DNA from: an uncultured Flavobacteriales bacterium
GTDB taxonomy: Bacteria; Bacteroidota; Bacteroidia; Flavobacteriales_D; Parvicellaceae
DNA length: 64,000 bases
Assembly (NCBI GenBank): GCA_913030835.1
Contig: CAJWDP010000001.1
Coordinates: 124,001-188,000, forward strand
Reading direction: 5' to 3'
A program made the position numbers and the translations under genes. How positions within the stretch are numbered: the stretch's first letter is position 1; the number at the start of each line of letters is the position of its first letter. The notes beneath the pieces were generated by a model. The model saw only the letters and a program-made list of their open reading frames with translations, did not search any database and had not been told where the DNA came from. Positions 1-64,000 of this stretch are shown one piece after another.

Positions 1-95
1 CAATGACAATTTTCTCATAATGCTGCTTTATGTTTAATTTTAGCACAGCGTTGAACCAACGCAGAACCAAACAAATATAGTTAAAATCACTTTCT

Positions 96-998
96 ATGAA
101 AGCTCTTCAATATGCTACTCTCACAGTGTTGTTTGCTTTTATGACGATGTTTCCAGCCTTCGGGTTGGCTCAGGTCAAAACAAACAACCCCACAACGGTA
201 GAAAAGTTATCTCCGGATAAAGTTACATCGACAGAAGAAGAAATACACTTTGAAATTCAGACCAGACATGGTAATATGAAGGGAAAGTTGTACAATTCCA
301 CTCCGCTTCATCGCGATAACTTTATAAAGCTCATTAATGAAAAGTACTACGATAGTCTTTTGTTCCATCGTGTAATTCGGGATTTCATGATCCAAGGTGG
401 AGATCCGGAAAGTCGGGGAGCGGAGCCCAACAAAGCACTTGGAAATGGCGGCCCTAATTACACCCTTCCTGCTGAAATCCGTAGCGATCTGTTCCATAAA
501 AAGGGTGCTCTTTCGGCTGCAAGGCAGCCCGATAATGTCAATCCTGAAAAGCGCTCATCCGGCAGTCAGTTTTACGTTGTTCAGGGTCGTAAATACACCG
601 ATCAAATGCTAAAAACACAGGAAATGCGAATGAACCAGTCTAAAGTAAATCAGGCTATTCGCACCTATCTGAGTAAGCCTGAAAACAAGGCAGATTTGGA
701 ACGGATTACTTACTGTCAGAAAAATAAACTCAATGACTCTCTCAACAAGATCGTTGCAAGCTTAGTTCCTGTTGTGATTAGCAAAGACGAACAGTTTCAA
801 TTTACAGAACAACAAAGGCTGGCCTACTCCGGTATTGGTGGGACTCCCCATCTAGACGCCAACTATACTGTCTTTGGTGAAATCTATGAAGGTTTGGAGG
901 TCATCGACAAAATTGCAACCTCAGAAACCGACGGGAGGGATCGACCGATTCAAGATGTGAAAATGTCTATTCGTATTGTTAGCCCAGAAGGCAGGTAA
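96..998 (+). CDS. secreted cyclophilin-type peptidyl-prolyl isomerase
   Basis: Catalyses cis-trans isomerisation of prolyl bonds, probably in the periplasm because residues 1-26 form a signal peptide ending AFGLAQ. The cyclophilin fold starts near residue 50, with the core motifs FHRVI, FMIQGGDP and GSQFYVVQG. The position usually filled by Trp in TPWLDG is His here (TPHLDANYTVFG), as in many cyclosporin-insensitive bacterial forms. Between GSQFYVVQG and TPHLDA there is an insertion of roughly 80 charged residues, which makes the 300-residue protein longer than a minimal cyclophilin. The ATG follows an AT-rich leader. pheS follows 45 bp downstream on the same strand. Confidence 0.93.
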   Translation: MKALQYATLTVLFAFMTMFPAFGLAQVKTNNPTTVEKLSPDKVTSTEEEIHFEIQTRHGNMKGKLYNSTPLHRDNFIKLINEKYYDSLLFHRVIRDFMIQGGDPESRGAEPNKALGNGGPNYTLPAEIRSDLFHKKGALSAARQPDNVNPEKRSSGSQFYVVQGRKYTDQMLKTQEMRMNQSKVNQAIRTYLSKPENKADLERITYCQKNKLNDSLNKIVASLVPVVISKDEQFQFTEQQRLAYSGIGGTPHLDANYTVFGEIYEGLEVIDKIATSETDGRDRPIQDVKMSIRIVSPEGR

Positions 999-1027
999 AA
1001 GTTCATGCAACAGGAAGCATAATTCAT

Positions 1028-1035
1028 TACTTTTG
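1028..1035 (+). promoter_or_regulatory. candidate -7 box (TANNTTTG) for pheS
   Basis: TACTTTTG matches the Bacteroidota -7 consensus exactly and ends 8 bp before the pheS ATG. No convincing -33 TTTG is visible at the right distance. If used, transcription would start at or almost at the initiation codon. Confidence 0.35.
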
Positions 1036-1043
1036 TTCTCGTT

Positions 1044-2057
1044 ATGATTGATCAGGTAGAGCGATTATTATCAGAAGTTGATGCCTTCGAAAGTGGTGAT
1101 CCGGACGAAATCGAGCAGTTTCGAATTCGGATGATCGGAAAAAAGGGTAAAGTAACCCAGCTGTTTGCTTTGTTCAAAGAGGTTCCAAACGAACAAAAAA
1201 AAGAATTTGGTAAGAAGCTGAATGAGTTAAAAACAAAATCAACTCAAAAAGTTGCGGATTTAAAAGGCGCCAGCAAGCCAGCTGCTGAAACAAAATCAAA
1301 TTTAGACATTTCTAGGCCGGCAGAAGATCTTACGCTTGGCTCCCGCCATCCCATCTCTATTGTACGGAACGAGATCATCGACATTTTTTCAAGGATCGGT
1401 TTCAGTGTTTCTGATGGTCCTGAAATCGAAGACGATTGGCACAACTTTTCGGCATTAAATTTTCCAAAAGAACATCCTGCCAGAGACATGCAGGATACAT
1501 TTTTCATCAGTGAAGATTTTTCGCTTCGGACCCATACCTCATCTGTCCAGGTAAGGGTTATGGAAACTGAAAAACCTCCCATCCGGACGATTTCTCCGGG
1601 TCGAGTTTTTAGAAACGAAGCTATTTCTGCCCGTGCGCACTGCATTTTTCATCAGGTCGAGGGTCTATATATTGACAAGGGTGTTTCTTTTGCTGACTTG
1701 AAACAATCCTTGATGTACTTTGCCAAAGAAATGTTTGGAGAAGGTACTGAAATACGCTTACGACCATCCTACTTTCCTTTCACAGAGCCAAGTGCGGAAG
1801 TTGATATCTCTTGTGTTCTTTGCAACGGTAAGGGGTGCAATGTTTGCAAAAACTCCGGTTACCTGGAGATTTTGGGCTGCGGAATGGTCGATCCCAACGT
1901 TCTTGAGAATTGCGGCATTGATTCTTTCCAATACTCCGGGTTTGCTTTCGGAATGGGCATTGAAAGAATTGCCATGCTTAAATTCGGCATCAACGATCTA
2001 CGCCACTTTTTTGAAAATGATATTCGTTTTTTGAAACAGTTTCGTAGTTCAATATAG
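1044..2057 (+). CDS. pheS: phenylalanyl-tRNA synthetase alpha subunit
   Basis: Catalytic alpha subunit of the alpha2-beta2 class II synthetase that charges tRNA-Phe in the cytoplasm. It has an N-terminal coiled-coil region (about residues 1-90), then the class II core: HPARDMQDTFF, LRTHTSSVQVRVM (motif 2 region), PGRVFRNEAISARAH, the FTEPSAEVDISC motif and the C-terminal motif 3 sequence GFAFGMGIERIAMLKFGI. At 337 residues it is normal for the family. The beta-subunit gene pheT is not adjacent, since the next gene is an ArsA-type ATPase whose ATG directly follows the pheS stop codon. Confidence 0.97.
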   Translation: MIDQVERLLSEVDAFESGDPDEIEQFRIRMIGKKGKVTQLFALFKEVPNEQKKEFGKKLNELKTKSTQKVADLKGASKPAAETKSNLDISRPAEDLTLGSRHPISIVRNEIIDIFSRIGFSVSDGPEIEDDWHNFSALNFPKEHPARDMQDTFFISEDFSLRTHTSSVQVRVMETEKPPIRTISPGRVFRNEAISARAHCIFHQVEGLYIDKGVSFADLKQSLMYFAKEMFGEGTEIRLRPSYFPFTEPSAEVDISCVLCNGKGCNVCKNSGYLEILGCGMVDPNVLENCGIDSFQYSGFAFGMGIERIAMLKFGINDLRHFFENDIRFLKQFRSSI

Positions 2058-3221
2058 ATGAGAATCCTTCTTTTTACCGGAAAAGGTGGTGTTGGTAAAA
2101 CCACTGTTGCTGCAGCTACCGCTCTGAAATGTGCTCAGCAGGGGCATAAAACGCTTATTATTTCAACTGACCCTGCACACAGTCTTGCAGATGCGCTTGA
2201 TTTAGAGCTCGGACCAGAACCTACAGTGATCGCGCCTTGCCTATGGGGGCAAGAGTTTGACGTTTATTACTCCATGAAAAAATACTGGGGGAATATGCGA
2301 GAAATGATGAAAGCCGTGTTTCGATTTAAGGGGGGTGACAGTATTATGGCTGAGGAAATGTCTGTGATTCCAGGTATGGAAGAGGGCGCGGCATTTATGT
2401 GGATTGAGAAGTATTACGATGAAAAAGCTTTTGACGTAATTGTTATTGATAGTGCTCCAACCGGAGAAACATTGACCTTGCTGGGACTACCTCAGGTTAC
2501 CAAAAGCTGGTTGACGCGAGTTGTTCCCGGTCAGAAGTTTGCAATTAAAACATTTGGGAAAGTAGTGAGAAAAACCACCGGTGTTCCTATGGACAAAGGA
2601 TACGACGAGCTTGAGCTATTATTTTCAAAGCTGGAAAAAGTACAAGCCCTTTTCAGCGACCCAAAAATATGTTCGATTCGAATAGTGGCAAATCCAGAGC
2701 GCATGGTTATTGAGGAAGCCAAAAGGGCGTACACCTATCTCCAGCTTTATGGTTTCAATGTTGATGCTGTTATCGTAAATCGAATCTTTCCAAAGAAAGG
2801 CAGCGGCACCTTTTTAGCTGAATACATTAAGTCCCAACAAGATTACTTGACTGAAATTGAAGAAACCTTCTCTCCTTTGCCCATCAAGAAAGTGCTTCAC
2901 AAAGGAAAAGAGGTTTTTGGGTTGGAGCTGCTATCTTCCATTGGCGATTCCATTTACGAGTCGGATGACCCTACAAAAATTTATCACGATGAGGCCCCTA
3001 TGATCATCGAAGAAAAACCCGGCGGCTTCGAGATTCGTCTTCGAATACCTTTCATAGGAAGTGATGATTTCAAGTTGAATAAATATGGAGACGAGTTGGT
3101 CATTGACCTTGGAAGCAGAAGAAGAAATATTTTTCTTCCTCGTTTTGCAAATTTTCTGGAGTTGGACTCTTATGGTTATGAATCTCCTTGGCTTGCTGTC
3201 AGCCTGATCCAGAAAGTATAG
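2058..3221 (+). CDS. ArsA/Get3-family ATPase
   Basis: Cytoplasmic P-loop ATPase of the ArsA/GET3 group. The deviant Walker A GKGGVGKTT is at residues 8-16, followed by the switch-type STDPAHSLADAL and the family motif IDSAPTGETLTLLGLP. The C-terminus (about 310-387, starting MIIEEKPGGFEIRL) looks like the HSP20-like ArsA C-terminal domain found in bacterial single-domain ArsA proteins. There is only one ATPase half, and no arsenite pump or regulator nearby, so a role in arsenite efflux is unsupported. A chaperone or membrane-insertion role is an alternative. It is adjacent to pheS with zero spacing and probably co-transcribed with it. Confidence 0.9.
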   Translation: MRILLFTGKGGVGKTTVAAATALKCAQQGHKTLIISTDPAHSLADALDLELGPEPTVIAPCLWGQEFDVYYSMKKYWGNMREMMKAVFRFKGGDSIMAEEMSVIPGMEEGAAFMWIEKYYDEKAFDVIVIDSAPTGETLTLLGLPQVTKSWLTRVVPGQKFAIKTFGKVVRKTTGVPMDKGYDELELLFSKLEKVQALFSDPKICSIRIVANPERMVIEEAKRAYTYLQLYGFNVDAVIVNRIFPKKGSGTFLAEYIKSQQDYLTEIEETFSPLPIKKVLHKGKEVFGLELLSSIGDSIYESDDPTKIYHDEAPMIIEEKPGGFEIRLRIPFIGSDDFKLNKYGDELVIDLGSRRRNIFLPRFANFLELDSYGYESPWLAVSLIQKV

Positions 3222-3319
3222 TCAATATTGCCTCCGCATCCAACCTGTAAAAACCTATTACTCGTGCGCGAATTGAATGGCTCCTCGCGAAATTGCAAAT
3301 TTATAGCACAATCTATTTT

Positions 3320-3372
3320 TGTTTAACGTTTTTTCATTTTTGTTAAACATTTTGGCTCTTTTTGTGTTTAAC
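3320..3372 (+). promoter_or_regulatory. three TGTTTAAC half-sites upstream of rhodopsin
   Basis: TGTTTAAC occurs at 3320-3327, its exact reverse complement GTTAAACA at 3342-3349, and TGTTTAAC again at 3365-3372. Centre-to-centre distances are 22 and 23 bp, about two helical turns, so all three face the same side of the helix. The last copy ends 25 bp before the rhodopsin ATG. This arrangement suggests an operator for a dimeric or cooperative regulator. The regulator itself is not identified in the window. Confidence 0.5.
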
Positions 3373-3397
3373 TGATGAAAACTTAAAAAAATACACT

Positions 3398-4147
3398 ATG
3401 ATAACTTTATTAGCAGACGTTTCAAAAATTGCAACGGACGACTACGTGGGTTTCACTTTCTTTGTCGGTTGCATGGCTATGATGGCCGCTTCGGCATTTT
3501 TCTTTTTATCCATGAATAGCTTCGACTCAAAATGGAAAACCTCGATTCTAGTTTCTGGCCTAATCACATTTATTGCAGCTGTGCATTATTGGTATATGAG
3601 AGATTATTGGGGTGCCACTTATGATGCCGAAACTGGCACAGGTGATTCACCAGTCTTTTTTCGATATGTGGATTGGATATTGACTGTACCTCTTATGTGC
3701 GTTGAATTTTATCTAATTCTAAAAGCTGCGGGAGCAAAAAGATCCCTAATGTGGAGATTGATTATCCTTTCCGTAATAATGCTCGTAACCGGCTATTGGG
3801 GAGAGGCAGTCAATAGAGAACAGGCATGGCTTTGGGGTCTAGTTTCTGGCATCGCATATTTCGTAATTGTGTACGACATTTGGCTTGGTAAAGCGAAAGC
3901 ACTAGCTGTGAAAGCAGGCGGAGCGACTCTGAAAGCACACAAAACGCTTTGTTGGTTCGTTCTTGTTGGATGGGCGATCTATCCGATCGGATACATGGCA
4001 GGAACTCCAGGTTGGTACGAAGGAATTTTTGGTGGATTAGCCATGGACGTGATTTACAACATTGGTGACGCCATCAACAAAATTGGTTTCGGCTTAGTTG
4101 TTTACACGTTAGCAGTAAATAGTAGGGGTGATTCCGCTACTGCATAA
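3398..4147 (+). CDS. proteorhodopsin (light-driven outward proton pump)
   Basis: Seven-helix retinal protein of 249 residues from the ATG at 3398. An upstream in-frame TTG would add 12 polar residues and is less likely. Helix C carries RYVDWILTVP with D92 (proton acceptor, equals D97 of green proteorhodopsin), T96 and E103 (donor, equals E108): the DTE signature of H+ pumps. The spectral tuning position equivalent to 105 is M100, as in many flavobacterial green-absorbing forms. H63 matches the H75 partner of the acceptor. Helix G holds D224 and the Schiff-base lysine K228 in YNIGDAINKIGFGL. The retinal-synthesis gene blh is directly downstream. Confidence 0.96.
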   Translation: MITLLADVSKIATDDYVGFTFFVGCMAMMAASAFFFLSMNSFDSKWKTSILVSGLITFIAAVHYWYMRDYWGATYDAETGTGDSPVFFRYVDWILTVPLMCVEFYLILKAAGAKRSLMWRLIILSVIMLVTGYWGEAVNREQAWLWGLVSGIAYFVIVYDIWLGKAKALAVKAGGATLKAHKTLCWFVLVGWAIYPIGYMAGTPGWYEGIFGGLAMDVIYNIGDAINKIGFGLVVYTLAVNSRGDSATA

Positions 4148-5087
4148 TACAACTTTGAAAAATCGAGAGCCGATTCGTTTGGCTCTCGATTTTATTAAAA
4201 CAAGGCTGAATCATCTTCTCGTTCTAATATTCTCGGCCTTGTTTTTTTTTACTTCTCCACTTGAAGGAGTTTATACCCCGATCTGTATTTCTTTGATCGT
4301 ACTCTTGGGCATTCCTCACGGTGCCGCTGATCACCTGATCCACTCAAGTCTTAGTTCAAAAGCCAACTTAAAAAAGTACATTTTTAAATACATTGCCTTA
4401 GCATTTGGCTTTGGATTTTGGTGGGCTCTATATCCTGATAAAGCTCTTCTGTTTTTTGTTGCCTTAAGCACCTATCATTTCGGTCAAGAGGCCTTAGAAA
4501 ATCTGAAGGTGCGAGATATTCGATTTTGGGACATTGTAATATGGGGTAGTGTTGTGTTGCTTGGGCCACTAATCTTGAATTATACCCATTTAAAGACAAG
4601 CTTTGACTCAATGTCTTCGTCTCACTTACCGGACATCTCTCAATGGGTTCAAGTGTCGGTCGGGGTTGCATTAATTATGCTTGCGCTTTCTCATGCGTTC
4701 TTGTTGGCACTTTCCTATCGAATACAGCGTACACAGCTGATTCAGCTAATTTTACAATTAGCGATCATATCCACTTTATACTTGATTCTTCCTTTTTTGG
4801 TGGCTTTCACTGCCTACTTTATATTTTTTCACTCTTGGAATGCGTTCAAGCATCAGTACACTTGGCTTGCCTCTATCAATTCAAATTATAGCATAAAAAG
4901 ATTCGCAAAAGATTTGCTGCTATTCAGTTCCATCGCTATTGCAAGCTTAATTGCACTAATCTGTGCCTTTCGTCCAGATACTTGGGTAGGTTTAACCGTC
5001 TACTTGCTAATTGTAATATCGGTCATAACCTTGCCTCATACGCTACTCTTCGATCAGTTCTATAGCGCCAGAGCTAAACCTAAATAG
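4128..5087 (+). CDS. blh: Brp/Blh-family beta-carotene 15,15'-dioxygenase
   Basis: Integral membrane enzyme that cleaves beta-carotene to two retinals, the chromophore of the upstream rhodopsin. Conserved iron-ligand-type histidines are visible: GIPHGAADH (H64, H69), STYHFGQE (H117), HSWNAFKH (H235, H242) and LPHTLLFDQFY (H304). There are six or more hydrophobic segments, and 319 residues is normal. The start is uncertain. The GTG at 4128 overlaps the rhodopsin end by 20 bp. Any start before about residue 20 would be read through the hairpin at 4159-4193, and the only later in-frame candidates are weak TTG/CTG codons. No crt (beta-carotene synthesis) genes lie in the window. Confidence 0.93.
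   Translation: MIPLLHNTTLKNREPIRLALDFIKTRLNHLLVLIFSALFFFTSPLEGVYTPICISLIVLLGIPHGAADHLIHSSLSSKANLKKYIFKYIALAFGFGFWWALYPDKALLFFVALSTYHFGQEALENLKVRDIRFWDIVIWGSVVLLGPLILNYTHLKTSFDSMSSSHLPDISQWVQVSVGVALIMLALSHAFLLALSYRIQRTQLIQLILQLAIISTLYLILPFLVAFTAYFIFFHSWNAFKHQYTWLASINSNYSIKRFAKDLLLFSSIAIASLIALICAFRPDTWVGLTVYLLIVISVITLPHTLLFDQFYSARAKPK
4159..4197 (+). terminator. perfect 13-bp hairpin at the rhodopsin-blh junction
   Basis: Left arm AAAATCGAGAGCC (4159-4171), 9-nt loop, right arm GGCTCTCGATTTT (4181-4193), then ATTA. It begins 12 nt after the rhodopsin stop codon. The U-rich right arm resembles an intrinsic terminator, yet it lies inside the open reading frame of blh. It could limit read-through or stabilise the rhodopsin mRNA, giving unequal expression of pump and retinal enzyme. 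Confidence 0.75.
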
Positions 5088-5375
5088 TTTTCTAAGAATC
5101 TCTTTTGATCTCCTCACGGTGACTAGTTTCTACTTAAACCAACTGGTCAATACTTGGAATTTTATTCCCATAATGGGATGGTTGAATTGTTTCGCCTGAG
5201 GTATCAGCGAAATTTAACCACGATCTTATCTGTCTGTTTTACTGTGAGTTAACTTTTTTTTGAGTTGGATAAAATGGAGTTTGATTTCGTCTTTTTATAA
5301 ATGGAACGTCGTTTGGTATGTAGGTTAATGAACAATTGCCGAAACTTTATCGGCCATAAAATGAGCCTACTACAA
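5088..5375. other. intergenic region after blh
   Basis: No gene is supported in these 288 bases. They contain two small inverted repeats: tccca/tggga around 5167-5177, and a bulged TTTCG...CGAAA hairpin at 5190-5212. Neither has a T-tract strong enough to be called a terminator. The promoter of the following response regulator is presumably here, but no clear -7 box was found. Confidence 0.5.
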
Positions 5376-5762
5376 ATGAAAAAGAAAATTCTTATCGCTG
5401 AAGACAGCCTCTCCGTTTCTCTCTTGTTAGAACACCTATTGAGACAAAACTATGAAGTTATTCTAGCCAGTAATGGCGAAGATGCATTGCGCTACCTGGA
5501 CCTAGGAAACATCCCGGACGCAATTATCGCAGACATTATTATGCCCAAGATCGACGGTTGGATGCTCCTAAAAAACATCAAATCCAGCGCCTATTTAAGT
5601 ACCATTCCTATTATGATGCTTAGTGGACTGGAACAAAGCTCCGAGCGCATAAAATGCTTCGAATTGGGCGCCGACGAATACCTAATCAAGCCCTTCAACC
5701 CTAAAGAGCTTGTTATTCGGGTAGAAAACCTTTTGAATCGAAAGAAATATGTCCGAGCCTGA
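5376..5762 (+). CDS. single-domain response regulator
   Basis: A stand-alone CheY-like receiver of 128 residues from the ATG at 5376 (MKKKILIAEDS). Earlier in-frame starts would add an unrelated tail. The acidic residues E9/D10, phosphoacceptor D53 in AIIADIIMPKIDGW, switch S/T region MLSG and K105 in YLIKPF are all intact, so phosphorylation is expected. There is no output domain. Its end overlaps the start of the next gene by 14 bp, which points to translational coupling with the receiver/sugar-transferase fusion. No cognate kinase is adjacent. Confidence 0.93.
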   Translation: MKKKILIAEDSLSVSLLLEHLLRQNYEVILASNGEDALRYLDLGNIPDAIIADIIMPKIDGWMLLKNIKSSAYLSTIPIMMLSGLEQSSERIKCFELGADEYLIKPFNPKELVIRVENLLNRKKYVRA

Positions 5763-6816
5763 TTTTATTCGTGATTCCATTCCGCTACCCGCTTCCGAGC
5801 GAGTTTATGGAATATATATTGGTGGAGACCTGAGGTTCTTATCGCAACTCCAAACTTTTGACGGTGCCAACCTAAGAATTGAACATTGCTACTCTTGTGA
5901 TGAGGCGTTCCGACTAATACAATCCAACGAGCTAATGCCGGATATAATCCTGTCTGAATATGAGCTTTTTGACTCGCTCTTTCAGTTAACGATTTATGAC
6001 GAGACCATTAACCACACTTCATTACAAGCAAGGTTCTTTTTGCTCTCCGGACAAGTGTTAACGAAAGAAGATTACAAAAAAGTCATCAGTGCTAACATTG
6101 GTGATGTCCTTTTAAAATCATCTCCAATGGAGTCGATTTTCGAACGCATCTGTTATTTTATATCAAGGCCGAAAAACGTAGTCTTTGAGTCTACATCAGC
6201 CCATAAAAAAGCAGTGTGGACTTCTTTGAATAGAACAGCAGAAGTTGTAATCGCTTCATTGTCTCTCCTTGTTTCTGCTCCGATTCTTGTTTTCGTGGGA
6301 TTAACAAACAAATTTGTTTTTAGAAGATCGTTTTATACCTGCGTTCAAAAAGTTGGAAGAGGATTTCGCGCAATTCAGCTTTACCAGCTTGTCCCTGACG
6401 GCATTTCTGATACGAATACTATTGACGGTTGTAATAAACGCCACAATTACACCTATACCATCGGCGAATCTAGCTGTTCGAATTGCGAGCAGCTAGGTCG
6501 CCCTTGTTCACCAAAGCTTGTTGTTGATGGCTTGACCGTGTGTGAAAATGCATACATTTCACAAAAAAACAATCAATCCCTTGGGCAGGGCAAACAGGAA
6601 AATCGACATCCCGATTTTTTGTTTCTTCGATCTTCGCTTCACTCATTCCTCAATTGTCTTCCTCAACTATTTAACGTAATTAAGGGGGACTTACGAATCT
6701 TTGGACTTCGGCCACTTTCTATAAATGAAGCTGAACACCTAACAACCGACGCAGAGTGCGGTCGACTTATGGCTACGGCCGGTTTAATTGATTTGCAAAG
6801 CAAAATTAGACTCTAA
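5749..6816 (+). CDS. degenerate receiver fused to sugar-transferase-like domain
   Basis: Residues 18-140 resemble a receiver domain (PDIILSEYEL, and K123 in DVLLKSS), but the phosphoacceptor Asp is replaced by Glu (E70). Residues 160-345 resemble bacterial polyprenyl-phosphate sugar transferases (WcaJ/PglC type): NRTAEVVIASLSLL as the membrane hairpin, CVQKVGRGFRAIQLYQL, and LPQLFNVIKGDLRIFGLRP at 304-322. The usual K-x-R-S-M...DAE catalytic segment is not recognisable. In its place is a Cys-rich stretch (C228, C243, C246, C253, C265). It may be a non-catalytic or altered enzyme under phosphomimetic control. The 3' end overlaps the convergent PP2C gene by 11 bp. Confidence 0.75.
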   Translation: MSEPDFIRDSIPLPASERVYGIYIGGDLRFLSQLQTFDGANLRIEHCYSCDEAFRLIQSNELMPDIILSEYELFDSLFQLTIYDETINHTSLQARFFLLSGQVLTKEDYKKVISANIGDVLLKSSPMESIFERICYFISRPKNVVFESTSAHKKAVWTSLNRTAEVVIASLSLLVSAPILVFVGLTNKFVFRRSFYTCVQKVGRGFRAIQLYQLVPDGISDTNTIDGCNKRHNYTYTIGESSCSNCEQLGRPCSPKLVVDGLTVCENAYISQKNNQSLGQGKQENRHPDFLFLRSSLHSFLNCLPQLFNVIKGDLRIFGLRPLSINEAEHLTTDAECGRLMATAGLIDLQSKIRL

Positions 6817-7855
6817 CTCCCATTACGCAGATATCGTCTACCTGTTCAAAAGAGTCCATCATCCAATCGTTTAGCTCCTTTTCCAATAGGATTTTTTGCT
6901 CTGCCATTGTATGCTTATGAATTGAAAAAAGCAACTTTTTGAATCGTTTGGACATGTACTTTTTCCCTCGAATTCCGCCAAACTGATCAGGATATCCATC
7001 CGATGTAATGTAAATCGTATCTCCCGGGGTTAGTTTTATTTTCTTAGAGGTAAATTCCGTCATATTCATCTGAAGCGCCACAGGCTGTCTATCTCCTTTA
7101 ATCTCGTACAATTGTTCTCCATTATCATTGGTAAGTATTGGAGAGTAGTTTTTCTCAGAAAGCAAATCTTTCAGCGGCGATGAAGAATTTCTGACAAGAA
7201 ACATGGAATTATTTGCTCCAGCGTATGAAAGTTCCAGGGTTTGTTTATCGAGTAAACAAAGTGCTGAATCAAATCCGTCCCTTTGCTCACCTTCTATTCC
7301 AGATTGTTTCAGTGCTGTAATTATTCCTTTCCTGACCTCATTCAGTATTTCATGGGGTTTTGTTATTCCTTTTTCAACCGTAGCTTCCGTAAGAAGTGCT
7401 GAGCTGATCATACTCATAAACGCGCCGGGAACACCATGGCCCGTGCAATCTGAAGCTGTAAAAATTACTTTTTCCTCAACGGAAGCAACCCAATAGAAGT
7501 CACCACTTACGATATCTTTTGGTCGAAACAAAACAAATGCCTCGCCCAGCATGTTTCGCACCATTGCCTCCGAGGGAAGTATTGCTTCCTGAATTCGTTT
7601 AGCATAATTGATGCTGTCCATGATGCTTTTGTTTTTCTCTTCGATCTGCGAAAGAGCGTCTCGTACCTTTTCATTCATCGTATTCAGTTCTTTTGAACTG
7701 ATGTCTAATGAGCGTTCGATCATATTTCGATCCGCTTCATAATGATCGAAAGAATCGCTAATTGCACTAAATAATGGCAGAAGCTCCTCCGGGATGTCTG
7801 GCACCCCTTTTAGATGTCTTCTTATTTGCCGTTTCAGCAGACGATTATATTCCAC
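6806..7855 (-). CDS. SpoIIE-type PP2C serine/threonine phosphatase
   Basis: Cytoplasmic protein phosphatase of 349 residues. An N-terminal helical region with a coiled coil (about 35-90) ends in the linker MDSINYAKRIQEAILP, shared with the other two PP2C proteins of this window. The catalytic domain (about 105-349) has the metal-binding acidic residues in DIVSGDFYW (D119), SDCTGHGVPGAF (D136), DGFDSAL, ITSDGYPDQFGG and VDDICVMGV. It starts with GTG at 7855. Only 3 bp separate it from the upstream FIST gene, so the FIST sensor probably governs this phosphatase. The likely substrate is an unlinked STAS or SiaC-type phosphoprotein (inference). Confidence 0.92.
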   Translation of the reverse strand: MEYNRLLKRQIRRHLKGVPDIPEELLPLFSAISDSFDHYEADRNMIERSLDISSKELNTMNEKVRDALSQIEEKNKSIMDSINYAKRIQEAILPSEAMVRNMLGEAFVLFRPKDIVSGDFYWVASVEEKVIFTASDCTGHGVPGAFMSMISSALLTEATVEKGITKPHEILNEVRKGIITALKQSGIEGEQRDGFDSALCLLDKQTLELSYAGANNSMFLVRNSSSPLKDLLSEKNYSPILTNDNGEQLYEIKGDRQPVALQMNMTEFTSKKIKLTPGDTIYITSDGYPDQFGGIRGKKYMSKRFKKLLFSIHKHTMAEQKILLEKELNDWMMDSFEQVDDICVMGVRV

Positions 7856-7858
7856 AGG

Positions 7859-8995
7859 CTAGTTTTCGCTAAATGTTGTAATTGTCATCGTTTGGTTGTG
7901 AAGCTCACAATTCATTGATTTGACAATTGGTGATACTTCACCGTATGAATAAAACCCCGTAATGGCTGGACCATTTCCCAGCACTTCTCTAACTTCCTCA
8001 ACCTCTTCTTCAATTCGCTGGCCCAAGACCAATTTTCTCCCAACACAGCTGACAAGAATGGCCAATTCTGCATTGCTACCATCCAATAGTTCTGACGAAC
8101 TTTCAGCAGCATCAACAGAAGCATCAATCAGTTTGTCAAAATTTGCTTTCATCAACTGCGCTGTTGCTCCTTCCGCAATATCTCCAGCAAAAGTCATGCT
8201 TTGTGCTTCTTCATCGATTGCCAGCAATGTTCGAACCACCGAGGCTCCTCCCTCTTCTTCTCGTATACTCAATGGGAAGAGTAAGCCTGTTCCAGGCAGT
8301 CCATCTGCTTTATCTCCCAAATACATTTTATACAGTTCCAAAGCGGATTGACCGTCTATTTCATATAGTACGTTATTTTTTGACTTGGTAACTTTTCTTT
8401 CCGGGCCGAAAGGGTCCCAGCCCCCTTGTGAACCATGTCCAATTTTCAGATCATTTCCGTAGAACCCAATCGCAGCAATACTGCCTTCCTCAGGAACACC
8501 ATTCAGGCCTACCAATGTCTGCTCGAAGCGAGCGGCGTCGCCCGCTAATCCACCGGTAACAGAAACCGTAGATGGAAGAGCGCTTTCAAAGCCTTTAACT
8601 AGTTCACTTCCGTTGACCTTAAGCCCATCGCTGAGAACAAAAATGTGCCTTAGTCCTTCCTTTAACAATCTTTTGGCGAGCACCTCTCCTCCTGAAAAGC
8701 TATCATCAATTTCGCTCTGAGTAAGCTTCGCCACTTCAATTGTCGTTTTTTCAAACTGTATTGCTGTCAAAACCAGGGTGTCATCGTGAACTTCTGTGTC
8801 TAGTATTTCTCCGGAAGTGCTGCCAACTAGGATGTTGGCATTAGGATACTGCTCTTTTATTTCTTCAAACCTTCTTCCATCACTTAACTGATGGCGCCCC
8901 CCGAAAACTAAAACAAGATTTGCTTCGACGTCTTTACTACTACTTAACGTTTCTTTCCATTCGGAATTACTCCAATGTTTTTGTTCTATTATCAT
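7859..8995 (-). CDS. FIST N/C domain sensor protein
   Basis: Predicted small-ligand sensor. The FIST_N domain spans roughly 25-220 (VGSTSGEI, VTGGLAGDAARF) and FIST_C roughly 225-365 (NVLYEIDGQSALELYKMYLG, and the C-terminal GFYSYGEVSP signature). There is no signal peptide or membrane segment, so it is cytoplasmic. FIST proteins are usually encoded beside chemoreceptors, kinases or phosphatases, and here the PP2C gene follows at 3 bp. Clear ATG start. A ligand cannot be assigned from sequence; amino acids have been proposed for the family. Confidence 0.92.
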   Translation of the reverse strand: MIIEQKHWSNSEWKETLSSSKDVEANLVLVFGGRHQLSDGRRFEEIKEQYPNANILVGSTSGEILDTEVHDDTLVLTAIQFEKTTIEVAKLTQSEIDDSFSGGEVLAKRLLKEGLRHIFVLSDGLKVNGSELVKGFESALPSTVSVTGGLAGDAARFEQTLVGLNGVPEEGSIAAIGFYGNDLKIGHGSQGGWDPFGPERKVTKSKNNVLYEIDGQSALELYKMYLGDKADGLPGTGLLFPLSIREEEGGASVVRTLLAIDEEAQSMTFAGDIAEGATAQLMKANFDKLIDASVDAAESSSELLDGSNAELAILVSCVGRKLVLGQRIEEEVEEVREVLGNGPAITGFYSYGEVSPIVKSMNCELHNQTMTITTFSEN

Positions 8996-9149
8996 GGCAA
9001 ACTAATTTTTAAACGGAATAGCGTGGATTATGTATGACAACGAAGTTATGAATTAATGCCCTTGTAAACAACTCGCGGAATCAGCTCAATTAGGCTCGTT
9101 CTGCGGCGTCTTAGAGTCAAAATTAATCTCCTCTGCCCAGGTTGGCTCT

Positions 9150-10202
9150 CTATTTAAAGCTCCAATTGTATTGATCTAGATTCAAGCAGCATGCCTTAAG
9201 CAGGTCGATGGATGCGCGAATATCATTTTTGTCCGCCATTTCCACCGTTTGGTGAAGATGTCTGGTTGGTATTGAAACCGCTCCTGCTATTGAGCCTCCG
9301 TCTGTCATTTGCTGAATCCCCGCAGTATCTGTGCCTCCTGCCGTTAGGATTTCCGGCTGCCATTTGATTTTATTCTTTTGAGCTGTTTCTTTCATGTAGT
9401 TGACCATTCTGTAGTCACAAATCGTTCTTGAGTCCATTATTTTAATGGCCGTTCCTTCTCCTAAGGAAGTTATTTTCTCGTGCTTAGAGGCGCCGGGGCA
9501 ATCAAAAGCAATTGTAGTATCCAGCCCAAAACCGAAGTCTGGCTGAATCTTTTGAGCAGAAGTATTTGCGCCTCTCAATCCCACCTCTTCCTGTACTGTG
9601 AACACTCCATAAATATCGTAAGGCACCTTCTCATCTTTGAGCTCTTTCAGCATTTCAATAAGAATAAAAACGGCCAACCGATTATCGAGTGACTTCGAAT
9701 TCACACAGTTGCCCATCTCAATCAGGTCTCTTTGCCTTGTAACAGGATCTCCTATTGAAACTATCTTTTCGACCTCTTCTTTTTTCATTCCCAGATCAAT
9801 AAAGTAGTCCGAATTCTTGGGCAGTTTGTTTCTTTCCTCCGCGGTCATTACATGAATTGGCTTGGAGCTCATCACTCCTATCACGTCTTTTTTCCCATGC
9901 ACAACAACACGCTGTGCTGTGTGCGTCTTGGGATCAAATCCTCCTAGGGTGTGAAACCTGAGAAAGCCATCTTCATCGATGTGAGTAATGATGAACCCTA
10001 TTTCATCCATATGAGCACCGATCATTACACGCTTATCGCTTTTTCCTTTTTTGATAGCATAAACATTTCCCATGTTATCTACCTCAATCGAATCGACATA
10101 TGGCTTGACCTCTTCGATCACCAGCTCTCTTACTTTTTGCTCAAAACCGGGAGCGCCGGGTGTCTGACAGATTTTACTTAACAATTCTACATTTATTGCC
10201 AT
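9150..10202 (-). CDS. M42-family zinc aminopeptidase (glutamyl aminopeptidase/endoglucanase-like)
   Basis: Cytoplasmic binuclear zinc exopeptidase. Metal and catalytic motifs are visible: GAHMDEIGF (first His/Asp), SLDNRLAV (bridging Asp), VQEEVGLRG (Glu-Glu), GLDTT, and the C-terminal TRHLHQTVEM histidine. At 350 residues it matches the family. The 39-bp gap to pyk upstream suggests it is the third gene of the IPExxxVDY-pyk operon. Older names for this family include 'cellulase M', but peptide substrates are the supported role. Confidence 0.93.
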   Translation of the reverse strand: MAINVELLSKICQTPGAPGFEQKVRELVIEEVKPYVDSIEVDNMGNVYAIKKGKSDKRVMIGAHMDEIGFIITHIDEDGFLRFHTLGGFDPKTHTAQRVVVHGKKDVIGVMSSKPIHVMTAEERNKLPKNSDYFIDLGMKKEEVEKIVSIGDPVTRQRDLIEMGNCVNSKSLDNRLAVFILIEMLKELKDEKVPYDIYGVFTVQEEVGLRGANTSAQKIQPDFGFGLDTTIAFDCPGASKHEKITSLGEGTAIKIMDSRTICDYRMVNYMKETAQKNKIKWQPEILTAGGTDTAGIQQMTDGGSIAGAVSIPTRHLHQTVEMADKNDIRASIDLLKACCLNLDQYNWSFK

Positions 10203-10241
10203 GCACGTATTTTTTCAGATGTTGGATTTAATTCTGCGGGG

Positions 10242-11660
10242 TTAAATATAGCTTAACTTTAACATGTTTGTTGCTCCCTTGTCTTCAATTGGCATGCTGG
10301 CTGTGTTGATAATAATATCCCCTTCATCAACAAAACCATCTTTTTTAAGAAGGTACTTTATGTCGGCAATTGTATGATCTGTGCTGACCATTTTGTCGTA
10401 ATAAAAGCACTCAACTCCCCAAACCAAATTCATCATAGACAAGAGAATCTTGTTTCCAGAAAAAACAAAAATGGGTGCCTTGGGTCTTTGGCTGGAGATT
10501 TTAAAAGCAGTATAACCCGAATGGGTCATGGTAACAATAGCCTTTGCCTCCACTCGGTTGGCCAACCTGCAGGCATTGAAGCAAATAGAATCCGTTATAA
10601 AGCGTTCCTGGCTTTTTTCAGGTATTCTTTCGTGGTGGTAAAGTGCCTCGTATCCTTGTTCAATTTCTTCCAGGATTTTGACTATACAATCGATTACCTT
10701 GATCGGGTGTTTCCCAACAGAAGTCTCGGCAGACAGCATTACCGCATCCGCTCCATCCATAACGGCATTTCCTACATCACTAACCTCGGCTCTTGTAGGG
10801 ATCGGGTTTTCAATCATTGTTTCCATCATCTGCGTAGCGATAATCACAGGCTTGGAGTGGTCCAGACACTTTTTAACGATCTGCTTTTGGATGATCGGGA
10901 CCTGCTCCATAGGGATTTCTACTCCCAAGTCTCCTCTCGCCACCATGATGGCGTCAGCCGCTACAATTATATCGTCGATGGATTCCAACGCTTGTGGTTT
11001 CTCAATTTTTGCAACTACCCTCGTTGACGAATGTTCGTTCTTTATTACGTGCTTCAATTCAATAATATCTCTTGCACTTCTAACGAAAGAAAGGCCAACC
11101 CAGTCTACACCTAATGACAGCGCATAGTGTAGATCGACAGTGTCCTTTTCGGTAAGCGCCGGAAGAGATACTATGGTGTTCGGAAGGTTGACCCCCTTGT
11201 TTGAAGTCAGTGCACCGCCGACCAAAACCTTTGTTTTGACTTCTGAAACGTTGTCTGTTTTTACAACTTCAAGCTTTAATTTTCCATCATCAAGCAGAAT
11301 TTGTTCCCCTGGTTTCACGTCTTTTGGAAGCTGCTCGTAATTCATGTATGCCTGACTTGCGGTACCCACCATTTCTCGGCTGGTAAGCGTAAACGTGGAA
11401 CCCTCTGTCAAAACAACTCCATCTTCCATTTTGCCAACCCTCAATTTTGGACCCTGCAAATCCGCCAGAATTGCCGTGTGTGTGCTCAGCTCCTCATCCA
11501 GCTTTCTTACTCTTGTAACAACCTCCTTGTGATCTTCATGAATACCATGAGAAAAATTAAGTCGGAATACATTCACTCCTCGCATAATAAGCTGCCTCAG
11601 CTGTTCCGTTGAATTTGAAGCAGGGCCTATAGTGGCAACTATTTTTGTCTTTCTGTTCAT
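10242..11660 (-). CDS. pyk: pyruvate kinase
   Basis: Final glycolytic step, phosphoenolpyruvate + ADP to pyruvate + ATP. It starts MNRKTKIVATIGPASNS. Substrate and metal motifs include VFRLNFSHG, VAKIEKPQALE (catalytic Lys), VARGDLGVEIP (metal-binding Glu/Asp in this region) and ATQMMETMIENPIPTRAEVSD. The C-terminal regulatory domain (about 350-472) is present. At 472 residues it is typical. It lies 3 bp downstream of the IPExxxVDY gene, a pairing common in Bacteroidota. Confidence 0.98.
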   Translation of the reverse strand: MNRKTKIVATIGPASNSTEQLRQLIMRGVNVFRLNFSHGIHEDHKEVVTRVRKLDEELSTHTAILADLQGPKLRVGKMEDGVVLTEGSTFTLTSREMVGTASQAYMNYEQLPKDVKPGEQILLDDGKLKLEVVKTDNVSEVKTKVLVGGALTSNKGVNLPNTIVSLPALTEKDTVDLHYALSLGVDWVGLSFVRSARDIIELKHVIKNEHSSTRVVAKIEKPQALESIDDIIVAADAIMVARGDLGVEIPMEQVPIIQKQIVKKCLDHSKPVIIATQMMETMIENPIPTRAEVSDVGNAVMDGADAVMLSAETSVGKHPIKVIDCIVKILEEIEQGYEALYHHERIPEKSQERFITDSICFNACRLANRVEAKAIVTMTHSGYTAFKISSQRPKAPIFVFSGNKILLSMMNLVWGVECFYYDKMVSTDHTIADIKYLLKKDGFVDEGDIIINTASMPIEDKGATNMLKLSYI

Positions 11661-11663
11661 TGA

Positions 11664-12080
11664 TTAAAAAATAAGGTTCTTTTTGGATTTTAATGTATTC
11701 ACATTGATAGGGAATGCGGTAAGAACTTGTTCTATTTCCTTTAGTTCCTTCGATAATTTGTTTGCATCAACCGGAATGGCTCCTTTTACCATAAGCATAA
11801 AATCTGAATTTCGTTCCTCAGGAATCAAAAAGCCCTGCCCATTTCTGTTGCAAATAAGAATGTATTCATTCTTGTCGACCTCATCATAATACGAAAATAG
11901 GGAGTGTTTGCTCGGCTCTTCATTTCCCGGGCCAACCATTTCCAAGTCGTCCTTTTGCTTTTCGAGTTCAAAGCCAAGTCGCCGGTTGATGGACCAACAC
12001 ACGCGATAATCTTTTGCGTGGCAGCTGATTCCTATTAAAGTAAAACCAAAATCATATTCTTCCTGGAGCGTGTATTTCAT
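11664..12080 (-). CDS. IPExxxVDY family protein
   Basis: Small Bacteroidota-specific protein of 138 residues and unknown function. The name-giving motif is present in slightly altered form as FLIPEERNSDFMLMV at about 85-99. No signal peptide or membrane segment. It is immediately upstream of pyk, which is its usual place, although the rnc gene that commonly precedes it is separated here by the large secreted protein at 12286-16263. Confidence 0.88.
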   Translation of the reverse strand: MKYTLQEEYDFGFTLIGISCHAKDYRVCWSINRRLGFELEKQKDDLEMVGPGNEEPSKHSLFSYYDEVDKNEYILICNRNGQGFLIPEERNSDFMLMVKGAIPVDANKLSKELKEIEQVLTAFPINVNTLKSKKNLIF

Positions 12081-12216
12081 TCGTTCAATTTCCTATTCCA
12101 AGCAAAGTTTAGGTAAAGATATCTTTTGAGTTATATAATGCCCTAATCAGAGGTCAAGATAATGAAACATTGACAGCAATGAGATGCAATTGTTCTGATG
12201 TAACACTGAAAATAAG

Positions 12217-12244
12217 AAAGGCGCCCTCTAGAAGGGCGCCTTTT
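12217..12244 (-). terminator. intrinsic terminator of the phytase-like gene
   Basis: A GC-rich perfect 11-bp stem (arms AAAGGCGCCCT at 12217-12227 and AGGGCGCCTTT at 12233-12243, loop of 5) lies 42 bp past the stop codon of the minus-strand gene. Read on the minus strand it is followed by TTATTTTC. It could also act on the plus strand, but no plus-strand gene ends here. Confidence 0.88.
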
Positions 12245-12285
12245 GGATTAAAGAATGAACTAACATAGATGAAATTAGTTCTTCG

Positions 12286-15200
12286 CTACTGAACAATTAC
12301 TTTCACTGTTCTTTGGGATTCTTTGGTGGATAACTTTAAATAGTATAATCCTCCATTTAGGTCCTTTAAATCAAAGTTCACAGAGCTTGTTCCTGCTGAA
12401 ATAATGCTCGTTTGAACTACTTTACCAATTGGATCAAAAAGTTCTACATTGGTTTTAACAGGGACATAACCTACGACATTTAAGTTAGACCTTGTTGGGT
12501 TTGGAAACACCTTCAGATCTTTAAGATCAAATGTTGCTAAATTCGTACAAGCATCCACGACAATTTCAATGTCATCAGAATTAACACAGTCATTTGCGTC
12601 GGTAGTAGTAACTGAAACAATGTGCGACCCTATTCCCAGGTTAGTTCCGGATATCGATTCAGTTTGACCACTACCACCTGTAGACCAACTATAGGTTAAG
12701 AATCCAGGCCCTGCATCTAAAACAATATTGTTAGATTCACATATTGTGCTGTCCTCGCCCAGGTCAATCGGTTGAATAGTAAAGTTCGAGATAACAACAG
12801 TATCCGTAGCAACACACCCAATAGCTGTTTGCGCCTCTACAAAAATATTTCCTGAAATATTAGTCGTAATTTGTTGTGTTGTATCTGAAGTGCTCCAGTT
12901 GAATAGAACAAATCCAGACCCTGCATCAAGGTTGACGTTTTCATTCGGACAAACTGTAGTGTCTGGCCCTAAACCAACTTCACAATATGGGGTTTCATAG
13001 TTCAAGCCAAAAGGTAGGCCATAGACGTAGATTTTAGTTTGTTTCCCTGTAAACATAATGTCTGCGTCTTCATTTGGAGCATCAATACCATAATCATTGT
13101 CGTTGACTATTGCTATTGTGTTGTTGTCAATAATGGTAATTCCTTCTGGTTTATCATGACTAAAATCCCATCCATTTTCCAGCAAATCCAACACATGTTC
13201 TTTAGCAACCGTATTAATTCCAACTGCCGCAAGTGAAATAGAGTCTCCAAGTTCTTCAAGACTTTGCCCTCCAAAATCTTCTACGACAATAGGTGTTGCA
13301 TTAGCTAAATTTATCTTAAACACATCCTTGTAATTCCACCCTCTTCTCTCTGCATGTTCTAACACCAAAAATTCATCATTATTCAGCGCGACCAAGTCGC
13401 CAATTTTCCAGTCCTTATTCCGAATTTCGCCAATTGGATCCTGATGCTCGTAAGCATACATTTGCTGAATTCCAGTATTCGGATCAATTTCCAAAATACG
13501 GTGTATTCGAGAGCTATCACTAGCTGAACTGGATGGATTGTAAATCGGACTTTGAAGGATCGCATATATTTTTCCATTCGGCGTATACGTTACACCTTCA
13601 AATCCACGATTAGGCCTTCTTTTTCCTATCATACTGTCTATTGCCACGTCTTCCGGTTGAGCCGGAAAAGGAGAATATCGTTCAATGGCTCTGAAATTTT
13701 CGTCCAATCGCCAAACGCTAGCTCCATACTCATCACAAATCCAATAATTGCCGTTATTATCTTCCACTATTCCCTCGGAATCCACTCCCCAAACGTCAGG
13801 TGCTACAATCGTACCCAAAGTGTCGGACCAAGCCTGCTCCCCGGTCGAACCAAAACCTAATGGTAAAGGAATACCAGAAGCTGAAGTTCCATCAGGCCGT
13901 TTTAATTCCGTGGTGTTGTTAACTACAATTTCACCTGCAACCAACGAAACATCCATAATCTTCGGAGCGTAGGAAGGGAAAGGGAAAAATTTCGTTTTCT
14001 GACCCATCGCCAGAGGGTGTGCATCTGCGGTTACATTGGGCCCTCGATCGGTAATTAAAAGGTATTCATTACTTGAACCGTGTTTGAAGTGCATACCTGA
14101 AATACCTCCTTCATATATGGTGTCTCCATATGTTCCAATAATAACCGGATTTGTCAAGTTATAATCCTCCAATGTTACATCTCCATTTATGGTGTTATTT
14201 ATGTCGATCTGATAAATTGTAATTGTGCCGCTTACTTCATTAGATACCACTAAGAGGTCTCTTTTAATCGGATTATTCGTTTTCGGAATAAAAATTAATC
14301 CTTCAGGTGCAAGGTCGAAAGCAGCAGAATCCGTTTCAAGTTGAGTAAAGTCTCGGTTGTTTAAATACTGAATAAAACTGACGGCATTCGGATCTGAGAT
14401 GTCATATACCATTATTCCCCCGACTCTTTCCAAGCCAATAAATGCATATTTCCTGTTATTGATCTCTGCAATTACTAGTCCCTCCGGCTCAGGGCCTTTG
14501 TCGTCACTTCGATTCTTAAAGCTGTTGTTGTCATCATTGGTAGAATTGAAATATGCTGGAATTTCCTGATACGTAATTTGTTCAAAATCATCTCCGCTAT
14601 CATATACTAGGTTTCCATTATTATCCCAAATGCTAAATGATCGTGCGCCATATGAGTAAATTTCTTCAAACTCTCCATCATAATCGATGTCTCCCATCGA
14701 CAGAGTTGTTTTAAGTCTTCCTAGTTCATCCGATAGTTGAAGCGTAGCATAATTCGGGAAAAAAATTGAATCTAGTATGAGGTCCTTAACTCGATCCTCT
14801 TCACTATATCCGCCATAATCGCGGCTATCTCCTTCATTCGCAGTAACAAAATAGTTCATTCCACCTACTGAATAACAATTTAAGGCGTCAGGCAAGTATA
14901 ATCCTTTCACAGGCCAAGTGGTAATATTCACAGTTGCAGCTGTATTACTCACGTCCATACCGTTACCTAATACACTATGGTCTTTGAAGCCAAATCCTTT
15001 GATTTGTTCAACTTTTCCCGTTACTAAATTCACTTTTGCATATGAGTTGTTCTCTTGGAGAACAACAATAGCGTGAGTAGAGGCATCGTTAACACAAATG
15101 TATTCCGGCTCTATATCTTGAGAAACCGTTGCTAAATCATTATTTCCGAAAATTCTAGTAGACTCATCTAAAAAAGACAGCTTAATGTCATCAAACCCTG

Positions 15201-16263
15201 CGTAATCTGATGCTCCATTTTGTTTGGCCATAAGTCTTATTCTGACGTAATTCGCTGATGCAGGTATGGTAATTGAAATGGTGGACCATGTGGTGTCTTT
15301 GTTCAAATCCACATAGTTTAGCATTTCCCACACACTCCCATTATCAAATGCGACTACATACCCTATTGAGTCTGTAGATTCAAATCCAACAGAATAATAC
15401 TTAAACGACAACGTTGCTTCAGGTTTTAGGGACAGGTCGACGGCGTCAAAGTCTAACGTGTGCCAAAAATTTCCACCACCATTTGTATTATCTAAATCTT
15501 GCATCCCCCAAAATACTGAACCATTTGTCGGGTTATTGATGTTTCCGGAAAACGAAGAGACAGTGCTCCAAACATCTTCACTTCCTGACACAAGAGAATC
15601 TCCATGTGTATTATAAACTGCCGGGCTCGCTGTGTAATTCCAATTGTCAATCAATCCTAATTCAAAGCTCTGTCTGTAACTTTCAAAATCCGAAAATTCT
15701 GTAGTTATGACATTTGAAGCCGAAAGCCCTGCGACTCCCGATGATATGTCTATAATTGAAACCGACCCTTTGGGGTCCACGGTATAATCATCTGAGGGCT
15801 CCCCTTCATTCGCAACGACCAATTTACTATGGTCCGGAGATATCGTGATCATGTCTGGCAGTGGTCCTACAGTGACTTGGTTGATGTAGTTACCATCAGT
15901 GTCAAAAAATACGATTTCACCGTCCAATTGTTTGTTTGTGTTTTCAACTGCTACGGCTACAAAACCACTCCAAACTACAACGCTATTCACGCCGCCTCCG
16001 AAAGAAGAAATGTCGATATTCCCGAATAGTGTCATATTAAACGGATCCGACACATCAAGTATTCCTATTTCATTGGTGGAGGCATTTGTAAAGAAAAGTC
16101 TTTGTGTCGTTTCATCATATGCAGTAATCTCTGCCGCCCCATCATCAAAAACATTGGTATGATAAGATGAGAGTTTCTTTAATTGAATAGGTGTTTGCGG
16201 TGCTTGGGCCCAATTTAATAATGGACACACTAGTAAAATTGCGAGGTGTAAGTGTTTAATCAT
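12286..16263 (-). CDS. secreted choice-of-anchor I / esterase-like phytase protein with T9SS signal
   Basis: A 1325-residue secreted protein. Residues 1-19 are a signal peptide (ending NWAQA). A beta-propeller of the choice-of-anchor I type spans about 25-690, interrupted at about 195-365 by a jelly-roll-like module (from FSDFESYRQSFELGLIDNW). The 'esterase-like activity of phytase' domain covers about 700-1090 (IYEGGISGMHFKHGSS, GFEGVTYTPNGKIYAI). Then come two short Ig/PKD-like repeats (DTTVCPNENVNLDAGSG and DSTICESNNIVLDAGPG) and a T9SS sorting domain at 1245-1325 (KVFPNPTRSNLNVVG...). It probably releases phosphate from organic phosphate esters outside the cell. Substrate is unproven. It has its own promoter-like box and terminator. 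Confidence 0.9.
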   Translation of the reverse strand: MIKHLHLAILLVCPLLNWAQAPQTPIQLKKLSSYHTNVFDDGAAEITAYDETTQRLFFTNASTNEIGILDVSDPFNMTLFGNIDISSFGGGVNSVVVWSGFVAVAVENTNKQLDGEIVFFDTDGNYINQVTVGPLPDMITISPDHSKLVVANEGEPSDDYTVDPKGSVSIIDISSGVAGLSASNVITTEFSDFESYRQSFELGLIDNWNYTASPAVYNTHGDSLVSGSEDVWSTVSSFSGNINNPTNGSVFWGMQDLDNTNGGGNFWHTLDFDAVDLSLKPEATLSFKYYSVGFESTDSIGYVVAFDNGSVWEMLNYVDLNKDTTWSTISITIPASANYVRIRLMAKQNGASDYAGFDDIKLSFLDESTRIFGNNDLATVSQDIEPEYICVNDASTHAIVVLQENNSYAKVNLVTGKVEQIKGFGFKDHSVLGNGMDVSNTAATVNITTWPVKGLYLPDALNCYSVGGMNYFVTANEGDSRDYGGYSEEDRVKDLILDSIFFPNYATLQLSDELGRLKTTLSMGDIDYDGEFEEIYSYGARSFSIWDNNGNLVYDSGDDFEQITYQEIPAYFNSTNDDNNSFKNRSDDKGPEPEGLVIAEINNRKYAFIGLERVGGIMVYDISDPNAVSFIQYLNNRDFTQLETDSAAFDLAPEGLIFIPKTNNPIKRDLLVVSNEVSGTITIYQIDINNTINGDVTLEDYNLTNPVIIGTYGDTIYEGGISGMHFKHGSSNEYLLITDRGPNVTADAHPLAMGQKTKFFPFPSYAPKIMDVSLVAGEIVVNNTTELKRPDGTSASGIPLPLGFGSTGEQAWSDTLGTIVAPDVWGVDSEGIVEDNNGNYWICDEYGASVWRLDENFRAIERYSPFPAQPEDVAIDSMIGKRRPNRGFEGVTYTPNGKIYAILQSPIYNPSSSASDSSRIHRILEIDPNTGIQQMYAYEHQDPIGEIRNKDWKIGDLVALNNDEFLVLEHAERRGWNYKDVFKINLANATPIVVEDFGGQSLEELGDSISLAAVGINTVAKEHVLDLLENGWDFSHDKPEGITIIDNNTIAIVNDNDYGIDAPNEDADIMFTGKQTKIYVYGLPFGLNYETPYCEVGLGPDTTVCPNENVNLDAGSGFVLFNWSTSDTTQQITTNISGNIFVEAQTAIGCVATDTVVISNFTIQPIDLGEDSTICESNNIVLDAGPGFLTYSWSTGGSGQTESISGTNLGIGSHIVSVTTTDANDCVNSDDIEIVVDACTNLATFDLKDLKVFPNPTRSNLNVVGYVPVKTNVELFDPIGKVVQTSIISAGTSSVNFDLKDLNGGLYYLKLSTKESQRTVKVIVQ

Positions 16264-16284
16264 AATGCTCTTTTTTGTTCACAT

Positions 16285-16314
16285 CAAAACTAAACTGCTC
16301 TTATTATCTCAAAA
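16285..16314 (-). promoter_or_regulatory. candidate promoter for the phytase-like gene
   Basis: On the minus strand TAGTTTTG (16292-16285) matches the TANNTTTG -7 box. An upstream TTTTG run (16314-16310) lies 17 bp away as a -33-like element. The predicted leader is about 15 nt. Confidence 0.4.
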
Positions 16315-16432
16315 ACAACCTAATCTTACTACTGAATTATTCTACATGTATACTTTAGTTATTCTGGTTTTAGTGAATTCTTAACCAAGTATAAAGATGA
16401 ATTAACACTAAATTGCGTATTACACGCAAGTA

Positions 16433-17110
16433 CTACTTCAGGTTCTCAAAAGTGTGCTTAGCTGCTCGCTTTTCCGCCTCTTTCTTAGAATTTCCAACGG
16501 CTTCTGATCTCAACTCTCCGTTAATGAATAATTTAGCGAGGTATTTTTTTTGATCTCCATTTACCTCCTGTAGCTTATACTCAATTCTGGCATCGTTTTT
16601 CTGCGCCCAAATTAACAGCTGGCTTTTATAATCCGTATCCGTATTCTCCAATTGGTTTAAATCAATCGCGCTTTGCAAAACCTTTTTGTACAGGATTGCT
16701 TTTGTCTTTTCGTATCCAAAATCTCGATACATTGCTCCTACTAGGGCTTCAAGAACATTGCCCTCCAAGGATTTATACTGATTATTACCCTTGAAATAAC
16801 GAACATGCTGAAGTACGTTTAATTTTTTTCCTAATTCATTTAGGCTTTCCCGACTTACGATCCTAGACCTCATCTTCGTCAGGAACCCTTCATCTTCATT
16901 CGGGTAGGTTTCAAAAAGAAATTCCGCAACTATTGTATCAATAACTGAGTCGCCAAGGAACTCCAGTCTCTCATTGTTTTTTAGATTTTGGTCGAACGAT
17001 TTATGAGTAAGTGCTTCCTTGTAAAGCGCAACATTTATCGGAGTAACTCCAAAATTTAAGAACATGTACTTGGAAATGGGGTCCTTCGGCTTTTTACTAA
17101 ATAACCCCAA
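16433..17110 (-). CDS. rnc: ribonuclease III
   Basis: Double-strand-specific endoribonuclease that processes rRNA and mRNA. The nuclease signature NNERLEFLGDSVIDTIVAE is at about 41-59, the second catalytic acidic group is in LEALVGAMYRDFG, and the C-terminal double-stranded RNA-binding domain (about 155-225) ends in SKKEAEKRAAKHTFENL. At 225 residues it is normal. It starts 4 bp after fabF, so fabF and rnc are co-transcribed. Confidence 0.96.
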   Translation of the reverse strand: MGLFSKKPKDPISKYMFLNFGVTPINVALYKEALTHKSFDQNLKNNERLEFLGDSVIDTIVAEFLFETYPNEDEGFLTKMRSRIVSRESLNELGKKLNVLQHVRYFKGNNQYKSLEGNVLEALVGAMYRDFGYEKTKAILYKKVLQSAIDLNQLENTDTDYKSQLLIWAQKNDARIEYKLQEVNGDQKKYLAKLFINGELRSEAVGNSKKEAEKRAAKHTFENLK

Positions 17111-17114
17111 TAGA

Positions 17115-18365
17115 CTACCTTACTTTTGAGAAAATTATGGACGTATTGTGCCCTCCAAAGCCAAATGTGTTGCTTAAGGCCGCTCTTACCTCTCTTTTCT
17201 GAGCCTTATGAAACGTGAAGTTAAGTCCATAATCTATTTCTGGGTCTTCTGTTTCAAAATTTATGGTCGGAGGAACGATGTCATTTTCCACTGCTTTGAT
17301 GCATGCAATAGCCTCAATAGCTCCAGCTGCTCCAAGCAGATGGCCGGTCATTGATTTCGTAGAGCCGATGTTTAGCTTGTAAGCATCCTCTCCAAAGATG
17401 GATTTAATCGCCTTTGTCTCAGCGATGTCCCCTAGCGGAGTTGATGTTCCGTGAACGTTAATGTAGTCTATTTCTGAAGTTGAAAGTCCAGCTTCTTCCA
17501 GCGCAAATTTCATCACATTTGCTGCACCAATACCTTCCGGATGCGGTGCCGTTATGTGATGGGCATCTGCTGTCAACCCTCCACCCAAGACCTCCGCGTA
17601 AATCTTCGCTCCTCTGGCCTTAGCGTGCTCATATTCTTCCATTATCACCGCGCCAGCACCTTCCCCAAGAACAAATCCATCCCGATCCTTGTCAAATGGC
17701 CTAGAGGCTGTTTTTGGATTTTCATTGTTTGTTGAAAGGGCTTTTAGCGCATTGAAACCGCCCATCCCCGCTTCATTTACACCGGCTTCAGAACCACCTG
17801 AAACGACAACGTCTGCCTTCCCTAAACGAATGTAGTTGAAGGCGTCTATCATCGCATTCGATGCTGATGCACATGCTGATACTGTGACAAAATTCGGACC
17901 TCTAAAACCATATTTTATGGAAATGTGCCCTGCCACAATATCGACAATCATTTTTGGAATGAAAAAGGGGTTGAACCTAGGGGTGCCATCGCCTTGATTG
18001 AACGCAAAACATTCTTCCTGAAATGTCTTAAGTCCTCCAATCCCTGAACCCCAAATTACCCCTGCCTTGTCCAAGTTTAATGCATCCACATTCAGTCCGG
18101 AATCGTTCATTGCTTCAGTCGCAGCAACCATGGCATACTGGCTGAATTGATCCAGTTTTCTTGCTTCCTTCCTGTCTATGTGATCAAGAACGTCAAAGTT
18201 CTTAACCTCGCATGCAAATTGGGTTTTGAATTTGGAGGCGTCAAAATGAGTAATCGGAGCTGCGCCACTAACACCATTTAATAAGGAAGTCCAATACTCA
18301 TCTATTGTATTTCCAATTGGTGTTAGCGCACCGAGACCTGTTATTACAACTCTCTTTAACTCCAT
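17115..18365 (-). CDS. fabF: beta-ketoacyl-ACP synthase II
   Basis: Condensing enzyme of fatty-acid elongation. The Cys-His-His triad is visible in VSACASASNAM (nucleophile), VHGTSTPLGD and SMTGHLLGAAGA. The N-terminus MELKRVVITGLGALTPIG and the 416-residue length are typical. It sits 23 bp after acpP, whose product is its acyl-carrier partner. Confidence 0.98.
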   Translation of the reverse strand: MELKRVVITGLGALTPIGNTIDEYWTSLLNGVSGAAPITHFDASKFKTQFACEVKNFDVLDHIDRKEARKLDQFSQYAMVAATEAMNDSGLNVDALNLDKAGVIWGSGIGGLKTFQEECFAFNQGDGTPRFNPFFIPKMIVDIVAGHISIKYGFRGPNFVTVSACASASNAMIDAFNYIRLGKADVVVSGGSEAGVNEAGMGGFNALKALSTNNENPKTASRPFDKDRDGFVLGEGAGAVIMEEYEHAKARGAKIYAEVLGGGLTADAHHITAPHPEGIGAANVMKFALEEAGLSTSEIDYINVHGTSTPLGDIAETKAIKSIFGEDAYKLNIGSTKSMTGHLLGAAGAIEAIACIKAVENDIVPPTINFETEDPEIDYGLNFTFHKAQKREVRAALSNTFGFGGHNTSIIFSKVR

Positions 18366-18388
18366 CTAATCCCTTAAATAATGTGTTG

Positions 18389-18625
18389 TCAGCTTGCGTT
18401 ATCTTCGATGTATTTAACTGCATCTCCAACTGTGGCAATCTTTTCTGCCTGATCATCGGGAATAGCAATGTTAAATTCTTTTTCAAACTCCATAATAAGC
18501 TCTACAGTATCCAAAGAATCTGCTCCCAAATCATTCGTGAAACTTGCCTCTGCTGTTACTTCACTCTCGTCTACACCTAGTTTATCAACGATAATTGCAA
18601 CAACTCTTGAATTTACGTCTGACAT
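18389..18625 (-). CDS. acpP: acyl carrier protein
   Basis: A 78-residue carrier of acyl chains in fatty-acid synthesis. The phosphopantetheine attachment serine lies in [12 protein letters not shown]. The ATG at 18625 ([16 protein letters not shown]) is preferred over an earlier in-frame start that would add 11 residues ([10 protein letters not shown] and similar) absent from the family. Acidic composition is as expected. First gene of acpP-fabF-rnc. Confidence 0.97.
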
Positions 18626-18688
18626 AATCTTTTTTTTATTGGTTAATTCAGGCAACAAATAAACTACTTATGCGAAACAAAACAAAAT

Positions 18689-19360
18689 TTATTCATAATA
18701 AACGACCACCTCGCCGAGTGTCTTTCTTTTGATGTTCGGCACTTGGGCATCCTCAGCGGGATATCCAATAGGCATTAATAAAAAGGCTCTTTCGTTCTCG
18801 GGCCGGCTCAGTGCCTTGGTTAAAAAATTCATTGGACTTGGCGTGTGGGTCACTGTGCAAAGCCCCGCATTGTGAATCGCCGCTATCAATAACCCACAAG
18901 CTAAACCTACAGATTCATTCACATAATAATTGCTGTGTTTTGTAGCGTCCTCATCCATGTCGTATACTTTTTTCATTACCACAATAATATATGGCGCCGT
19001 ATCAATAAACTCCTTCTCCCAATTTGTTCCTATTGGAACTAGGTCTTCAAGCCATTCATCGCTCATTCTTCTGGCGTAGCTTTCTTTTTCTTCTGCTTCT
19101 GCCAATTTTCTAACCTTATTTTTTAGGTCCTCATTCGAGATCACACAAAAGGTCCAAGGCTGCTTGTTCGCACCAGACGGAGCCGTTGATGCCGCCCTGA
19201 TGATGTTTTCTACTACACTCTTTGGGACTTTGCGGTTTGAAAAGTGTCGAACTGACCTTCGGCTGTTCATGAATTCATAAAATGAATTGCTTCTGTCTAT
19301 CATGTCGTCAACAGGGTATTCAACATGCTCATAAGGTATAAATGCCTCCTTTTTGTCCAT
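18689..19360 (-). CDS. nitroreductase family FMN oxidoreductase
   Basis: A 223-residue FMN-dependent oxidoreductase. FMN contacts are visible in SRRSVRHFSNRKVP and in TAPSGANKQPWTFCV, and the C-terminal LMPIGYPAEDAQVPN is typical. The family includes nitroreductases and iodotyrosine-deiodinase/BluB-like enzymes, and the N-terminal extension (YEHVEYPVDDMIDRS) resembles the deiodinase-like branch. Physiological substrate is unknown. It lies between acpP and the divergent purN. Confidence 0.9.
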   Translation of the reverse strand: MDKKEAFIPYEHVEYPVDDMIDRSNSFYEFMNSRRSVRHFSNRKVPKSVVENIIRAASTAPSGANKQPWTFCVISNEDLKNKVRKLAEAEEKESYARRMSDEWLEDLVPIGTNWEKEFIDTAPYIIVVMKKVYDMDEDATKHSNYYVNESVGLACGLLIAAIHNAGLCTVTHTPSPMNFLTKALSRPENERAFLLMPIGYPAEDAQVPNIKRKTLGEVVVYYE

Positions 19361-19410
19361 AAGTGCAAATTATAGGTTATTTACGCACAAGTTGGCAATA
19401 AATTTGACTT

Positions 19411-19444
19411 TTTGTTGATGCGTGGGTGAATTGAACTAATTTTG
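19411..19444 (+). promoter_or_regulatory. promoter of purN
   Basis: TAATTTTG at 19437-19444 is a perfect -7 box. TTTGTTG at 19411-19417 supplies a -33 TTG with 19 bp spacing. The -7 box ends 7 bp before the purN ATG, so the transcript would have almost no leader. Confidence 0.6.
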
Positions 19445-19451
19445 TAATTCA

Positions 19452-20033
19452 ATGGTAAAACGGATAGTAATATTTGCTTCGGGTTCCGGTTCAAATGCTG
19501 CAAATATCATTCAGCATTTTGAGTCCAATGATCAGGTTCAAGTTGTTGGGATCTGCTGCAATAATTCAAATGCCGGGGTGCTGAATATTGCTGCTCGCAA
19601 TGGGGTGGCCTCACATGTTTTCAATAAGTCAGAGCTGGAAACAACGGATGTTGTTGATGAAATTCTAATCAAAGCCTCTCCAGACCTTATTGTTCTTGCC
19701 GGATTTCTGCTGAAATTCCCTAATCGTTTGGTGCACAGGTATGATGGTCAGGTCATTAACTTACATCCTTCACTACTGCCCAAATTCGGCGGGAAGGGTA
19801 TGTATGGGACGCATGTCCACAAGGCTGTTTTGCAGGCCGGCGAGCTTGAATCAGGCATCACCGTTCACTTCGTGAATGACGAATATGATGACGGTGCAAT
19901 AATTGCTCAGTTTTCATGTGAATTGGTAGATGAAGAAACCCCTGCAAGTTTGCAATTGAAGATCAAAGCCCTTGAAGAGATGCATTTTCCAACAACCGTT
20001 GAAAAAGTTTTATTTAAAGAGTTCGCACATTAG
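19452..20033 (+). CDS. purN: phosphoribosylglycinamide formyltransferase
   Basis: Third step of purine synthesis, transferring a formyl group from 10-formyl-THF to GAR. Motifs: FASGSGSNAANII (GAR phosphate loop), INLHPSLLPKFGG with the catalytic Asn and His, SGITVHFVNDEYDDGAIIAQ with the catalytic Asp. At 193 residues it is typical. The marC gene starts 2 bp after its stop. Confidence 0.97.
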   Translation: MVKRIVIFASGSGSNAANIIQHFESNDQVQVVGICCNNSNAGVLNIAARNGVASHVFNKSELETTDVVDEILIKASPDLIVLAGFLLKFPNRLVHRYDGQVINLHPSLLPKFGGKGMYGTHVHKAVLQAGELESGITVHFVNDEYDDGAIIAQFSCELVDEETPASLQLKIKALEEMHFPTTVEKVLFKEFAH

Positions 20034-20035
20034 TT

Positions 20036-20668
20036 ATGTTACAAATTGGAGGTATTGGTTTTGACTTGAAAAGCATTGGTGTTGCAACAATGGTTCTGTT
20101 CGCAGTGATAGACATTGTGGGGTCGATCCCTATAATTATCAGAATCAAGGAAATGGCTGGAGGAAAGATCTTTCCCGTTAGAACTACACTTGTCGCATTG
20201 TTCATTATGGTGTTGTTTTTATTTCTGGGTGAATCTATTTTGGGGGTTATTGGTCTTGATGTTCAGTCGTTTGCTGTTGCCGGATCATTCGTGTTATTTT
20301 TTATGTCTTTGGAAATGATTTTAGGGGTTTCTATATTCAAAACAGATGGGGGCGAAGCGTCTCCAAAAGTGGCTTCAGTCGTTCCTTTGGCGTTCCCAAT
20401 TATTGCCGGTGCCGGGTCCATGACTTCTCTCGTATCATTGCGGGCAGAATATGCCATTCAAGACATCCTGGTTGCAGTTATTGTCAATATGGTCTTCGTA
20501 TTAATCGTGCTACTGCTTACCAAAAAGATTGAAAAATTGTTAGGGGCCGGTGGTATAGCAATCATCAAAAAGGTTTTTGGAATTATTCTGCTTGCTATAG
20601 CGGTAAAACTCTTCACGGAAAACCTGCATTACATGCTTTCTGTGCTTGAGGGAAATGATGGGGGTTAG
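20036..20668 (+). CDS. MarC family integral membrane protein
   Basis: A 210-residue protein with about six transmembrane helices. Family hallmarks are an early FAVIDIVGSIPIIIRI segment, the mid-protein VPLAFPIIAGAGSMTSL and a C-terminal AIIKKVFGIILLAIAVKLF. Members were once linked to multiple antibiotic resistance, but the function is unknown. It is tightly spaced between purN (2 bp) and the RNase H gene (3 bp), so it is part of the same operon. Confidence 0.92.
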   Translation: MLQIGGIGFDLKSIGVATMVLFAVIDIVGSIPIIIRIKEMAGGKIFPVRTTLVALFIMVLFLFLGESILGVIGLDVQSFAVAGSFVLFFMSLEMILGVSIFKTDGGEASPKVASVVPLAFPIIAGAGSMTSLVSLRAEYAIQDILVAVIVNMVFVLIVLLLTKKIEKLLGAGGIAIIKKVFGIILLAIAVKLFTENLHYMLSVLEGNDGG

Positions 20669-20671
20669 ACA

Positions 20672-21487
20672 ATGGCTAAGAAAAAATACTACGTTGTTTG
20701 GGAAGGGAATGTGCCAGGCGTGTATTCAAGCTGGCCAGAAGCTCAGAGACAAGTTAAGGGTTTCAAAAATGCCCGTTTCAAATCTTTTGGTTCAAAAATA
20801 GAGGCGGATATCGCTTTTAAAAATCCTGAAAAATTTCAGGGGGAGAGTAAAAATAAGAAAGGGTATCATTACGTCGTTTGGGCGGGTCATTCTCCCGGAA
20901 TATACAGCGACTGGGAAGAGGCTAGAAAGCAGCTGACCGGATTCAAAGGGTCAAAATATAAAACCTTTGGAAGTTTGCAGCTGGCTAAAAAAGCTTTTGA
21001 AGAAGGCCCGGAAAATTATCAGGGCAGCTATAAAAAAACCCGGAACCTATCGGAAGAGGAGCTAAGCAAGATCGGAAGCCCGATTGAAATGAGTCTTTCC
21101 GTTGACGCCGCTTGTAATGGAAAAGGCGATATGGAATATCAGGGTGTCTGGACCTTTAATAAGGAAAATGTGTTGTTTCGTATGGGGCCATTTAAGAAAG
21201 GCTCTAACAATATTGGTGAATTTTTGGCTCTTGTTCATGCCCTCGCTCACCTGAAAAATGAGCGCGACGAAAAACTGCACATAATGCCCATCTATTCTGA
21301 CTCAAGAATTGCGATGGGGTGGGTAAAGGCAAAGCGGTGCCGAACTAAGAAATCCCCAAGCCCTGAGCTAAAGCAGCTGATACAGAGAGCTGAGAAATGG
21401 CTTGAAAACAACACGTTTCAAAATCAAATCCTTAAGTGGGAAACAAAAGCGTGGGGAGAGATTCCTGCTGATTTCGGAAGGAAGTAA
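20672..21487 (+). CDS. RNase H with two viroplasmin/HBD modules
   Basis: Cytoplasmic hybrid-specific ribonuclease of 271 residues. Two N-terminal hybrid-binding (viroplasmin) modules are seen: YYVVWEGNVPGVYSSWPEA (about 5-48) and YHYVVWAGHSPGIYSDWEEA (about 65-110). The RNase H fold follows, with carboxylates in SLSVDAACNG, NNIGEFLALVHAL, PIYSDSRIAMGW and the terminal PADFGRK. Most related proteins have one module, so the duplication may raise affinity or processivity on RNA/DNA hybrids (inference). Confidence 0.93.
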   Translation: MAKKKYYVVWEGNVPGVYSSWPEAQRQVKGFKNARFKSFGSKIEADIAFKNPEKFQGESKNKKGYHYVVWAGHSPGIYSDWEEARKQLTGFKGSKYKTFGSLQLAKKAFEEGPENYQGSYKKTRNLSEEELSKIGSPIEMSLSVDAACNGKGDMEYQGVWTFNKENVLFRMGPFKKGSNNIGEFLALVHALAHLKNERDEKLHIMPIYSDSRIAMGWVKAKRCRTKKSPSPELKQLIQRAEKWLENNTFQNQILKWETKAWGEIPADFGRK

Positions 21488-21497
21488 GATCCCTTTC

Positions 21498-21519
21498 AGA
21501 CTCAAAAATATTTGAGTCT
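21498..21519. terminator. stem-loop between convergent RNase H and M1 peptidase genes
   Basis: Perfect 9-bp inverted repeat AGACTCAAA / TTTGAGTCT with a 4-base loop. It starts 11 bp after the RNase H stop and covers the stop codon of the minus-strand M1 peptidase. There is no T-tract on either strand, so it is a structural 3' end or a weak terminator. Confidence 0.5.
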
Positions 21520-24199
21520 AATAGTTGATGTATTGAAGCACATTGGCATCGGTCTCATCAGCTTTGATCTGTTCGATTAGTTCCTTTAGTTGTTTTGATT
21601 TTTCCTCTGCGCCTTCCTGAGCCTGCTTCGAAAGAGAAGCGCTGGCTACTTGTCCCTCCTTCATGTGGTTGTCGTAGTTCGTTTTGTGTTCTTCGGCAAT
21701 TCCAACATACACTTCAGAAGCATTTTTCAGTAGCTGATATCCTGAAAGTTTAAGAAACCACGGTGAACCGTTTCTGGCAACATCCTCAAATGTCTCAATG
21801 CCTTTTTCCAATTCGGTTTCATCTTGTCTCATCAAGTAGTTATTGTACAGCTGGAGCATACCATACTTGCTGAATCCGCTGCTCTGCTTGAGTTTTAGCT
21901 GAAAATACTCGTGCTTTTCTTTGCCTGCATATTTGGCATATATCCGAGAAATGGCACTTGATACTGCACCCCTTTCATTTTCATACTTCTCTGCAATCTT
22001 TAGTGCTCTGTCCTTATCAACCTCAGCTAACCCATCAATGGCTTCGGCCATAACATTGTACGAAGAGTCGTCCAGCGCTTTTTCATAGACTTTAATCAGG
22101 TCCGGATCACCTTCCCAATACTTTTTCAGGCTTTTTAGTGCTCCTTTTCTAACCTGTGGGTGTTCATCATTGGTTAGGTCCAAAATTCTTTCTTTTAGTT
22201 GAGATTTATCGGCTCGAATTGCTCTTTTCCCTTTCTTCAGCGCCAGCAACCTAACGTGCCAGAAGGGGTGGTCCATAGCACGCACCAACGCCTGAATCGC
22301 TTCTGTGCCATTTTCTTTTTCAAGTCTGTCCAATGCTTCTTTTTTATCCAAGTACAATGGCGCATGATCCAGCTGATAGATCCATTGGTCTATAGGCTTG
22401 GACTCCTTTTTTTCACACAGCAACACCTTGTCTGCATCGATGTTAACTAATTGGGGTGCTGAGGCAAGTTTGAAATTAAATGTATCTCTTACCCGCTCTA
22501 GCCACACCTGCTTTCTTTCTGTTTTGCCGCCCTCATAAATATCAATCTGGATCGGTAGTTTATATAAGGGTGATGTTTCTAGGCTTTGGCTTTGGTGGAG
22601 GTAAACTGAAAGTTCCTTCGTACTATCGTTGAAACGCTGACTGAAGTTCAGCACGGGGTGGCCTCCATCCAGGAACCACTGATTAAAAAACCAATTCAGA
22701 TCCTCTCCGGTTATTTCCTCAAAAGCCAACCTCAAGTCGTGAATTTCTGCCGATCCAAAGGCGTTGTCGGTTAAGTATTTATTTAAGGATTTGAAAAATG
22801 CATCGTCGCCTAAATAGCTGCGCAGCATGTGCAATATTCTACCCCCCTTGTTGTATGAAACAAGGTCGAACATGTCGTCTTTGTTGGTGTAGTCGAAACG
22901 TATTACGTCTTTTGGCCCCTGCTGCTGGGATGAAAGAATGTAGCTTTCCATTTCGTTGTGCGCATTTTTATCCGCTTCCATCCTCCCGTACTCGTATTCA
23001 TCCCATAAAAACTGGCTATAGTTCGCGAAAGATTCATTAAGCGGCAAATTTGACCATGACTCGCAGGTTACCAGGTCTCCAAACCAATGATGGAATAGCT
23101 CATGAGCAATAATGGACTCATTTCCTCCATCTATCATTTCCCTCTTTGTCTGATGCAAAAAGTCACCATGAATTACTGCGGTAGTGTTTTCCATTGCGCC
23201 GGAAACGTAGTCTTCTACAACTACCTGGTGGTATTTGCTCCATGGATATTCGAACTCAAGGAGGTTGGAAAAATACTCGATCATTCTGGGTGTTTTGCCA
23301 AAGATTGCCTTAGCGTGCTCTTCGTATTCCTTTCCTACATAGTAATTTACTGCTACTTTTCTTCCGTCCTTTCGGGTCCAGTAATCTTTTACAATTGCGA
23401 AATCCCCGATGGCCATCATAAAGAGATAGGGCGCATGTGGCTTTTCCATCTTCCAGTAGTCTGTTCGGGTGCCGTCCTCGTTGGGTGTAGAATAGATCAA
23501 TAATCCATTTGAAAGTGTTTTGAATTGTTCGTCCACTGTAATGTAAATTTCTTGAGTTGTTCTTTCATTTGGTGAGTCAATTGTTGGAAACCAACATGAA
23601 TTCGATTCCGTTTCTCCTTGGGTCCATATCTGAATTGGTTTATTTCGGTCTGACCCTTCCGGGTTAATGAAATACAGTCCTTTAGCATCAGAGATTGCAA
23701 CGCCTCCTTTTTCCTTGACTTTTTCAGGGTTGGCAATGTACTTTATGCGAATCTTGTACTGCTCATGCCTTGTGTATTTTTTGTCTAATTGAATGTGTAG
23801 TTTTCTGCCGTCTGCGATAAAGTTCAGCTCCTTTACCGGATTATCCTTGTTCATCAGAGCTATACTTTTAATGTCCAGTTCTTTTGCGTCCAAAACGAGA
23901 GAGTCCATCGCGTTGAAGTATGGTTTTAATGTAAGATCAGCTAATCCAACTAATTGTTTTGATTTCCATAAAAAGCTTACCTCCAGCTTCGTGTGCAACA
24001 AATCATTCTCTCTTTTTCGGGAGGGATTATAAACTGGTCTTGTGCTTTGAGCGGACCTTTCGTCTTCTACCAATTGTTCAATCAGATTGATTGGGTCTTC
24101 AGCTCCATTCTCCTTAGAGCTTTTTTCTTTGGAAACATTTTTAACGGTGCAGGCGGTAATGACAAAAACTAAAATTAACGTAATTGAGATTTGTTTCAT
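21518..24199 (-). CDS. M1-family aminopeptidase lipoprotein with HEAT-like repeats
   Basis: Zinc aminopeptidase related to aminopeptidase N and LTA4 hydrolase, exported as a lipoprotein: signal MKQISITLILVFVITAC with lipobox ending at Cys. The ATG at 24199 is preferred over an upstream in-frame start, because it puts the signal at the N-terminus. The exopeptidase motif SGAMEN and the zinc motif HELFHHWFGDL with the downstream NESFA glutamate are intact. The C-terminal third (about 590-893) is built of helical HEAT-like repeats (RIDAL/ALKSLKKYW). It probably trims peptides in the periplasm. Confidence 0.93.
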   Translation of the reverse strand: MKQISITLILVFVITACTVKNVSKEKSSKENGAEDPINLIEQLVEDERSAQSTRPVYNPSRKRENDLLHTKLEVSFLWKSKQLVGLADLTLKPYFNAMDSLVLDAKELDIKSIALMNKDNPVKELNFIADGRKLHIQLDKKYTRHEQYKIRIKYIANPEKVKEKGGVAISDAKGLYFINPEGSDRNKPIQIWTQGETESNSCWFPTIDSPNERTTQEIYITVDEQFKTLSNGLLIYSTPNEDGTRTDYWKMEKPHAPYLFMMAIGDFAIVKDYWTRKDGRKVAVNYYVGKEYEEHAKAIFGKTPRMIEYFSNLLEFEYPWSKYHQVVVEDYVSGAMENTTAVIHGDFLHQTKREMIDGGNESIIAHELFHHWFGDLVTCESWSNLPLNESFANYSQFLWDEYEYGRMEADKNAHNEMESYILSSQQQGPKDVIRFDYTNKDDMFDLVSYNKGGRILHMLRSYLGDDAFFKSLNKYLTDNAFGSAEIHDLRLAFEEITGEDLNWFFNQWFLDGGHPVLNFSQRFNDSTKELSVYLHQSQSLETSPLYKLPIQIDIYEGGKTERKQVWLERVRDTFNFKLASAPQLVNIDADKVLLCEKKESKPIDQWIYQLDHAPLYLDKKEALDRLEKENGTEAIQALVRAMDHPFWHVRLLALKKGKRAIRADKSQLKERILDLTNDEHPQVRKGALKSLKKYWEGDPDLIKVYEKALDDSSYNVMAEAIDGLAEVDKDRALKIAEKYENERGAVSSAISRIYAKYAGKEKHEYFQLKLKQSSGFSKYGMLQLYNNYLMRQDETELEKGIETFEDVARNGSPWFLKLSGYQLLKNASEVYVGIAEEHKTNYDNHMKEGQVASASLSKQAQEGAEEKSKQLKELIEQIKADETDANVLQYINY

Positions 24200-24309
24200 T
24201 GCTTTGGATTTGGTAGTGACAAAGTTGTAAAAATACATCTTGCCATTTTCTAAATTGTTATGTACGGTAGATTCACTAATTTAGTCGGGTAAATCTATAT
24301 TATTTAGCG

Positions 24310-24792
24310 TTGTATAAAGTAGCTGTTAACGACAATTTTAGGTCTGAATTATCACCGTCAAGCGACAAGATAGAATTGATGGATGTTCTATCAGAGAATG
24401 AGGAGGCATTCAGTGTTATCTATAAGAATAAAAACTATGCTATTCGTGTGTTAAAATTCAGTCCGGGAGATAAATCAATACATCTGCTGATTAACGGCAA
24501 TAAATACAAGGTTGACCTGGAAGACCAATACGATGCCCTTCTAAAGTCAATGGGTATTGGTTCTTCTGGTGCAAAGAAGATGAAATCCTTAAAGGCTCCT
24601 ATGCCCGGGCTTGTGCTTGACGTGTTGATCAAGGTCGGCGATTCAATCCAAAAAGACACCCCTTTAGTTGTTTTGGAAGCCATGAAGATGGAAAATGTGA
24701 TTAAATCGACCGGAGAGGCAAAGGTTAAAGGAATAGAAGTTTCAAAAGGTGCTGCAGTAGAAAAAAACCAAATCTTAATTCATTTTGAGTAA
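24310..24792 (+). CDS. biotin carboxyl carrier domain protein
   Basis: A 160-residue biotinyl carrier. The C-terminal biotinyl domain (about 92-160) carries APMPGLVLDVLIKVGD and the attachment motif EAMKMEN with K126 as the biotinylated lysine. The N-terminal half is unlike classical AccB. It resembles the carrier subunits annotated as acetyl-CoA or methylmalonyl-CoA carboxylase carriers in Bacteroidota. The only usable start is TTG at 24310, since an in-frame stop lies 21 bp upstream. No carboxylase or transcarboxylase subunit is adjacent. Confidence 0.9.
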   Translation: MYKVAVNDNFRSELSPSSDKIELMDVLSENEEAFSVIYKNKNYAIRVLKFSPGDKSIHLLINGNKYKVDLEDQYDALLKSMGIGSSGAKKMKSLKAPMPGLVLDVLIKVGDSIQKDTPLVVLEAMKMENVIKSTGEAKVKGIEVSKGAAVEKNQILIHFE

Positions 24793-24796
24793 ACCA

Positions 24797-25444
24797 ATGA
24801 GAAAAAAGAAGTCTTTATGCTCCATGCTGATTGCAGGTAGCGCATTGTGTATTATCCTGACTGCTTGTGGGGGTGAACCTATAGAAGAAAACGATGTTAC
24901 AATCAAAACAATTGAAGTAGAAGGGGAAGAAGAAAAAGCATGGCAATACGACCACAGCTCCACGAAAGTCATTTGGACTGGATACAAATTAGCTTCAAAA
25001 GCAGGAGTTGAAGGGCGATTTGACAGTATCGTCGTAAATGGGTTTACACCCGGACCGAATGCGGCCGAATGCATAACCGGTGTAAAATACGAGTTGTTTA
25101 CTACTTCCACTGAAACCGCAGACACTTCGCGGAACAGAAAGATCATTACCCGCTTTTTCGGGGAAATGATTGAAGGTGCTAAAATTACCGGTGAAATAAA
25201 AAGTATTGATCCTGCGGCGGGGTCTGGAGTAGTTTCAGTGAACATGAATGGTGTCGAGAGAACACTGGATGTGACCTATGAAATGGACGAAGACAATGTG
25301 GTTAAGCTTGTTGGCACAATAGACATCCCTGCCTGGAACGCTCAATCCGCTCTGGATTCGTTGAATAAGGTATGCTACGAAAAGCACGAAGGCATTACCT
25401 GGCCGGATGCCGAAGTAAAAATCTATACCCGACTTAAAAAATAA
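24797..25444 (+). CDS. YceI-like lipoprotein
   Basis: Exported lipoprotein: a basic start (MRKKKSLC) and a lipobox ending LTAC precede an acidic linker. The remaining part has the YceI pattern (SSTKVIWTGYKLASKAGVEGRFDSI near the start, strands with KITGEI and VKLVGTIDIP), a lipocalin-like barrel that binds isoprenoid-type lipids. The first ATG at 24797 is preferred over an in-frame TTG at 24785 inside the preceding gene. It follows the biotin carrier with 4 bp spacing. Confidence 0.8.
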   Translation: MRKKKSLCSMLIAGSALCIILTACGGEPIEENDVTIKTIEVEGEEEKAWQYDHSSTKVIWTGYKLASKAGVEGRFDSIVVNGFTPGPNAAECITGVKYELFTTSTETADTSRNRKIITRFFGEMIEGAKITGEIKSIDPAAGSGVVSVNMNGVERTLDVTYEMDEDNVVKLVGTIDIPAWNAQSALDSLNKVCYEKHEGITWPDAEVKIYTRLKK

Positions 25445-25475
25445 TTTCCTTTTTGGAAAGTATTACTGCCCTTTG

Positions 25476-26408
25476 TTAAACGGCAGCAAAATCCATGTTG
25501 AACGTTGCGAGCTTTATAAACTCGGCAACTCTGGCTTCGATTTCGTCAGGAGTTAAAGACTCTAGTTTTTCAGTTCCAAACCTTTCTACTGTGAAAGAAG
25601 CTAGTGCGCTGCCGTAGATAATTGCTCGCTTCATGTTTTCAAAAGAGACGTCATCCGTTTTTGCTAAATAGCCGATAAATCCGCCAGCAAAAGTGTCTCC
25701 TGCGCCTGTTGGATCAACTACCTCTGCTAATGGCAATGCAGGTGCAAAAAACATGTCCTCACCGTGAAACAAGAGTGCTCCATGCTCACCTTTTTTGATG
25801 ATCAAATATTTCGGCCCCATTTGACGTATTACCTCTGCCGCTTTAACCAAAGAATACTCTCCGGAAAGCTGTCTCGCCTCCTCATCGTTGATGGTTAGAA
25901 CATCCACTTTTTTTAGCACCTTTTTCAGGTCGTCCATAGCGATGTCCATCCAGAAGTTCATGGTGTCCAGTACCACTAACTTTGGCCTAACGCTGAGTCT
26001 TTCCAGTACCTGTAGCTGAACGACAGGAGCAAGGTTTCCCAACATTAAATAGGAGGTGTCGTCTTTGTAAGAGTCTGGAATGATGGGGTCAAAAGACTCC
26101 AAGACATTGAGCTCAGTAACAAGAGTGTCTCTGCTGTTCATGTCCGTGTGGTATTTCCCCGACCAGAAGAAGGACTTCTCATCTTCTTTAATTTGAAGGC
26201 CATCTAGGTCAACGCCTCTGGATTGAAGGTCGTTCAGCCTATCTTTTGGAAAGTCTCCACCAACTACGGAAACCACTCTGGATCTCGCTACAAAATACGA
26301 TGCTGCCAGCGAAATGTATGTGCAAGCCCCCCCTACTATTTTATCTGTTTTTCCAAATGGTGTTTCAATGGCATCAAACGCCAAAGTCCCTATACTCAGT
26401 AAGCTCAT
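25476..26408 (-). CDS. PfkB-family sugar/nucleoside kinase
   Basis: Ribokinase-type kinase of 310 residues. The N-terminal substrate motif is DKIVGGACTYISLAASYF and the C-terminal signature DPTGAGDTFAGGFIGYL holds the catalytic Asp and the anion hole. The ATG at 26408 (MSLLSIGTLAFDAIETPFG) is chosen; the upstream in-frame alternative is a TTG. The substrate is not determinable. The start AFDAIETPFG is shared with Bacteroidota sugar kinases of unassigned specificity. Confidence 0.92.
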   Translation of the reverse strand: MSLLSIGTLAFDAIETPFGKTDKIVGGACTYISLAASYFVARSRVVSVVGGDFPKDRLNDLQSRGVDLDGLQIKEDEKSFFWSGKYHTDMNSRDTLVTELNVLESFDPIIPDSYKDDTSYLMLGNLAPVVQLQVLERLSVRPKLVVLDTMNFWMDIAMDDLKKVLKKVDVLTINDEEARQLSGEYSLVKAAEVIRQMGPKYLIIKKGEHGALLFHGEDMFFAPALPLAEVVDPTGAGDTFAGGFIGYLAKTDDVSFENMKRAIIYGSALASFTVERFGTEKLESLTPDEIEARVAEFIKLATFNMDFAAV

Positions 26409-26512
26409 GTCTTTTTTCAATTAAATTTTGGCGTAAAGATAATTGTATAATTGGGATTTATAATTTAATATTGCCGTCCGTTTGGCAGAGCATTAGTTTT
26501 GCTTTTCGAAAC

Positions 26513-26586
26513 GCTTCTTTAGCTCAGTTGGTTAGAGCATCTGACTGTTAATCAGAGGGTCCTTGGTTCGAGCCCAAGAAGAAGCG
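26513..26586 (+). tRNA. tRNA-Asn (anticodon GTT)
   Basis: Folds as a complete 74-nt tRNA: acceptor GCTTCTT/AAGAAGC (26513-26519 with 26579-26585), D arm GCTC/GAGC, anticodon stem TCTGA/TCAGA with loop CTGTTAA (anticodon GTT), variable GGGTC, T arm CTTGG/CCAAG with loop TTCGAGC, discriminator G. The CCA end is not encoded. Confidence 0.97.
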
Positions 26587-26589
26587 CAG

Positions 26590-26619
26590 AAAGCCTTGGT
26601 CAATGATCAAGGCTTTTTT
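26590..26619 (+). terminator. terminator of tRNA-Asn
   Basis: Stem AAAGCCTTG (26590-26598) / CAAGGCTTT (26608-26616) followed by T residues to 26619, starting 3 bp after the tRNA. Confidence 0.88.
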
Positions 26620-26636
26620 GTGTCCTGAACCCAACA

Positions 26637-27044
26637 TTAAATGGGTATGAATTCAAATTGCATGGAGGTTAGGTCTTCAAATTCTCTTCCTGCCTCTTCT
26701 ATGTCCTCGTCCATTTCATCATACGCCCACTCAATTTTTAAGCGAATATTTTCGCTGCTACTGTCAATTTCATTGATTTTAAGCAATAGGTCCATGATGT
26801 ACTTTGCTGAGGATGAATTAAAATACTCAAAATGAAAGCGAACAGTGTGGTCTTCAGAATTTCCAAATTTTTGGGTACGGTAATACAATTGCCCACCCCA
26901 GTCTTCGATCCATTTCATGATCGGCTCATAAAAATCAGACACATGTTCGGGCCTACTCTCCCCCTTCAAGAAATACGTATTGCTTTCTAAATCCATCAGG
27001 ACTTCCGGCGAGTTGTCCGTTTGTTCAATTTTTAATGCTTTCAT
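26637..27044 (-). CDS. siaC: SiaC-family regulatory phosphoprotein
   Basis: A 135-residue cytoplasmic protein of the SiaC/DUF1987 family, the regulated partner in Sia-type switches. The family pattern is clear: an N-terminal SPEVLMDLESNTYFLKGESRPE strand region, FYEPIMKWIEDW, and FHFEYFNSSSAKYIMDLL. The NSSS stretch (residues 76-79) occupies the place of the phosphorylated threonine of the Pseudomonas protein, so phosphorylation by the adjacent SiaB-like kinase and removal by the adjacent PP2C are expected (inference). It is 9 bp after the TPR-PP2C gene. No diguanylate cyclase SiaD is present. Confidence 0.9.
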   Translation of the reverse strand: MKALKIEQTDNSPEVLMDLESNTYFLKGESRPEHVSDFYEPIMKWIEDWGGQLYYRTQKFGNSEDHTVRFHFEYFNSSSAKYIMDLLLKINEIDSSSENIRLKIEWAYDEMDEDIEEAGREFEDLTSMQFEFIPI

Positions 27045-27053
27045 AATTAAGTC

Positions 27054-28991
27054 TTATAGTCTAACTCCTAAAATTAATACGTCGTCTATTTGTTCTCTTC
27101 CGCTCTTCCAATTGTCAAAAGTTACTGAAAATTTGTCCTTTTGCTCATTCATGGTTTTAGTTGAATTGTCTCTCAACATTTCCCTAAACCTCTTTGGATA
27201 AAACTTCTTCCCGTCATTGCCTCCTTTTTGGTCGTAGAACCCATCTGAAAAAAGATAGACGGCATCTCCTTCTTTGCATGCAATTTCTTCACTGTTAAAA
27301 TTCTCATGTCCTAGTTGCTGTCCTATGTGAGTTTTACTTCCTTTTATTTCAATTATTTCATCGTTTGAAATTCTAATCATGGAGTTTCTTGATCCGGCAA
27401 ATAAAACCTTCTTTCTCGTGACGTCCACATTGACGATTACAATGTCTAGCCCATCTTTAATGGATACAGATTTGTTCTTTTTTATGTCGCCATTGCTAGG
27501 CTTTAATAAGTTGTACAGGTCATCGTTTAGGTGTTGCAATATTTCTGATGGTCCTTTGACTCCTTGATGCTTCACTATTTTCTCCAAGCTACTTATCGCC
27601 AAAACTGACATAAATGCCCCTGGAACGCCATGGCCTGTGCAATCAGCCACGGCAATTATACAATTATCAGAGTCTAGGAAACACCATGAAAAATCACCCG
27701 AAACAATGTCTCTCGGTTGGTTGTAAATGAAATGTTCATCAAATCTGTCTGAAAGTAATTCGTTACTGACCAGTAATGCATTCTGAATTTTTCTGGCATA
27801 AGAAATGCTATCCAAAATGTTCTTGTTTTTTTTATCCAGCTCAACATTCTGTTCTGCGATCTGCTCGTTTTTTTGTTTCAGCTTGCGATTGTTTCTTACA
27901 TACATTAGCACGAGTGCCAGCATCAAAATAGAAACCGAACCTATCGCGATTAGCCAGGCTCTAAAGCTATCGGCTTCTGCTTTTTCTTGTTTAAGCTCTG
28001 CTTCTTTCTTGGCAATTGTCAGATTCTTTTTGTCTATCGCATTTTGTTGAGCCTCGGCCTGTCGCTCATTAAGAATAAGCTGACTTTGCTGATTCAATAG
28101 TTTAAGCTCTTTAACTTGGTTCTCAACGCTTAAATTTTCGATTTCTTTTAATGATTTGACATTCGCTTGTTCTATGTTTTCAATGTATTTTTCGTTTTTT
28201 TCCTTGACGTCCTGATCAAAGCCGGTTAGCTGTTCGTTTTTGTTGGACTTGTTCTGTTCGATGTCCTTGATCGTCGATTTTATTTGCCCCTCCACAACCT
28301 CCATCTTTGATTCTTTTGCAATTTTCAATGCTTTGTTCAACCTTGATAAAGCTGACTCATAATCTCCATAGTTTGCATAAACTCTTCCTTGGTTGAGAAG
28401 TGTATTCGCATAGCTTTGCGGCTCATCCAATTCTTTATAAAGCTCGCTTGCCTTTTCATAGCTGGAAATTGACTCCTTCAGTTTTCCGGCTTTAAAGTAG
28501 TTGTATCCTATCCGAGAGTGGATTGACGCTATAGCTTTGGCATTGTTTCCTGATGATGTTATTGCGCTTTCATAGCTTGCTATTGATCTTGTGTGGTTGC
28601 CAAGCTCTGAGAAGCAAAACCCCAAGGACTCATATGCGTAGGAAGTTAGCTCAGGCTCTTGCTGGGATTCAGATATTCGAACTGCCGAATTATAAAAAGA
28701 TATTGCTCGTTTAAAGTTCTTGGATTTTTTACTGGCATTTCCTCCGTTGATCTGGCCTCTCAGTTCCTGTTTTGCATCTTGTTGATGTTTCGCATGGATA
28801 ATTGCCTGATTCGCATGAATTACTGCGTTTTGGTATTCTTTTTTCGAAAAATATAGCTCCGATATCGTGTTCTCGATGTTTGCTTTTTTTCTTTCGTCAG
28901 CACTTGAAAGCTCTGATTTGAGCGATGCAATATCTTGAGCGCAAATGTGATGCGCAAAAAACAACAATATGATTGTTCCGAAGACTCTCAT
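27054..28991 (-). CDS. TPR sensor with SpoIIE-type PP2C phosphatase (SiaA-like role)
   Basis: A 645-residue membrane phosphatase. Signal peptide at 1-18 (ending HHICAQ), periplasmic TPR repeats at about 30-240 (YESLGFCFSELGNHTRSIASYESA and following), a long coiled coil (about 260-340), one transmembrane helix at about 344-365, the linker ILDSISYARKIQNALL, then the PP2C domain (about 415-645) with DIVSGDFSW, ADCTGHGVPGAF, DGLDIVI, LFSDGFYDQ and QIDDVLILG. It probably dephosphorylates SiaC in response to a periplasmic cue. The ATG directly follows the siaB stop codon. Confidence 0.93.
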   Translation of the reverse strand: MRVFGTIILLFFAHHICAQDIASLKSELSSADERKKANIENTISELYFSKKEYQNAVIHANQAIIHAKHQQDAKQELRGQINGGNASKKSKNFKRAISFYNSAVRISESQQEPELTSYAYESLGFCFSELGNHTRSIASYESAITSSGNNAKAIASIHSRIGYNYFKAGKLKESISSYEKASELYKELDEPQSYANTLLNQGRVYANYGDYESALSRLNKALKIAKESKMEVVEGQIKSTIKDIEQNKSNKNEQLTGFDQDVKEKNEKYIENIEQANVKSLKEIENLSVENQVKELKLLNQQSQLILNERQAEAQQNAIDKKNLTIAKKEAELKQEKAEADSFRAWLIAIGSVSILMLALVLMYVRNNRKLKQKNEQIAEQNVELDKKNKNILDSISYARKIQNALLVSNELLSDRFDEHFIYNQPRDIVSGDFSWCFLDSDNCIIAVADCTGHGVPGAFMSVLAISSLEKIVKHQGVKGPSEILQHLNDDLYNLLKPSNGDIKKNKSVSIKDGLDIVIVNVDVTRKKVLFAGSRNSMIRISNDEIIEIKGSKTHIGQQLGHENFNSEEIACKEGDAVYLFSDGFYDQKGGNDGKKFYPKRFREMLRDNSTKTMNEQKDKFSVTFDNWKSGREQIDDVLILGVRL

Positions 28992-29543
28992 TTATTTAAC
29001 CTTCAGACGCACTTCAAGTAGAAAGAACTTTTTATTCTCATCCACATCCTGAAAAGTATAGTCTAAATTTCCTTCGCTATTGATCGCTATTTGTAGCATT
29101 CCAAGACCTGCTCCTCCCTTATTAGACACCTCCCCACCAATTAATTGTTTTTGATAGGCAGACTTGATTTCTTCCTGGGACTGGTTTTTGATCAGTTGTA
29201 GTCTGTTCTCCAACTCATTAATATTCTCTGTTTTTACCATGTTTCCACTATGGATTATAATGTGATCATCCCTTTTTGACACATTCAAAATTCCAAACCG
29301 GTCGCCATAAACTACATCTTCTGTGGTGTGTCTGGTGATGTTTTCTATACATTCAACAAAGCTGGAATACACTTTTTTGAAAATGAGTCTCTCCATACTG
29401 TCCGAATCCAGATTTTCCTTAAATGTGTTGATCAGGTGGTTCGAGATTTTGAATGACACATTCCCGAAGTAACACATTAAGATTTCGTGATCCTTCAAGT
29501 CTTCAAAGAGGGAATAAACATACCTGGGAGATAATGAAGTCAT
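28992..29543 (-). CDS. siaB: SiaB-family protein kinase
   Basis: Cytoplasmic GHKL-fold kinase of 183 residues. An N-box-like SSFVECIENITRHT and a glycine-rich GGAGLGMLQIA ATP-lid motif are visible. No phosphoacceptor histidine domain is present, as expected for a Ser/Thr kinase of the partner-switch type. First gene of a three-gene operon siaB - TPR-PP2C - siaC with 0 and 9 bp gaps, which strongly supports kinase, phosphatase and substrate acting together. Confidence 0.9.
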   Translation of the reverse strand: MTSLSPRYVYSLFEDLKDHEILMCYFGNVSFKISNHLINTFKENLDSDSMERLIFKKVYSSFVECIENITRHTTEDVVYGDRFGILNVSKRDDHIIIHSGNMVKTENINELENRLQLIKNQSQEEIKSAYQKQLIGGEVSNKGGAGLGMLQIAINSEGNLDYTFQDVDENKKFFLLEVRLKVK

Positions 29544-29774
29544 GTGAAGTGCAAGCTTTTCTTGGTCCTAGGTTTGAAATCTACAAAGATTTGTGCAATT
29601 CTAGGATATGACGCTTGGTTTTTCAAAATCGCAGTGAAGTTGTCCAAGCATTTTAATTTGTTGATCTTTTGCTCAGCGCTCAATCTGGCTAGTTATTCCG
29701 TTTGTAACGTGTATGCCGTTGATTGGGGAGCACAATCTTTTACTATATTTAGGCTTTCCTCGATCAAGTAAAGC

Positions 29775-29803
29775 TTGTAGTGTAGGATTAATATTTACCT
29801 TTG
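29775..29803 (+). promoter_or_regulatory. promoter of the universal stress protein gene
   Basis: TTG at 29775-29777 and a perfect -7 box TACCTTTG at 29796-29803, spaced 18 bp. The predicted leader is about 15 nt before the ATG at 29825. The rest of the 281-base divergent gap (29544-29824) holds no supported gene; an ATG-started frame there lacks any protein-like pattern. Confidence 0.6.
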
Positions 29804-29824
29804 TTGCACCAAAATTATTTGTAA

Positions 29825-30640
29825 ATGAGTCTTAAAAGTTTATTAGTCCCTGTTGACTTTAGTGATGTGTCAAGAGTCGCCATGGAGCACGCCGCAAAAC
29901 TTGCGGAAACCATCGATGCTTCCGTAGTGTTGTTGAACGTTGTTGGAAGTGCTGAAGAAGTGAATCCGGCGAAATTAAAATTGGCTGAGGAGGTCAAGAT
30001 TATTGCAAACTCAAATTCAAACATTGATGTTCGAGTAGCTGTAAGAATCGGAAACATTTTTGAGGACATTGCTGAGACTGCAGCTGAAGAAAGTGCCGTT
30101 TTGATCATTATGGGCACTCATGGAGCAAAAGGATGGCAAAAGCTTACGGGTAGTCATGCGCTGAAAGTAATAACCAGCTCAAAAGTTCCTTTCATCGTTG
30201 TGCAAAAGAAGGGGATCAAGAATACCGGGTATGATGACATTGTTGTGCCTATGGATCTTGGTGTGCACTCGAAACAAAAACTTGAGACCGTTGCAGAGAT
30301 TGCGAAATATTTTGACTCACGCGTTCACGTTTTTGCTGATCGGGTAGAAAGTGAGGCTGCAAAAGTGAAAAGCAACATTATTTTTGCTCATAAATACTTG
30401 TCGGAAAGAAATGTAAAGCACGACACTAAAGTTGCTGAGAAAGCAGGAGGTTTTGATGAGCAGGTTCTAGCTTATTCGAAAGAAGTAGATGCAGACCTAA
30501 TTGTAATCATGAATGAAGGCGGGGGTATGTTTGGTGGAAAGCACGAACAGGCGATGATTACCAATTCTGACGAAATCCCGGTAATGACGGTTAATGCAAA
30601 AGAATCTGGAAGAACCGGCGGGACTGTTTTTTCGCGTTGA
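29825..30640 (+). CDS. tandem universal stress protein (UspA-like)
   Basis: Two Usp domains in one 271-residue cytoplasmic protein. The first (about 1-130) starts KSLLVPVDFSDVSRVAM and has the ATP-binding pattern MGTHGAKGWQKLTGSHALKVI. The second (about 137-271) starts YDDIVVPMDLGVHSKQ and has lost the canonical Gly-rich nucleotide motif, suggesting only one site binds ATP. Divergent from siaB. Usp proteins respond to growth arrest and stress. Confidence 0.92.
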   Translation: MSLKSLLVPVDFSDVSRVAMEHAAKLAETIDASVVLLNVVGSAEEVNPAKLKLAEEVKIIANSNSNIDVRVAVRIGNIFEDIAETAAEESAVLIIMGTHGAKGWQKLTGSHALKVITSSKVPFIVVQKKGIKNTGYDDIVVPMDLGVHSKQKLETVAEIAKYFDSRVHVFADRVESEAAKVKSNIIFAHKYLSERNVKHDTKVAEKAGGFDEQVLAYSKEVDADLIVIMNEGGGMFGGKHEQAMITNSDEIPVMTVNAKESGRTGGTVFSR

Positions 30641-30750
30641 TTTTTAGCTAAAGGTCTTTTTAGGTTATTTATTAACTCGCATTAATCTGCCTAGGTTTGC
30701 GTACTTATTTGGCTTTGTTCAGCCCGTAAATTTCTCGTTAGTGAATTCGG

Positions 30751-33700
30751 CTAGTCTTTGTAGTTGTCCTCTTTCAGGCGCTGCTTGATTTCGTCGAGAT
30801 GCTTCATCTTCTTTTCCTGTCTTAGGGAAATCGCACTTTTCGTAAAGTATTTGTGCATGGTCAGAAATTTGACTTGAATCTCATCCCACATTCGGTCTGA
30901 GTTGATTTTGCCATGCTCTCTAAGCTCTACACGCAGTGTGTCTGAAATCTCATGAAAATCATCTCTCCCTAGATAGTCCAAGTCCGCGTCGCAAATGATT
31001 TCCTCTAGTTTGGACTGCGGATTGTGCGGAATGATTGTCGCATAAATGAGTTTAAAAACCATCTCCACCTGCTCCGGAGTATATCCATATTTAGGTAAGA
31101 TTTCAGCCGCCATATTTGCTCCTATAGGCTCGTTGGCATCATACTGTTCAACAAACCCGGCATCGTGATACGTTGCAGCAGACTTCAACACAAATATGTC
31201 CTCGTCCAACACTCCTTCCATGATAGCTATTCTCTCCGCCGCTTTTACCACATCATAGGTATGGTGTATCCCGTGATAATAGAGTTTAGGTGATAGTTTT
31301 TGCTTTAGAATCCGCATAATGTGTCGTTCCGCCTTTTGATAGTTGATCGAACTATAGACATGCAAGTTGACGTAATCCCAGAATCTCCGGTTTGGTGTTA
31401 CTCGATCCTCATTTTCTGAAAGGTGCGGCTTAATCCCATCAACAAAGTACATATCAATGTGGCCTTTGTTTTTGGCGGGAATTTTTCCTCTGTAAGTGCA
31501 GTCGAAATAGGGTTCGATGTATTCAAAGGTTTTTCCGGATACATTTACCTTTCCCACTTCTCCACTTTGCTCCATTCTTGCTGCAACATTAACAGAATTG
31601 CCCCAGATGTCGTATGCAATCCTTTTCGTTCCAATCACGCCAGCGATGACTTCACCTGTATGAATGCCTACTCTGAGCTGCCACCCCTCCTCTTGCTTGC
31701 CTTCTTCAATGTTTTTTTGCCTTGTCGCTTTGACATAATTCTGGATCTGTAATCCTGCTATTACCGTATTTATGGGGTTTTCTCTATCTCGAAGAGGTAT
31801 TCCCCCAGCCGCCATGTAGGCATCTCCAATCGTTTTGATTTTCTCAACATGATTGGATTCAACAATATTATCGAACTCCTTGAAGTAATTATCTAATATC
31901 CTCACAAGTTCCTGTGGTTTGATTGCTTCTGCATGGGATGTAAATCCAACAAAGTCTGTGAAAATAACCGATACTCTTTTGTAATTTCTTGTTCTTGCCT
32001 TTCCTTTATTTTTTAGTTCTTCTGCGGTTTCTCCGGGAAGGATATTTGCCAGAAGTTTGTCTGCTTTGTTTTTCTCCTGTTCTACCAAAGCTTTTTGTTT
32101 TTCCAGCGTCGATTTTTGTTCTTCTATCTTTTCTTTCTGTTCCGTGACGGTTCTAGTTCTCAGCTCTACCAATCTTGCCAAGGTTTCTTTTTGAACTTTG
32201 ATCGAATTGATTCTCCATCGCTGCAATAGAATGATCAGCAGTATCACAGCAACAATCAAAAACCCTCTGAACCACCATGTTTGCCAAAATGGAGGGGTAA
32301 CAATAATGCGGATGGTGGCGGGTTGGTCAGACCAAAACCCATCTGAATTTGAACCGAACACTTTGAAGGTGTATTCTCCTGGAGCCAAGTGTGTGTAATG
32401 AGCTTCTCTCCTGTTTCCAACTTCGTTGAAATTTTCTTCGTCGCCCTCAAGAATGTATTTGTATTGGTTTCCTTCGGGATGGGTATAGTGTAATCCCGCA
32501 TATCCAAAAGTGATGTTAGATTGTGTATAATCAAGCACGAGTTCCTGGGTAAATGAAGGGGCGTAGTTTATAACACTGCTGTTTTGCGGGTCTAGTGGCT
32601 TGTTAAACAGCATAATCTCTGTGATTGCCATTCTCGGCGGTGTTTTGTTTTCCTTAATGTCTTTAGGGTAAAAAGCATTGAATCCGTTTATGCCCCCAAA
32701 AAAAAGTTCGCCATTATCGGAGCGATGATATGCGCCTGTGTTGAATTCGTTGCTTTGAAGTCCGTCTGTAATTAAAAACGTCGTAAATAATTCGCTATCT
32801 ATATCCAACCGGCAAATGCCCAGGTTTGTGCTCATCCAAATTGTTCTTTTTTCACCTCCGATAACTCCATAAACCGCATTATTGGTTAGGCCATCTTTCT
32901 CCGTGTAAGTTTTAAATCTCTTTGTGACGGGGTCAAGCCTGTTTAGTCCGCCGCCATACGTGCCGGTCCAAATGGAGCCATCTGAATCTTCCCATATAGA
33001 AAGCACGAGGTCTGAGCTTATCGAGTTAGCATCAGAAGGGTTGTGCCTAAATGTTTTGAATTTAAACTCTTCTTTTCCGTTTTTTTCTGAAACTACCAGC
33101 TTACACAAGCCCTCTTCTGTTGCTATCCAGTAGTTGCTTTTTGAATCCAGCATAACGGATCTACAAATGTCAGTTGGCAAAGAGTTTGGATTGTCTATAC
33201 TGTGCTGAAAAAAAAGAGCCTCCCCGGTGGTCGTGTTGTACCTTCCCAATCCTTCTCTGCATGCAAGCCACAGGAATTCTCTATCTCTTATCATTTCATA
33301 AACTCTGGTGTGCTTGTATCGATCTTCTCTAAAAGCAACCGGGATGTACTTGGCCGACTTTAAATCCGATGATAGGTCGACCTTATAGAGTCCGTCTATT
33401 GAACCCGCCCATATAATTCCATCTGATCCAAACTCAATTGCATTGATGCTGTTGTTGTTTGGTTCGTTCGGGTTGTTTCCCTTGAACGGGTAGTTGTTGA
33501 CTGTGCCGTTTTCCCGATCTATTCGGGCTATGCCCTCTCTGTTTCCTATCCATACGATCCCATTCTTATCTTTCTTAATGGTCCAAATATTGTCGTCTAG
33601 CAACCCTTCGTCACCATAGTCTCCTTTTATGTGCTCAAACGCTTGTTTTAGTGGGTCAAATTTGCTGACTCCTTCTTGAGTTCCAATCCAAATTGAGCCT

Positions 33701-34665
33701 GAATTGTCGCCTATCATGGAATACACGATCTGGTGACAAAGGCTTGTTTCATCAAAGTCGTTTTTAGTAAAGTTGTTCACCTGAACTCCTTTGTCTTTTA
33801 TAAAAATCTGATCCAGCCCCTTACCCTCGTAGCCACACCATACAGTACCCGATTTTTCAGTAAATATCACATTTACATTCTCACCTGAAAGTCCGTCTTT
33901 TATGCCGTATCTTGTGAATTGGTTGCCGTCAAATCGGCTGATCCCTTTATTTGTTGCCAACCAAATTCTATTTAAATGATCCTGAAAGATGTCGTTCACA
34001 AAATTGCCGTTGAGCGAGTTGCTATCTTCACTGTTGTAGCGGAAATTGTCAAAAGATCTATGGTTTTTCTGCAGAACATACAATCCCTTTCCATGAGACC
34101 CAGCTAAAATGTCTCCTCTCTTGTTAATATTTAGTTTGTTGATTACTGCCGCGCCCAGTCCGTCTCCCGACCCATATTCTACAATGGATGAATCTTTTGT
34201 TGAAAACCTCAATAATCCGCCCCCTACATTTCCAGACGCCACCCATAGGTTACCATCCCTGTCCATTGCAAGAGAGTTGATCTGCCCTCCTTCAAGTACT
34301 TCGTGGCCACGAAGTCTAGTGAAGGTCTCCTTTTTTGGGTCAAATACATTTACTCCTCCACTCTCTGTTCCAATCCAAAACAATCCATTGTCGTCTTGTA
34401 TGATGTTCTTTATATAGCTATTGGATAATGAATTGATGTTGGAAGGGTCGTGTTTAAAAACATCAAATGTATATCCATCAAATCTGTGCAAACCATCCTG
34501 AGTGCCAACCCATATGAATCCGTGGCTATCCTCAATCATTGCATTTGCCGAGCTTTGAGTCAAACCGTCTTCCAACGTGTAATTATCAAATCGAATGCTT
34601 CTCGTTTGCCCATGGGCGGAAACAATAAAAACGACAAAAAACAAAAATGTAAATATGAATTTCAT
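30751..34665 (-). CDS. propeller receptor with adenylate cyclase and HD domains
   Basis: A 1304-residue membrane signalling protein. Signal peptide 1-19; Reg_prop beta-propellers about 25-670 (repeated GxIWxGTxxG); Y_Y_Y domain about 705-790; transmembrane helix about 797-815; coiled coil 825-885; class III cyclase 895-1075; HD domain about 1110-1270. The cyclase has metal Asp D904 and D948, adenine-specifying K944 and D1019, and N1026/R1030, all as in ATP-using enzymes. The HD core shows H1131, H1134/H1135, H1167-D1168 and D1226/D1228. It should make cAMP on binding a periplasmic ligand. The HD part might hydrolyse cAMP or another nucleotide (inference). Confidence 0.93.
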   Translation of the reverse strand: MKFIFTFLFFVVFIVSAHGQTRSIRFDNYTLEDGLTQSSANAMIEDSHGFIWVGTQDGLHRFDGYTFDVFKHDPSNINSLSNSYIKNIIQDDNGLFWIGTESGGVNVFDPKKETFTRLRGHEVLEGGQINSLAMDRDGNLWVASGNVGGGLLRFSTKDSSIVEYGSGDGLGAAVINKLNINKRGDILAGSHGKGLYVLQKNHRSFDNFRYNSEDSNSLNGNFVNDIFQDHLNRIWLATNKGISRFDGNQFTRYGIKDGLSGENVNVIFTEKSGTVWCGYEGKGLDQIFIKDKGVQVNNFTKNDFDETSLCHQIVYSMIGDNSGSIWIGTQEGVSKFDPLKQAFEHIKGDYGDEGLLDDNIWTIKKDKNGIVWIGNREGIARIDRENGTVNNYPFKGNNPNEPNNNSINAIEFGSDGIIWAGSIDGLYKVDLSSDLKSAKYIPVAFREDRYKHTRVYEMIRDREFLWLACREGLGRYNTTTGEALFFQHSIDNPNSLPTDICRSVMLDSKSNYWIATEEGLCKLVVSEKNGKEEFKFKTFRHNPSDANSISSDLVLSIWEDSDGSIWTGTYGGGLNRLDPVTKRFKTYTEKDGLTNNAVYGVIGGEKRTIWMSTNLGICRLDIDSELFTTFLITDGLQSNEFNTGAYHRSDNGELFFGGINGFNAFYPKDIKENKTPPRMAITEIMLFNKPLDPQNSSVINYAPSFTQELVLDYTQSNITFGYAGLHYTHPEGNQYKYILEGDEENFNEVGNRREAHYTHLAPGEYTFKVFGSNSDGFWSDQPATIRIIVTPPFWQTWWFRGFLIVAVILLIILLQRWRINSIKVQKETLARLVELRTRTVTEQKEKIEEQKSTLEKQKALVEQEKNKADKLLANILPGETAEELKNKGKARTRNYKRVSVIFTDFVGFTSHAEAIKPQELVRILDNYFKEFDNIVESNHVEKIKTIGDAYMAAGGIPLRDRENPINTVIAGLQIQNYVKATRQKNIEEGKQEEGWQLRVGIHTGEVIAGVIGTKRIAYDIWGNSVNVAARMEQSGEVGKVNVSGKTFEYIEPYFDCTYRGKIPAKNKGHIDMYFVDGIKPHLSENEDRVTPNRRFWDYVNLHVYSSINYQKAERHIMRILKQKLSPKLYYHGIHHTYDVVKAAERIAIMEGVLDEDIFVLKSAATYHDAGFVEQYDANEPIGANMAAEILPKYGYTPEQVEMVFKLIYATIIPHNPQSKLEEIICDADLDYLGRDDFHEISDTLRVELREHGKINSDRMWDEIQVKFLTMHKYFTKSAISLRQEKKMKHLDEIKQRLKEDNYKD

Positions 34666-34810
34666 TTCAAGAGCTGACCATTTGAATTCGCGTCAGTAGT
34701 TCTAAGATAGTTTATTCTAAAGAAAATCTTGTTTAATTCTAGTGCCAAAAAATATCCGCATTGTTCGATCTGTTGAAGATTCCAGAGTGACCCGTTTCTT
34801 TTGGCTTACG

Positions 34811-36637
34811 TTATATTCTGACTCCTATGACAAGAATGTCGTCAATTTGTTCGTAGTTGCCCCGCCAACTCTCAATTTTTTCGTTTAGAATTTCACCCTG
34901 CTCTTTAATTGGAAGGTTTTTTATCGACATTAGAGTTTCCCTGAATTGTTTGTACATAAATTTCTTTCCTTTTTCTCCTCCAAACTGATCTGCGTACCCA
35001 TCTGAAAAAATGTAGATCAGATCTCCCTTCTGAATATCGATTGAATGATTCGTGTATTCCTGCTCTCCATACTCAAAGCTGCCTATCGCAAATTTATCCG
35101 CTTTAGTTTGAGTTATTTCATCCCCTCTTAGCTGGTATAGTGGATTGTTTGCTCCGGAATATTCCATTTTTTTGAAATCTTTTGAAAAAGAAATCATTGC
35201 CAAGTCCATGCCGTCACGAACATTCGAATTTCCTTCAGACTTGTTAAGTGATTCGGAAGTGATCCGATTCAATTCTGTCATAATCTCAGCTGGAGTATTG
35301 GTTTTTGTTCCTTTCACCGCAATATTCAACGCATTCGCTCCAACCAGCGACATAAAAGCCCCTGGAACACCGTGTCCGGTGCAATCAACTGCCGCCAGGT
35401 GTATTTTGTCTTCTGTTTCTTCTAACCAATAAAAATCTCCTGAAACAATGTCTTTCGGTTTAAAAAGAACGAAAGAATCGGGAATCAAATTGGTTATCTT
35501 GGAATCTGGTGGCAATATAGAGTCTTGAAGCCTTTTTGCATATTTAATGGAGTCGGTTACGTCTTTATACAACTCCTCTATCCGCATTTTTTGTTGCTCA
35601 AGCTCCCCCTTCTGTCTAACAACTTCCTCTGTTCGCTCAATCACTTTTTGCTCTAAGATTCTTTCATTCTCTGCCAAATCATCCCGCATTTTCATAAGCG
35701 CGTGGCCAAGTGTATCCTCGTCAGACATTGGTTTATAATCGTAATCAAAATTGCTTTGCCCCACATGGTTAGCGAATTCGGTAGTATGATTAAGCCCTTT
35801 AACCAAATTGTTCATTGCCACCGACATATCGCCTATTTCATCGTTGCTCGGCTGTATCAAACCCTCAGGAATTTTTCCTTTTCCTAGCTTTATGAGCATT
35901 CCTTTGAGTTTGTTCACCGGTCTAGTGATTGACCTAGTGGTCAGCAATGCGACTACAATTCCAACAGCAAAGAGTAGAAGTGCAAAATATAAAACTAGAT
36001 TGATTAGCCTTTTGCTCTCATCTTCTGCTAGTCCGAAGGCAGTATTCATTTCAACTGTTCTTCTTTGGTTGTCAGCGCGCACCGTTGCAATTAATTGATC
36101 CAGCCCTCTCGTTACTTTTCTTGCTTTCGAAAGCATAATTCCATCATCTGCAATTAAGAATGTGGCTTGCATGTTATTGAAAACACTATCGTAACTTGCT
36201 AGGTTCGGGAATAAATTTTGAATCTCTCTATATCTTAAAAACAATTCATCCAGCTCTCTAAAAACAACATCAATTGAGTCCTGAACACTAATTGGCAGGC
36301 TGTCCTTATTTGAGATCAGGCTGGGCTTGATGTCCATAGGGAGAATCGTATCCTTGATTTTAAGAAATCTTTTTTTGTCGGGATGTTCAGTGTAAGAAGG
36401 AACTGTTGCCCAACGAACAATCAGGTTCTTAGATTCTTCTACATTGTCACGCAGGCGCTGCAAGTTTGACAAGGCGGGAGAAGAATATGTTTTAATGAAT
36501 TCGTTCTGATTAATTCCCTCTGAGAGTGTTATGAGGTTGGATTTTGTAGTGCTATAAGTAATAACAAATACGACGACAACCAAAGTCAAGAGAACACCGA
36601 ATCCCAACCCCATCTTTAGTCCAATTGTCAGCCTCAT
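34811..36637 (-). CDS. HAMP-linked transmembrane PP2C phosphatase
   Basis: A 608-residue sensor phosphatase. TM1 at about 10-29, a helical periplasmic domain (about 30-210), TM2 at about 212-233, HAMP at 234-285, a coiled coil to about 360, the linker DSIKYAKRLQDSILP, and a PP2C domain at about 385-608 with DIVSGDFYW, VDCTGHGVPGAF, DGMDLAM, FSDGYADQFGG and QIDDILVIG. It resembles a chemoreceptor whose output is a phosphatase. It lies between the TPR/YfiR genes and the cyclase gene, all on the minus strand, so it may receive a signal from the periplasmic YfiR protein (inference). Confidence 0.93.
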   Translation of the reverse strand: MRLTIGLKMGLGFGVLLTLVVVVFVITYSTTKSNLITLSEGINQNEFIKTYSSPALSNLQRLRDNVEESKNLIVRWATVPSYTEHPDKKRFLKIKDTILPMDIKPSLISNKDSLPISVQDSIDVVFRELDELFLRYREIQNLFPNLASYDSVFNNMQATFLIADDGIMLSKARKVTRGLDQLIATVRADNQRRTVEMNTAFGLAEDESKRLINLVLYFALLLFAVGIVVALLTTRSITRPVNKLKGMLIKLGKGKIPEGLIQPSNDEIGDMSVAMNNLVKGLNHTTEFANHVGQSNFDYDYKPMSDEDTLGHALMKMRDDLAENERILEQKVIERTEEVVRQKGELEQQKMRIEELYKDVTDSIKYAKRLQDSILPPDSKITNLIPDSFVLFKPKDIVSGDFYWLEETEDKIHLAAVDCTGHGVPGAFMSLVGANALNIAVKGTKTNTPAEIMTELNRITSESLNKSEGNSNVRDGMDLAMISFSKDFKKMEYSGANNPLYQLRGDEITQTKADKFAIGSFEYGEQEYTNHSIDIQKGDLIYIFSDGYADQFGGEKGKKFMYKQFRETLMSIKNLPIKEQGEILNEKIESWRGNYEQIDDILVIGVRI

Positions 36638-36671
36638 TGATTGTTTACTTAAGTATTATACAGCCTCCCTT

Positions 36672-37562
36672 TTATTCGTTTCCGTGAGAGCCCTCTAATT
36701 TAAGTAACTTTTGATTATAAAACTCGTATTTTTCGGTTTCATGCAAAGCATAGTATGCTCCTGCCAAGGCTCTTATCACACCGGGATGATTAGGCTTCAG
36801 TGTATAGGCCTTTGTCATGTAGGCTAAAGAGCGCTGCATGTTGTTCACGTGTTTTTCCTGTAGTTCCATCACCTCTAAAATGGAAAGCTCTGGTTTCGTT
36901 TTCACCAGCAGATCAACCGCAAGGTTGTGGTATAGAACGCCACTATTTAGGTTCGCAAGAAAGTCGTTGGAGTCTATCTCAAGTACTTCATTGAACATCT
37001 CTGTCGCTTTCTTGAAATAAATTTCGTTCTCTTCTTTATTGTCGTTGTATCTGTCCATATAAATGATTCCCGACTTTTTCTTAATCGCAAATTCTCTTTC
37101 CTTGTTGTAGTATCCCGGCTCAACCAGTCTCATTGTTATGTTGTGCTTATCTAGGTCTTTCAGTGCGCCCTGAACATTGAACCTATTTAGTTTTCTAACT
37201 CCGTCATTATAGAAAGAAACGCCTAAAGTTTTTATCCCTTGTTTGTTGTTCCTGCTCAGATCTCCAATTGTATCCAGTTCGAGGGATTTATCAAATGATT
37301 CTATGGCAATTGCTCTTGCTGAAGAGCGTTTGTCTGGGTTTTTGGAGTTATCGAAAATACTCTTATACACAAACCCTCTGATGTGCCAAGCATAAGCATC
37401 TTTACTCTCCGAGGAGTCTTCAATTGATGCGTCAATATACTCAGCTGCACAAACCAGGCTATCCTGCTGATAACAGCTCAATGCCTTTTGCCAATTCGTT
37501 CGCTGAGCGAACCCGGTGGTTGCAAGCAACAAGATAATTGATATGTACAATCCTCTCTTCAT
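36672..37562 (-). CDS. secreted TPR-repeat protein
   Basis: A 296-residue protein with a signal peptide (MKRGLYISIILLLATTGFAQ) and TPR-like helical repeats, clearest at about 195-285 (DFLANLNSGVLYHNLAVDLL, PNHPGVIRALAGAYYALHETEKYE). No enzyme motifs. The start lies 2 bp after the YfiR gene stop, and the HAMP-PP2C gene follows 34 bp later. It probably acts as a periplasmic scaffold of this signalling set (inference). Confidence 0.85.
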   Translation of the reverse strand: MKRGLYISIILLLATTGFAQRTNWQKALSCYQQDSLVCAAEYIDASIEDSSESKDAYAWHIRGFVYKSIFDNSKNPDKRSSARAIAIESFDKSLELDTIGDLSRNNKQGIKTLGVSFYNDGVRKLNRFNVQGALKDLDKHNITMRLVEPGYYNKEREFAIKKKSGIIYMDRYNDNKEENEIYFKKATEMFNEVLEIDSNDFLANLNSGVLYHNLAVDLLVKTKPELSILEVMELQEKHVNNMQRSLAYMTKAYTLKPNHPGVIRALAGAYYALHETEKYEFYNQKLLKLEGSHGNE

Positions 37563-37564
37563 AC

Positions 37565-38089
37565 TTATTGCACCTCAACGGCTAAACTTGAAATCTGTTT
37601 GCCTATGACGAGCTTACTTTTTGTTGCGTTTGACTTGCTTAATTCAAACATTGTTCTGTTGGATGGGTAAACAAAATTTATGATGGAACCATCCACTAAG
37701 ACACCCTTTTTACTTGTTATCACAAGGGTTGAGTTTGTCTTCAGTATTTTCCTCTTTGACGAGATAACGTCACTTTTGGTTTCATCCACATACAATATGT
37801 GGCACTCTCCGATGTCATCCGGGCTGTTGAATTCTACAATTTTAAATGGTTGGCTTCCCCTCTTTGAGGAGGATAGTTTGCTTACTAGTTGCTGAAAAAG
37901 TTCTTTGTCTCCATATACACCAATTACAAAGTTCCCCGACTTAAACTTTTCAGGCCAATCTACCTGAGTTGCAAAGCTGTAGAAGTATATTGCTTTTTGC
38001 GCCGCTACTGCCTTTCTGGCACCACCTTGCCCGTATCCTGAAGCGGACAAAAACAGCAAAGAAACGGTTATAATGATAAGAACTCTCAC
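37565..38089 (-). CDS. YfiR family periplasmic protein
   Basis: A 174-residue exported protein (signal ending SASGYGQ) with the YfiR/DUF4154 pattern: KAIYFYSFATQVDWPEKF at the start, FVIGVYGDKELF, ECHILYVDETK and the C-terminal GSIINFVYPSNRTMFELS. In Pseudomonas, YfiR represses the diguanylate cyclase YfiN in the periplasm. Here no GGDEF protein is near, and the membrane partner downstream is a HAMP-PP2C. Start codon GTG. It heads the four-gene minus-strand set. Confidence 0.88.
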   Translation of the reverse strand: MRVLIIITVSLLFLSASGYGQGGARKAVAAQKAIYFYSFATQVDWPEKFKSGNFVIGVYGDKELFQQLVSKLSSSKRGSQPFKIVEFNSPDDIGECHILYVDETKSDVISSKRKILKTNSTLVITSKKGVLVDGSIINFVYPSNRTMFELSKSNATKSKLVIGKQISSLAVEVQ

Positions 38090-38194
38090 TTACAATAAGC
38101 AATTAATAAAACAGGGTATGCAATATAACGAATTTTGTTTTCCCATATCGTCTTCAAAGCAAACCCTAGACTGAAAATCCATATTCATGCCAAA

Positions 38195-38749
38195 CTAGTT
38201 AATTTTCTTTTTATTACGCTTCACTTTTGTTGGCGCAGCATTTTTGAGTCCCAGTTTTGGTGGGTCAGATTTTTTACTCCTGTTTCGCGCCTTTTTCTTT
38301 TCGTGTCTCCTATCAGAATATCGGAAAGAGTCTCTCTCGTTCTTTCTTTTTCGACCAGCAAGTCCTTTGTTTTTTTGGTTTGGTCTAAACGGATCTTGCT
38401 CTTGAAGCTTGTCTTTTGATAGCCTAAGTGTGTTCCTTCTTTTTTTTCTTTTGTTTTTTGAACTAAACGCTGATGTCGCATTCTTTCTGTTCTTTTTTGC
38501 GACTTTTTTATCTGCTTTTTTACCGTATCGGTCTAGTTTTGATCTTCTTTTGAATGAATCAAGCTCCTTTTTTGATGTTTTTTCATACTGCTTGAAACGG
38601 TAGGTATTTTTCTGCGGCTTTCGCTTGTTTTTGTTTTTTCTTTTATCCGCAAGGAGTTTTTTGCTGTTGGTTCCCTTCTGCGCACAGATACTATTCGCGT
38701 TAGCGGTAAGCAGAATAAAAGCAAGTGGTATGTAAACTATTAGCTTCAA
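38195..38749 (-). CDS. very basic secreted protein of unknown function
   Basis: A 184-residue protein with a signal peptide (MKLIVYIPLAFILLTANANSICAQ). The mature part is about 40% Lys plus Arg (about 65 of 161 residues) with no recognisable domain, and it is low in hydrophobic residues and predicted disordered. It starts with TTG, 3 bp after the ferritin stop. It could bind anionic surfaces such as nucleic acid, LPS or polysaccharide. The function is unknown, but the frame is supported by the signal peptide and the tight spacing. Confidence 0.7.
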   Translation of the reverse strand: MKLIVYIPLAFILLTANANSICAQKGTNSKKLLADKRKNKNKRKPQKNTYRFKQYEKTSKKELDSFKRRSKLDRYGKKADKKVAKKNRKNATSAFSSKNKRKKRRNTLRLSKDKLQEQDPFRPNQKNKGLAGRKRKNERDSFRYSDRRHEKKKARNRSKKSDPPKLGLKNAAPTKVKRNKKKIN

Positions 38750-38752
38750 TAA

Positions 38753-39262
38753 TTATTCCAATGGTTGGTCTTCAGGGGTTAGGTTCTCCAGATCTCTGTC
38801 AAACAAATACAGTCCCGCTTTTTCGTTTCCTATCATTTGAAGTTTGTCCATGATTGTTCTTGCTGTTGCCTCTTCCTCTAGTTGCTCTGCTACATACCAC
38901 TGCATAAAATTGTGCGTGGTATAGTCTTTTTCTGACAAGCATATATCAACCACTTCGTTTACATGGTTCGTCACTTTTATTTCGTGCTGTAGAAGGGTTT
39001 TGAAAATCTCTACTATTGATTCAAAGTCCTCAGGCGGTGCTTCAAGCTCTGGAATGAGTGCCTTACCCCCCCGTTCATTCACGAATTTTATCAATTTGAG
39101 CATGTGTTGTCTTTCTTCGTCAGAATGCTCGTACAAAAACTTTGCCGTGCCGACTAATCCTTCAGTTTCAGCCCAAGAAGCCATGGCTAGATAAAATTGA
39201 GATGACTGCGCTTCAATTTTTATTTGATGATTTAAGGCTGATTCGACTTTTTCGTTTAACAT
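38753..39262 (-). CDS. ftnA: ferritin
   Basis: Cytoplasmic iron-storage protein of 169 residues from the ATG at 39262 (MLNEKVESALNHQIKIEAQSSQ). Ferroxidase ligands are visible in the four-helix pattern: E in KIEAQSSQFY, the E-x-x-H of YEHSDEERQHMLKL, and E residues in FMQWYVAEQLEEEATA. The typical non-haem bacterial ferritin length applies. A minus-strand -7 box lies at 39299-39292. Confidence 0.96.
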   Translation of the reverse strand: MLNEKVESALNHQIKIEAQSSQFYLAMASWAETEGLVGTAKFLYEHSDEERQHMLKLIKFVNERGGKALIPELEAPPEDFESIVEIFKTLLQHEIKVTNHVNEVVDICLSEKDYTTHNFMQWYVAEQLEEEATARTIMDKLQMIGNEKAGLYLFDRDLENLTPEDQPLE

Positions 39263-39291
39263 AATGTTGTAATTTTTCAACTTGATTGTCA

Positions 39292-39299
39292 CAAAAATA
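39292..39299 (-). promoter_or_regulatory. candidate -7 box for ferritin
   Basis: Minus-strand TATTTTTG matches TANNTTTG and lies 29 bp upstream of the ferritin ATG. No good -33 element was seen. Confidence 0.35.
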
Positions 39300-39406
39300 A
39301 GGCTTTTGTGCTTAGTGGTTTTCCCTTTTCGAAATCAATTGTATTTGTTGGGTTTGTTTTTTACGTTTTACCGAACGGTAAGGAGTTTTATTTGAGTGGT
39401 TCTAAG

Positions 39407-39805
39407 TCAAAAGTCTATGTTGTCAAGAAATTGTGTTTCTGTTGTTTTTTTCTCCTGCATATCTCCGTGGTTATTAATTGCTCTTAGCCAGGTTATAGTA
39501 AGGCAATAAAACGCGAAGCTCCAGGGAAGCAGCACAAGCAAAATCAACGTAAAATCACGGCTCGGGAAAATAATGTAGCTGATGGCAGACAGCACAGCGT
39601 AACCAAATACTGCAAGCCAGTATATTTTTAATAGGGTTTGGTCTATTTTCCTCGTGTTTTTTCTATAAAAAAATGCTACCCCACTCGTTATTAGCTGCCA
39701 TAGCCCAATAAAAGGTAAAATTAGCATTGGAATGTAAATCGTCACGGCTGTTATGATGCACATACCTATCATAACTGTTTGAACTATTGCGTCAACCTTT
39801 TTCAT
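39407..39805 (-). CDS. small four-helix membrane protein
   Basis: A 132-residue hydrophobic protein with about four transmembrane segments (MIGMCIITAVTIYIPMLILP, LWQLITSGVAFFY, LLKIYWLAVFGYAVLSAISYI, LILLVLLPWSFAFYCLTITW). No family recognised. It lies 55 bp after the GbsR/MarR regulator gene, and a copy of the palindromic operator sits between them, so it is a likely direct target of that regulator. Confidence 0.75.
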   Translation of the reverse strand: MKKVDAIVQTVMIGMCIITAVTIYIPMLILPFIGLWQLITSGVAFFYRKNTRKIDQTLLKIYWLAVFGYAVLSAISYIIFPSRDFTLILLVLLPWSFAFYCLTITWLRAINNHGDMQEKKTTETQFLDNIDF

Positions 39806-39821
39806 AGTTGTTGTTTTTTAT

Positions 39822-39843
39822 ACTTTCAGTAATTTTTGAAAGT
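39822..39843 (-). promoter_or_regulatory. operator upstream of the membrane protein gene
   Basis: 22-bp imperfect palindrome with outer arms ACTTTCA / TGAAAGT, 17 bp upstream of the membrane protein ATG. It has the same length and arms as the copy at 40397-40418. Confidence 0.65.
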
Positions 39844-39860
39844 TTGCGATTAAAAAAATT

Positions 39861-40370
39861 CTATCCTTTAAAAGCTTTCATAAAGGTGCTTAAAAACCAA
39901 TGTTCGTCTGCCCTAATCACATACTCCAATGACTTATCTACTTTATTGGCAAACTTGTCCAGCCGATCAACCATCAATTCAAACTCCTTGATTTCAGGAT
40001 CATTTTTATCGCCAGTAATTTGTTTTACTTCATCTAGCAATTTAACGATGGGCTCCAGCTCTCGTTTGCGGCGCTCAAGAGTAACTCGTTTTGCCACTTC
40101 CCAAATGTCTTTCTCTGCCCTAAAATATTCTTTTCTTTCCCCTGATTTGTGTTCCTTGTAGGCTATCCCCCAATCAATCAAAGCGCGAACGTTCATGTTG
40201 GCGTTACCCCTAGATATGCTCAATCGCTCCATTATTTCTTCCGCGTGAAGAGGCTCCGGCGCAACCAATAAAAGCGCCTGGATCTGTGCCATGGTTCTAT
40301 TAACCCCCCACTGTTGTCCTAATGTGCCCCAGGCTTGAATAAATTTCTCTTGAGCTTCGGTAATATTCAT
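39861..40370 (-). CDS. GbsR/MarR family transcriptional regulator
   Basis: A 169-residue winged-helix regulator. The HTH spans about 20-95 (QIQALLLVAPEPLHAEEIMERLSISRGNANMNVRALIDWGI), followed by a wing with ERKEYFRAEKDIWEV and a C-terminal helical dimerisation region. This matches the GbsR-type group. Flanking palindromes with ACTTTCA/TGAAAGT arms upstream of its own gene and of the next gene indicate autoregulation and control of the membrane protein. Confidence 0.9.
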   Translation of the reverse strand: MNITEAQEKFIQAWGTLGQQWGVNRTMAQIQALLLVAPEPLHAEEIMERLSISRGNANMNVRALIDWGIAYKEHKSGERKEYFRAEKDIWEVAKRVTLERRKRELEPIVKLLDEVKQITGDKNDPEIKEFELMVDRLDKFANKVDKSLEYVIRADEHWFLSTFMKAFKG

Positions 40371-40396
40371 ACTTCAATACTACAAATTGTTTTTAT

Positions 40397-40418
40397 ACTT
40401 TCAAAAAGTTTTGAAAGT
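40397..40418 (-). promoter_or_regulatory. operator upstream of the GbsR/MarR gene
   Basis: Perfect inverted repeat ACTTTCAAAA - 2 bp - TTTTGAAAGT, centred about 37 bp upstream of the regulator ATG, in the divergent gap with rnr. Best site for the regulator, and it may also affect rnr. Confidence 0.75.
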
Positions 40419-40496
40419 TATTTATTATTGAGCCCCACAAAATATTTAAGTTGTGTTGATTTTCAATTATGAATAGAGCAATTGTTAGCTTTGTGT

Positions 40497-42629
40497 GTGG
40501 GTAAGAAAAAATCAAACACTATAATAGCCAAAGCATTAAAGGAGGGTGTTTACACGCTTTTCAAAGGCGCTCCAAATAAACAATATAACTACAAGCAGGT
40601 TTCCTCTATTTTGGATGTTCGTGATGAGCCCACCCGAAAACTAATTTCGGCGATTTTAAATGAATTGGTTGGCGATGGAAGTTTAGTAGAGTCTGATCGG
40701 GGCAAATACAAGTTCAATACCCGAAAAAACAGGTTTGTTGGTCGGATTGATGGAACTCAGCAGGGTGATGCTTATTTCGTTTCCGATGAATTAGAAAGCG
40801 ATGTTCTTATTTTAAATAGAGACCTAAACCAAGCACTAGATGGTGACCTTGTAAGTGTTCGTATAAAAAATGTAAAGGGAAAAAGAAAGGTTTTTGGAGA
40901 GGTCATTAAGGTTGTTGAGCGCGGCAAATCCGAATATTCGGGAACAATTCGGTTGGGAAAGAAGTTTGCTTTTTTCATTCCGGATAATCCAAAAATATCG
41001 GTCGACTTTTATATTGATTTAACCCATATAAATGGTGCACAAAATGGAGACAAAGTTTTAGCAAAAATCATAAGCTGGCCAAAAGGCAAAAAAAATCCTT
41101 TCGGGTCTGTTTCTGTTGTATTGGGTAAACCTGGTGAAAATGATGCTGAAATACACTCCATACTTTCTCAATACAATTTACCCGTTCATTTTCCTGAGCC
41201 CGTTGAAATGGAAGCAAATAGCGTTTCCAAAGACATAGACCAAAACGAGCTCAAAAAAAGAACAGATTTTCGAGACGTGCTCACATTCACCATTGATCCG
41301 GAAGACGCTAAAGACTTTGATGACGCGATTTCGTTGAGAAAATCAAAAAATGATCTTTGGGAAGTTGGTGTGCATATTGCTGATGTCTCTCATTATGTAA
41401 AACCAAATTCGCTGTTGGACCAAGAGGCTTATAAACGAGGAAATTCTGTATATCTCGTGGATCGAGTTGTTCCCATGCTTCCTGAAGTATTGTCTAACGG
41501 ACTTTGTTCATTGCGCCCTAATGAGGAAAAATATGCCTTTTCTGCTGTTTTTGAATTATCTGAACATGGAAAAATTAGCAAGGAGTGGTTTGGGAAAACC
41601 GTCATTTTATCCAACCGCAGATTTACCTATGCAGAGGCCCAAGAGCGCATAGAGTCCGGAAATGGAGATTTGGCCGAGGAAGTTTTAGTTCTCGATAAAA
41701 TAGCAAAAGCTCTCCGCAAAAAAAGAATTAACAATGGGGCTCTTGAGATAGAAACGGAAGAAACCAAGTTTAAACTTGATGAAAACGGGCACCCGGTAGA
41801 GGTTTATCAAAAAGTAAGTCTGGACGCAAATAAACTAATTGAGGAATTAATGCTTTTGGCGAACAAAAGAGTCGCTGAATTCATGGGTAAGCCTAAAGAC
41901 AAGGAAAGGGTGGGTCCATTTGTATACCGGATTCATGATAAGCCGAGTGAGGACCGCCTAAACGACCTGAAAGTGTACCTCGAAAGGTTTGACTACCGCC
42001 TTGAATTGCAAAAAAACAAGCCGGCTTCCTTTGCAATTAACAAACTTCTAAGTGATGCTAAAAAGAAGGGCGATCATGCCTTGATTAGCCCCATGGCAAT
42101 AAAGTCTATGGCGAAAGCTATATATAGCCCAGAGAATATTGGGCATTATGGGTTAGGCTTTTCGTATTACTCCCATTTTACATCTCCCATAAGGAGATAT
42201 GCTGATCTTCTCGTTCATCGCATGCTGTTCGACAAGCTCAATGGTTCGCCTTCAAGCAATGGAAAGATTGTTGACTCCCAATGCAAACACATCTCAGGAA
42301 TGGAAAAACAAGCGGTAGATGCGGAAAGGGCGTCTATTAAATTTATGCAGGTGAAATACATGCTAGATAAGGTGGGTGAAGTTTTTCCCGGAAAAATAAG
42401 TGGCGTTACGGAGTGGGGGATTTTTGTTGAGTTACACGATAGTAAATGCGAGGGCTTGGTTCATATAAGGTCTTTGACAGATGACCATTATTATTTTGAC
42501 CCTGAAAAGCTGCAATTGGTAGGAAAAAGGTACCGTGAAACTTTTGGTTTGGGCGACGACGTCTTGGTTGAGGTTGCTGACGCAAATTTATTTAAAAGAC
42601 AGTTGGATTTTCTCCTTGTAAACGGTTAG
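40497..42629 (+). CDS. rnr: ribonuclease R
   Basis: Processive 3'-5' exoribonuclease of the RNB family. A winged-helix N-terminus (about 15-70), cold-shock domains, the RNB catalytic core with TIDPEDAKDFDDAISL (metal Asp cluster), GVHIADVSHYV and SPIRRYADLLVHR, and a C-terminal S1 domain (about 625-705, VFPGKISGVTEWGIFVEL). At about 710 residues it is normal. No ATG is in the right place. GTG at 40497 gives MGKKKSN; TTG at 40482 is the alternative. A -7-like TAGCTTTG lies at 40486-40493, which would make the GTG start nearly leaderless. Confidence 0.95.
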   Translation: MGKKKSNTIIAKALKEGVYTLFKGAPNKQYNYKQVSSILDVRDEPTRKLISAILNELVGDGSLVESDRGKYKFNTRKNRFVGRIDGTQQGDAYFVSDELESDVLILNRDLNQALDGDLVSVRIKNVKGKRKVFGEVIKVVERGKSEYSGTIRLGKKFAFFIPDNPKISVDFYIDLTHINGAQNGDKVLAKIISWPKGKKNPFGSVSVVLGKPGENDAEIHSILSQYNLPVHFPEPVEMEANSVSKDIDQNELKKRTDFRDVLTFTIDPEDAKDFDDAISLRKSKNDLWEVGVHIADVSHYVKPNSLLDQEAYKRGNSVYLVDRVVPMLPEVLSNGLCSLRPNEEKYAFSAVFELSEHGKISKEWFGKTVILSNRRFTYAEAQERIESGNGDLAEEVLVLDKIAKALRKKRINNGALEIETEETKFKLDENGHPVEVYQKVSLDANKLIEELMLLANKRVAEFMGKPKDKERVGPFVYRIHDKPSEDRLNDLKVYLERFDYRLELQKNKPASFAINKLLSDAKKKGDHALISPMAIKSMAKAIYSPENIGHYGLGFSYYSHFTSPIRRYADLLVHRMLFDKLNGSPSSNGKIVDSQCKHISGMEKQAVDAERASIKFMQVKYMLDKVGEVFPGKISGVTEWGIFVELHDSKCEGLVHIRSLTDDHYYFDPEKLQLVGKRYRETFGLGDDVLVEVADANLFKRQLDFLLVNG

Positions 42630-42641
42630 ACGTTTACTCCC
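42618..42641 (+). terminator. weak terminator-like hairpin after rnr
   Basis: Stem GTAAACG (42618-42624) / CGTTTAC (42631-42637), loop of 6, followed by a pyrimidine run TCCCTTTTC. It overlaps the end of rnr and lies in the 29-bp convergent gap with the LytTR gene. Confidence 0.45.
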
Positions 42642-42658
42642 TTTTCTGATTCCAAACC

Positions 42659-43411
42659 TTAAATGAGGTTGATTCTATTCACCAACTCTTCTTTATATGA
42701 GCCCCCTATGGGTATAACCCTCTTGTCGTCTTCCAAGATTATGTTTGGTTGTTCTATCGTGTCGATCTTATTCAAACTTACAATGAAAGATCTGTGAACC
42801 CTTAAGAAATGTCTTCCCTCAAGCTTTTTCTCGATCTCCTTCATTGTCGAGTGAATTGTATATCTATTGTTGAGTGTATTTATTACCACATAATCCTTTA
42901 GCGCCTCAACGAAATAAATGTCTTTATTATAAATTTTAACAAGGCGCGAATTCGATTTAACAAAAATAAAATCCTTAGAATCTTGACTTTCAACAATATT
43001 GTATAAGAGGTCCCTTTCTTTTAACACCTCCAGCTCTTTACCGTGCTTGTATAGGGCCATCTCAATAGATGTGTGTAAGTCTATTTCCTTGAATGGTTTA
43101 ATAATGTATGCGTAAGGTTCTGTTACTTTTGCTTTTTCCAGTGTTTTTTCGTCTGCATAAGCAGTCAAAAATATGACTGGTATATTCAACGCTTCCTTTA
43201 TTTTGGCTGATGCTTCTATGCCGCTCATGTCGCCCTTCAACATAATGTCCATTAGGATTACATTGGGCTTAAGGTCTAGTGCCAACTCAACAGCTTTTAC
43301 ACCAGTGCTTGCCGAACCTACTACTTCATAGCCTAATTTTTTAAGGCTATACTGTATATCTTTCGAAACTATCGATTCATCTTCAACTACCAGGACTGAG
43401 GCTTTCGGCAT
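42659..43411 (-). CDS. LytTR-family response regulator
   Basis: A 250-residue regulator. The receiver (about 4-120) has VVEDES, phosphoacceptor D55 in VILMDIMLKGD and K105 in YIIKPF. A LytTR DNA-binding domain (about 145-248) follows: IYFVEALKDYVVINTL, FLRVHRSFIVSLNKID. The short linker has a helix. Its gene is 15 bp after the PAS histidine kinase, its probable partner. The MORN-repeat gene completes the operon. Confidence 0.94.
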   Translation of the reverse strand: MPKASVLVVEDESIVSKDIQYSLKKLGYEVVGSASTGVKAVELALDLKPNVILMDIMLKGDMSGIEASAKIKEALNIPVIFLTAYADEKTLEKAKVTEPYAYIIKPFKEIDLHTSIEMALYKHGKELEVLKERDLLYNIVESQDSKDFIFVKSNSRLVKIYNKDIYFVEALKDYVVINTLNNRYTIHSTMKEIEKKLEGRHFLRVHRSFIVSLNKIDTIEQPNIILEDDKRVIPIGGSYKEELVNRINLI

Positions 43412-43426
43412 TTGTTTCTATAATTT

Positions 43427-46318
43427 TTACGGTTGCTTGACAAAAGTAATTAAATATTTCGTACCCCCATTGGAAGTCAACTCAATAGACCCTTCCAACT
43501 GTTCAATGAGTGTTTGAACCAGTTGTAAACCTAATGACTCTGCCGTTTCCACTCTGAAGTCATCAGGAATACCCACACCATTATCCTCCACCTCTATTTT
43601 TATTTCATTATTCATTTCTCTTAATGAAATCCTAAGTGTTCCTGTGGGATTGTCTGTAAAGGCATATTTTAAAGCGTTAGATATTAATTCATTCAAAATC
43701 AACCCACAAGGAATTGCCTGATCTAAAGAAACTTCTACCTGTTCTAGTTCTGTTACCAGCTCTACCTCCTTTTCATAAGCATAGGTGTGCACTAAGTTCC
43801 TTGAAAGGTTGTGGATGTACTCGTAAAACTTAATGGAAGAAAAGTTTGTCGTTTGATATAAACTTTCATGAATAAAAGACATAGACTTTATTCTGTCTTG
43901 ACTTTCCCTAATTATATTGAGTGTCTTCTTGTCGTTTATTCTTGAGGTTTGAAGGTTCAATATGCTTGATATTACCTGAAGGTTGTTTTTTACCCTATGG
44001 TGAACTTCTTTTAATAGGACGTCTTTTTCCGCAATGGACTCTTTTAGTTTCCATTCTGCCATTTTTTTATCGGTAATTTCATGCGACAAGCAAGAAACCT
44101 CTTTCGTTTCTCCATCTACAACAATAGGACTAAGAAAATTTTCAAACCAAACCACTTGTCCATCTTTTCTAATCATGGGGACTTCAAATTGAAGCGCTTC
44201 TCCATTAACCGCTTTTCTATAAAACTTTTCAAACCTATCTTGGTGTTCTTGTTTAACGTACTCGTTCGCTTGTTGGATAAAGTTTATGCCCAATTTTGAT
44301 TTTGTATTGAATTGGGCCTCCATGATTTCGAACAATCTCTTATTGAAAGATGTCAGTTTGAACCCTTTGTCTATCGTGTAAATCATCATGTTGGCTGAGC
44401 TCTCAAAAATGCTCTCCAGTTTTCTTTTTTGCATGATAATTTCCTTTTCCGCCTCTTTTATTTTAGTTATATCTCGAGAAACACCCATTGAGCCGATCTC
44501 CATTCCATCCTTATCTCTCAGTATTGAAGCAGACAGATAGCTTATAAATACCTTACCATCCTTCGTGATGTTTTCCACTTCACCACTAAACTGTCCGGAA
44601 GTTTTCAGTTGGTGCATTACATCTTTATGGGTGTTGGGTGATTTATATAGCTTATCACCCGTGATATTTATCATCTCTTTGGTTGAATAACCAAAAGCTT
44701 TAATTGCAGACGGCGAAATTGTTGTAATTTTTCCGTTCCGGTCGGCAGCCATAATCATATCCAAAGAAGAATGTACAATGCTGTCTGTAAAATTCTTGCT
44801 TTTCGCTAATTCCTCCTGCGCCTTGATTCTTTTTTTAATTTCCTCCTCTAAAGCAATATTTGCATCTTCTGCAATTTCTGCCCTTATCTTCTGTTGCTCT
44901 GATTCTTTCCTGGCTGTTAAATCGGCTATATACCCCTCTAGTGCTATTGGTTGATTGAATTCATCTCTAATTATTTCGCCTTGGTCCCAAACCCATTTCT
45001 CAGCACCCTCTTTCGTGACAATCTTATATTCAAATGAATATTCATGGAAATTTTCCAGCTCTTCCACAATTTCATTTGCAGTCAAATTTTTAAACTCCGA
45101 ATGTATTATGCTGCCGTATGATATCTTGTTATTCCCCACCAGATCTTCTTGTTTGTATCCGGTTAAATTAAGGCAGCCGGTACTAACAACTTCCATTGTC
45201 CAGTTGTCGTCCACCGCGCAGCGATACGCCATACCGGGCAAGTGGTTAAAAAGGGTCGTTAATGCTCTTTCTCGCTCTTGTATTTTTCTTTCTGACATTA
45301 CCTTTTCAGTAACATCCTTTGCTATACCAAAATTCCCACTGTACTTCCCTTTTTCATTTGTTTTTGGAAAGACGTCTTCTTGTATAAAAATATAGTCTTC
45401 GGATCCTTTAGGTTTAAATCTATAAGTGTGCGATATGGGTTTTATTTCTTCCCTTAGTTCTTTTGATTTTTTCTTGATCGATTCAACATCATCCGGATGG
45501 AATAGGTTCAACTCCTTACTTTCTTTGTATATTTTTTGGTATTCGTTTCTTGTGTAACCATACACTTTTTCAATCTGCGGGGAAATGTATTGAAACTCCT
45601 GGGTTCCGTCTTTCGCAATTTTGATGTCGTAAATAATATGATTTACATTATCCAGCACTCTCCTTAATCTATCATTAACCTCAAGAAGGTCTCGTTTTGA
45701 TTTATTCAACTCAGTGATATCCCGAATAATAAGAAGTGCCTCGTTCTTGTTGAGCGGAATAATTCTTGCTTCAAAATCAACCAACTTACCCTCACTCTCC
45801 CTGTCGTAATAAAAAAGTTGAGGCTCCATCGAATCCAATCCTCTTTCTAGATTGGCCAATATTCGTATTTCAACCTTTTTAGACAGATTTATATCCGCCA
45901 ATGACCTTTCTTTGGAATTACTTTTTTCATTATCATTTTTATCGACAGCATAGAAGTCCCTGTAAAGACCATCTCTATTAATGATAAAAAAAGAATCTGG
46001 AATGGTTTTTATGATGAGCTCCAGCCTATTCGAGTCCTCGTTTTTTTCCTCGACAACTCCTTTTACCTTATGATCGTCAAGTCTAATTAAAACATAATCC
46101 TCTCCTTCACAATTGACAACAGATTTTATTGTTCTGGGCCTTTCTTTTCGATCAGCAAACAATTGATCCATTGACTTACCTAACAGCTGCTGTTTTGATT
46201 TAACTCCCGTTTCTTTTACAAACCAATCATTGCAATCCACTAAAAGATCATCCTCCAATTTCACGATTGCAATTGGTTCTGAAATCTTTTCCAAAAATGC
46301 TTTAAGGTCAGTTAACAT
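43427..46318 (-). CDS. soluble multi-PAS histidine kinase (HisKA_2 type)
   Basis: A 963-residue cytoplasmic kinase without membrane segments. About six PAS/PAC units precede the kinase core, for example ANLERGLDSMEPQ, IEKVYGYTRNEYQKIY, LTGYKQEDLVGN, AIKAFGYSTKEMINITGD and NKRLFEIMEAQF regions. The HisKA_2 dimerisation segment LKEVHHRVKNNLQVISS has H773/H774, then HATPase motifs LNELISNALKYAF (N box), EDNGVGIP and ESLGLQLV. The start overlaps the upstream MORN gene by one base (TAATG), and LytTR follows. PAS pockets may bind haem, flavin or small ligands. Confidence 0.93.
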   Translation of the reverse strand: MLTDLKAFLEKISEPIAIVKLEDDLLVDCNDWFVKETGVKSKQQLLGKSMDQLFADRKERPRTIKSVVNCEGEDYVLIRLDDHKVKGVVEEKNEDSNRLELIIKTIPDSFFIINRDGLYRDFYAVDKNDNEKSNSKERSLADINLSKKVEIRILANLERGLDSMEPQLFYYDRESEGKLVDFEARIIPLNKNEALLIIRDITELNKSKRDLLEVNDRLRRVLDNVNHIIYDIKIAKDGTQEFQYISPQIEKVYGYTRNEYQKIYKESKELNLFHPDDVESIKKKSKELREEIKPISHTYRFKPKGSEDYIFIQEDVFPKTNEKGKYSGNFGIAKDVTEKVMSERKIQERERALTTLFNHLPGMAYRCAVDDNWTMEVVSTGCLNLTGYKQEDLVGNNKISYGSIIHSEFKNLTANEIVEELENFHEYSFEYKIVTKEGAEKWVWDQGEIIRDEFNQPIALEGYIADLTARKESEQQKIRAEIAEDANIALEEEIKKRIKAQEELAKSKNFTDSIVHSSLDMIMAADRNGKITTISPSAIKAFGYSTKEMINITGDKLYKSPNTHKDVMHQLKTSGQFSGEVENITKDGKVFISYLSASILRDKDGMEIGSMGVSRDITKIKEAEKEIIMQKRKLESIFESSANMMIYTIDKGFKLTSFNKRLFEIMEAQFNTKSKLGINFIQQANEYVKQEHQDRFEKFYRKAVNGEALQFEVPMIRKDGQVVWFENFLSPIVVDGETKEVSCLSHEITDKKMAEWKLKESIAEKDVLLKEVHHRVKNNLQVISSILNLQTSRINDKKTLNIIRESQDRIKSMSFIHESLYQTTNFSSIKFYEYIHNLSRNLVHTYAYEKEVELVTELEQVEVSLDQAIPCGLILNELISNALKYAFTDNPTGTLRISLREMNNEIKIEVEDNGVGIPDDFRVETAESLGLQLVQTLIEQLEGSIELTSNGGTKYLITFVKQP

Positions 46319-47868
46319 TAGTCTAGTGCGTCTAATCCTGGTTTGAATTTCACCCCATCCAATTTAAATTCAACACCATTTTTATACAAGATAGTTAGAA
46401 TAACCTCTCCATTCTCATTAAATTTTTTCCATTCTCCTTCTTTCATCCCGCTTTCGTATTTGCCTTCCTCCTTTAATCGTCCACTTGGATAATAATGCCG
46501 GTGTTTACCAATTGCTATCCCATTAATGTACTCTCCTTTGAATGCAAGTACTTTATTTCCCTCTTCTTCAATGTAATGAAACTCCCATATTCCTGTTTTC
46601 TCTCCATCAGCATACAACCCTGTTTCAGTATGGTCACCAACATTGTAATACCAATTACCATCTTGTATGCCGTCTATAAATTCTCCTTTTGTAATAATGT
46701 TGCCTGATGAATCCAACTCTATACTTTCACCGTCCTCTTTTCCCTTTCTGTAAAATTCTTTTCTTTTTAATTTCTCATTCTTAAAATACCAATTCCACTC
46801 TCCCTCGGGAAGACCATTTTTATACGCCCCTATTTGCTCAATTTTACTATTGGTATGAAAATACTTCCACTCACCTATTTTTACACTTTTCTTGTATTTC
46901 CCTTGCGCTTGAATTTTTCCATTCGGGTAATAATAGATCCAATCTCCTTCCAATAAGGAAGAAGAATCGGTCATTCCTTTAGCAAGGAGTGTATCATTTT
47001 GGTATATATAACTACTAATTACATCCCCTTCTTTTGAAAATTCTCTTAGCAATCCCTGTCGTTTACCCTTGCTGATTCCACCAATAAAATGCAGCTCACC
47101 TGTTGGATAATATTCTCTATGCAGTTCTACAAAAACTACTTCTTCCGCATCTTCCTGGATGATTCCGTTTTGAAATTTATCCAACTTCAACAGTCTTCCT
47201 TTTGAATCAAACTCTCTAACAATTCCCTCAACCTTTCCTCCTTTAAAACTGCCAACCCATTTTTCTTTACCATTATCGTAATATTCTTTCCATACTCCCG
47301 TTTTTTGACCATCAATATCATAGCGATTAATTTCTTCTCTGTTTTTCAGAAATCCAGAGCTGTACTCTTCGTTTGTTATAACTAAACCCTCTTCACTAAA
47401 TTCTAAAGCAATGCCATCAATTCTGCCTTGATCGTATGTAATTTCTTGTTTTAGTTTTCCGCTTTCGTAATAATGTCGCTCAATCCCATTTTTTTGGTTG
47501 TTCTTATAGTTTACTTCACTTATTACATTTCCTTGAGTATTAAATGACCTGGATAACCCATTCTTTTTATCATGCTTGTAACTTATTTCATTCTCTATTC
47601 TTCCGGAATCATCATAGAATTTCCACAAACTATCCAACTGAAAATCCAGTCTATTTCCTTCTGTTTTTTTGTTTCCATTCTGGTAATAGGTGATCCAATA
47701 ACCGTTTGGTTTACCTCCTTCTAAATTTCCTTCTGAAGATTTGATTCCATTTGAATAATAGAATGTATTGAATCCATTAGGATCGGGTTGCGATTGTGCA
47801 GTTGAATAAAACCCAAAACCAATCAATAAACAGAACCAGGAAGCTTTAATACATTCGTTTACGAACAT
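46318..47868 (-). CDS. secreted MORN-repeat protein (YwqK-like)
   Basis: A 516-residue exported protein (signal ending FYSTAQS) made of about 18 tandem MORN_2-type repeats of the form YYxNGKxKxEGxxxxGxxxGxW. Automatic annotation often calls these 'YwqK family antitoxin', but no toxin is adjacent. The repeats form an extended beta-meander that may bind the cell surface or lipid. It is first in an operon with the PAS kinase (1-base overlap) and LytTR regulator, suggesting an envelope-derived input. Confidence 0.9.
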   Translation of the reverse strand: MFVNECIKASWFCLLIGFGFYSTAQSQPDPNGFNTFYYSNGIKSSEGNLEGGKPNGYWITYYQNGNKKTEGNRLDFQLDSLWKFYDDSGRIENEISYKHDKKNGLSRSFNTQGNVISEVNYKNNQKNGIERHYYESGKLKQEITYDQGRIDGIALEFSEEGLVITNEEYSSGFLKNREEINRYDIDGQKTGVWKEYYDNGKEKWVGSFKGGKVEGIVREFDSKGRLLKLDKFQNGIIQEDAEEVVFVELHREYYPTGELHFIGGISKGKRQGLLREFSKEGDVISSYIYQNDTLLAKGMTDSSSLLEGDWIYYYPNGKIQAQGKYKKSVKIGEWKYFHTNSKIEQIGAYKNGLPEGEWNWYFKNEKLKRKEFYRKGKEDGESIELDSSGNIITKGEFIDGIQDGNWYYNVGDHTETGLYADGEKTGIWEFHYIEEEGNKVLAFKGEYINGIAIGKHRHYYPSGRLKEEGKYESGMKEGEWKKFNENGEVILTILYKNGVEFKLDGVKFKPGLDALD

Positions 47869-48328
47869 GACTTAAAATAATATATTACTTAAATTATTTA
47901 AAATATGTAATTATTAGCTGTGTGTACAACTGTAAAAATACTTTGAGAAGTACTTGGTAATATCAATTATTAAATAATAATAACAACCCATTAACAATTA
48001 ATATTGTTTCAATCCCTTTTAGTTGAAGGGGTTAAAGTAGTTTTTAACAATTTTACACGAATCACCTTTAACGGAAATCATGGGAAAAAGATAAACTAAA
48101 TTACATTCAAGAGCTGTTAATTTAGATTTCATAAATACTTAAAAAAGAAGATGGATTTTACTTGACAAAGCAATTGATTTGATTGTATAAAAAAATCAGT
48201 TAAATCTCTACGGATAATTTTAACGAGATATCAAGACGAAATAAACAACAGTTCATCTTTCTTTGTTAATAAAAGCAAATAACCCCAAATTATTTTGTTA
48301 TTTATGTATCACCTTAAAAATCGAGGAA
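47869..48328. other. AT-rich divergent intergenic region
   Basis: 460 bases between the MORN gene (minus) and rpiB (plus). No coding frame or RNA gene is supported. It contains long AT runs, a short inverted repeat cccttttagttgaaggg (48014-48030) and several TTAAC-like words, but no convincing -7 box or DnaA-box cluster (only one poor match, tacggataa near 48209). The promoters of both flanking genes should be here. Confidence 0.6.
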
Positions 48329-48760
48329 ATGAAAATAGCGATAGGATGCGATCATGCAGGTTATGATATGAAGGAAAGATTAAAGAAAAATCTTGAAGGG
48401 AAAGGGATTAACTTTCAGGACTTTGGAGCTTTTTCCTCAGATAGTGTGGATTATCCCGATTTTGCCCATGCTGTTGCTGCAGAGATATCTTCCGGAAACT
48501 TTGGTGCTGGGGTGTTGATTTGTGGGAGCGGTAATGGCATAAGTATGACAGCGAACAAATACAACGGGGTGAGGGCAGCACTGTGTTGGACACCCGAAAT
48601 AGCAGAGCTGGCCAGACTTCATAATGATGCTAATATTCTGTCTTTACCAGCTCGATTTATCACTCAAGAACAAGGAGTCGAGATACTGGAGAAGTTCATT
48701 GAAACCAGCTTTGAGGGTGGTCGGCACGAAAGAAGGGTGAATAAAATAAATTGTCCATGA
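48329..48760 (+). CDS. rpiB: ribose 5-phosphate isomerase B
   Basis: Pentose phosphate pathway isomerase (RpiB/LacA/LacB family), 143 residues from the ATG at 48329 (MKIAIGCDHAGYDMKERL), preceded by GAGG. Family motifs: VDYPDFAHAVA, GVLICGSGNGISMTANKYNGVRAALCW (active-site Cys) and LPARFI. Longer in-frame starts lack homologous sequence. Its stop overlaps the M28 peptidase ATG by 4 bp. Confidence 0.96.
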   Translation: MKIAIGCDHAGYDMKERLKKNLEGKGINFQDFGAFSSDSVDYPDFAHAVAAEISSGNFGAGVLICGSGNGISMTANKYNGVRAALCWTPEIAELARLHNDANILSLPARFITQEQGVEILEKFIETSFEGGRHERRVNKINCP

Positions 48761-50307
48761 AGCCTATAAAGTTATTTATTATATGTTTTATATTATCAGC
48801 GTGTTCAACAACCAGCAAGCTGAAAATAGAAAGCAGTGAAACAGCAATAAAGTATGCGAACAGCATATCAGCAGAAGATATAAAAAAACATTTATCCGTA
48901 TTAGCTTCTGATGAATACGAGGGTAGAGAAACGGGAATGCCCGGACAAAAAAAAGCAGCCAAATACATACAGAATTTTTACGAGGAAAACGGTATATCTG
49001 GAGGCATGCCTGACGGAACCTACCAACAATCTTTTCCATTACTGATTAATAACCCAAAGAATATAGAATTATCGATGCTGAAATATGCCGAAAGCGAACT
49101 GGAAAAACCGATGAAAATCGACCTAAAGGCATTTAAAGACTATTATTTTTTCGGTGGTTTTGGAGACACAACCATTTCCAATATGGAAGTTGTTTTTGTT
49201 GGCTATGGTATTAAAGAGAAGAGCTTTAACAGCTATACGCAAACAGTAAAAGGTAAAGCGGTAATCATGTTAGAAGGTCACCCAGAAGAATATGATTTGG
49301 ATCGGGACTGGGACAATTGGAGATTAAAACTTAAAACAGCTCAACAACAAGGAGCTGTAGCTATGTTTACCATAAAGGAGAATTTCAAAGAGAGTGTAGA
49401 ATCGATTAGATATTTCGTGGAAAACCCTAACATGCAAATACACAACAAGGGAATAAAGAAATACAATAGAATCCCCAACTTTTATTTACCTGACTCCATT
49501 GCAGAAATTATCACATCATTAAGCATGGATGAACTAGAAAACAAAAGTAAACAAGGGGAGTCTTGGTCTACGAATGTCCGAGCCAACATGAGATCTTTTT
49601 TTAAAGACACAAGCTACAAGTCAGAAAACATTTTAGGGTTTATTGAAGGAACGGATTTAAAACAAGAGGTGTTGGTTTTATCAGCCCATTATGATCATAT
49701 AGGTTATGATAATGGTGAAGTGTGTAATGGCGCTGATGATGATGGATCGGGAACAGTTGCAGTACTTGAAATAGCGCAAGCTTTCGCTGAGGCAAAAAAA
49801 GACGGGATTTCACCAAGAAGAAGCATACTATTTCTAAATGTTTCTGGAGAAGAGAAGGGGCTACTGGGATCGCAATACTACACAGATAACCCCGTATATC
49901 CACTGGAAAATACAATTGCGGATTTAAATATTGATATGATTGGCAGAACAGACACAAACCACGTCAACGATCAATACGTGTATATGATAGGCTCGGATAG
50001 GCTAAGTTCAGAATTGGATGAAATTGCAAGAGCGTGTAACAAGTTGTATGCTCAATTAGAGTTGGATTACACGTTTAATTCAGAATCTGATCCAAACAAG
50101 TTTTACTATCGCTCAGACCACTATAATTTTGCCAAAAAAAACATACCGGTGATTTTTTATTTTAGTGGGGTACATGAAGATTATCACAAACCCACCGACG
50201 ACGTCGAAAAAATAATGTTTCCAAAAACAGCCCAGATCACAAAATTGATTTTTCATACTGCTTGGGAATTAGCAAACAGGGACAAGCGACCTGAATTGAA
50301 TAAATAG
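48757..50307 (+). CDS. M28-family zinc peptidase lipoprotein
   Basis: Exported lipoprotein peptidase of 516 residues. The signal ends FILSAC. A protease-associated-like insert covers about 115-270. The M28 metal site is intact: SAHYDHIGY, NGADDDGSGTVAVLEIA, NVSGEEKGLLGSQYY (catalytic Glu pair), NIDMIGR and GVHEDYHKPTDD (last His). It acts on peptides in the periplasm or at the outer membrane. The ATG at 48757 overlaps rpiB (ATGA), preferred over a TTG 6 bp earlier. Confidence 0.94.
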   Translation: MKPIKLFIICFILSACSTTSKLKIESSETAIKYANSISAEDIKKHLSVLASDEYEGRETGMPGQKKAAKYIQNFYEENGISGGMPDGTYQQSFPLLINNPKNIELSMLKYAESELEKPMKIDLKAFKDYYFFGGFGDTTISNMEVVFVGYGIKEKSFNSYTQTVKGKAVIMLEGHPEEYDLDRDWDNWRLKLKTAQQQGAVAMFTIKENFKESVESIRYFVENPNMQIHNKGIKKYNRIPNFYLPDSIAEIITSLSMDELENKSKQGESWSTNVRANMRSFFKDTSYKSENILGFIEGTDLKQEVLVLSAHYDHIGYDNGEVCNGADDDGSGTVAVLEIAQAFAEAKKDGISPRRSILFLNVSGEEKGLLGSQYYTDNPVYPLENTIADLNIDMIGRTDTNHVNDQYVYMIGSDRLSSELDEIARACNKLYAQLELDYTFNSESDPNKFYYRSDHYNFAKKNIPVIFYFSGVHEDYHKPTDDVEKIMFPKTAQITKLIFHTAWELANRDKRPELNK

Positions 50308-50309
50308 AA

Positions 50310-51578
50310 TTATTCGTCGAGTAACTCCTCAACAAACGCCTTCACACCAACGGTGTATTCATGATAATAAGGGCCGGTACTTGGACCATAAAATCCCGTA
50401 TGAATTTTTCTAACTCTACCCACTTTATCAATAAACAAGCAAGTTGGAAACGAACTGATATTATTCAATTGATTGAATGATTCAGAAGCCTCCTTTTTGG
50501 ATGCGCCACCACCGACACCAATAGGATAATTTATGGAAAGATTACTTGAATACGATCGCAGCCTTGCAATTCTTTCTTCTAATGAATTTTGTTTCTCAAA
50601 ACCAACACCTATAATCTCTAACCCTTTTGGGTGATATTCATCATAAAGCTTAGAAAGAAACACTGACTCATCTCTGCAATTCGGACACCAGGACCCTAAA
50701 ATCTGGACAATAACAACTTTATTATTGAACCTGTCAGATGGAAATCGGATTGTATCACCTTTTTTCGACACACTAGGAAAAGCAAAAGAAAACACAGCAC
50801 TATCATTATTCAGTCGAGTGATATTGTATGGATCAGCTAATTCAAACGAATCGCTTTTCGTTGCTGACCACGAGGAGTCAATGTAACTATTACCAGAATA
50901 GAAAACACCCGACAATGTGTCCTCCCTTTTCTGTGCCTTAAACAAGAAAGCATGGGCCCCATCAAAACAAGAGAGAAACAATGAGTCCGCAATAACGTTA
51001 CCTTGAAGAAACCGATAATCCCCGGTTTCAGTTAAAAAGGTTCCTGTTACTTCATTTTCGAACTGTTCAAAAATACCAACAGCATCGTAAGGGTTCTTCT
51101 TTTGGCTAAAGCACACTTTCCAACGACCCTGAACATTGCTGGTAGCAGAACTTAGCGAATGACTAAAGCGAATGCTGGCATTTAGAGTAGGTTTGGCGAC
51201 GAAAGGAACATGCTGTTTGTTGTCTTTATACCACAAACCGGACAAGCTATCTTTTCCATAAGCAACAAACTTTAGTTTAGTGCCAAAAACCGGAAAACGG
51301 CAAACAATAGAGTCGTTTTCTTGCTTCATTATGGTTGAAATTCGTTCGGTTGAATTGGAGATTTCAAGTGTAGAATCGGAAACAGAAAAATTAAATGGAA
51401 TATACGCCCCATCTTCTAACAAAAACCGACCAACCCAATTACCACTTGTCAGGGCTTCTTCGGGTTTATGTGTCTGTTCATTACACGATAGTAAACCAAC
51501 AAACAAACACAAAACAACCAACAGATTTTTCCAGGAATTTATTATAAAATATGACTGTGAACTACCCTTGTCGACCAT
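50310..51578 (-). CDS. TlpA-like thiol-disulfide lipoprotein
   Basis: A 422-residue exported protein (lipobox ending VGLLSC; ATG at 51578 preferred over a TTG 21 bp upstream). An N-terminal beta-rich region of about 240 residues (LTSGNWVGRFLLEDGAYIPF and following) has no clear family. The C-terminal AhpC/TSA-TlpA domain (about 270-415) has ILGSWCPNCRDES with a CxxC redox pair and the late cis-Pro region NNISSFPTCLFID. Probably a periplasmic reductase. It converges with the M28 gene with a 2-bp gap. Confidence 0.92.
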   Translation of the reverse strand: MVDKGSSQSYFIINSWKNLLVVLCLFVGLLSCNEQTHKPEEALTSGNWVGRFLLEDGAYIPFNFSVSDSTLEISNSTERISTIMKQENDSIVCRFPVFGTKLKFVAYGKDSLSGLWYKDNKQHVPFVAKPTLNASIRFSHSLSSATSNVQGRWKVCFSQKKNPYDAVGIFEQFENEVTGTFLTETGDYRFLQGNVIADSLFLSCFDGAHAFLFKAQKREDTLSGVFYSGNSYIDSSWSATKSDSFELADPYNITRLNNDSAVFSFAFPSVSKKGDTIRFPSDRFNNKVVIVQILGSWCPNCRDESVFLSKLYDEYHPKGLEIIGVGFEKQNSLEERIARLRSYSSNLSINYPIGVGGGASKKEASESFNQLNNISSFPTCLFIDKVGRVRKIHTGFYGPSTGPYYHEYTVGVKAFVEELLDE

Positions 51579-51662
51579 TAATTTTCTATAGAGAAGCAAA
51601 TATAAAAGTTTAATGCAACCCTTTTTTTAAATTAGGAGTCTAACAAACAGAAGTGAATGGGA

Positions 51663-52196
51663 ATGACGGATCAGGACCTAATAAAAGAGTGTATTGATAA
51701 CAATCCGAAAGCCCAAAAAGAATTGTATGACAGGTTTGCTTCTAAAATGATGGGGGTATCCTACAGGTATGCCAGTAGCCAAGAAGAGGCAAAAGACATA
51801 CTACAGGATGCTTTCATAAAAGTGTTTGGACGGATAGGTTCGTTCAAAAAAGAAGGCTCTTTGGAAGGTTGGATTAGAAGAATTGTGGTTAACACTGCAC
51901 TTGACAGCATCAGAAAGCGGAAAAAAGACAAACAAAACGTTTCCCTAACTGAAGCTGAGCACCTTGCTTCAAACAAGGATTATATTATTGAAAACTTGAG
52001 CGCAGAAGATTTGCTACAGATGTTAAAAACGATCCCAATAGGCTACAGAACAGTGTTCAACCTTTATGCGATCGAGGGTTATTCGCACAAAGAGATAGCA
52101 GATTCATTAGGAATAACAGAGAATACATCTAAATCACAATACTCCAGAGCCAAAGCCTTTCTAAGAAACTTATTGGAACAATACGAAATAGATTAA
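51663..52196 (+). CDS. ECF-type RNA polymerase sigma factor
   Basis: A 177-residue group 4 sigma factor. Region 2 (about 5-70) has the pattern LYDRFASKMMGVSYRYASSQEEAKDILQDAFIKVF, and region 4 (about 120-170) GYRTVFNLYAIEGYSHKEIADSLGITENTSKSQYSRAKAFLR. The second ATG at 51663 gives the family-like MTDQDLIKECI; an ATG 6 bp earlier is possible. The next gene starts immediately after its stop and encodes a membrane protein that is probably its anti-sigma regulator. Confidence 0.95.
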   Translation: MTDQDLIKECIDNNPKAQKELYDRFASKMMGVSYRYASSQEEAKDILQDAFIKVFGRIGSFKKEGSLEGWIRRIVVNTALDSIRKRKKDKQNVSLTEAEHLASNKDYIIENLSAEDLLQMLKTIPIGYRTVFNLYAIEGYSHKEIADSLGITENTSKSQYSRAKAFLRNLLEQYEID

Positions 52197-53321
52197 TTGA
52201 AGGACAAAAAGGAAATAGAACAAATAGTAAAGGAGAAGTTTGAAAATTTCCAGCCAGACGTGCCGGATTCATTATGGTCTAGCATTGAAAGCAGTATCTC
52301 AACTACCCCTCCTTTATCTGCCCCAACGCTTTCTGTTGGTTCAAAAATTATTGCTGTTGCCGTAGGAGTTTCAATAATAATAGGATCGGCTTTAATAATT
52401 TACAACAACCAGGGTGAGGATGTTGCGGTTGCGGCAACAATCGGCCAGCAAACCGAATCAAAAGTACCTGAGGAAGATAAATCAACCCCACCCACCGAAA
52501 TCAACACCAAAATAATATCCGTTGAAACATCCGAGAACTGGAAGGAAATACAATCACCTAAGGAGGTCAGAATAAAGGTGATTTCACCCAAAGAAGAAAC
52601 CGAAAGGCGAAAACACAGCAGTGTTGCTGATATGCACATCAGCAAATCGTCAAGAAAGGTAATAACACTTCAAGACCTCGACAAGATGCAAAACACGGAT
52701 TCAGACGAACAAGGCGCAGATCAATTAGATAGTGTAACAGTTATAGTCGAAAACCCAGAAGAAAACGCCCCCCCATTTGCTTCAATAATAGCATCTGTTG
52801 TTGGGGGGAATGCACCATTGGAAGTTGAGTTTGACCAACAATCAGCGAATGGAACGGTCAGCTGGAACTTTGGAGACGGAAATTCATCCAGCGAAAGATC
52901 CCCAACTTATATCTATACCAACCCAGGCACCTATTACGTACAACTGTCGATCCAAACAGAAAATGGGGATTTAGCTTTTGACGAAAGAATGATCGAAGTT
53001 TTGGAACCAGACAATGTAGAAGAACTTCGTAATGACAAAAGATCCCAAATTACTTCAAAACCAAATGTATTTACACCAAATGGAGATGGAATAAACGACT
53101 ACATGTCGGTTGGAGCTGAAAACATGGAAAGCTTCCATTTTCTTCTTCTAGACATGAATACAAATAAGATCATTTTTGAAACAAGTAATCCTGCCTTTCA
53201 ATGGGATGGAACCCTATCCACAGGCGTTACAATTTCTAAGGGAACTTACATTTACATTATTCGAGCAAAAGGACATGACGGTCAAAAATTTGACGAATCC
53301 GGCGCGTTGAGCGTACAGTAA
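52197..53321 (+). CDS. membrane protein with anti-sigma-like N-terminus, PKD and CHU_C domains
   Basis: A 374-residue protein (TTG start adjacent to the sigma stop). A short cytoplasmic segment (EKFENFQPDVPDSLWSSIES, about 12-33) matches the start of Bacteroidota anti-sigma-like proteins. One transmembrane helix at about 48-68, a disordered acidic region to about 175, a PKD domain at about 195-285 (VSWNFGDGNSSSERSPTYIY), and a C-terminal gliding-motility-associated/CHU_C domain at about 295-374 (PNVFTPNGDGINDYM). Anti-sigma function is inferred from position and topology. Confidence 0.82.
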   Translation: MKDKKEIEQIVKEKFENFQPDVPDSLWSSIESSISTTPPLSAPTLSVGSKIIAVAVGVSIIIGSALIIYNNQGEDVAVAATIGQQTESKVPEEDKSTPPTEINTKIISVETSENWKEIQSPKEVRIKVISPKEETERRKHSSVADMHISKSSRKVITLQDLDKMQNTDSDEQGADQLDSVTVIVENPEENAPPFASIIASVVGGNAPLEVEFDQQSANGTVSWNFGDGNSSSERSPTYIYTNPGTYYVQLSIQTENGDLAFDERMIEVLEPDNVEELRNDKRSQITSKPNVFTPNGDGINDYMSVGAENMESFHFLLLDMNTNKIIFETSNPAFQWDGTLSTGVTISKGTYIYIIRAKGHDGQKFDESGALSVQ

Positions 53322-53440
53322 ATGCCAGTAGCCAAACCCATTAACCATCCATGGTTTCAACAGTTCAATATGAATGACTTTATGTTGAAGCAATTGACAT
53401 CAAGACACAGTTTTTTACCTTGTCAATAACTGTGTTGAAA

Positions 53441-55771
53441 ATGACAAGACTTTTCGTTCTTTTATTCTTTTTGCCCCGGATCTTGATCGCGGGCGACACC
53501 GTGCAAATAGCCTTTATTCCCCAAGGGGGTTTTTTCCAAGACGAACTGCAAGTCACACTGTCTTTTCCTGCCGGATCAAATAAAATATATTATACCCTGG
53601 ACGGCAGCATTCCCAGCAAAGCATCGAAAAGATATTCTGAACCAATACAGATCAAAAAAACAACAGTAATTAGAGCGATTGCTTACAGCGATGACGGAAG
53701 AACAAAAACACAAACCAACACATATTTATTTGGCAGAAGTTTCACACTGCCGGTAGTGTCGATTGCGACAGACCCGGATAACTTTTTTGGTTATGAAAGG
53801 GGAATTTATGCAAAGGGGTGCTGCGCGGACACTGTGCCACCGTATTATGGAGCAAATTTTTGGAAAGGTTGGGAGCGACCAATTAACATTGAGTATTTTG
53901 AACCGGACGGGAAACAGGCCATAAATCAACAGGCAGGAGCAAGAATATTTGGAGGATTCAGCAAGGGGCTACCCATGAAATCGCTATCAATTTTTGCGAG
54001 AAAAAAATATGGCAAAAAGCACTTTAAGCATCAACTGTTTAAAGAAAAGCCGGATATAAAAAAATACAAGTCATTCATTTTAAGGAATTCCGGTGGAGAC
54101 TTCAACAACACACATTTTCGAGATGCTCTAATAACCCAGCTAACAAGGCCAACCGAACTACCCATTCAAGCCTATCAACCAACTGTAGTTTTTATCAACG
54201 GGAACTACTGGGGCATTCACAATGCAAGAGAAAAACTCAACGAACACTATTTCAAGTTCAACTTCGGTGCAGACGAAGACTCTATAGACTTAATGAAGCA
54301 TAGAAACGACATTCAGCTGGGCACAAGGGACAAATACAAAGAGCTGAAAACATTTATCACAGAACACGACTTGTCAAAAAACGCCCACATTTATGAGTTG
54401 AACAAAAAGATGAACATTGACAATTATATTGATCACCACATCATACAAGTCTACGCTGACAATGGAGATGCGGGGGGCAATATAAGATATTGGAGACCAC
54501 AAAGAGAAAATGGGCGTTGGAATTGGGTTTTGTTTGACACAGACCTTGGTATGGGCATAGGAAGTAGAAAAGCATACAAAACAAACACCCTGAAAGAAAT
54601 GACCGAAATGAGTGATGAAAAATGGCCAAACCCGGCCTGGTCAACATTTATCATCAGAAATCTTTTAGAAAATGACAGCATAAAGCAAGTCTATATCCTT
54701 AGGTTTTTAAACCATCTCAACACGATTTACTCAGAAAAATCGGTTTGCGCGAAAATAGACTCACTACACCAATTACTCTCAGAAGAGATGGTATACCACA
54801 AAAAAAGATGGGGAGGAAGAATCACAACCTGGAACAAGAACGTGGAACGACTGAAAACGTTTGCTCGGAACAGACCCCACTTTATAAGAGAGCACATGCA
54901 GGAAGTATTTGATTTAGGAGACACAATCAACATAGAAGTCACAAAACCATCAGCCGGAGCTAAAAACCTTTGGTTTAACAACATTCAAGTTGATGATACA
55001 CTAACCGGGGTTTATTTTAAAAAAACACCATTATTGGTAGAGGTAGAAGTTGAGGCCGGATTCCAACATGTAGGGTGGAAAGGATCAACCAGCACAAGAT
55101 TGAGAACAACAATTTACCCCGAAAGCGACCTTTTAATAGAGCCGAGACTCAAAAAATCTGACACCAGCGAATATTGGGAAAAAGTAGTGTTTAGCGAAAT
55201 TAGATTCTGCGAAGATAATGATCGACCTTCTGGCGACTGGGTTGAATTACGAAACACTTCACAGCAAAACATAATATTGGATAACTGGAAAATAGCCACA
55301 AGTAAAAACACAAAAAAGCGACAAATTTCGGCAACTACCATTTCCCCCAGCGGATTCCTTGTTCTGGCAAAGGATAGCGCTGCTTTTTGTGAATTAATGC
55401 CAGAAGTCAATCGAGAAAATGTGGTATCCTGCAAACGGATGAAACTCAAAAAGTCAGGCTTCCACCTTTTTTTATTTGATGGAGAAGGTGCTCTTGTAGA
55501 CTCAATAAGAGTTGACCCGACGAATGCTGAATGCAAAACCATAAGTTTAATTGAACCAACCCACAACGATCACACCACAGCATCATGGGAATATTTACCA
55601 GTATCAACGCCGAACAGCATCAACACCACAGAAAAGATAAAAAAAGCAAAAGCGGAAGAAAATGAAAAACAAAAAAGACGAACTACTCTAATAACAACAA
55701 TCCTGATCATCCTTGGAGTGAGTTTATTAATACTACATCGTTTAAGAAAAAAGAGCAGGTCGGTTTTATAG
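53441..55771 (+). CDS. CotH kinase family protein with lamin-tail domain
   Basis: A 776-residue secreted and C-terminally anchored protein (signal ending RILIAG; ATG at 53441). A chitobiase-like beta domain at about 25-90 (YYTLDGSIPSKASKRYSEPI). CotH kinase at about 100-490, with RNSGGDFNNTHFRDAL, VFINGNYWGIHNAREKLNEHY and LFDTDLGMGIGSRKA. A lamin-tail domain at about 590-690 (VFSEIRFCEDNDRPSGDWVEL). A C-terminal helix (TTLITTILIILGVSLLIL) ends in basic residues. The family phosphorylates spore-coat proteins in Bacillus; the substrate here is unknown. Confidence 0.92.
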   Translation: MTRLFVLLFFLPRILIAGDTVQIAFIPQGGFFQDELQVTLSFPAGSNKIYYTLDGSIPSKASKRYSEPIQIKKTTVIRAIAYSDDGRTKTQTNTYLFGRSFTLPVVSIATDPDNFFGYERGIYAKGCCADTVPPYYGANFWKGWERPINIEYFEPDGKQAINQQAGARIFGGFSKGLPMKSLSIFARKKYGKKHFKHQLFKEKPDIKKYKSFILRNSGGDFNNTHFRDALITQLTRPTELPIQAYQPTVVFINGNYWGIHNAREKLNEHYFKFNFGADEDSIDLMKHRNDIQLGTRDKYKELKTFITEHDLSKNAHIYELNKKMNIDNYIDHHIIQVYADNGDAGGNIRYWRPQRENGRWNWVLFDTDLGMGIGSRKAYKTNTLKEMTEMSDEKWPNPAWSTFIIRNLLENDSIKQVYILRFLNHLNTIYSEKSVCAKIDSLHQLLSEEMVYHKKRWGGRITTWNKNVERLKTFARNRPHFIREHMQEVFDLGDTINIEVTKPSAGAKNLWFNNIQVDDTLTGVYFKKTPLLVEVEVEAGFQHVGWKGSTSTRLRTTIYPESDLLIEPRLKKSDTSEYWEKVVFSEIRFCEDNDRPSGDWVELRNTSQQNIILDNWKIATSKNTKKRQISATTISPSGFLVLAKDSAAFCELMPEVNRENVVSCKRMKLKKSGFHLFLFDGEGALVDSIRVDPTNAECKTISLIEPTHNDHTTASWEYLPVSTPNSINTTEKIKKAKAEENEKQKRRTTLITTILIILGVSLLILHRLRKKSRSVL

Positions 55772-55810
55772 ATTTTCATTCGTTTTACTTTAGTTAAAAC
55801 ATTTATTTAA

Positions 55811-56713
55811 ATGGACAGCTTAACAGTTCAACAAGACACAACTTTCCTCGGGATTGTAAACTCTGTCGGGCAAAACGACCTCGCATCACAAGTGAGTTGG
55901 CCAAAAACAAAGGAGTTTTTGTGGGATATAGTTGTTTCGTATGGCCCCAAGGTGATACTGGTCATAGTTGTTTTGGTAGTTGGTTTATGGACGATCAAAA
56001 CAGTCAAAAAACTTCTGCACCGTGGTCTAAAGAGAAAACGAATTGATCCTACCGCGAGAAAATTCATCATAGACATTACGGGCGGATTGCTGACCGTGAT
56101 GCTGTTTATCTCGGTTTTAAGCCTGTTCGGAGTGCCTACAACATCTTTTGTTGCCATTCTTGGAGCCGGTGGACTAGCTATTGGACTCGCCCTACAAGGG
56201 GCACTTCAAAATTTTGCGGGAGGAATTTTGTTGCTGTTTTTTAATCCGTATCGAATAGGTCACCTCGTTGAGATACAAGGAAAACAGGGCTTTGTAAAAG
56301 AGATAAGGATATTCAATACCGTATTGTTGACGCTAGAAAACAAAAGGATTATAATACCAAATGGACCATTAATTAATCAGGACATCATTAATTTTTCAGA
56401 GGAAGGCTCGATACGGGTGGACTTGTCGGTGAATGTAGCCTATGACAGCGATTTGAAAAAGACCATTGAAATAATTCAGCAAGCTCTTGCTCGCGATCCG
56501 AAGGTCTTGAAAAATCCGGCGCCGATTGTTGGGGTTGCAGAATTAGGTGATAGCTCCATTAAATTTTTTGTGCGACCATTCACAAAACCAAGACTGTATT
56601 GGGATGTTCATATGGAGGCGCTAAAAAATGTGCGAGAAGCCTTGCACAATGAAGGGATTTCTATTCCGTTTCCTCAACGAGAGGTTCTAATAAAAAATCA
56701 ACAGCAACAATGA
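55811..56713 (+). CDS. MscS-family small mechanosensitive channel
   Basis: A 300-residue inner-membrane channel that opens under osmotic downshock. Helices at about 38-60, 82-105 and the pore helix at about 110-140 (FVAILGAGGLAIGLALQGALQNFAGGILLL) are typical. The beta domain and C-terminal domain follow (NPYRIGHLVEIQGKQGFVKEI, IIIPNGPLINQDIINFS). Its stop overlaps the start of the DUF3078 gene (ATGA), so the two are translationally coupled. Confidence 0.95.
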   Translation: MDSLTVQQDTTFLGIVNSVGQNDLASQVSWPKTKEFLWDIVVSYGPKVILVIVVLVVGLWTIKTVKKLLHRGLKRKRIDPTARKFIIDITGGLLTVMLFISVLSLFGVPTTSFVAILGAGGLAIGLALQGALQNFAGGILLLFFNPYRIGHLVEIQGKQGFVKEIRIFNTVLLTLENKRIIIPNGPLINQDIINFSEEGSIRVDLSVNVAYDSDLKKTIEIIQQALARDPKVLKNPAPIVGVAELGDSSIKFFVRPFTKPRLYWDVHMEALKNVREALHNEGISIPFPQREVLIKNQQQQ

Positions 56714-57750
56714 GAAATATGACGACCCAATTCTTTGTAAGTGGGCGATGCGGAAAGACGAAGAAGGGTATACTTATTTCGCTAATGATATTTTGCTGGG
56801 GGCTTTGTTTGGCCAACTCAGAACAGCAAGGAACAGGAGACAAGATATCTAAGCCGAAAGAAAACTATAATGCTGACTCTACCTGGAAGTGGGGAGGGTT
56901 AGTGAACATCAACTTTTCACAGGTTGCTATAGGTGAGTATTGGGCAGCAGGTGGATTAAGCAGCTATAGCCTAACAAGTTTGCTTAGGCTATATGCGAGT
57001 CACAAAAAAGGGAAACTATCCTTCGATAACAACTTTGATTTAGGATATGGTATTATAAAACAAGGAGAAATCAATACCCTATCATCACAGCAGTGGCTAA
57101 AAAGTGACGACAGGTTTGAGTTGAATTCTAAGCTGGGCTATCAAATAAAGGACAAAAAAACAAGCATCACAGGGCTGCTGAATTTTAAGTCTCAAATAGC
57201 CCCGGGGTTTAATCCTACGGATCCAAGTATTCGGACATCGAACTTTTTAGCACCCGGCTATTTGGTTTTTGGCGGTGGAATCGATACGAAACCAAACAAA
57301 TACATTTCCGTCTTTATTGCGCCCATAAGTTCCGGAAAACTTACTATTGTTAATGATCAGGGGCTAGCGGATTTCGGAGCGTTTGGGGTTACCCCAGGGT
57401 CAAAGTACAGGCTAGAATTTGGAGGGTTTTTGAAGATTATTTACAAGCGCGAGAACATCTCTGAAAACAAGGATTCACCACTTTATGATATAAGCTTTCA
57501 ATCTAACCTGGATCTGTTTTCAAACTATTTAAACTCTCCACAAAACATTGATATTAACTGGGGAATGGCAATAGGGCTAAGAGTGAACAAGTACATCTCA
57601 GTAACAATCACCACGAATTTAATCTATGATGATGATGTGAATTTCTTGATTGAAGATTTAGATGCATCGGGAAATGTTGTTTCATCTTATTTGGCGCCAA
57701 GAACTCAGCTTAAAGAGGTTATGGGCGTAGGGTTTGCCTATCACTTTTAG
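56710..57750 (+). CDS. DUF3078 outer-membrane-type protein
   Basis: A 346-residue exported protein of the Bacteroidota DUF3078 family. Signal-like segment at about 20-37 after a basic N-terminus. Family pattern: WKWGGLVNINFSQVAIGEYWAAGG, GKLSFDNNFDLGYGIIKQGE, DRFELNSKLGYQ, FLAPGYLVFGGGID and VNDQGLADFGAFGVTPG. A predicted beta-barrel with alternating hydrophobicity and a C-terminal Phe (GVGFAYHF). Function unknown. Coupled to the mechanosensitive channel gene. Confidence 0.9.
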   Translation: MRNMTTQFFVSGRCGKTKKGILISLMIFCWGLCLANSEQQGTGDKISKPKENYNADSTWKWGGLVNINFSQVAIGEYWAAGGLSSYSLTSLLRLYASHKKGKLSFDNNFDLGYGIIKQGEINTLSSQQWLKSDDRFELNSKLGYQIKDKKTSITGLLNFKSQIAPGFNPTDPSIRTSNFLAPGYLVFGGGIDTKPNKYISVFIAPISSGKLTIVNDQGLADFGAFGVTPGSKYRLEFGGFLKIIYKRENISENKDSPLYDISFQSNLDLFSNYLNSPQNIDINWGMAIGLRVNKYISVTITTNLIYDDDVNFLIEDLDASGNVVSSYLAPRTQLKEVMGVGFAYHF

Positions 57751-57828
57751 GAAAACAATAACCGCAGAACAGGGAAAAAGGGAGAGCTCCGATCTCTGGA
57801 TAGAAAGCAAAAAATGTAATTTTATGAA

Positions 57829-58668
57829 ATGAAACTTTCCAGTGAGAAAATAAATCGGCTCATCAATGAGAAATCGATTCGGTTAGGACTAAAAAAAGGC
57901 CAAACGGATTACCAGAAGTTCATCATTTTTTCAAACTACCGGTGTGGATCAAATTTTCTAATGAACCTGTTGAAGTCGCACAGAAATGTGGTTTGCTACA
58001 GCGAAGTATTTTTCTTGGATCGCATATTTTGGGCATCCAAGATATATGGGGGAAAGGAAGAAAACAGAGAGTTAATTAAGGAAAGAGACCAAGACGAAAG
58101 CAGGTTTCTTAAAAAGCACATTTATCGCGAATACAACAAGAAAATAAAAGCTGTAGGGTTTAAATTACACTACAAAGACATGCATCGTCACGAAATGCGA
58201 ATCTTGAAAGATTACATCACAAATAATCCGGACACAAAAATAATCCATCTAAAGAGATTAAATCATCTCGACCGCTACATTTCTACCATAATAACACAGA
58301 GAACCAATACTGCAGTTATGGTTGATGAAGCGAGTTATAAGAACAAGCTTGAAGCCATGGGCCAGCTTAGCTTGGATCCTGAAGTGTGTGGCAGAGAGTT
58401 TGAGTGGAGGTCATCAGAACACGAAACATTTGGAAAACTACTGGAAGAATTGAGCGCAAACGTTATTGAAATTTCTTATAACGATTTAACCCAAAGAAAC
58501 AAAGAAACAGTAGACGACGTAACAAAATTTTTAAGCCTTTCTCCGGTTGAACTTGAAACAACTCAAAAAAAACAAAACAAAAAGAAAAAGCCGGAACTCA
58601 TAAGTAACTACAAGGAGCTGAAGCACCACTTCTCTAATACAAAATGGGATTATTTATTTGACGAATAA
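57829..58668 (+). CDS. sulfotransferase-like protein
   Basis: A 279-residue cytoplasmic P-loop-like protein of the Stf0/LPS-sulfotransferase type. The 5'-phosphosulfate loop is FSNYRCGSNFLMNLLKSH (about 31-48), and the 3'-phosphate region is KIIHLKRLNHLDRYIST (about 143-159). It would transfer sulfate from PAPS to a carbohydrate, perhaps a surface glycan. No cysDN or sulfatase genes adjoin. The C-terminal tail is lysine-rich. Confidence 0.82.
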   Translation: MKLSSEKINRLINEKSIRLGLKKGQTDYQKFIIFSNYRCGSNFLMNLLKSHRNVVCYSEVFFLDRIFWASKIYGGKEENRELIKERDQDESRFLKKHIYREYNKKIKAVGFKLHYKDMHRHEMRILKDYITNNPDTKIIHLKRLNHLDRYISTIITQRTNTAVMVDEASYKNKLEAMGQLSLDPEVCGREFEWRSSEHETFGKLLEELSANVIEISYNDLTQRNKETVDDVTKFLSLSPVELETTQKKQNKKKKPELISNYKELKHHFSNTKWDYLFDE

Positions 58669-58935
58669 ATAATCGGCGAACCACTCAATACTTACCCCCA
58701 GAAACCGAATCCAACAACACCGCAACACCTGGACATAGCAGCGCTTAAGCTGATGGGTAGTAGTGCGGCCCCATATCACGTTGATTTTATTCGTTTAAAC
58801 AGATTACTACGAATCAAGACCAAAACAAAAGCGATGAATTTTGTCGTTTGGGCAAATTTATTCTGTGTAAACACGGTATTTAGCTGATATTCCTTAAATT
58901 ACGGATGCATCAAGAAAAACCAACCATTTATTATT
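58669..58935. other. intergenic region before the giant protease gene
   Basis: 267 bases without a supported gene. A stretch at 58731-58773 faintly resembles the middle-to-3' part of 5S rRNA (catagcag...ttaagctgatgg...agtgcgg), but no full-length 5S can be drawn. GTTTAAAC lies at 58793. No clear -7 box. Confidence 0.4.
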
Positions 58936-61900
58936 ATGTCAAAAACAGCGAAACTATTCATTGCCATGGGATGCTTTGCCCTGGCTATAAGCGCCCAATC
59001 ACAAGTTACAAACAACAAATACTGGTCAGACTCCCCACTTAAAACACCACTCTTAAAGGGAAAAGAAGTGATCCAAGCGGTTAAGTATCGCACGGTATCT
59101 TTTGACTTGATGGGCCTGAAGAGCGCTCTTTCAAATGTGAGCTCCGTCAATGACAAAGAAAAAGAGGTGCCGGTGATCATTGAATTGCCCCACCCGGATG
59201 GAACATCTTCTCTTTATGAGGTTTGGGAAAACAATACCATGCACGAGGGTTTGAAATCTAAGTTTCCCGAAATCAAGGCATACGACGCGATTGGTTTAAG
59301 TGGCGACTTTGCTAAGATCGATGTTACACCACACGGATTTCATGCTATGATTTTATCGACATCCAAGGGAAGCATGTTCATAGACCCATTCTCAATGGGA
59401 GACACAGAAAACTACAAGGTGTACTTCAAGAAAGATTTCAGAACAGATAAGAAAATGCGATGTGACTTTATGAGTAAACTTCTCAAGGGAAAAAAGGAGT
59501 TTAACCCGTCAATTCATAAAGAATTCGGAACATGTGAACTAAGAACATACCGATTTGCGGTTGCAGCAACAGGCGAGTACACATCGTACCACGGAGGAAC
59601 AGTGGCGCTTGCTCAGGCAGCTCAGGTTACTACAATGAACAGGGTAAATGGAGTTTATGAAAGAGACATGGCGATAACTATGACCATTATAGCCAATAAC
59701 GATCTGATCATATTCACAAATTCAGGATCAGATCCCTACACCAATGGTTCCCCAGGCAACATGATTAATGAGAACCAAACGGAAATTGACAATACAATAG
59801 GAAGCTCTAATTATGACATTGGACACGTGTTTGGAACAAATTCAGGAGGTCTTGCGGGTCTTGGCGTTGTCTGCAGCAACGGAAATAAGGCCCGTGGAGT
59901 AACAGGAAGCGCTAACCCTGTTGGAGACCCATTTGACATTGATTACGTGGCGCACGAAACAGGCCACCAGTTTGGTGCTAACCACACTCAAAACAATAGC
60001 TGTAACAGAAATAACGCAACAGCGATGGAGCCTGGAAGTGCTTCGACAATTATGGGGTATGCAGGTATTTGTGCACCAAACGTGCAAAGTAACAGCGACG
60101 ATCATTTTCACGGGGTGAGCTTAGAAGAAATGCATAATGAGATCATGTCTGGCGGCCACACTTGTGAGGCGATTACCTCGCTAACAAATACTGCTCCCAC
60201 GATTACCGCAACGAATGGGAATGTGACGGTTCCGGCCAATACCCCTTTTGCGCTGACGGCTACAGTGACAGACCCTGACGGGGACGCATTGGAATATTGC
60301 TGGGAACAGATGGATAACACACCATCTACTCAACCGCCAGTTGCTACGTCGACGGACGGACCTAATTTCCGATCGAATTCACCGGACGCCAGCCCAACAA
60401 GATATTTCCCAAACTTAGCGGACCTTGCCGCGGGCGTAACTCCAACTTGGGAGGTCGTTCCTTCGGTTACAAGAACAATGAATTTTCGAGTTACTGTAAG
60501 GGACAAGCCTATCGGAGTAATAGGATGTAATGATCATGCAGATGTAACGGTAAGCACGGATGCGGGCTCAGGCCCGTTTGAGGTAACTTACCCGTCGGCT
60601 TTTGGAATTACATGGGCAGGAACATCTACTGAAACAGTAACATGGGACGTTGCAAATACCGACAACGCTCCCGTTAGTTGCGCTCAAGTCGATATATTGC
60701 TATCTACAGATGGCGGCTTAACCTACCCAACAGTGCTAGCTTCCAATGTTCCAAATGACGGGAGCGAAACCATTACGGTGCCTAATGTGGGAACGACCAC
60801 AGCAAGAGTCATGGTTATTTGCTCGAACGGAACATTTTTTGACATTTCGGACAACAACTTTGAGATTACCATTATTACAACAGATTACACACTAGACGCA
60901 ACACCGGCATCAATTGCTGTTTGCCAACCTGATGATGCGGTATATACGGTTGACGTGGGTACTTTTGGTGGATATTCAGACCCGGTTACCCTAAGTGCAG
61001 CTGGTTTGCCTGCTGGGGCTACAGGAACATTTGGAACCAACCCGGTTACACCCGGCAACACAACAAGTTTCACAGTGTCCAACACTGCAGCAGCAACCCC
61101 CGGAACATATACAATTACGATCAGCGGAAACAGCACGTCAGGGATTAAAAATGTGGATGTAACGCTTTCAATAAGTAGTGGGACACCAGGGATAACAGCC
61201 CTGTCTTCTCCTGCAGACGGAGCTATCGGTGTAGCAGTTCCAGTTAACTTCAGCTGGAGCGCTGCCGGAGCAGGCGATGTGTATGACATTGATGTCGCAA
61301 CAGACGCTGGCTTCAGCTCAATTGTAGAAAATGCGGTTGGGTTAACAACGAACAGCTACATTTCCTCATCACTTTCGCCCGGAACTACTTACTATTGGAG
61401 AGTCAAAGCCTACAATGCATGTGGAGACCCTGGGTTTTCAACCGCATTTAGTTTCGAGACAGTAAATGAGATTTCTCTACCCACCTCAGGAACAGCAACA
61501 ACTCAGACCACGTGTACAGGAATATTATACGATAGTGGTGGCAGCGGCTCTGACTATGGCAACGATGAAGACGCTCAGATTACAATTTCACCCGTCGGAG
61601 CATCAACCATAGACCTAACTTTTGTTTCTTTCGATATTGAGCCTGGTTCAGCAGGAAATTGTGATTACGATTGGCTCGACATTTACGATGGACCAACGAC
61701 TTCAGACCCCTTGATTGATCGTTACTGTAATGATAATGTTCCAACCACACTTTCTTCTTCAGGTGGGTCGGTAACGATTGTTTTCCATTCAGACCAACTG
61801 GAAACTCATGCAGGATTTCAGCTGAACTGGCAATGTAATTTGTCTACCACAGCACCTGTTGCCAATTTCGATTCTGATGTAGACAGTACTTGTACAGGAG

Positions 61901-64000
61901 TTGTGCAATTCACAGACCTGAGTCCAAACGGGCCAACTCAATGGTTTTGGGATTTTGGTGATGGCACTTTTTCAACAGACCAAAACCCACTGCATACGTA
62001 TACCTCAAGTGGAGACTTCACCGTTTCTATGAATGCTTCAAACCCATATGGTAGTGACAGCCTCACTGTTGTGAATATGATTTATGTTAATTTACCTGTC
62101 GCGCCAACAACTACAGACGCGTCAGTTTGTGATTCAGGTTCGGTTACCTTAACAGCAGCAGGCTCCGGGATACTAAATTGGTATGATGCCCCCACAGGTG
62201 GAACTCTGGTTAACACGGGAGGCACTTATGCAACACCGGTACTTTATGCCCCGACCATCTACTTTGTGGAATCTGAGGTTCTTCAATCAAGTTTATATGG
62301 TGGTAAGCCAGACAATTCCGGCGGCGGCGGAAACTTCAATAATGATCGGCATTTGAAATTCGATGTATATGAGGATTTTGAAATTGTTTCTGTTGAAGTG
62401 TATGCGGATGGCGCAGGAAATAGAACAATAGAGCTTAGAGACAATGGAGGAACTGTGATCAACTCGATTACAGCGAATATTCCAAGTGGAACATCCAGGG
62501 TAAACCTAAACTTCAACGTTACGCCCGGAACGGATTATCAGCTTGCGGTCAACGCTACCGGAATGATCGACCTATATAGAAACAATGCGTCGGTCGCCTA
62601 TCCTTATGACATTGCAGGAATGGGAAGCATAACAAGGAGTAGCGCTGGTGTAGCCGGAGGGCTGAACCACTACTATTTCTTTTACGACTGGGAGGTTCGA
62701 AGGCCCGCATGTATTTCAGCACGCACCCCTGTTTCGGCAAGAGTATACCCCTCCCCGACTGTCTCCGGAGGTGCCGATTTAACAGTTTGCCAAGGCGACA
62801 CGTTAACACTTTCGGGCTCTGGCGCAATGACCTACTCATGGACAGGCGGGATAACGGATGGAGTTGATTTCCTGGCGGGAACAATAGGTACTACGGCATA
62901 TACTGTAACAGGTACAGATGTCAACGGATGCTCAGATACGGCAACGGTTAATGTAACTGTAAATGGAAATCCAACAGTCAGCGCAGGTCCTGATCAAACA
63001 GTCTGTGAAGGCGATTCAGTGGTGCTTAGCGGTTCTGGTGCAACATCATACAGTTGGAGTGGAGGCGTGGTTGATAATGTTGGTTTTGTCGCAACATCTA
63101 TTGGAACGACCACTTATGCTGTAATTGGAACGGATGCAGCCGGCTGCAAAAATAGTGACGTGGTTGACGTAACTGTAAACGAAGTGCCAACCATTGTTTC
63201 TGAAACTCCGGTGGATGTATCTAGTTGTGGATTGACAGACGGATCTATAACGGTTGTTGTTTCTGGAGGCTCAGGGTTTTACACGTATTCAGTTGACAGT
63301 GGAGCTACTTTTGTAGCAAACGGAGGGGCTTTTACTGGCCTTACAGAGGGATCATACACTGTGGTTGTTGACGATGGCAATTGTCCGGTTTTTGGATCGA
63401 CAGTGATCATCTCTGCCCCGGGAACACCACCTGCGCCAAGCACGGACAATGACACGACGTATTGCGAGGGAGAAACGATAGCTGACCTATTAGCTACAGG
63501 AACAAGTGGTGATTTAAATTGGTACTCTGACGCGGGTCTGACTACAAATATTGGCTCTGGAGGAACATTAACGCCGTCGGGGTCGACAGGAACAAACACG
63601 TATTACGTTACTGAAACGATTGGCGGATGCGAAGGCCCATCTTCTGCCGTTGAAATTACCATAAACCCAATGCCAAATGTAAATGCAGGATCGGACTTGG
63701 TTGCATGTGAAGGAGATTCATTGACGCTCTCAGGAACAGGAGCAGTAACTTACTCTTGGACCGGCGGAATAATTGACGGCGCAACGTTTTTAGCTTCATC
63801 AATCGGTACAACAACGTACATCCTGGTGGGTACAGATGCGAACGGATGTAAAGACAGCGACACGCTTGATATTACTGTAAATGAATTACCAACGATTGCA
63901 TCTGAAACACCGGTGGACGAGTCAGCTTGTGGCCTGTCGGACGGTTCAATTACGATAGCGGTTTCAGGAGGAACAGGTTCATACACCTATTCGATTGATG
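58936..64000 (+). CDS. giant secreted reprolysin-like metalloprotease/adhesin (3' end outside window)
   Basis: Open for 1688 codons from the ATG at 58936 to the right edge with no stop. Signal peptide MSKTAKLFIAMGCFALAISAQ. The metzincin zinc site HETGHQFGANH is at residues 340-350, and the Met-turn-like STIMGYAG follows at about 372. Further on are Ig/cadherin-like modules, a fibronectin-like region (about 750-845), a CUB domain (about 855-970), a PKD domain (about 974-1053), Ig-like repeats from about 1275, and SprB-type repeats (CGLTDGSITVVVSGGSGFYTYS). T9SS export is expected; the sorting domain would lie beyond the edge. It may degrade or adhere to extracellular polymers. Confidence 0.93.
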   Translation, partial: MSKTAKLFIAMGCFALAISAQSQVTNNKYWSDSPLKTPLLKGKEVIQAVKYRTVSFDLMGLKSALSNVSSVNDKEKEVPVIIELPHPDGTSSLYEVWENNTMHEGLKSKFPEIKAYDAIGLSGDFAKIDVTPHGFHAMILSTSKGSMFIDPFSMGDTENYKVYFKKDFRTDKKMRCDFMSKLLKGKKEFNPSIHKEFGTCELRTYRFAVAATGEYTSYHGGTVALAQAAQVTTMNRVNGVYERDMAITMTIIANNDLIIFTNSGSDPYTNGSPGNMINENQTEIDNTIGSSNYDIGHVFGTNSGGLAGLGVVCSNGNKARGVTGSANPVGDPFDIDYVAHETGHQFGANHTQNNSCNRNNATAMEPGSASTIMGYAGICAPNVQSNSDDHFHGVSLEEMHNEIMSGGHTCEAITSLTNTAPTITATNGNVTVPANTPFALTATVTDPDGDALEYCWEQMDNTPSTQPPVATSTDGPNFRSNSPDASPTRYFPNLADLAAGVTPTWEVVPSVTRTMNFRVTVRDKPIGVIGCNDHADVTVSTDAGSGPFEVTYPSAFGITWAGTSTETVTWDVANTDNAPVSCAQVDILLSTDGGLTYPTVLASNVPNDGSETITVPNVGTTTARVMVICSNGTFFDISDNNFEITIITTDYTLDATPASIAVCQPDDAVYTVDVGTFGGYSDPVTLSAAGLPAGATGTFGTNPVTPGNTTSFTVSNTAAATPGTYTITISGNSTSGIKNVDVTLSISSGTPGITALSSPADGAIGVAVPVNFSWSAAGAGDVYDIDVATDAGFSSIVENAVGLTTNSYISSSLSPGTTYYWRVKAYNACGDPGFSTAFSFETVNEISLPTSGTATTQTTCTGILYDSGGSGSDYGNDEDAQITISPVGASTIDLTFVSFDIEPGSAGNCDYDWLDIYDGPTTSDPLIDRYCNDNVPTTLSSSGGSVTIVFHSDQLETHAGFQLNWQCNLSTTAPVANFDSDVDSTCTGVVQFTDLSPNGPTQWFWDFGDGTFSTDQNPLHTYTSSGDFTVSMNASNPYGSDSLTVVNMIYVNLPVAPTTTDASVCDSGSVTLTAAGSGILNWYDAPTGGTLVNTGGTYATPVLYAPTIYFVESEVLQSSLYGGKPDNSGGGGNFNNDRHLKFDVYEDFEIVSVEVYADGAGNRTIELRDNGGTVINSITANIPSGTSRVNLNFNVTPGTDYQLAVNATGMIDLYRNNASVAYPYDIAGMGSITRSSAGVAGGLNHYYFFYDWEVRRPACISARTPVSARVYPSPTVSGGADLTVCQGDTLTLSGSGAMTYSWTGGITDGVDFLAGTIGTTAYTVTGTDVNGCSDTATVNVTVNGNPTVSAGPDQTVCEGDSVVLSGSGATSYSWSGGVVDNVGFVATSIGTTTYAVIGTDAAGCKNSDVVDVTVNEVPTIVSETPVDVSSCGLTDGSITVVVSGGSGFYTYSVDSGATFVANGGAFTGLTEGSYTVVVDDGNCPVFGSTVIISAPGTPPAPSTDNDTTYCEGETIADLLATGTSGDLNWYSDAGLTTNIGSGGTLTPSGSTGTNTYYVTETIGGCEGPSSAVEITINPMPNVNAGSDLVACEGDSLTLSGTGAVTYSWTGGIIDGATFLASSIGTTTYILVGTDANGCKDSDTLDITVNELPTIASETPVDESACGLSDGSITIAVSGGTGSYTYSID
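62983..64000 (+). repeat. 702-bp tandem repeat inside the giant protease gene
   Basis: The segment starting gcaggtcctgat at 62983 recurs as gcaggatcggac at 63685, and gtggatgtatc at 63211 recurs as gtggacgagtc at 63913. Both pairs give an offset of 702 bp (234 codons). Each unit codes for an Ig-like module, an SprB-type repeat and a second Ig-like module. The second unit is cut by the window edge, and a partial extra Ig-like copy precedes the first unit near 62760. Confidence 0.85.

Follow-up and report, generated by a model that had tools for sequence, protein, structure and literature searches.

To our knowledge, work on YfiR has dealt almost exclusively with its role as a brake on diguanylate cyclases. 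The DNA analyzed here, a 64,000-nucleotide window from an uncultured Flavobacteriales bacterium, carries a yfiR gene in a genome where no GGDEF protein was found, and 58 of 60 related genomes have none over the cut-off. What does this YfiR control? The initial annotation placed it in a set of four genes, and the four open reading frames are present and co-directional on the minus strand at 30751–38089. Their domains are also as it described: Pfam detects DUF4154, HAMP (1e-5), SpoIIE/PP2C (1.6e-18), Guanylate_cyc (9.6e-50), and HD (6.6e-7), and TPR weakly. The periplasmic YfiR/DUF4154 protein (37565–38089; PF13689, 6.9e-24, over the cut-off) has a signal peptide and is encoded by the single DUF4154 gene of the 3.14-Mb window genome. 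Its conserved residues include F39, W45, P46, and H97. A secreted TPR-like protein of 296 residues (36672–37562) follows 2 bp after yfiR, and next come a receptor phosphatase (34811–36637), a 145-bp gap (34666–34810), and a receptor with two-component-type propeller, Y_Y_Y, transmembrane, class III adenylate cyclase, and HD segments (30751–34665).

We searched 60 genomes of one Bacteroidota order and read the neighborhoods around YfiR, which is present in 43 of them. The order YfiR, secreted TPR protein, and HAMP/PP2C receptor on the same strand was found in 40/40 main-copy loci, several of which have the receptor cut by a contig end. The YfiR/TPR gaps in these loci range from −19 to +4 bp, with a 4-bp overlap the commonest, and the TPR/receptor gaps range from −1 to 71 bp. 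TPR orthologs always sit between YfiR and the PP2C receptor. The sole exception to the unit order is L071, where G004 carries an additional, divergent YfiR. The whole unit is missing from genus g2 (L096) and genome G053 (L102), and there ferritin adjoins the cyclase gene. Ferritin lies upstream of the unit in most loci of the order, as in the window (38753–39292, minus strand; its true start may be an internal ATG). These data overturn the possibility that the linkage is confined to this genome, and they show that the arrangement is not accidental. The yfiR, tpr, and siaA-like genes are a conserved, tightly packed three-gene unit that forms the core of the locus.

The receptor has the architecture TM, four-helix periplasmic domain (about residues 31–212), TM, HAMP, PP2C. 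The NCBIfam SiaA model covers its PP2C half (1.6e-72) and linker and leaves the periplasmic part unmatched; the score of 245 of 700 bits is below the full-length equivalog cut-off. A PDB sequence search with the PP2C domain returned Pseudomonas SiaA as its sole match (6k4e, 1.6e-39). The SiaA active-site residues D457, D474, G477, D600, G601, and D653 (PMC7647112) map to D401, D418, G421, D546, G547, and D600 of the receptor, which are invariant in 34 orthologs. The PP2C domains of the unit score 200–245 bits against the SiaA model, compared to 31–45 bits for the other PP2C class. Judged by sequence, the PP2C of the unit is SiaA-type with an intact active site. Mean conservation is 43% in the periplasmic part and 67% in the PP2C. 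The window YfiR matches the NCBIfam YfiR equivalog weakly (18.9 of 85 bits), a YfiR profile found no match among PDB sequences, and the mature protein contains 0–3 Cys in 34 sequences and one in the window. The TPR assignment comes from sub-threshold Pfam matches (2.5e-4), and Pfam detects no OmpA/PAL domain in the unit.

The periplasmic domain of the receptor is associated with YfiR. An AF2 model of residues 1–299 predicts a four-helix bundle that resembles the NarQ and chemoreceptor sensor domains through weak matches (E above 0.001). A CHASE8 identity was considered and rejected; Pfam finds none, and when profiles were compared, the HAMP was the only part that aligned to a CHASE8 receptor. 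YfiR is rare outside the order (24/296 phylum genomes), and a profile of the periplasmic domain alone is found in 5/296 of these genomes, all among the 24 that are YfiR-positive (hypergeometric 2.3e-6, not phylogeny-corrected). G203 (L077) has a receptor 18 bp from YfiR whose output is GAF-PAS instead of PP2C; a single BLASTP search of L077 with the periplasmic domain missed this receptor, and the profile search recovered it (periplasm-only E 3.4e-16). A second YfiR/PP2C receptor pair in G046 (L225, 4958–7030) is divergently arranged, an independent rearrangement, and has the domain, with the HAMP and the TPR partner absent. Partial Mantel tests gave r 0.29 (p 0.001) for YfiR and r 0.34 (p 0.0005) for TPR against the periplasmic domain after control for ferritin, HAMP, and PP2C distances, and this co-variation is still confounded by rate and phylogeny; the comparison with the propeller covers 8 genomes only, too few to be informative. 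We regard these correlations as supportive but not strong. Two distant genomes, G106 and G243, encode the receptor domain at a locus apart from that of YfiR, and in G040 a similar domain has a HAMP-GAF output and no YfiR was found. The four-helix domain is a YfiR-associated sensor domain that occurs almost only in YfiR-bearing genomes.

These data bear out the earlier suggestion that YfiR has a local partner other than a GGDEF protein, namely the HAMP/PP2C receptor; the 40/40 loci, the L225 pair, and the tracking of YfiR by the periplasmic domain all back it. Together with the SiaA-type PP2C and the missing GGDEF proteins, they lead us to favor, with a probability of about 0.6, the reading that SiaC phosphorylation is set by a SiaA-type phosphatase which YfiR and the TPR protein gate, the whole acting as one periplasm-to-cytoplasm input module. 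The separate loci of G106 and G243 and the YfiR-free domain of G040 count against this reading.

The fourth gene encodes a receptor in which Pfam finds Reg_prop (3e-33), Y_Y_Y (7.4e-12), Guanylate_cyc, and HD. The features of an ATP-type class III cyclase are present (two metal Asp, the Lys/Asp of ATP selectivity, the transition-state Asn, and the Arg), and D904, D948, K944/D1019, N1026, and R1030 vary little or not at all across 21 sequences. The HD motif H1131/H1135, H1167-D1168, D1226 is invariant in 21 sequences. The HD model has a mean pLDDT of 93.8 and YpgQ as its nearest fold, followed by PDE5/PDE4; a sequence search of the HD against the PDB gave no match. Genus g4 has a short cyclase-HD form. 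Family f2 has a stand-alone HD protein (about 53% identical to the HD domain) behind the phosphatase in the place of the cyclase (L046:10904-11488, L048:5935-6525). G042 keeps the three-gene unit and has a cyclase-domain remnant with four stop codons (G042:C38:11695-12153).

The cyclase gene is directly behind the unit in 15 loci, that of the window among them, and direct linkage is found in genera g1, g4, g5, g6, g7, and g9. Two genes lie between in g3. In L049 and L207, and across a contig break in G046, unit and cyclase are separated by two genes, one of which encodes a Band-7 protein. Linkage also occurs in L120, where ferritin, unit, and cyclase are together, and in f11 across a contig break. 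Gaps of 145 and 197 bp are found in the window genus only, and the gap is 2–53 bp in the other 13 directly linked loci. A cyclase promoter in the 145-bp gap, as the initial annotation proposed, is generally unsupported given these short gaps. None was predicted in the window gap, where a promoter and terminator scan did not rise above chance with a sigma-70-type consensus that does not cover Bacteroidota promoters. In many relatives the cyclase gene probably shares a transcript with the unit.

This close spacing speaks for a linear four-gene pathway, an extension of the proposal in the initial annotation, in which YfiR and TPR act on the phosphatase, the phosphatase acts via SiaC or directly on the adenylate cyclase/HD receptor, and cAMP replaces c-di-GMP. 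The recurrence of the linkage across genera of the family and in L120 and f11, the HD kept alone behind the phosphatase in f2, and the intact cyclase residues point the same way. However, in L096, L102, L117, L118, and L123 the cyclase adjoins ferritin and no unit is present, and in the last three the order is RNase R < > ferritin > cyclase-HD < Usp with no YfiR. Conversely, the unit is present and the cyclase ortholog absent in f3, f7, and f9, and the two are unlinked in genus g8 and G055. Cyclase-HD proteins are widespread in named Bacteroidota genomes, often flanked by ferritin and Usp where no unit is present, and this common neighborhood could account for the proximity; the window has a convergent universal stress protein gene downstream (29825–30640, plus strand; Pfam Usp 1.4e-25), and other families have one at the same position. 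The cyclase also has its own periplasmic sensor. Since the cyclase occurs without the unit and the unit without the cyclase, the cyclase is a facultative, separable neighbor, and the linear pathway is doubtful. The four genes do not form a single four-gene system: the YfiR-TPR-PP2C linkage of the proposed set recurs, and the cyclase is not an obligate member of it.

In the favored gating reading the candidate substrate is SiaC. SiaC and SiaB are each found in 56/60 relatives, and both are present in 41/41 unit-bearing genomes. The four genomes without SiaB and SiaC also lack the unit (p 0.008, uncorrected); one of them, G041, has YfiR only, with no TPR or PP2C. SiaC is nearly ubiquitous in the order, so its co-occurrence with the unit is weak. 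The inspected SiaB-SiaC pairs elsewhere in the relatives have no PP2C adjacent. G042 has one SiaC and two SpoIIE-PP2Cs. Against the SiaA model, the PP2C of the unit's type scores about 200 bits, a value taken from an ortholog at the same genus-level locus (L063 = G042), and the second PP2C scores 31 bits. Neither G042 nor G013 has a SiaA-type phosphatase besides that of the unit. The residue at the SiaC T68 position is Thr in 24, Ser in 5, and Ile in 1 of 30 sequences. SiaC is proposed as the substrate because of the 41/41 co-occurrence, the PP2C-free SiaB-SiaC pairs, and the content of G042.

The window genus has a cassette 1.2 kb downstream of the cyclase gene, beyond Usp, with all three genes on the minus strand. 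It encodes a SiaB-family protein kinase (28992–29543; NCBIfam SiaB_fam_kinase 7.8e-39, over the cut-off; PDB 6kko chain A, 2.8e-12), a secreted TPR/TM/SpoIIE-PP2C protein recognized by Pfam and NCBIfam (27054–28991), and a SiaC phosphoprotein (26637–27044; Pfam SiaC 1e-28) whose Ser77 aligns with SiaC Thr68. This SiaC has its own TPR-PP2C. Membership of the cassette in the conserved unit was rejected; it is at this position in the window genus only (L032, L106), and SiaB-SiaC is at other loci outside it. The window genome as a whole has 7 SiaC, 5 SiaB-family, and 19 SpoIIE-PP2C matches and no GGDEF, which describes an expanded partner-switch network. These numbers make the choice of SiaC substrate less certain. 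The PP2C could instead act on another STAS/anti-sigma-antagonist partner in a sigma-factor partner switch, with the SiaB/SiaC co-occurrence as background, as the weak association and the many PP2Cs of the window genome would allow. However, the PP2C is specifically SiaA-like, with scores well separated from the other class, and G042 and G013 offer no other phosphatase of this type. We consider a different STAS partner unlikely.

A further proposal is that, in bacteria without c-di-GMP synthases, a YfiBNR input side is joined to a SiaA-type phosphatase, and that a Ser/Thr partner switch drives the adenylate cyclase/HD receptor, with cAMP in the place of the c-di-GMP of both parent systems. We judge this combination quite improbable, and cAMP is a possible output.

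The initial annotation left out the downstream SiaB/TPR-PP2C/SiaC cassette (26637–29543) and, upstream, the ferritin gene and a gene for a secreted polybasic protein (38195–38749, minus strand), the fifth gene of the run in the window's family. The polybasic protein has a pI of 11.4, 40% K+R in its mature part, repeated DPF/DSF motifs, and low complexity. In families f1 and f10, equivalents separate ferritin from YfiR (L037:14538-14942; L035:4059-4781). An iron or envelope operon, in which ferritin, the polybasic protein, and the three proteins of the unit act in iron or surface homeostasis and the phosphatase is not under YfiR control, would fit the usual upstream ferritin, the polybasic gene between it and YfiR, and the TonB receptors that precede YfiR in other Bacteroidota, but it is very unlikely given that the receptor periplasmic domain tracks YfiR. 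Ferritin adjoins the cyclase where the unit is missing and therefore marks the genomic site and not the module.

The gating module could operate as follows. Exported YfiR would bind the receptor periplasmic domain and hold the phosphatase in one state. Binding is proposed by analogy, since in YfiN the target of YfiR is a CHASE8/PAS domain, which this receptor does not have. The secreted TPR protein may act in the periplasm as a further component, modulating either the receptor or YfiR as a functional stand-in for YfiB. An envelope signal would then switch PP2C activity through the HAMP, and the PP2C would alter the phosphorylation of a SiaC substrate of the kinase SiaB at the Thr/Ser of the T68 position. 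Once dephosphorylated, SiaC may bind an effector, which cannot be SiaD. We infer both the SiaC substrate and the gating by YfiR and TPR. The propeller-cyclase-HD protein would be a second, separable receptor whose cyclase makes cAMP or a related nucleotide that the HD may degrade. If this is correct, periplasmic regulation by YfiR would extend to HAMP receptors in general, and the unit would provide the SiaB-SiaC switches of these Bacteroidota with the phosphatase and the input that have been missing. Among the papers searched, none describes DUF4154/YfiR in Bacteroidetes, YfiR with PP2C, or DUF1987 with SpoIIE.

The unit combines elements of several known systems. YfiBNR is the tripartite c-di-GMP system of Pseudomonas and E. 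coli (PMC3375315, PMC4887326, PMC4655355). It shares with the unit an exported YfiR-family protein encoded next to a HAMP membrane receptor with a periplasmic domain, and a co-encoded third envelope component. The output here is PP2C, whereas YfiN is PAS/CHASE8-HAMP-GGDEF; the periplasmic domain is a predicted four-helix bundle and not PAS/CHASE8; the third component is a TPR protein in place of the PAL-type outer-membrane lipoprotein YfiB; and YfiR lacks the two Cys pairs (PMC4655355). Beyond the order, the neighbors of YfiR are TonB receptors and CHASE8-HAMP histidine kinases, or YfiR is itself fused to kinases, with fusions to histidine kinases seen in other Bacteroidota (L092:3612-5744, L095:3818-5653). 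These TonB receptor-YfiR-CHASE8-HAMP-HK loci resemble the unit in pairing YfiR with a HAMP receptor of exchanged output, and differ in the input domain. They agree with the output swapping in the available part of PMC3375315, where the YfiR-linked outputs are HK, HPT, GGDEF-EAL, and MCP and do not include PP2C. SiaABCD of P. aeruginosa (PMC7647112, PMC8457831) has the HAMP-PP2C protein SiaA, the kinase SiaB, and SiaC with Thr/Ser at the T68 position in common with these genomes. In contrast to that system, there is no SiaD/GGDEF here, and the SiaA-type protein is encoded apart from SiaB-SiaC, with YfiR and TPR as its partners. The class III cyclases with a C-terminal HD of Bacteroidota share the cyclase-HD architecture, which here is linked to a YfiR unit. 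The comparison suggests that an established signal receiver now feeds another kind of output, with YfiR joined to a membrane phosphatase in bacteria that almost all lack GGDEF proteins.

Follow-up and report, generated by a model that had tools for sequence, protein, structure and literature searches.

In a window of 64,000 nucleotides (the whole stretch of DNA analysed here, from an uncultured Flavobacteriales bacterium), an ECF sigma factor gene is followed directly by a gene for a membrane-anchored partner ending in a PKD domain and a domain that resembles the C-terminal sorting domain (CTD) of type B cargo of the type IX secretion system (T9SS). We propose, with slightly better than even confidence, that this partner is a Dma-like trans-envelope anti-sigma factor that couples the handling of T9SS cargo to the transcription of cargo genes by a logic resembling that of FlgM. 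The pairing of the two genes, the topology of the partner, the homology of its N-terminal domain, the autoregulatory promoter, a cargo-rich regulon and the loss of the NRWG motif are supported by computation. What is new is the recurrence of the sigma factor's promoter, with its spacing unchanged, in front of exported proteins (mainly T9SS type B cargo) in relatives and in front of three surface proteins with PKD or CHU_C domains in the same genome, together with anti-sigma CTDs that lack NRWG. The features of the locus are as follows.

51614–51642, + strand: ECF-type promoter TGCAAC-N18-GTCTA of the sigma/anti-sigma operon (exact match, 11/11 positions)
51663–52196, + strand: ECF sigma factor, 177 aa (Pfam r2/r4, conserved start)
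52197–53321, + strand: transmembrane anti-sigma partner with PKD and CTD-like domains, 374 aa, TTG start
52197–52334, + strand: cytoplasmic anti-sigma domain, two helices, residues 1–46, with invariant W27 (alignment, profile match, models)
52344–52406, + strand: single transmembrane helix, residues 50–70 (hydropathy of relatives, model helix)
52407–52763, + strand: low-complexity, probably disordered periplasmic tether, residues 71–189 (pLDDT, lengths in relatives)
52764–53006, + strand: PKD domain, residues 190–270 (Pfam PKD_4, PKD folds in the PDB)
53046–53318, + strand: CHU_C / type B CTD-like domain, residues 284–374, without NRWG (Pfam CHU_C, motif test)

The longer sigma open reading frame (ORF) begins at 51657 (51657–52196); translation probably begins at the ATG at 51663, since the methionine at position 3 of that frame is near-invariant in 31 aligned sigma factors. 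Pfam recognizes Sigma70_r2 (5e-15) and r4_2 (2e-15) in the window sigma, and among the 25 NCBIfam models listed for the pair, the general ECF superfamily model alone was above its cut-off. The TTG of the partner (52197) directly follows the TAA of the sigma gene. Within the partner, Pfam places PKD_4 at residues 190–258 (1.2e-11) and CHU_C (PF13585) at residues 288–364 (47.6 bits, cut-off 27), and the NCBIfam model of the type B sorting domain, TIGR04131, scored 29.4 bits, under its cut-off of 35. Residues 1–46 matched none of the Pfam anti-sigma models. A conserved polar domain precedes the earliest hydrophobic stretch, which starts near residue 50, and the N-terminal Sec signal peptide of T9SS cargo was not seen by hydropathy, alignment or model, which stood in for a dedicated program. 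AlphaFold, supplied with 14 aligned sequences, predicted helices at residues 4–16 and 24–34, a long hydrophobic helix at 50–70 and two confident beta domains, and left residues 35–191 without confident structure (pLDDT <50). The PKD model resembles PKD domains in the PDB with a target-normalised TM-score of ~0.8. A sequence-only reading had described an ECF sigma factor paired with a PKD and CHU_C membrane protein, and both ORFs lie where it placed them; the cytoplasmic start, single membrane helix and periplasmic PKD and CTD that it assigned were borne out by Pfam, AlphaFold and relatives.

The arrangement is well conserved. With the first 101 residues of the partner as query, 42 of 100 related genomes were matched at E 0.01, and each of the 29 loci retrieved from genomes other than that of the window has a sigma ORF directly upstream of the partner, at an intergenic distance of −23 to +28 bp (29 relatives and a paralogous pair in the same genome). 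Across 31 partners (that of the window, the 29 relatives and the paralog), W27 of the N-domain is invariant; CHU_C occurs in 29 and PKD_4 in 20, the latter being absent from 11. The stretch between membrane helix and PKD domain in relatives has a median of approximately 115 aa (n=24). Two loci keep the pair without CHU_C: in L040, the partner carries an outer-membrane barrel signature, and in L046, it is short and has no periplasmic domain. A chance neighbourhood of sigma and partner is ruled out by the 29/29 adjacency. The earlier reading's view of the layout as odd holds for the type of protein and not for the genome, the layout being widespread in the order.

The alignment of sigma factors, used to scan 84,980 species genomes, yielded 80 named loci, the nearest of which belong to Flavobacteriales (e.g., Fluviicola and Crocinitomicaceae). 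The 78 downstream proteins of these loci (no ORF was found downstream at L096 and L099, and just a stub at L101 and L115) include 13 with CHU_C, 30 with OMP_b-brl_2 and 15 with OMP_b-brl, where one protein may count under both barrel families. When the N-domain of CHU_C-type partners was compared with that of 22 barrel-type relatives, hhalign returned a probability of 98.5% (E 3e-15); by this profile comparison, the two kinds of N-domain are homologous. A quick tree of 111 sigma factors places the window sigma in a 32-member group in which all partners are of the CHU_C type (SH-aLRT 92). On this tree, the CHU_C label needs five changes, but the starred branches force only one; repeated capture of CHU_C by anti-sigma factors is possible. 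By eye, some partners of related sigmas (L085, L087, L088, L092, L098, L100, L113 and L129) apparently contain two tandem W-containing anti-sigma domains ahead of the membrane helix.

Structural models bear on whether the N-domain binds the sigma factor. Its helices have a pLDDT of ~58 when modelled alone and ~93–96 when modelled in one chain with the sigma. The sigma in this fused model resembles anti-sigma-bound SigW, CnrH and RpoE (TM-score 0.57–0.68 by target length) more closely than polymerase-bound sigmas (~0.31–0.45). A direct linker was imposed in the fused model and may force proximity, and the model lends weak support to binding of the sigma by the N-domain. The fold alignment leaves out the L057 sigma (stop codon). 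In number, the two predicted helices (4–16 and 24–34) are like those of class II (CnrY-type) anti-sigma domains, whereas class I (ASDI) domains form a three-helix bundle with a fourth helix.

The CTD-like domain departs from the sorting signals of cargo at one motif. NRWG or a close form stands on the strand ahead of WDG in 22/22 cargo CTDs from the same genome and from the predicted targets described below, the hallmark being defined from the cargo CTDs examined in this analysis; at that place it was found in 0/42 anti-sigma CTDs, a count that leaves out L040 and L046. Six anti-sigma CTDs match a looser pattern, only after WDG. PNxFTPNGDGxND and WDG are kept in the anti-sigma CTDs, as is a C-terminal basic residue in many of them; a CTD tree had too few columns and resolved little. 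Because NRWG is lost here and kept in all of the cargo CTDs, the anti-sigma CTD appears to be a derivative of the type B CTD that has diverged into a sensor. It may still dock, and it is probably not exported as ordinary cargo; we reject a plain secretion signal on account of the NRWG loss.

Published work describes how working CTDs of this type behave. Secretion of Flavobacterium johnsoniae SprB depends on every one of five conserved motifs in its CTD, and the PorP/SprF shuttles that serve type B CTDs are cognate to them (PMC12618676). In Porphyromonas gingivalis, one protein with a type B CTD retains that domain and is held by a PorP barrel, and SprB was found bound to SprF (PMC9143113). NRWG is presumably one of the five SprB motifs. 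Because it is missing in 42/42 anti-sigma CTDs, binding to the shuttle or translocon may be lost.

Promoter analysis provides a view of what the sigma factor may control. The window promoter (G000:C1:175614-175642 in the coordinates of its own genome) has counterparts upstream of most related sigmas: 75 of 111 upstream regions match at least 9 of 11 positions, as against 4.5% of mononucleotide shuffles, an excess from which the operon is probably autoregulated. Across the genome that holds the window, the loose core GCAAC-N18-GTC is not in excess (67 matches vs 87 in the reversed control), and exact TGCAAC-N17..19-GTCTA gave 4 matches vs 4 reversed, of which the self-promoter alone is convincing. 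A further form, GCAACYTTT-N13..14-GTC, gave 5 matches, two of them upstream of CHU_C genes.

Since the motif shows no genome-wide excess, the regulon in this genome rests on promoter placement. Six of the 67 loose matches are so placed (intergenic, with an ORF start within 200 bp). The first is that of the sigma itself. Two of the others precede CHU_C proteins, one of 673 aa and one of 752 aa that also has PKD. A third, nearly identical to the sigma promoter, precedes a DUF7948 and PKD protein of 1176 aa that is cut by the contig end. The last two precede a lipoprotein-like protein (122 aa) and a response regulator at a distance of 135 bp. Pfam was applied to the first four of these five proteins. 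None of the six promoter-placed matches precedes a gene of the T9SS machine. The genome holds 36 CHU_C matches above cut-off, anti-sigmas included. The DUF7948/PKD target recurs in one of the relatives (G063), where CHU_C is visible.

In relatives, the strict motif TGCAACYTTT-N14-GTCT, searched in 29 of the 42 matching genomes, gave 34 matches in 24 genomes, compared with 4 for the reversed control and 0 in the same 29 when a base was added to the spacer. Sixteen of the 34 are the sigma's own promoter (14 read directly, two through identity with the L022 and L037 upstream regions). Among the 18 non-self matches, 14 have an ORF no more than 100 bp away, and the start of each of these ORFs resembles a signal peptide by eye. 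Eight of these ORFs carry Pfam CHU_C, and two are cut by contig ends, one inside a recognisable CTD and the other being a PKD/SprB-repeat protein; a 418-aa Recep_L protein and a 148-aa protein are also among the 14. The other four non-self matches stand at no exported gene (aspartokinase at 180 bp, a MutY-like gene at 132 bp, and two with none). Eight CHU_C proteins in 14 corresponds to p ~7e-11 at a 2% base rate in a binomial calculation in which some targets are orthologous and matches are not fully independent; the other base rate used was 36 CHU_C genes of 2,800, the gene number being assumed. Position 7 of the motif (C or T) agrees between self-promoter and target in 10 of 11 genomes, from letters entered by hand. 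The remaining two of the 14 targets (L266 and L267), from two genomes, are small secreted-looking orthologs of 124 and 130 aa without a Pfam family. Their 28-base promoter matches are identical, and they may be a conserved regulon member.

A generic ECF promoter is ruled out by the 34 strict matches in 29 relatives and by the 18 non-self matches, of which none precedes another sigma gene. For comparison, a search of 15 genomes of non-CHU_C loci with GCAGCAT-N13-TTGTCTA gave 8 matches, all upstream of ECF sigma genes. From these promoter matches, the sigma seems to control surface proteins that are exported, mainly as T9SS type B cargo; the targets were found by likeness to the sigma's own promoter, and another ECF sigma of the same specificity could drive them.

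Gene neighbourhoods supply a further link to T9SS. The paralogous pair of the same genome lies at ~25.1–45.2 kb of contig C7 (L005, L189 and L291) and has a CHU_C-type anti-sigma with two PKD domains. Downstream on the same strand are CHU_C genes of 1785, 1494 and 967 aa, followed by a PorP/SprF gene (7e-36) and a 1241-aa CHU_C gene. L102 (3501–6608), from a Bacteroidales metagenome-assembled genome, has a PorP/SprF gene (5e-58) directly behind its sigma and CHU_C anti-sigma genes, and at L110 and L055 the next gene encodes a PKD or Ig_7 surface protein. The window pair itself is flanked by genes for an M28 peptidase, a thioredoxin-like protein, CotH and DUF3078, and has no adjoining PorP/SprF or CHU_C gene. 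SprA, the T9SS translocon, was found in 30 of 30 genomes tested. The link to T9SS suspected from the sequence is stronger than could be seen from the sequence alone, given the cargo regulon, the PorP/SprF linkage and the SprA count. The adjoining CotH-kinase protein (53438–55771) has chitobiase-type C-terminal and lamin-tail domains by Pfam and, by eye, a hydrophobic stretch close to its C-terminus. Elsewhere in the window (3362–5087), a proteorhodopsin-like gene is followed directly by a Brp/Blh-like gene, again as judged by eye.

Several known systems resemble the pair in part. Members of the Dma family, whose genes adjoin those of ECF21 sigmas, have an N-terminal anti-sigma domain, a transmembrane helix, a long disordered tether and a C-terminal barrel (PMC13088901). 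The window partner likewise has an adjacent Bacteroidota ECF sigma, an N-terminal anti-sigma domain, one transmembrane helix, a long disordered tether and a C-terminal envelope domain, and its N-domain homology was established against the 22 barrel-type relatives, Dma1 itself being outside that comparison. Unlike Dma, it shows no C-terminal beta-barrel by Pfam or AlphaFold, but a PKD and type B CTD-like domain. The Dma targets are vesiculation and polysaccharide-utilisation genes, whereas those predicted here are T9SS cargo; the Dma paper (PMC13088901) does not mention "type IX". With type B cargo such as SprB and its PorP/SprF shuttles (PMC12618676, PMC9143113), the partner shares the CHU_C fold and most landmarks, but it has a cytoplasmic N-domain and a membrane anchor, no signal peptide that we could see and no NRWG, and the window pair has no adjoining shuttle gene. 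Because the barrel of Dma and the NRWG and signal peptide of cargo are missing, the CHU_C anti-sigma is best counted, on its domain content, as a Dma-like type that is neither Dma nor T9SS cargo.

The PorA / PorXY-SigP circuit of P. gingivalis likewise has, in T9SS control, an ECF sigma with a CTD protein acting upstream of it; PorA, however, is a CTD-bearing surface protein in its own right that acts through PorY/PorX, and SigP drives T9SS machine genes in a published model that, as excerpted, has no anti-sigma (PMC7712824). In Flavobacterium psychrophilum, SM6 resembles the present case in that ECF-type promoters are common to a sigma/anti-sigma pair and T9SS genes, but the targets are the machine genes GldN and PorU (PMC9723704). 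No CTD-bearing anti-sigma was found in the open-licence literature, which was represented mostly by titles and the openings of abstracts.

The mechanism that we propose would run as follows. The two-helix N-domain would hold the sigma in the cytoplasm and thereby inhibit it, while the single helix spans the inner membrane and a tether of ~120 residues carries the PKD and CTD-like domains across the periplasm. There, the CTD-like domain would sense how type B cargo is being handled. The simplest way would be to dock on the same outer-membrane component, a PorP/SprF-type shuttle or translocon, that receives cargo CTDs. When this contact changes, the sigma would be released, probably by proteolysis, and the freed sigma would transcribe its own operon and exported surface-protein genes, chiefly those of T9SS type B cargo. 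FlgM, the anti-sigma of sigma-28, bears the signal of the machine whose cargo genes that sigma transcribes; it is soluble and wholly exported through the flagellar type III system, whereas the window partner is membrane-anchored. What the two would share is an anti-sigma that bears the export signal of its sigma's cargo, or a derivative of that signal. As the predicted targets are cargo, we lean towards a sigma that is set free while the export route has room for it.

The main competitor to this proposal, which we consider unlikely yet weightier than the other alternatives, accepts a Dma-like anti-sigma but takes the PKD and CTD-like module as an ordinary sensor of a periplasmic ligand, a glycan or envelope stress. 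The domain would have been borrowed for its fold, T9SS would stand outside the signalling, and cargo genes would be one output among others. The lack of NRWG in all 42 anti-sigma CTDs, the absence of PKD from 11 of 31 partners and of CHU_C from 2, and the barrel or short partners beside related sigmas all agree with such a sensor; it accounts poorly for the retention of CHU_C throughout the 32-row sigma clade, for predicted targets that are T9SS cargo, and for the PorP/SprF linkage in L102 and in the paralog cluster. The partner might instead be a surface protein that sits beside a sigma gene by chance and is no anti-sigma. The silence of the Pfam anti-sigma models on residues 1–46 is all that speaks for this; set against the 29/29 adjacency, an N-domain common to barrel-type partners and predicted helices that gain confidence with the sigma, it is highly improbable.

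Two further explanations keep the T9SS connection and differ in how it works. The sequence-only reading held that the sigma is released when secretion is blocked: unengaged or accumulated CTDs at a stalled T9SS would make the anti-sigma let go. The anatomy and the T9SS link serve this reading as well as ours, but the predicted targets are cargo rather than machine, chaperone or protease genes, with no machine gene at any of the six promoter-placed matches. Because making extra cargo during an export block would be counter-productive and would worsen the block, this direction found no support, and we regard it as quite unlikely. Somewhat less probable still is a CTD that works as a sorting signal, such that the partner is cleaved near the membrane, its outer part is exported as type B cargo and this export frees the sigma. 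The fold and other landmarks are indeed kept; the loss of NRWG and the TIGR04131 score under cut-off point the other way, as does the need for each of the five SprB CTD motifs in secretion reported in PMC12618676, if NRWG belongs among them.

The Dma-like anti-sigma that we favour can be taken one step further, to a T9SS checkpoint. A tamed cargo tag and real type B cargo would compete there for the outer-membrane shuttle or translocon, transcription of cargo genes would wait for free export capacity, and the shuttle barrel would non-covalently replace the fused barrel of Dma. We offer this version tentatively, as something that may well prove wrong. If the shuttle barrel does stand in for the fused barrel, both systems would form one class of envelope-spanning tethers. 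Only approximately 6% of Bacteroidota ECF sigmas neighbour a class I anti-sigma (PMC7406223). The present family adds an anti-sigma type with a defined promoter, a defined target set and a domain that lends itself to tests in known T9SS mutants, and bears on what the recently found Dma anti-sigma factors sense. It bears equally on how Bacteroidota match very large surface adhesins to T9SS capacity; the pair suggests that cells match the production of surface proteins to their export.
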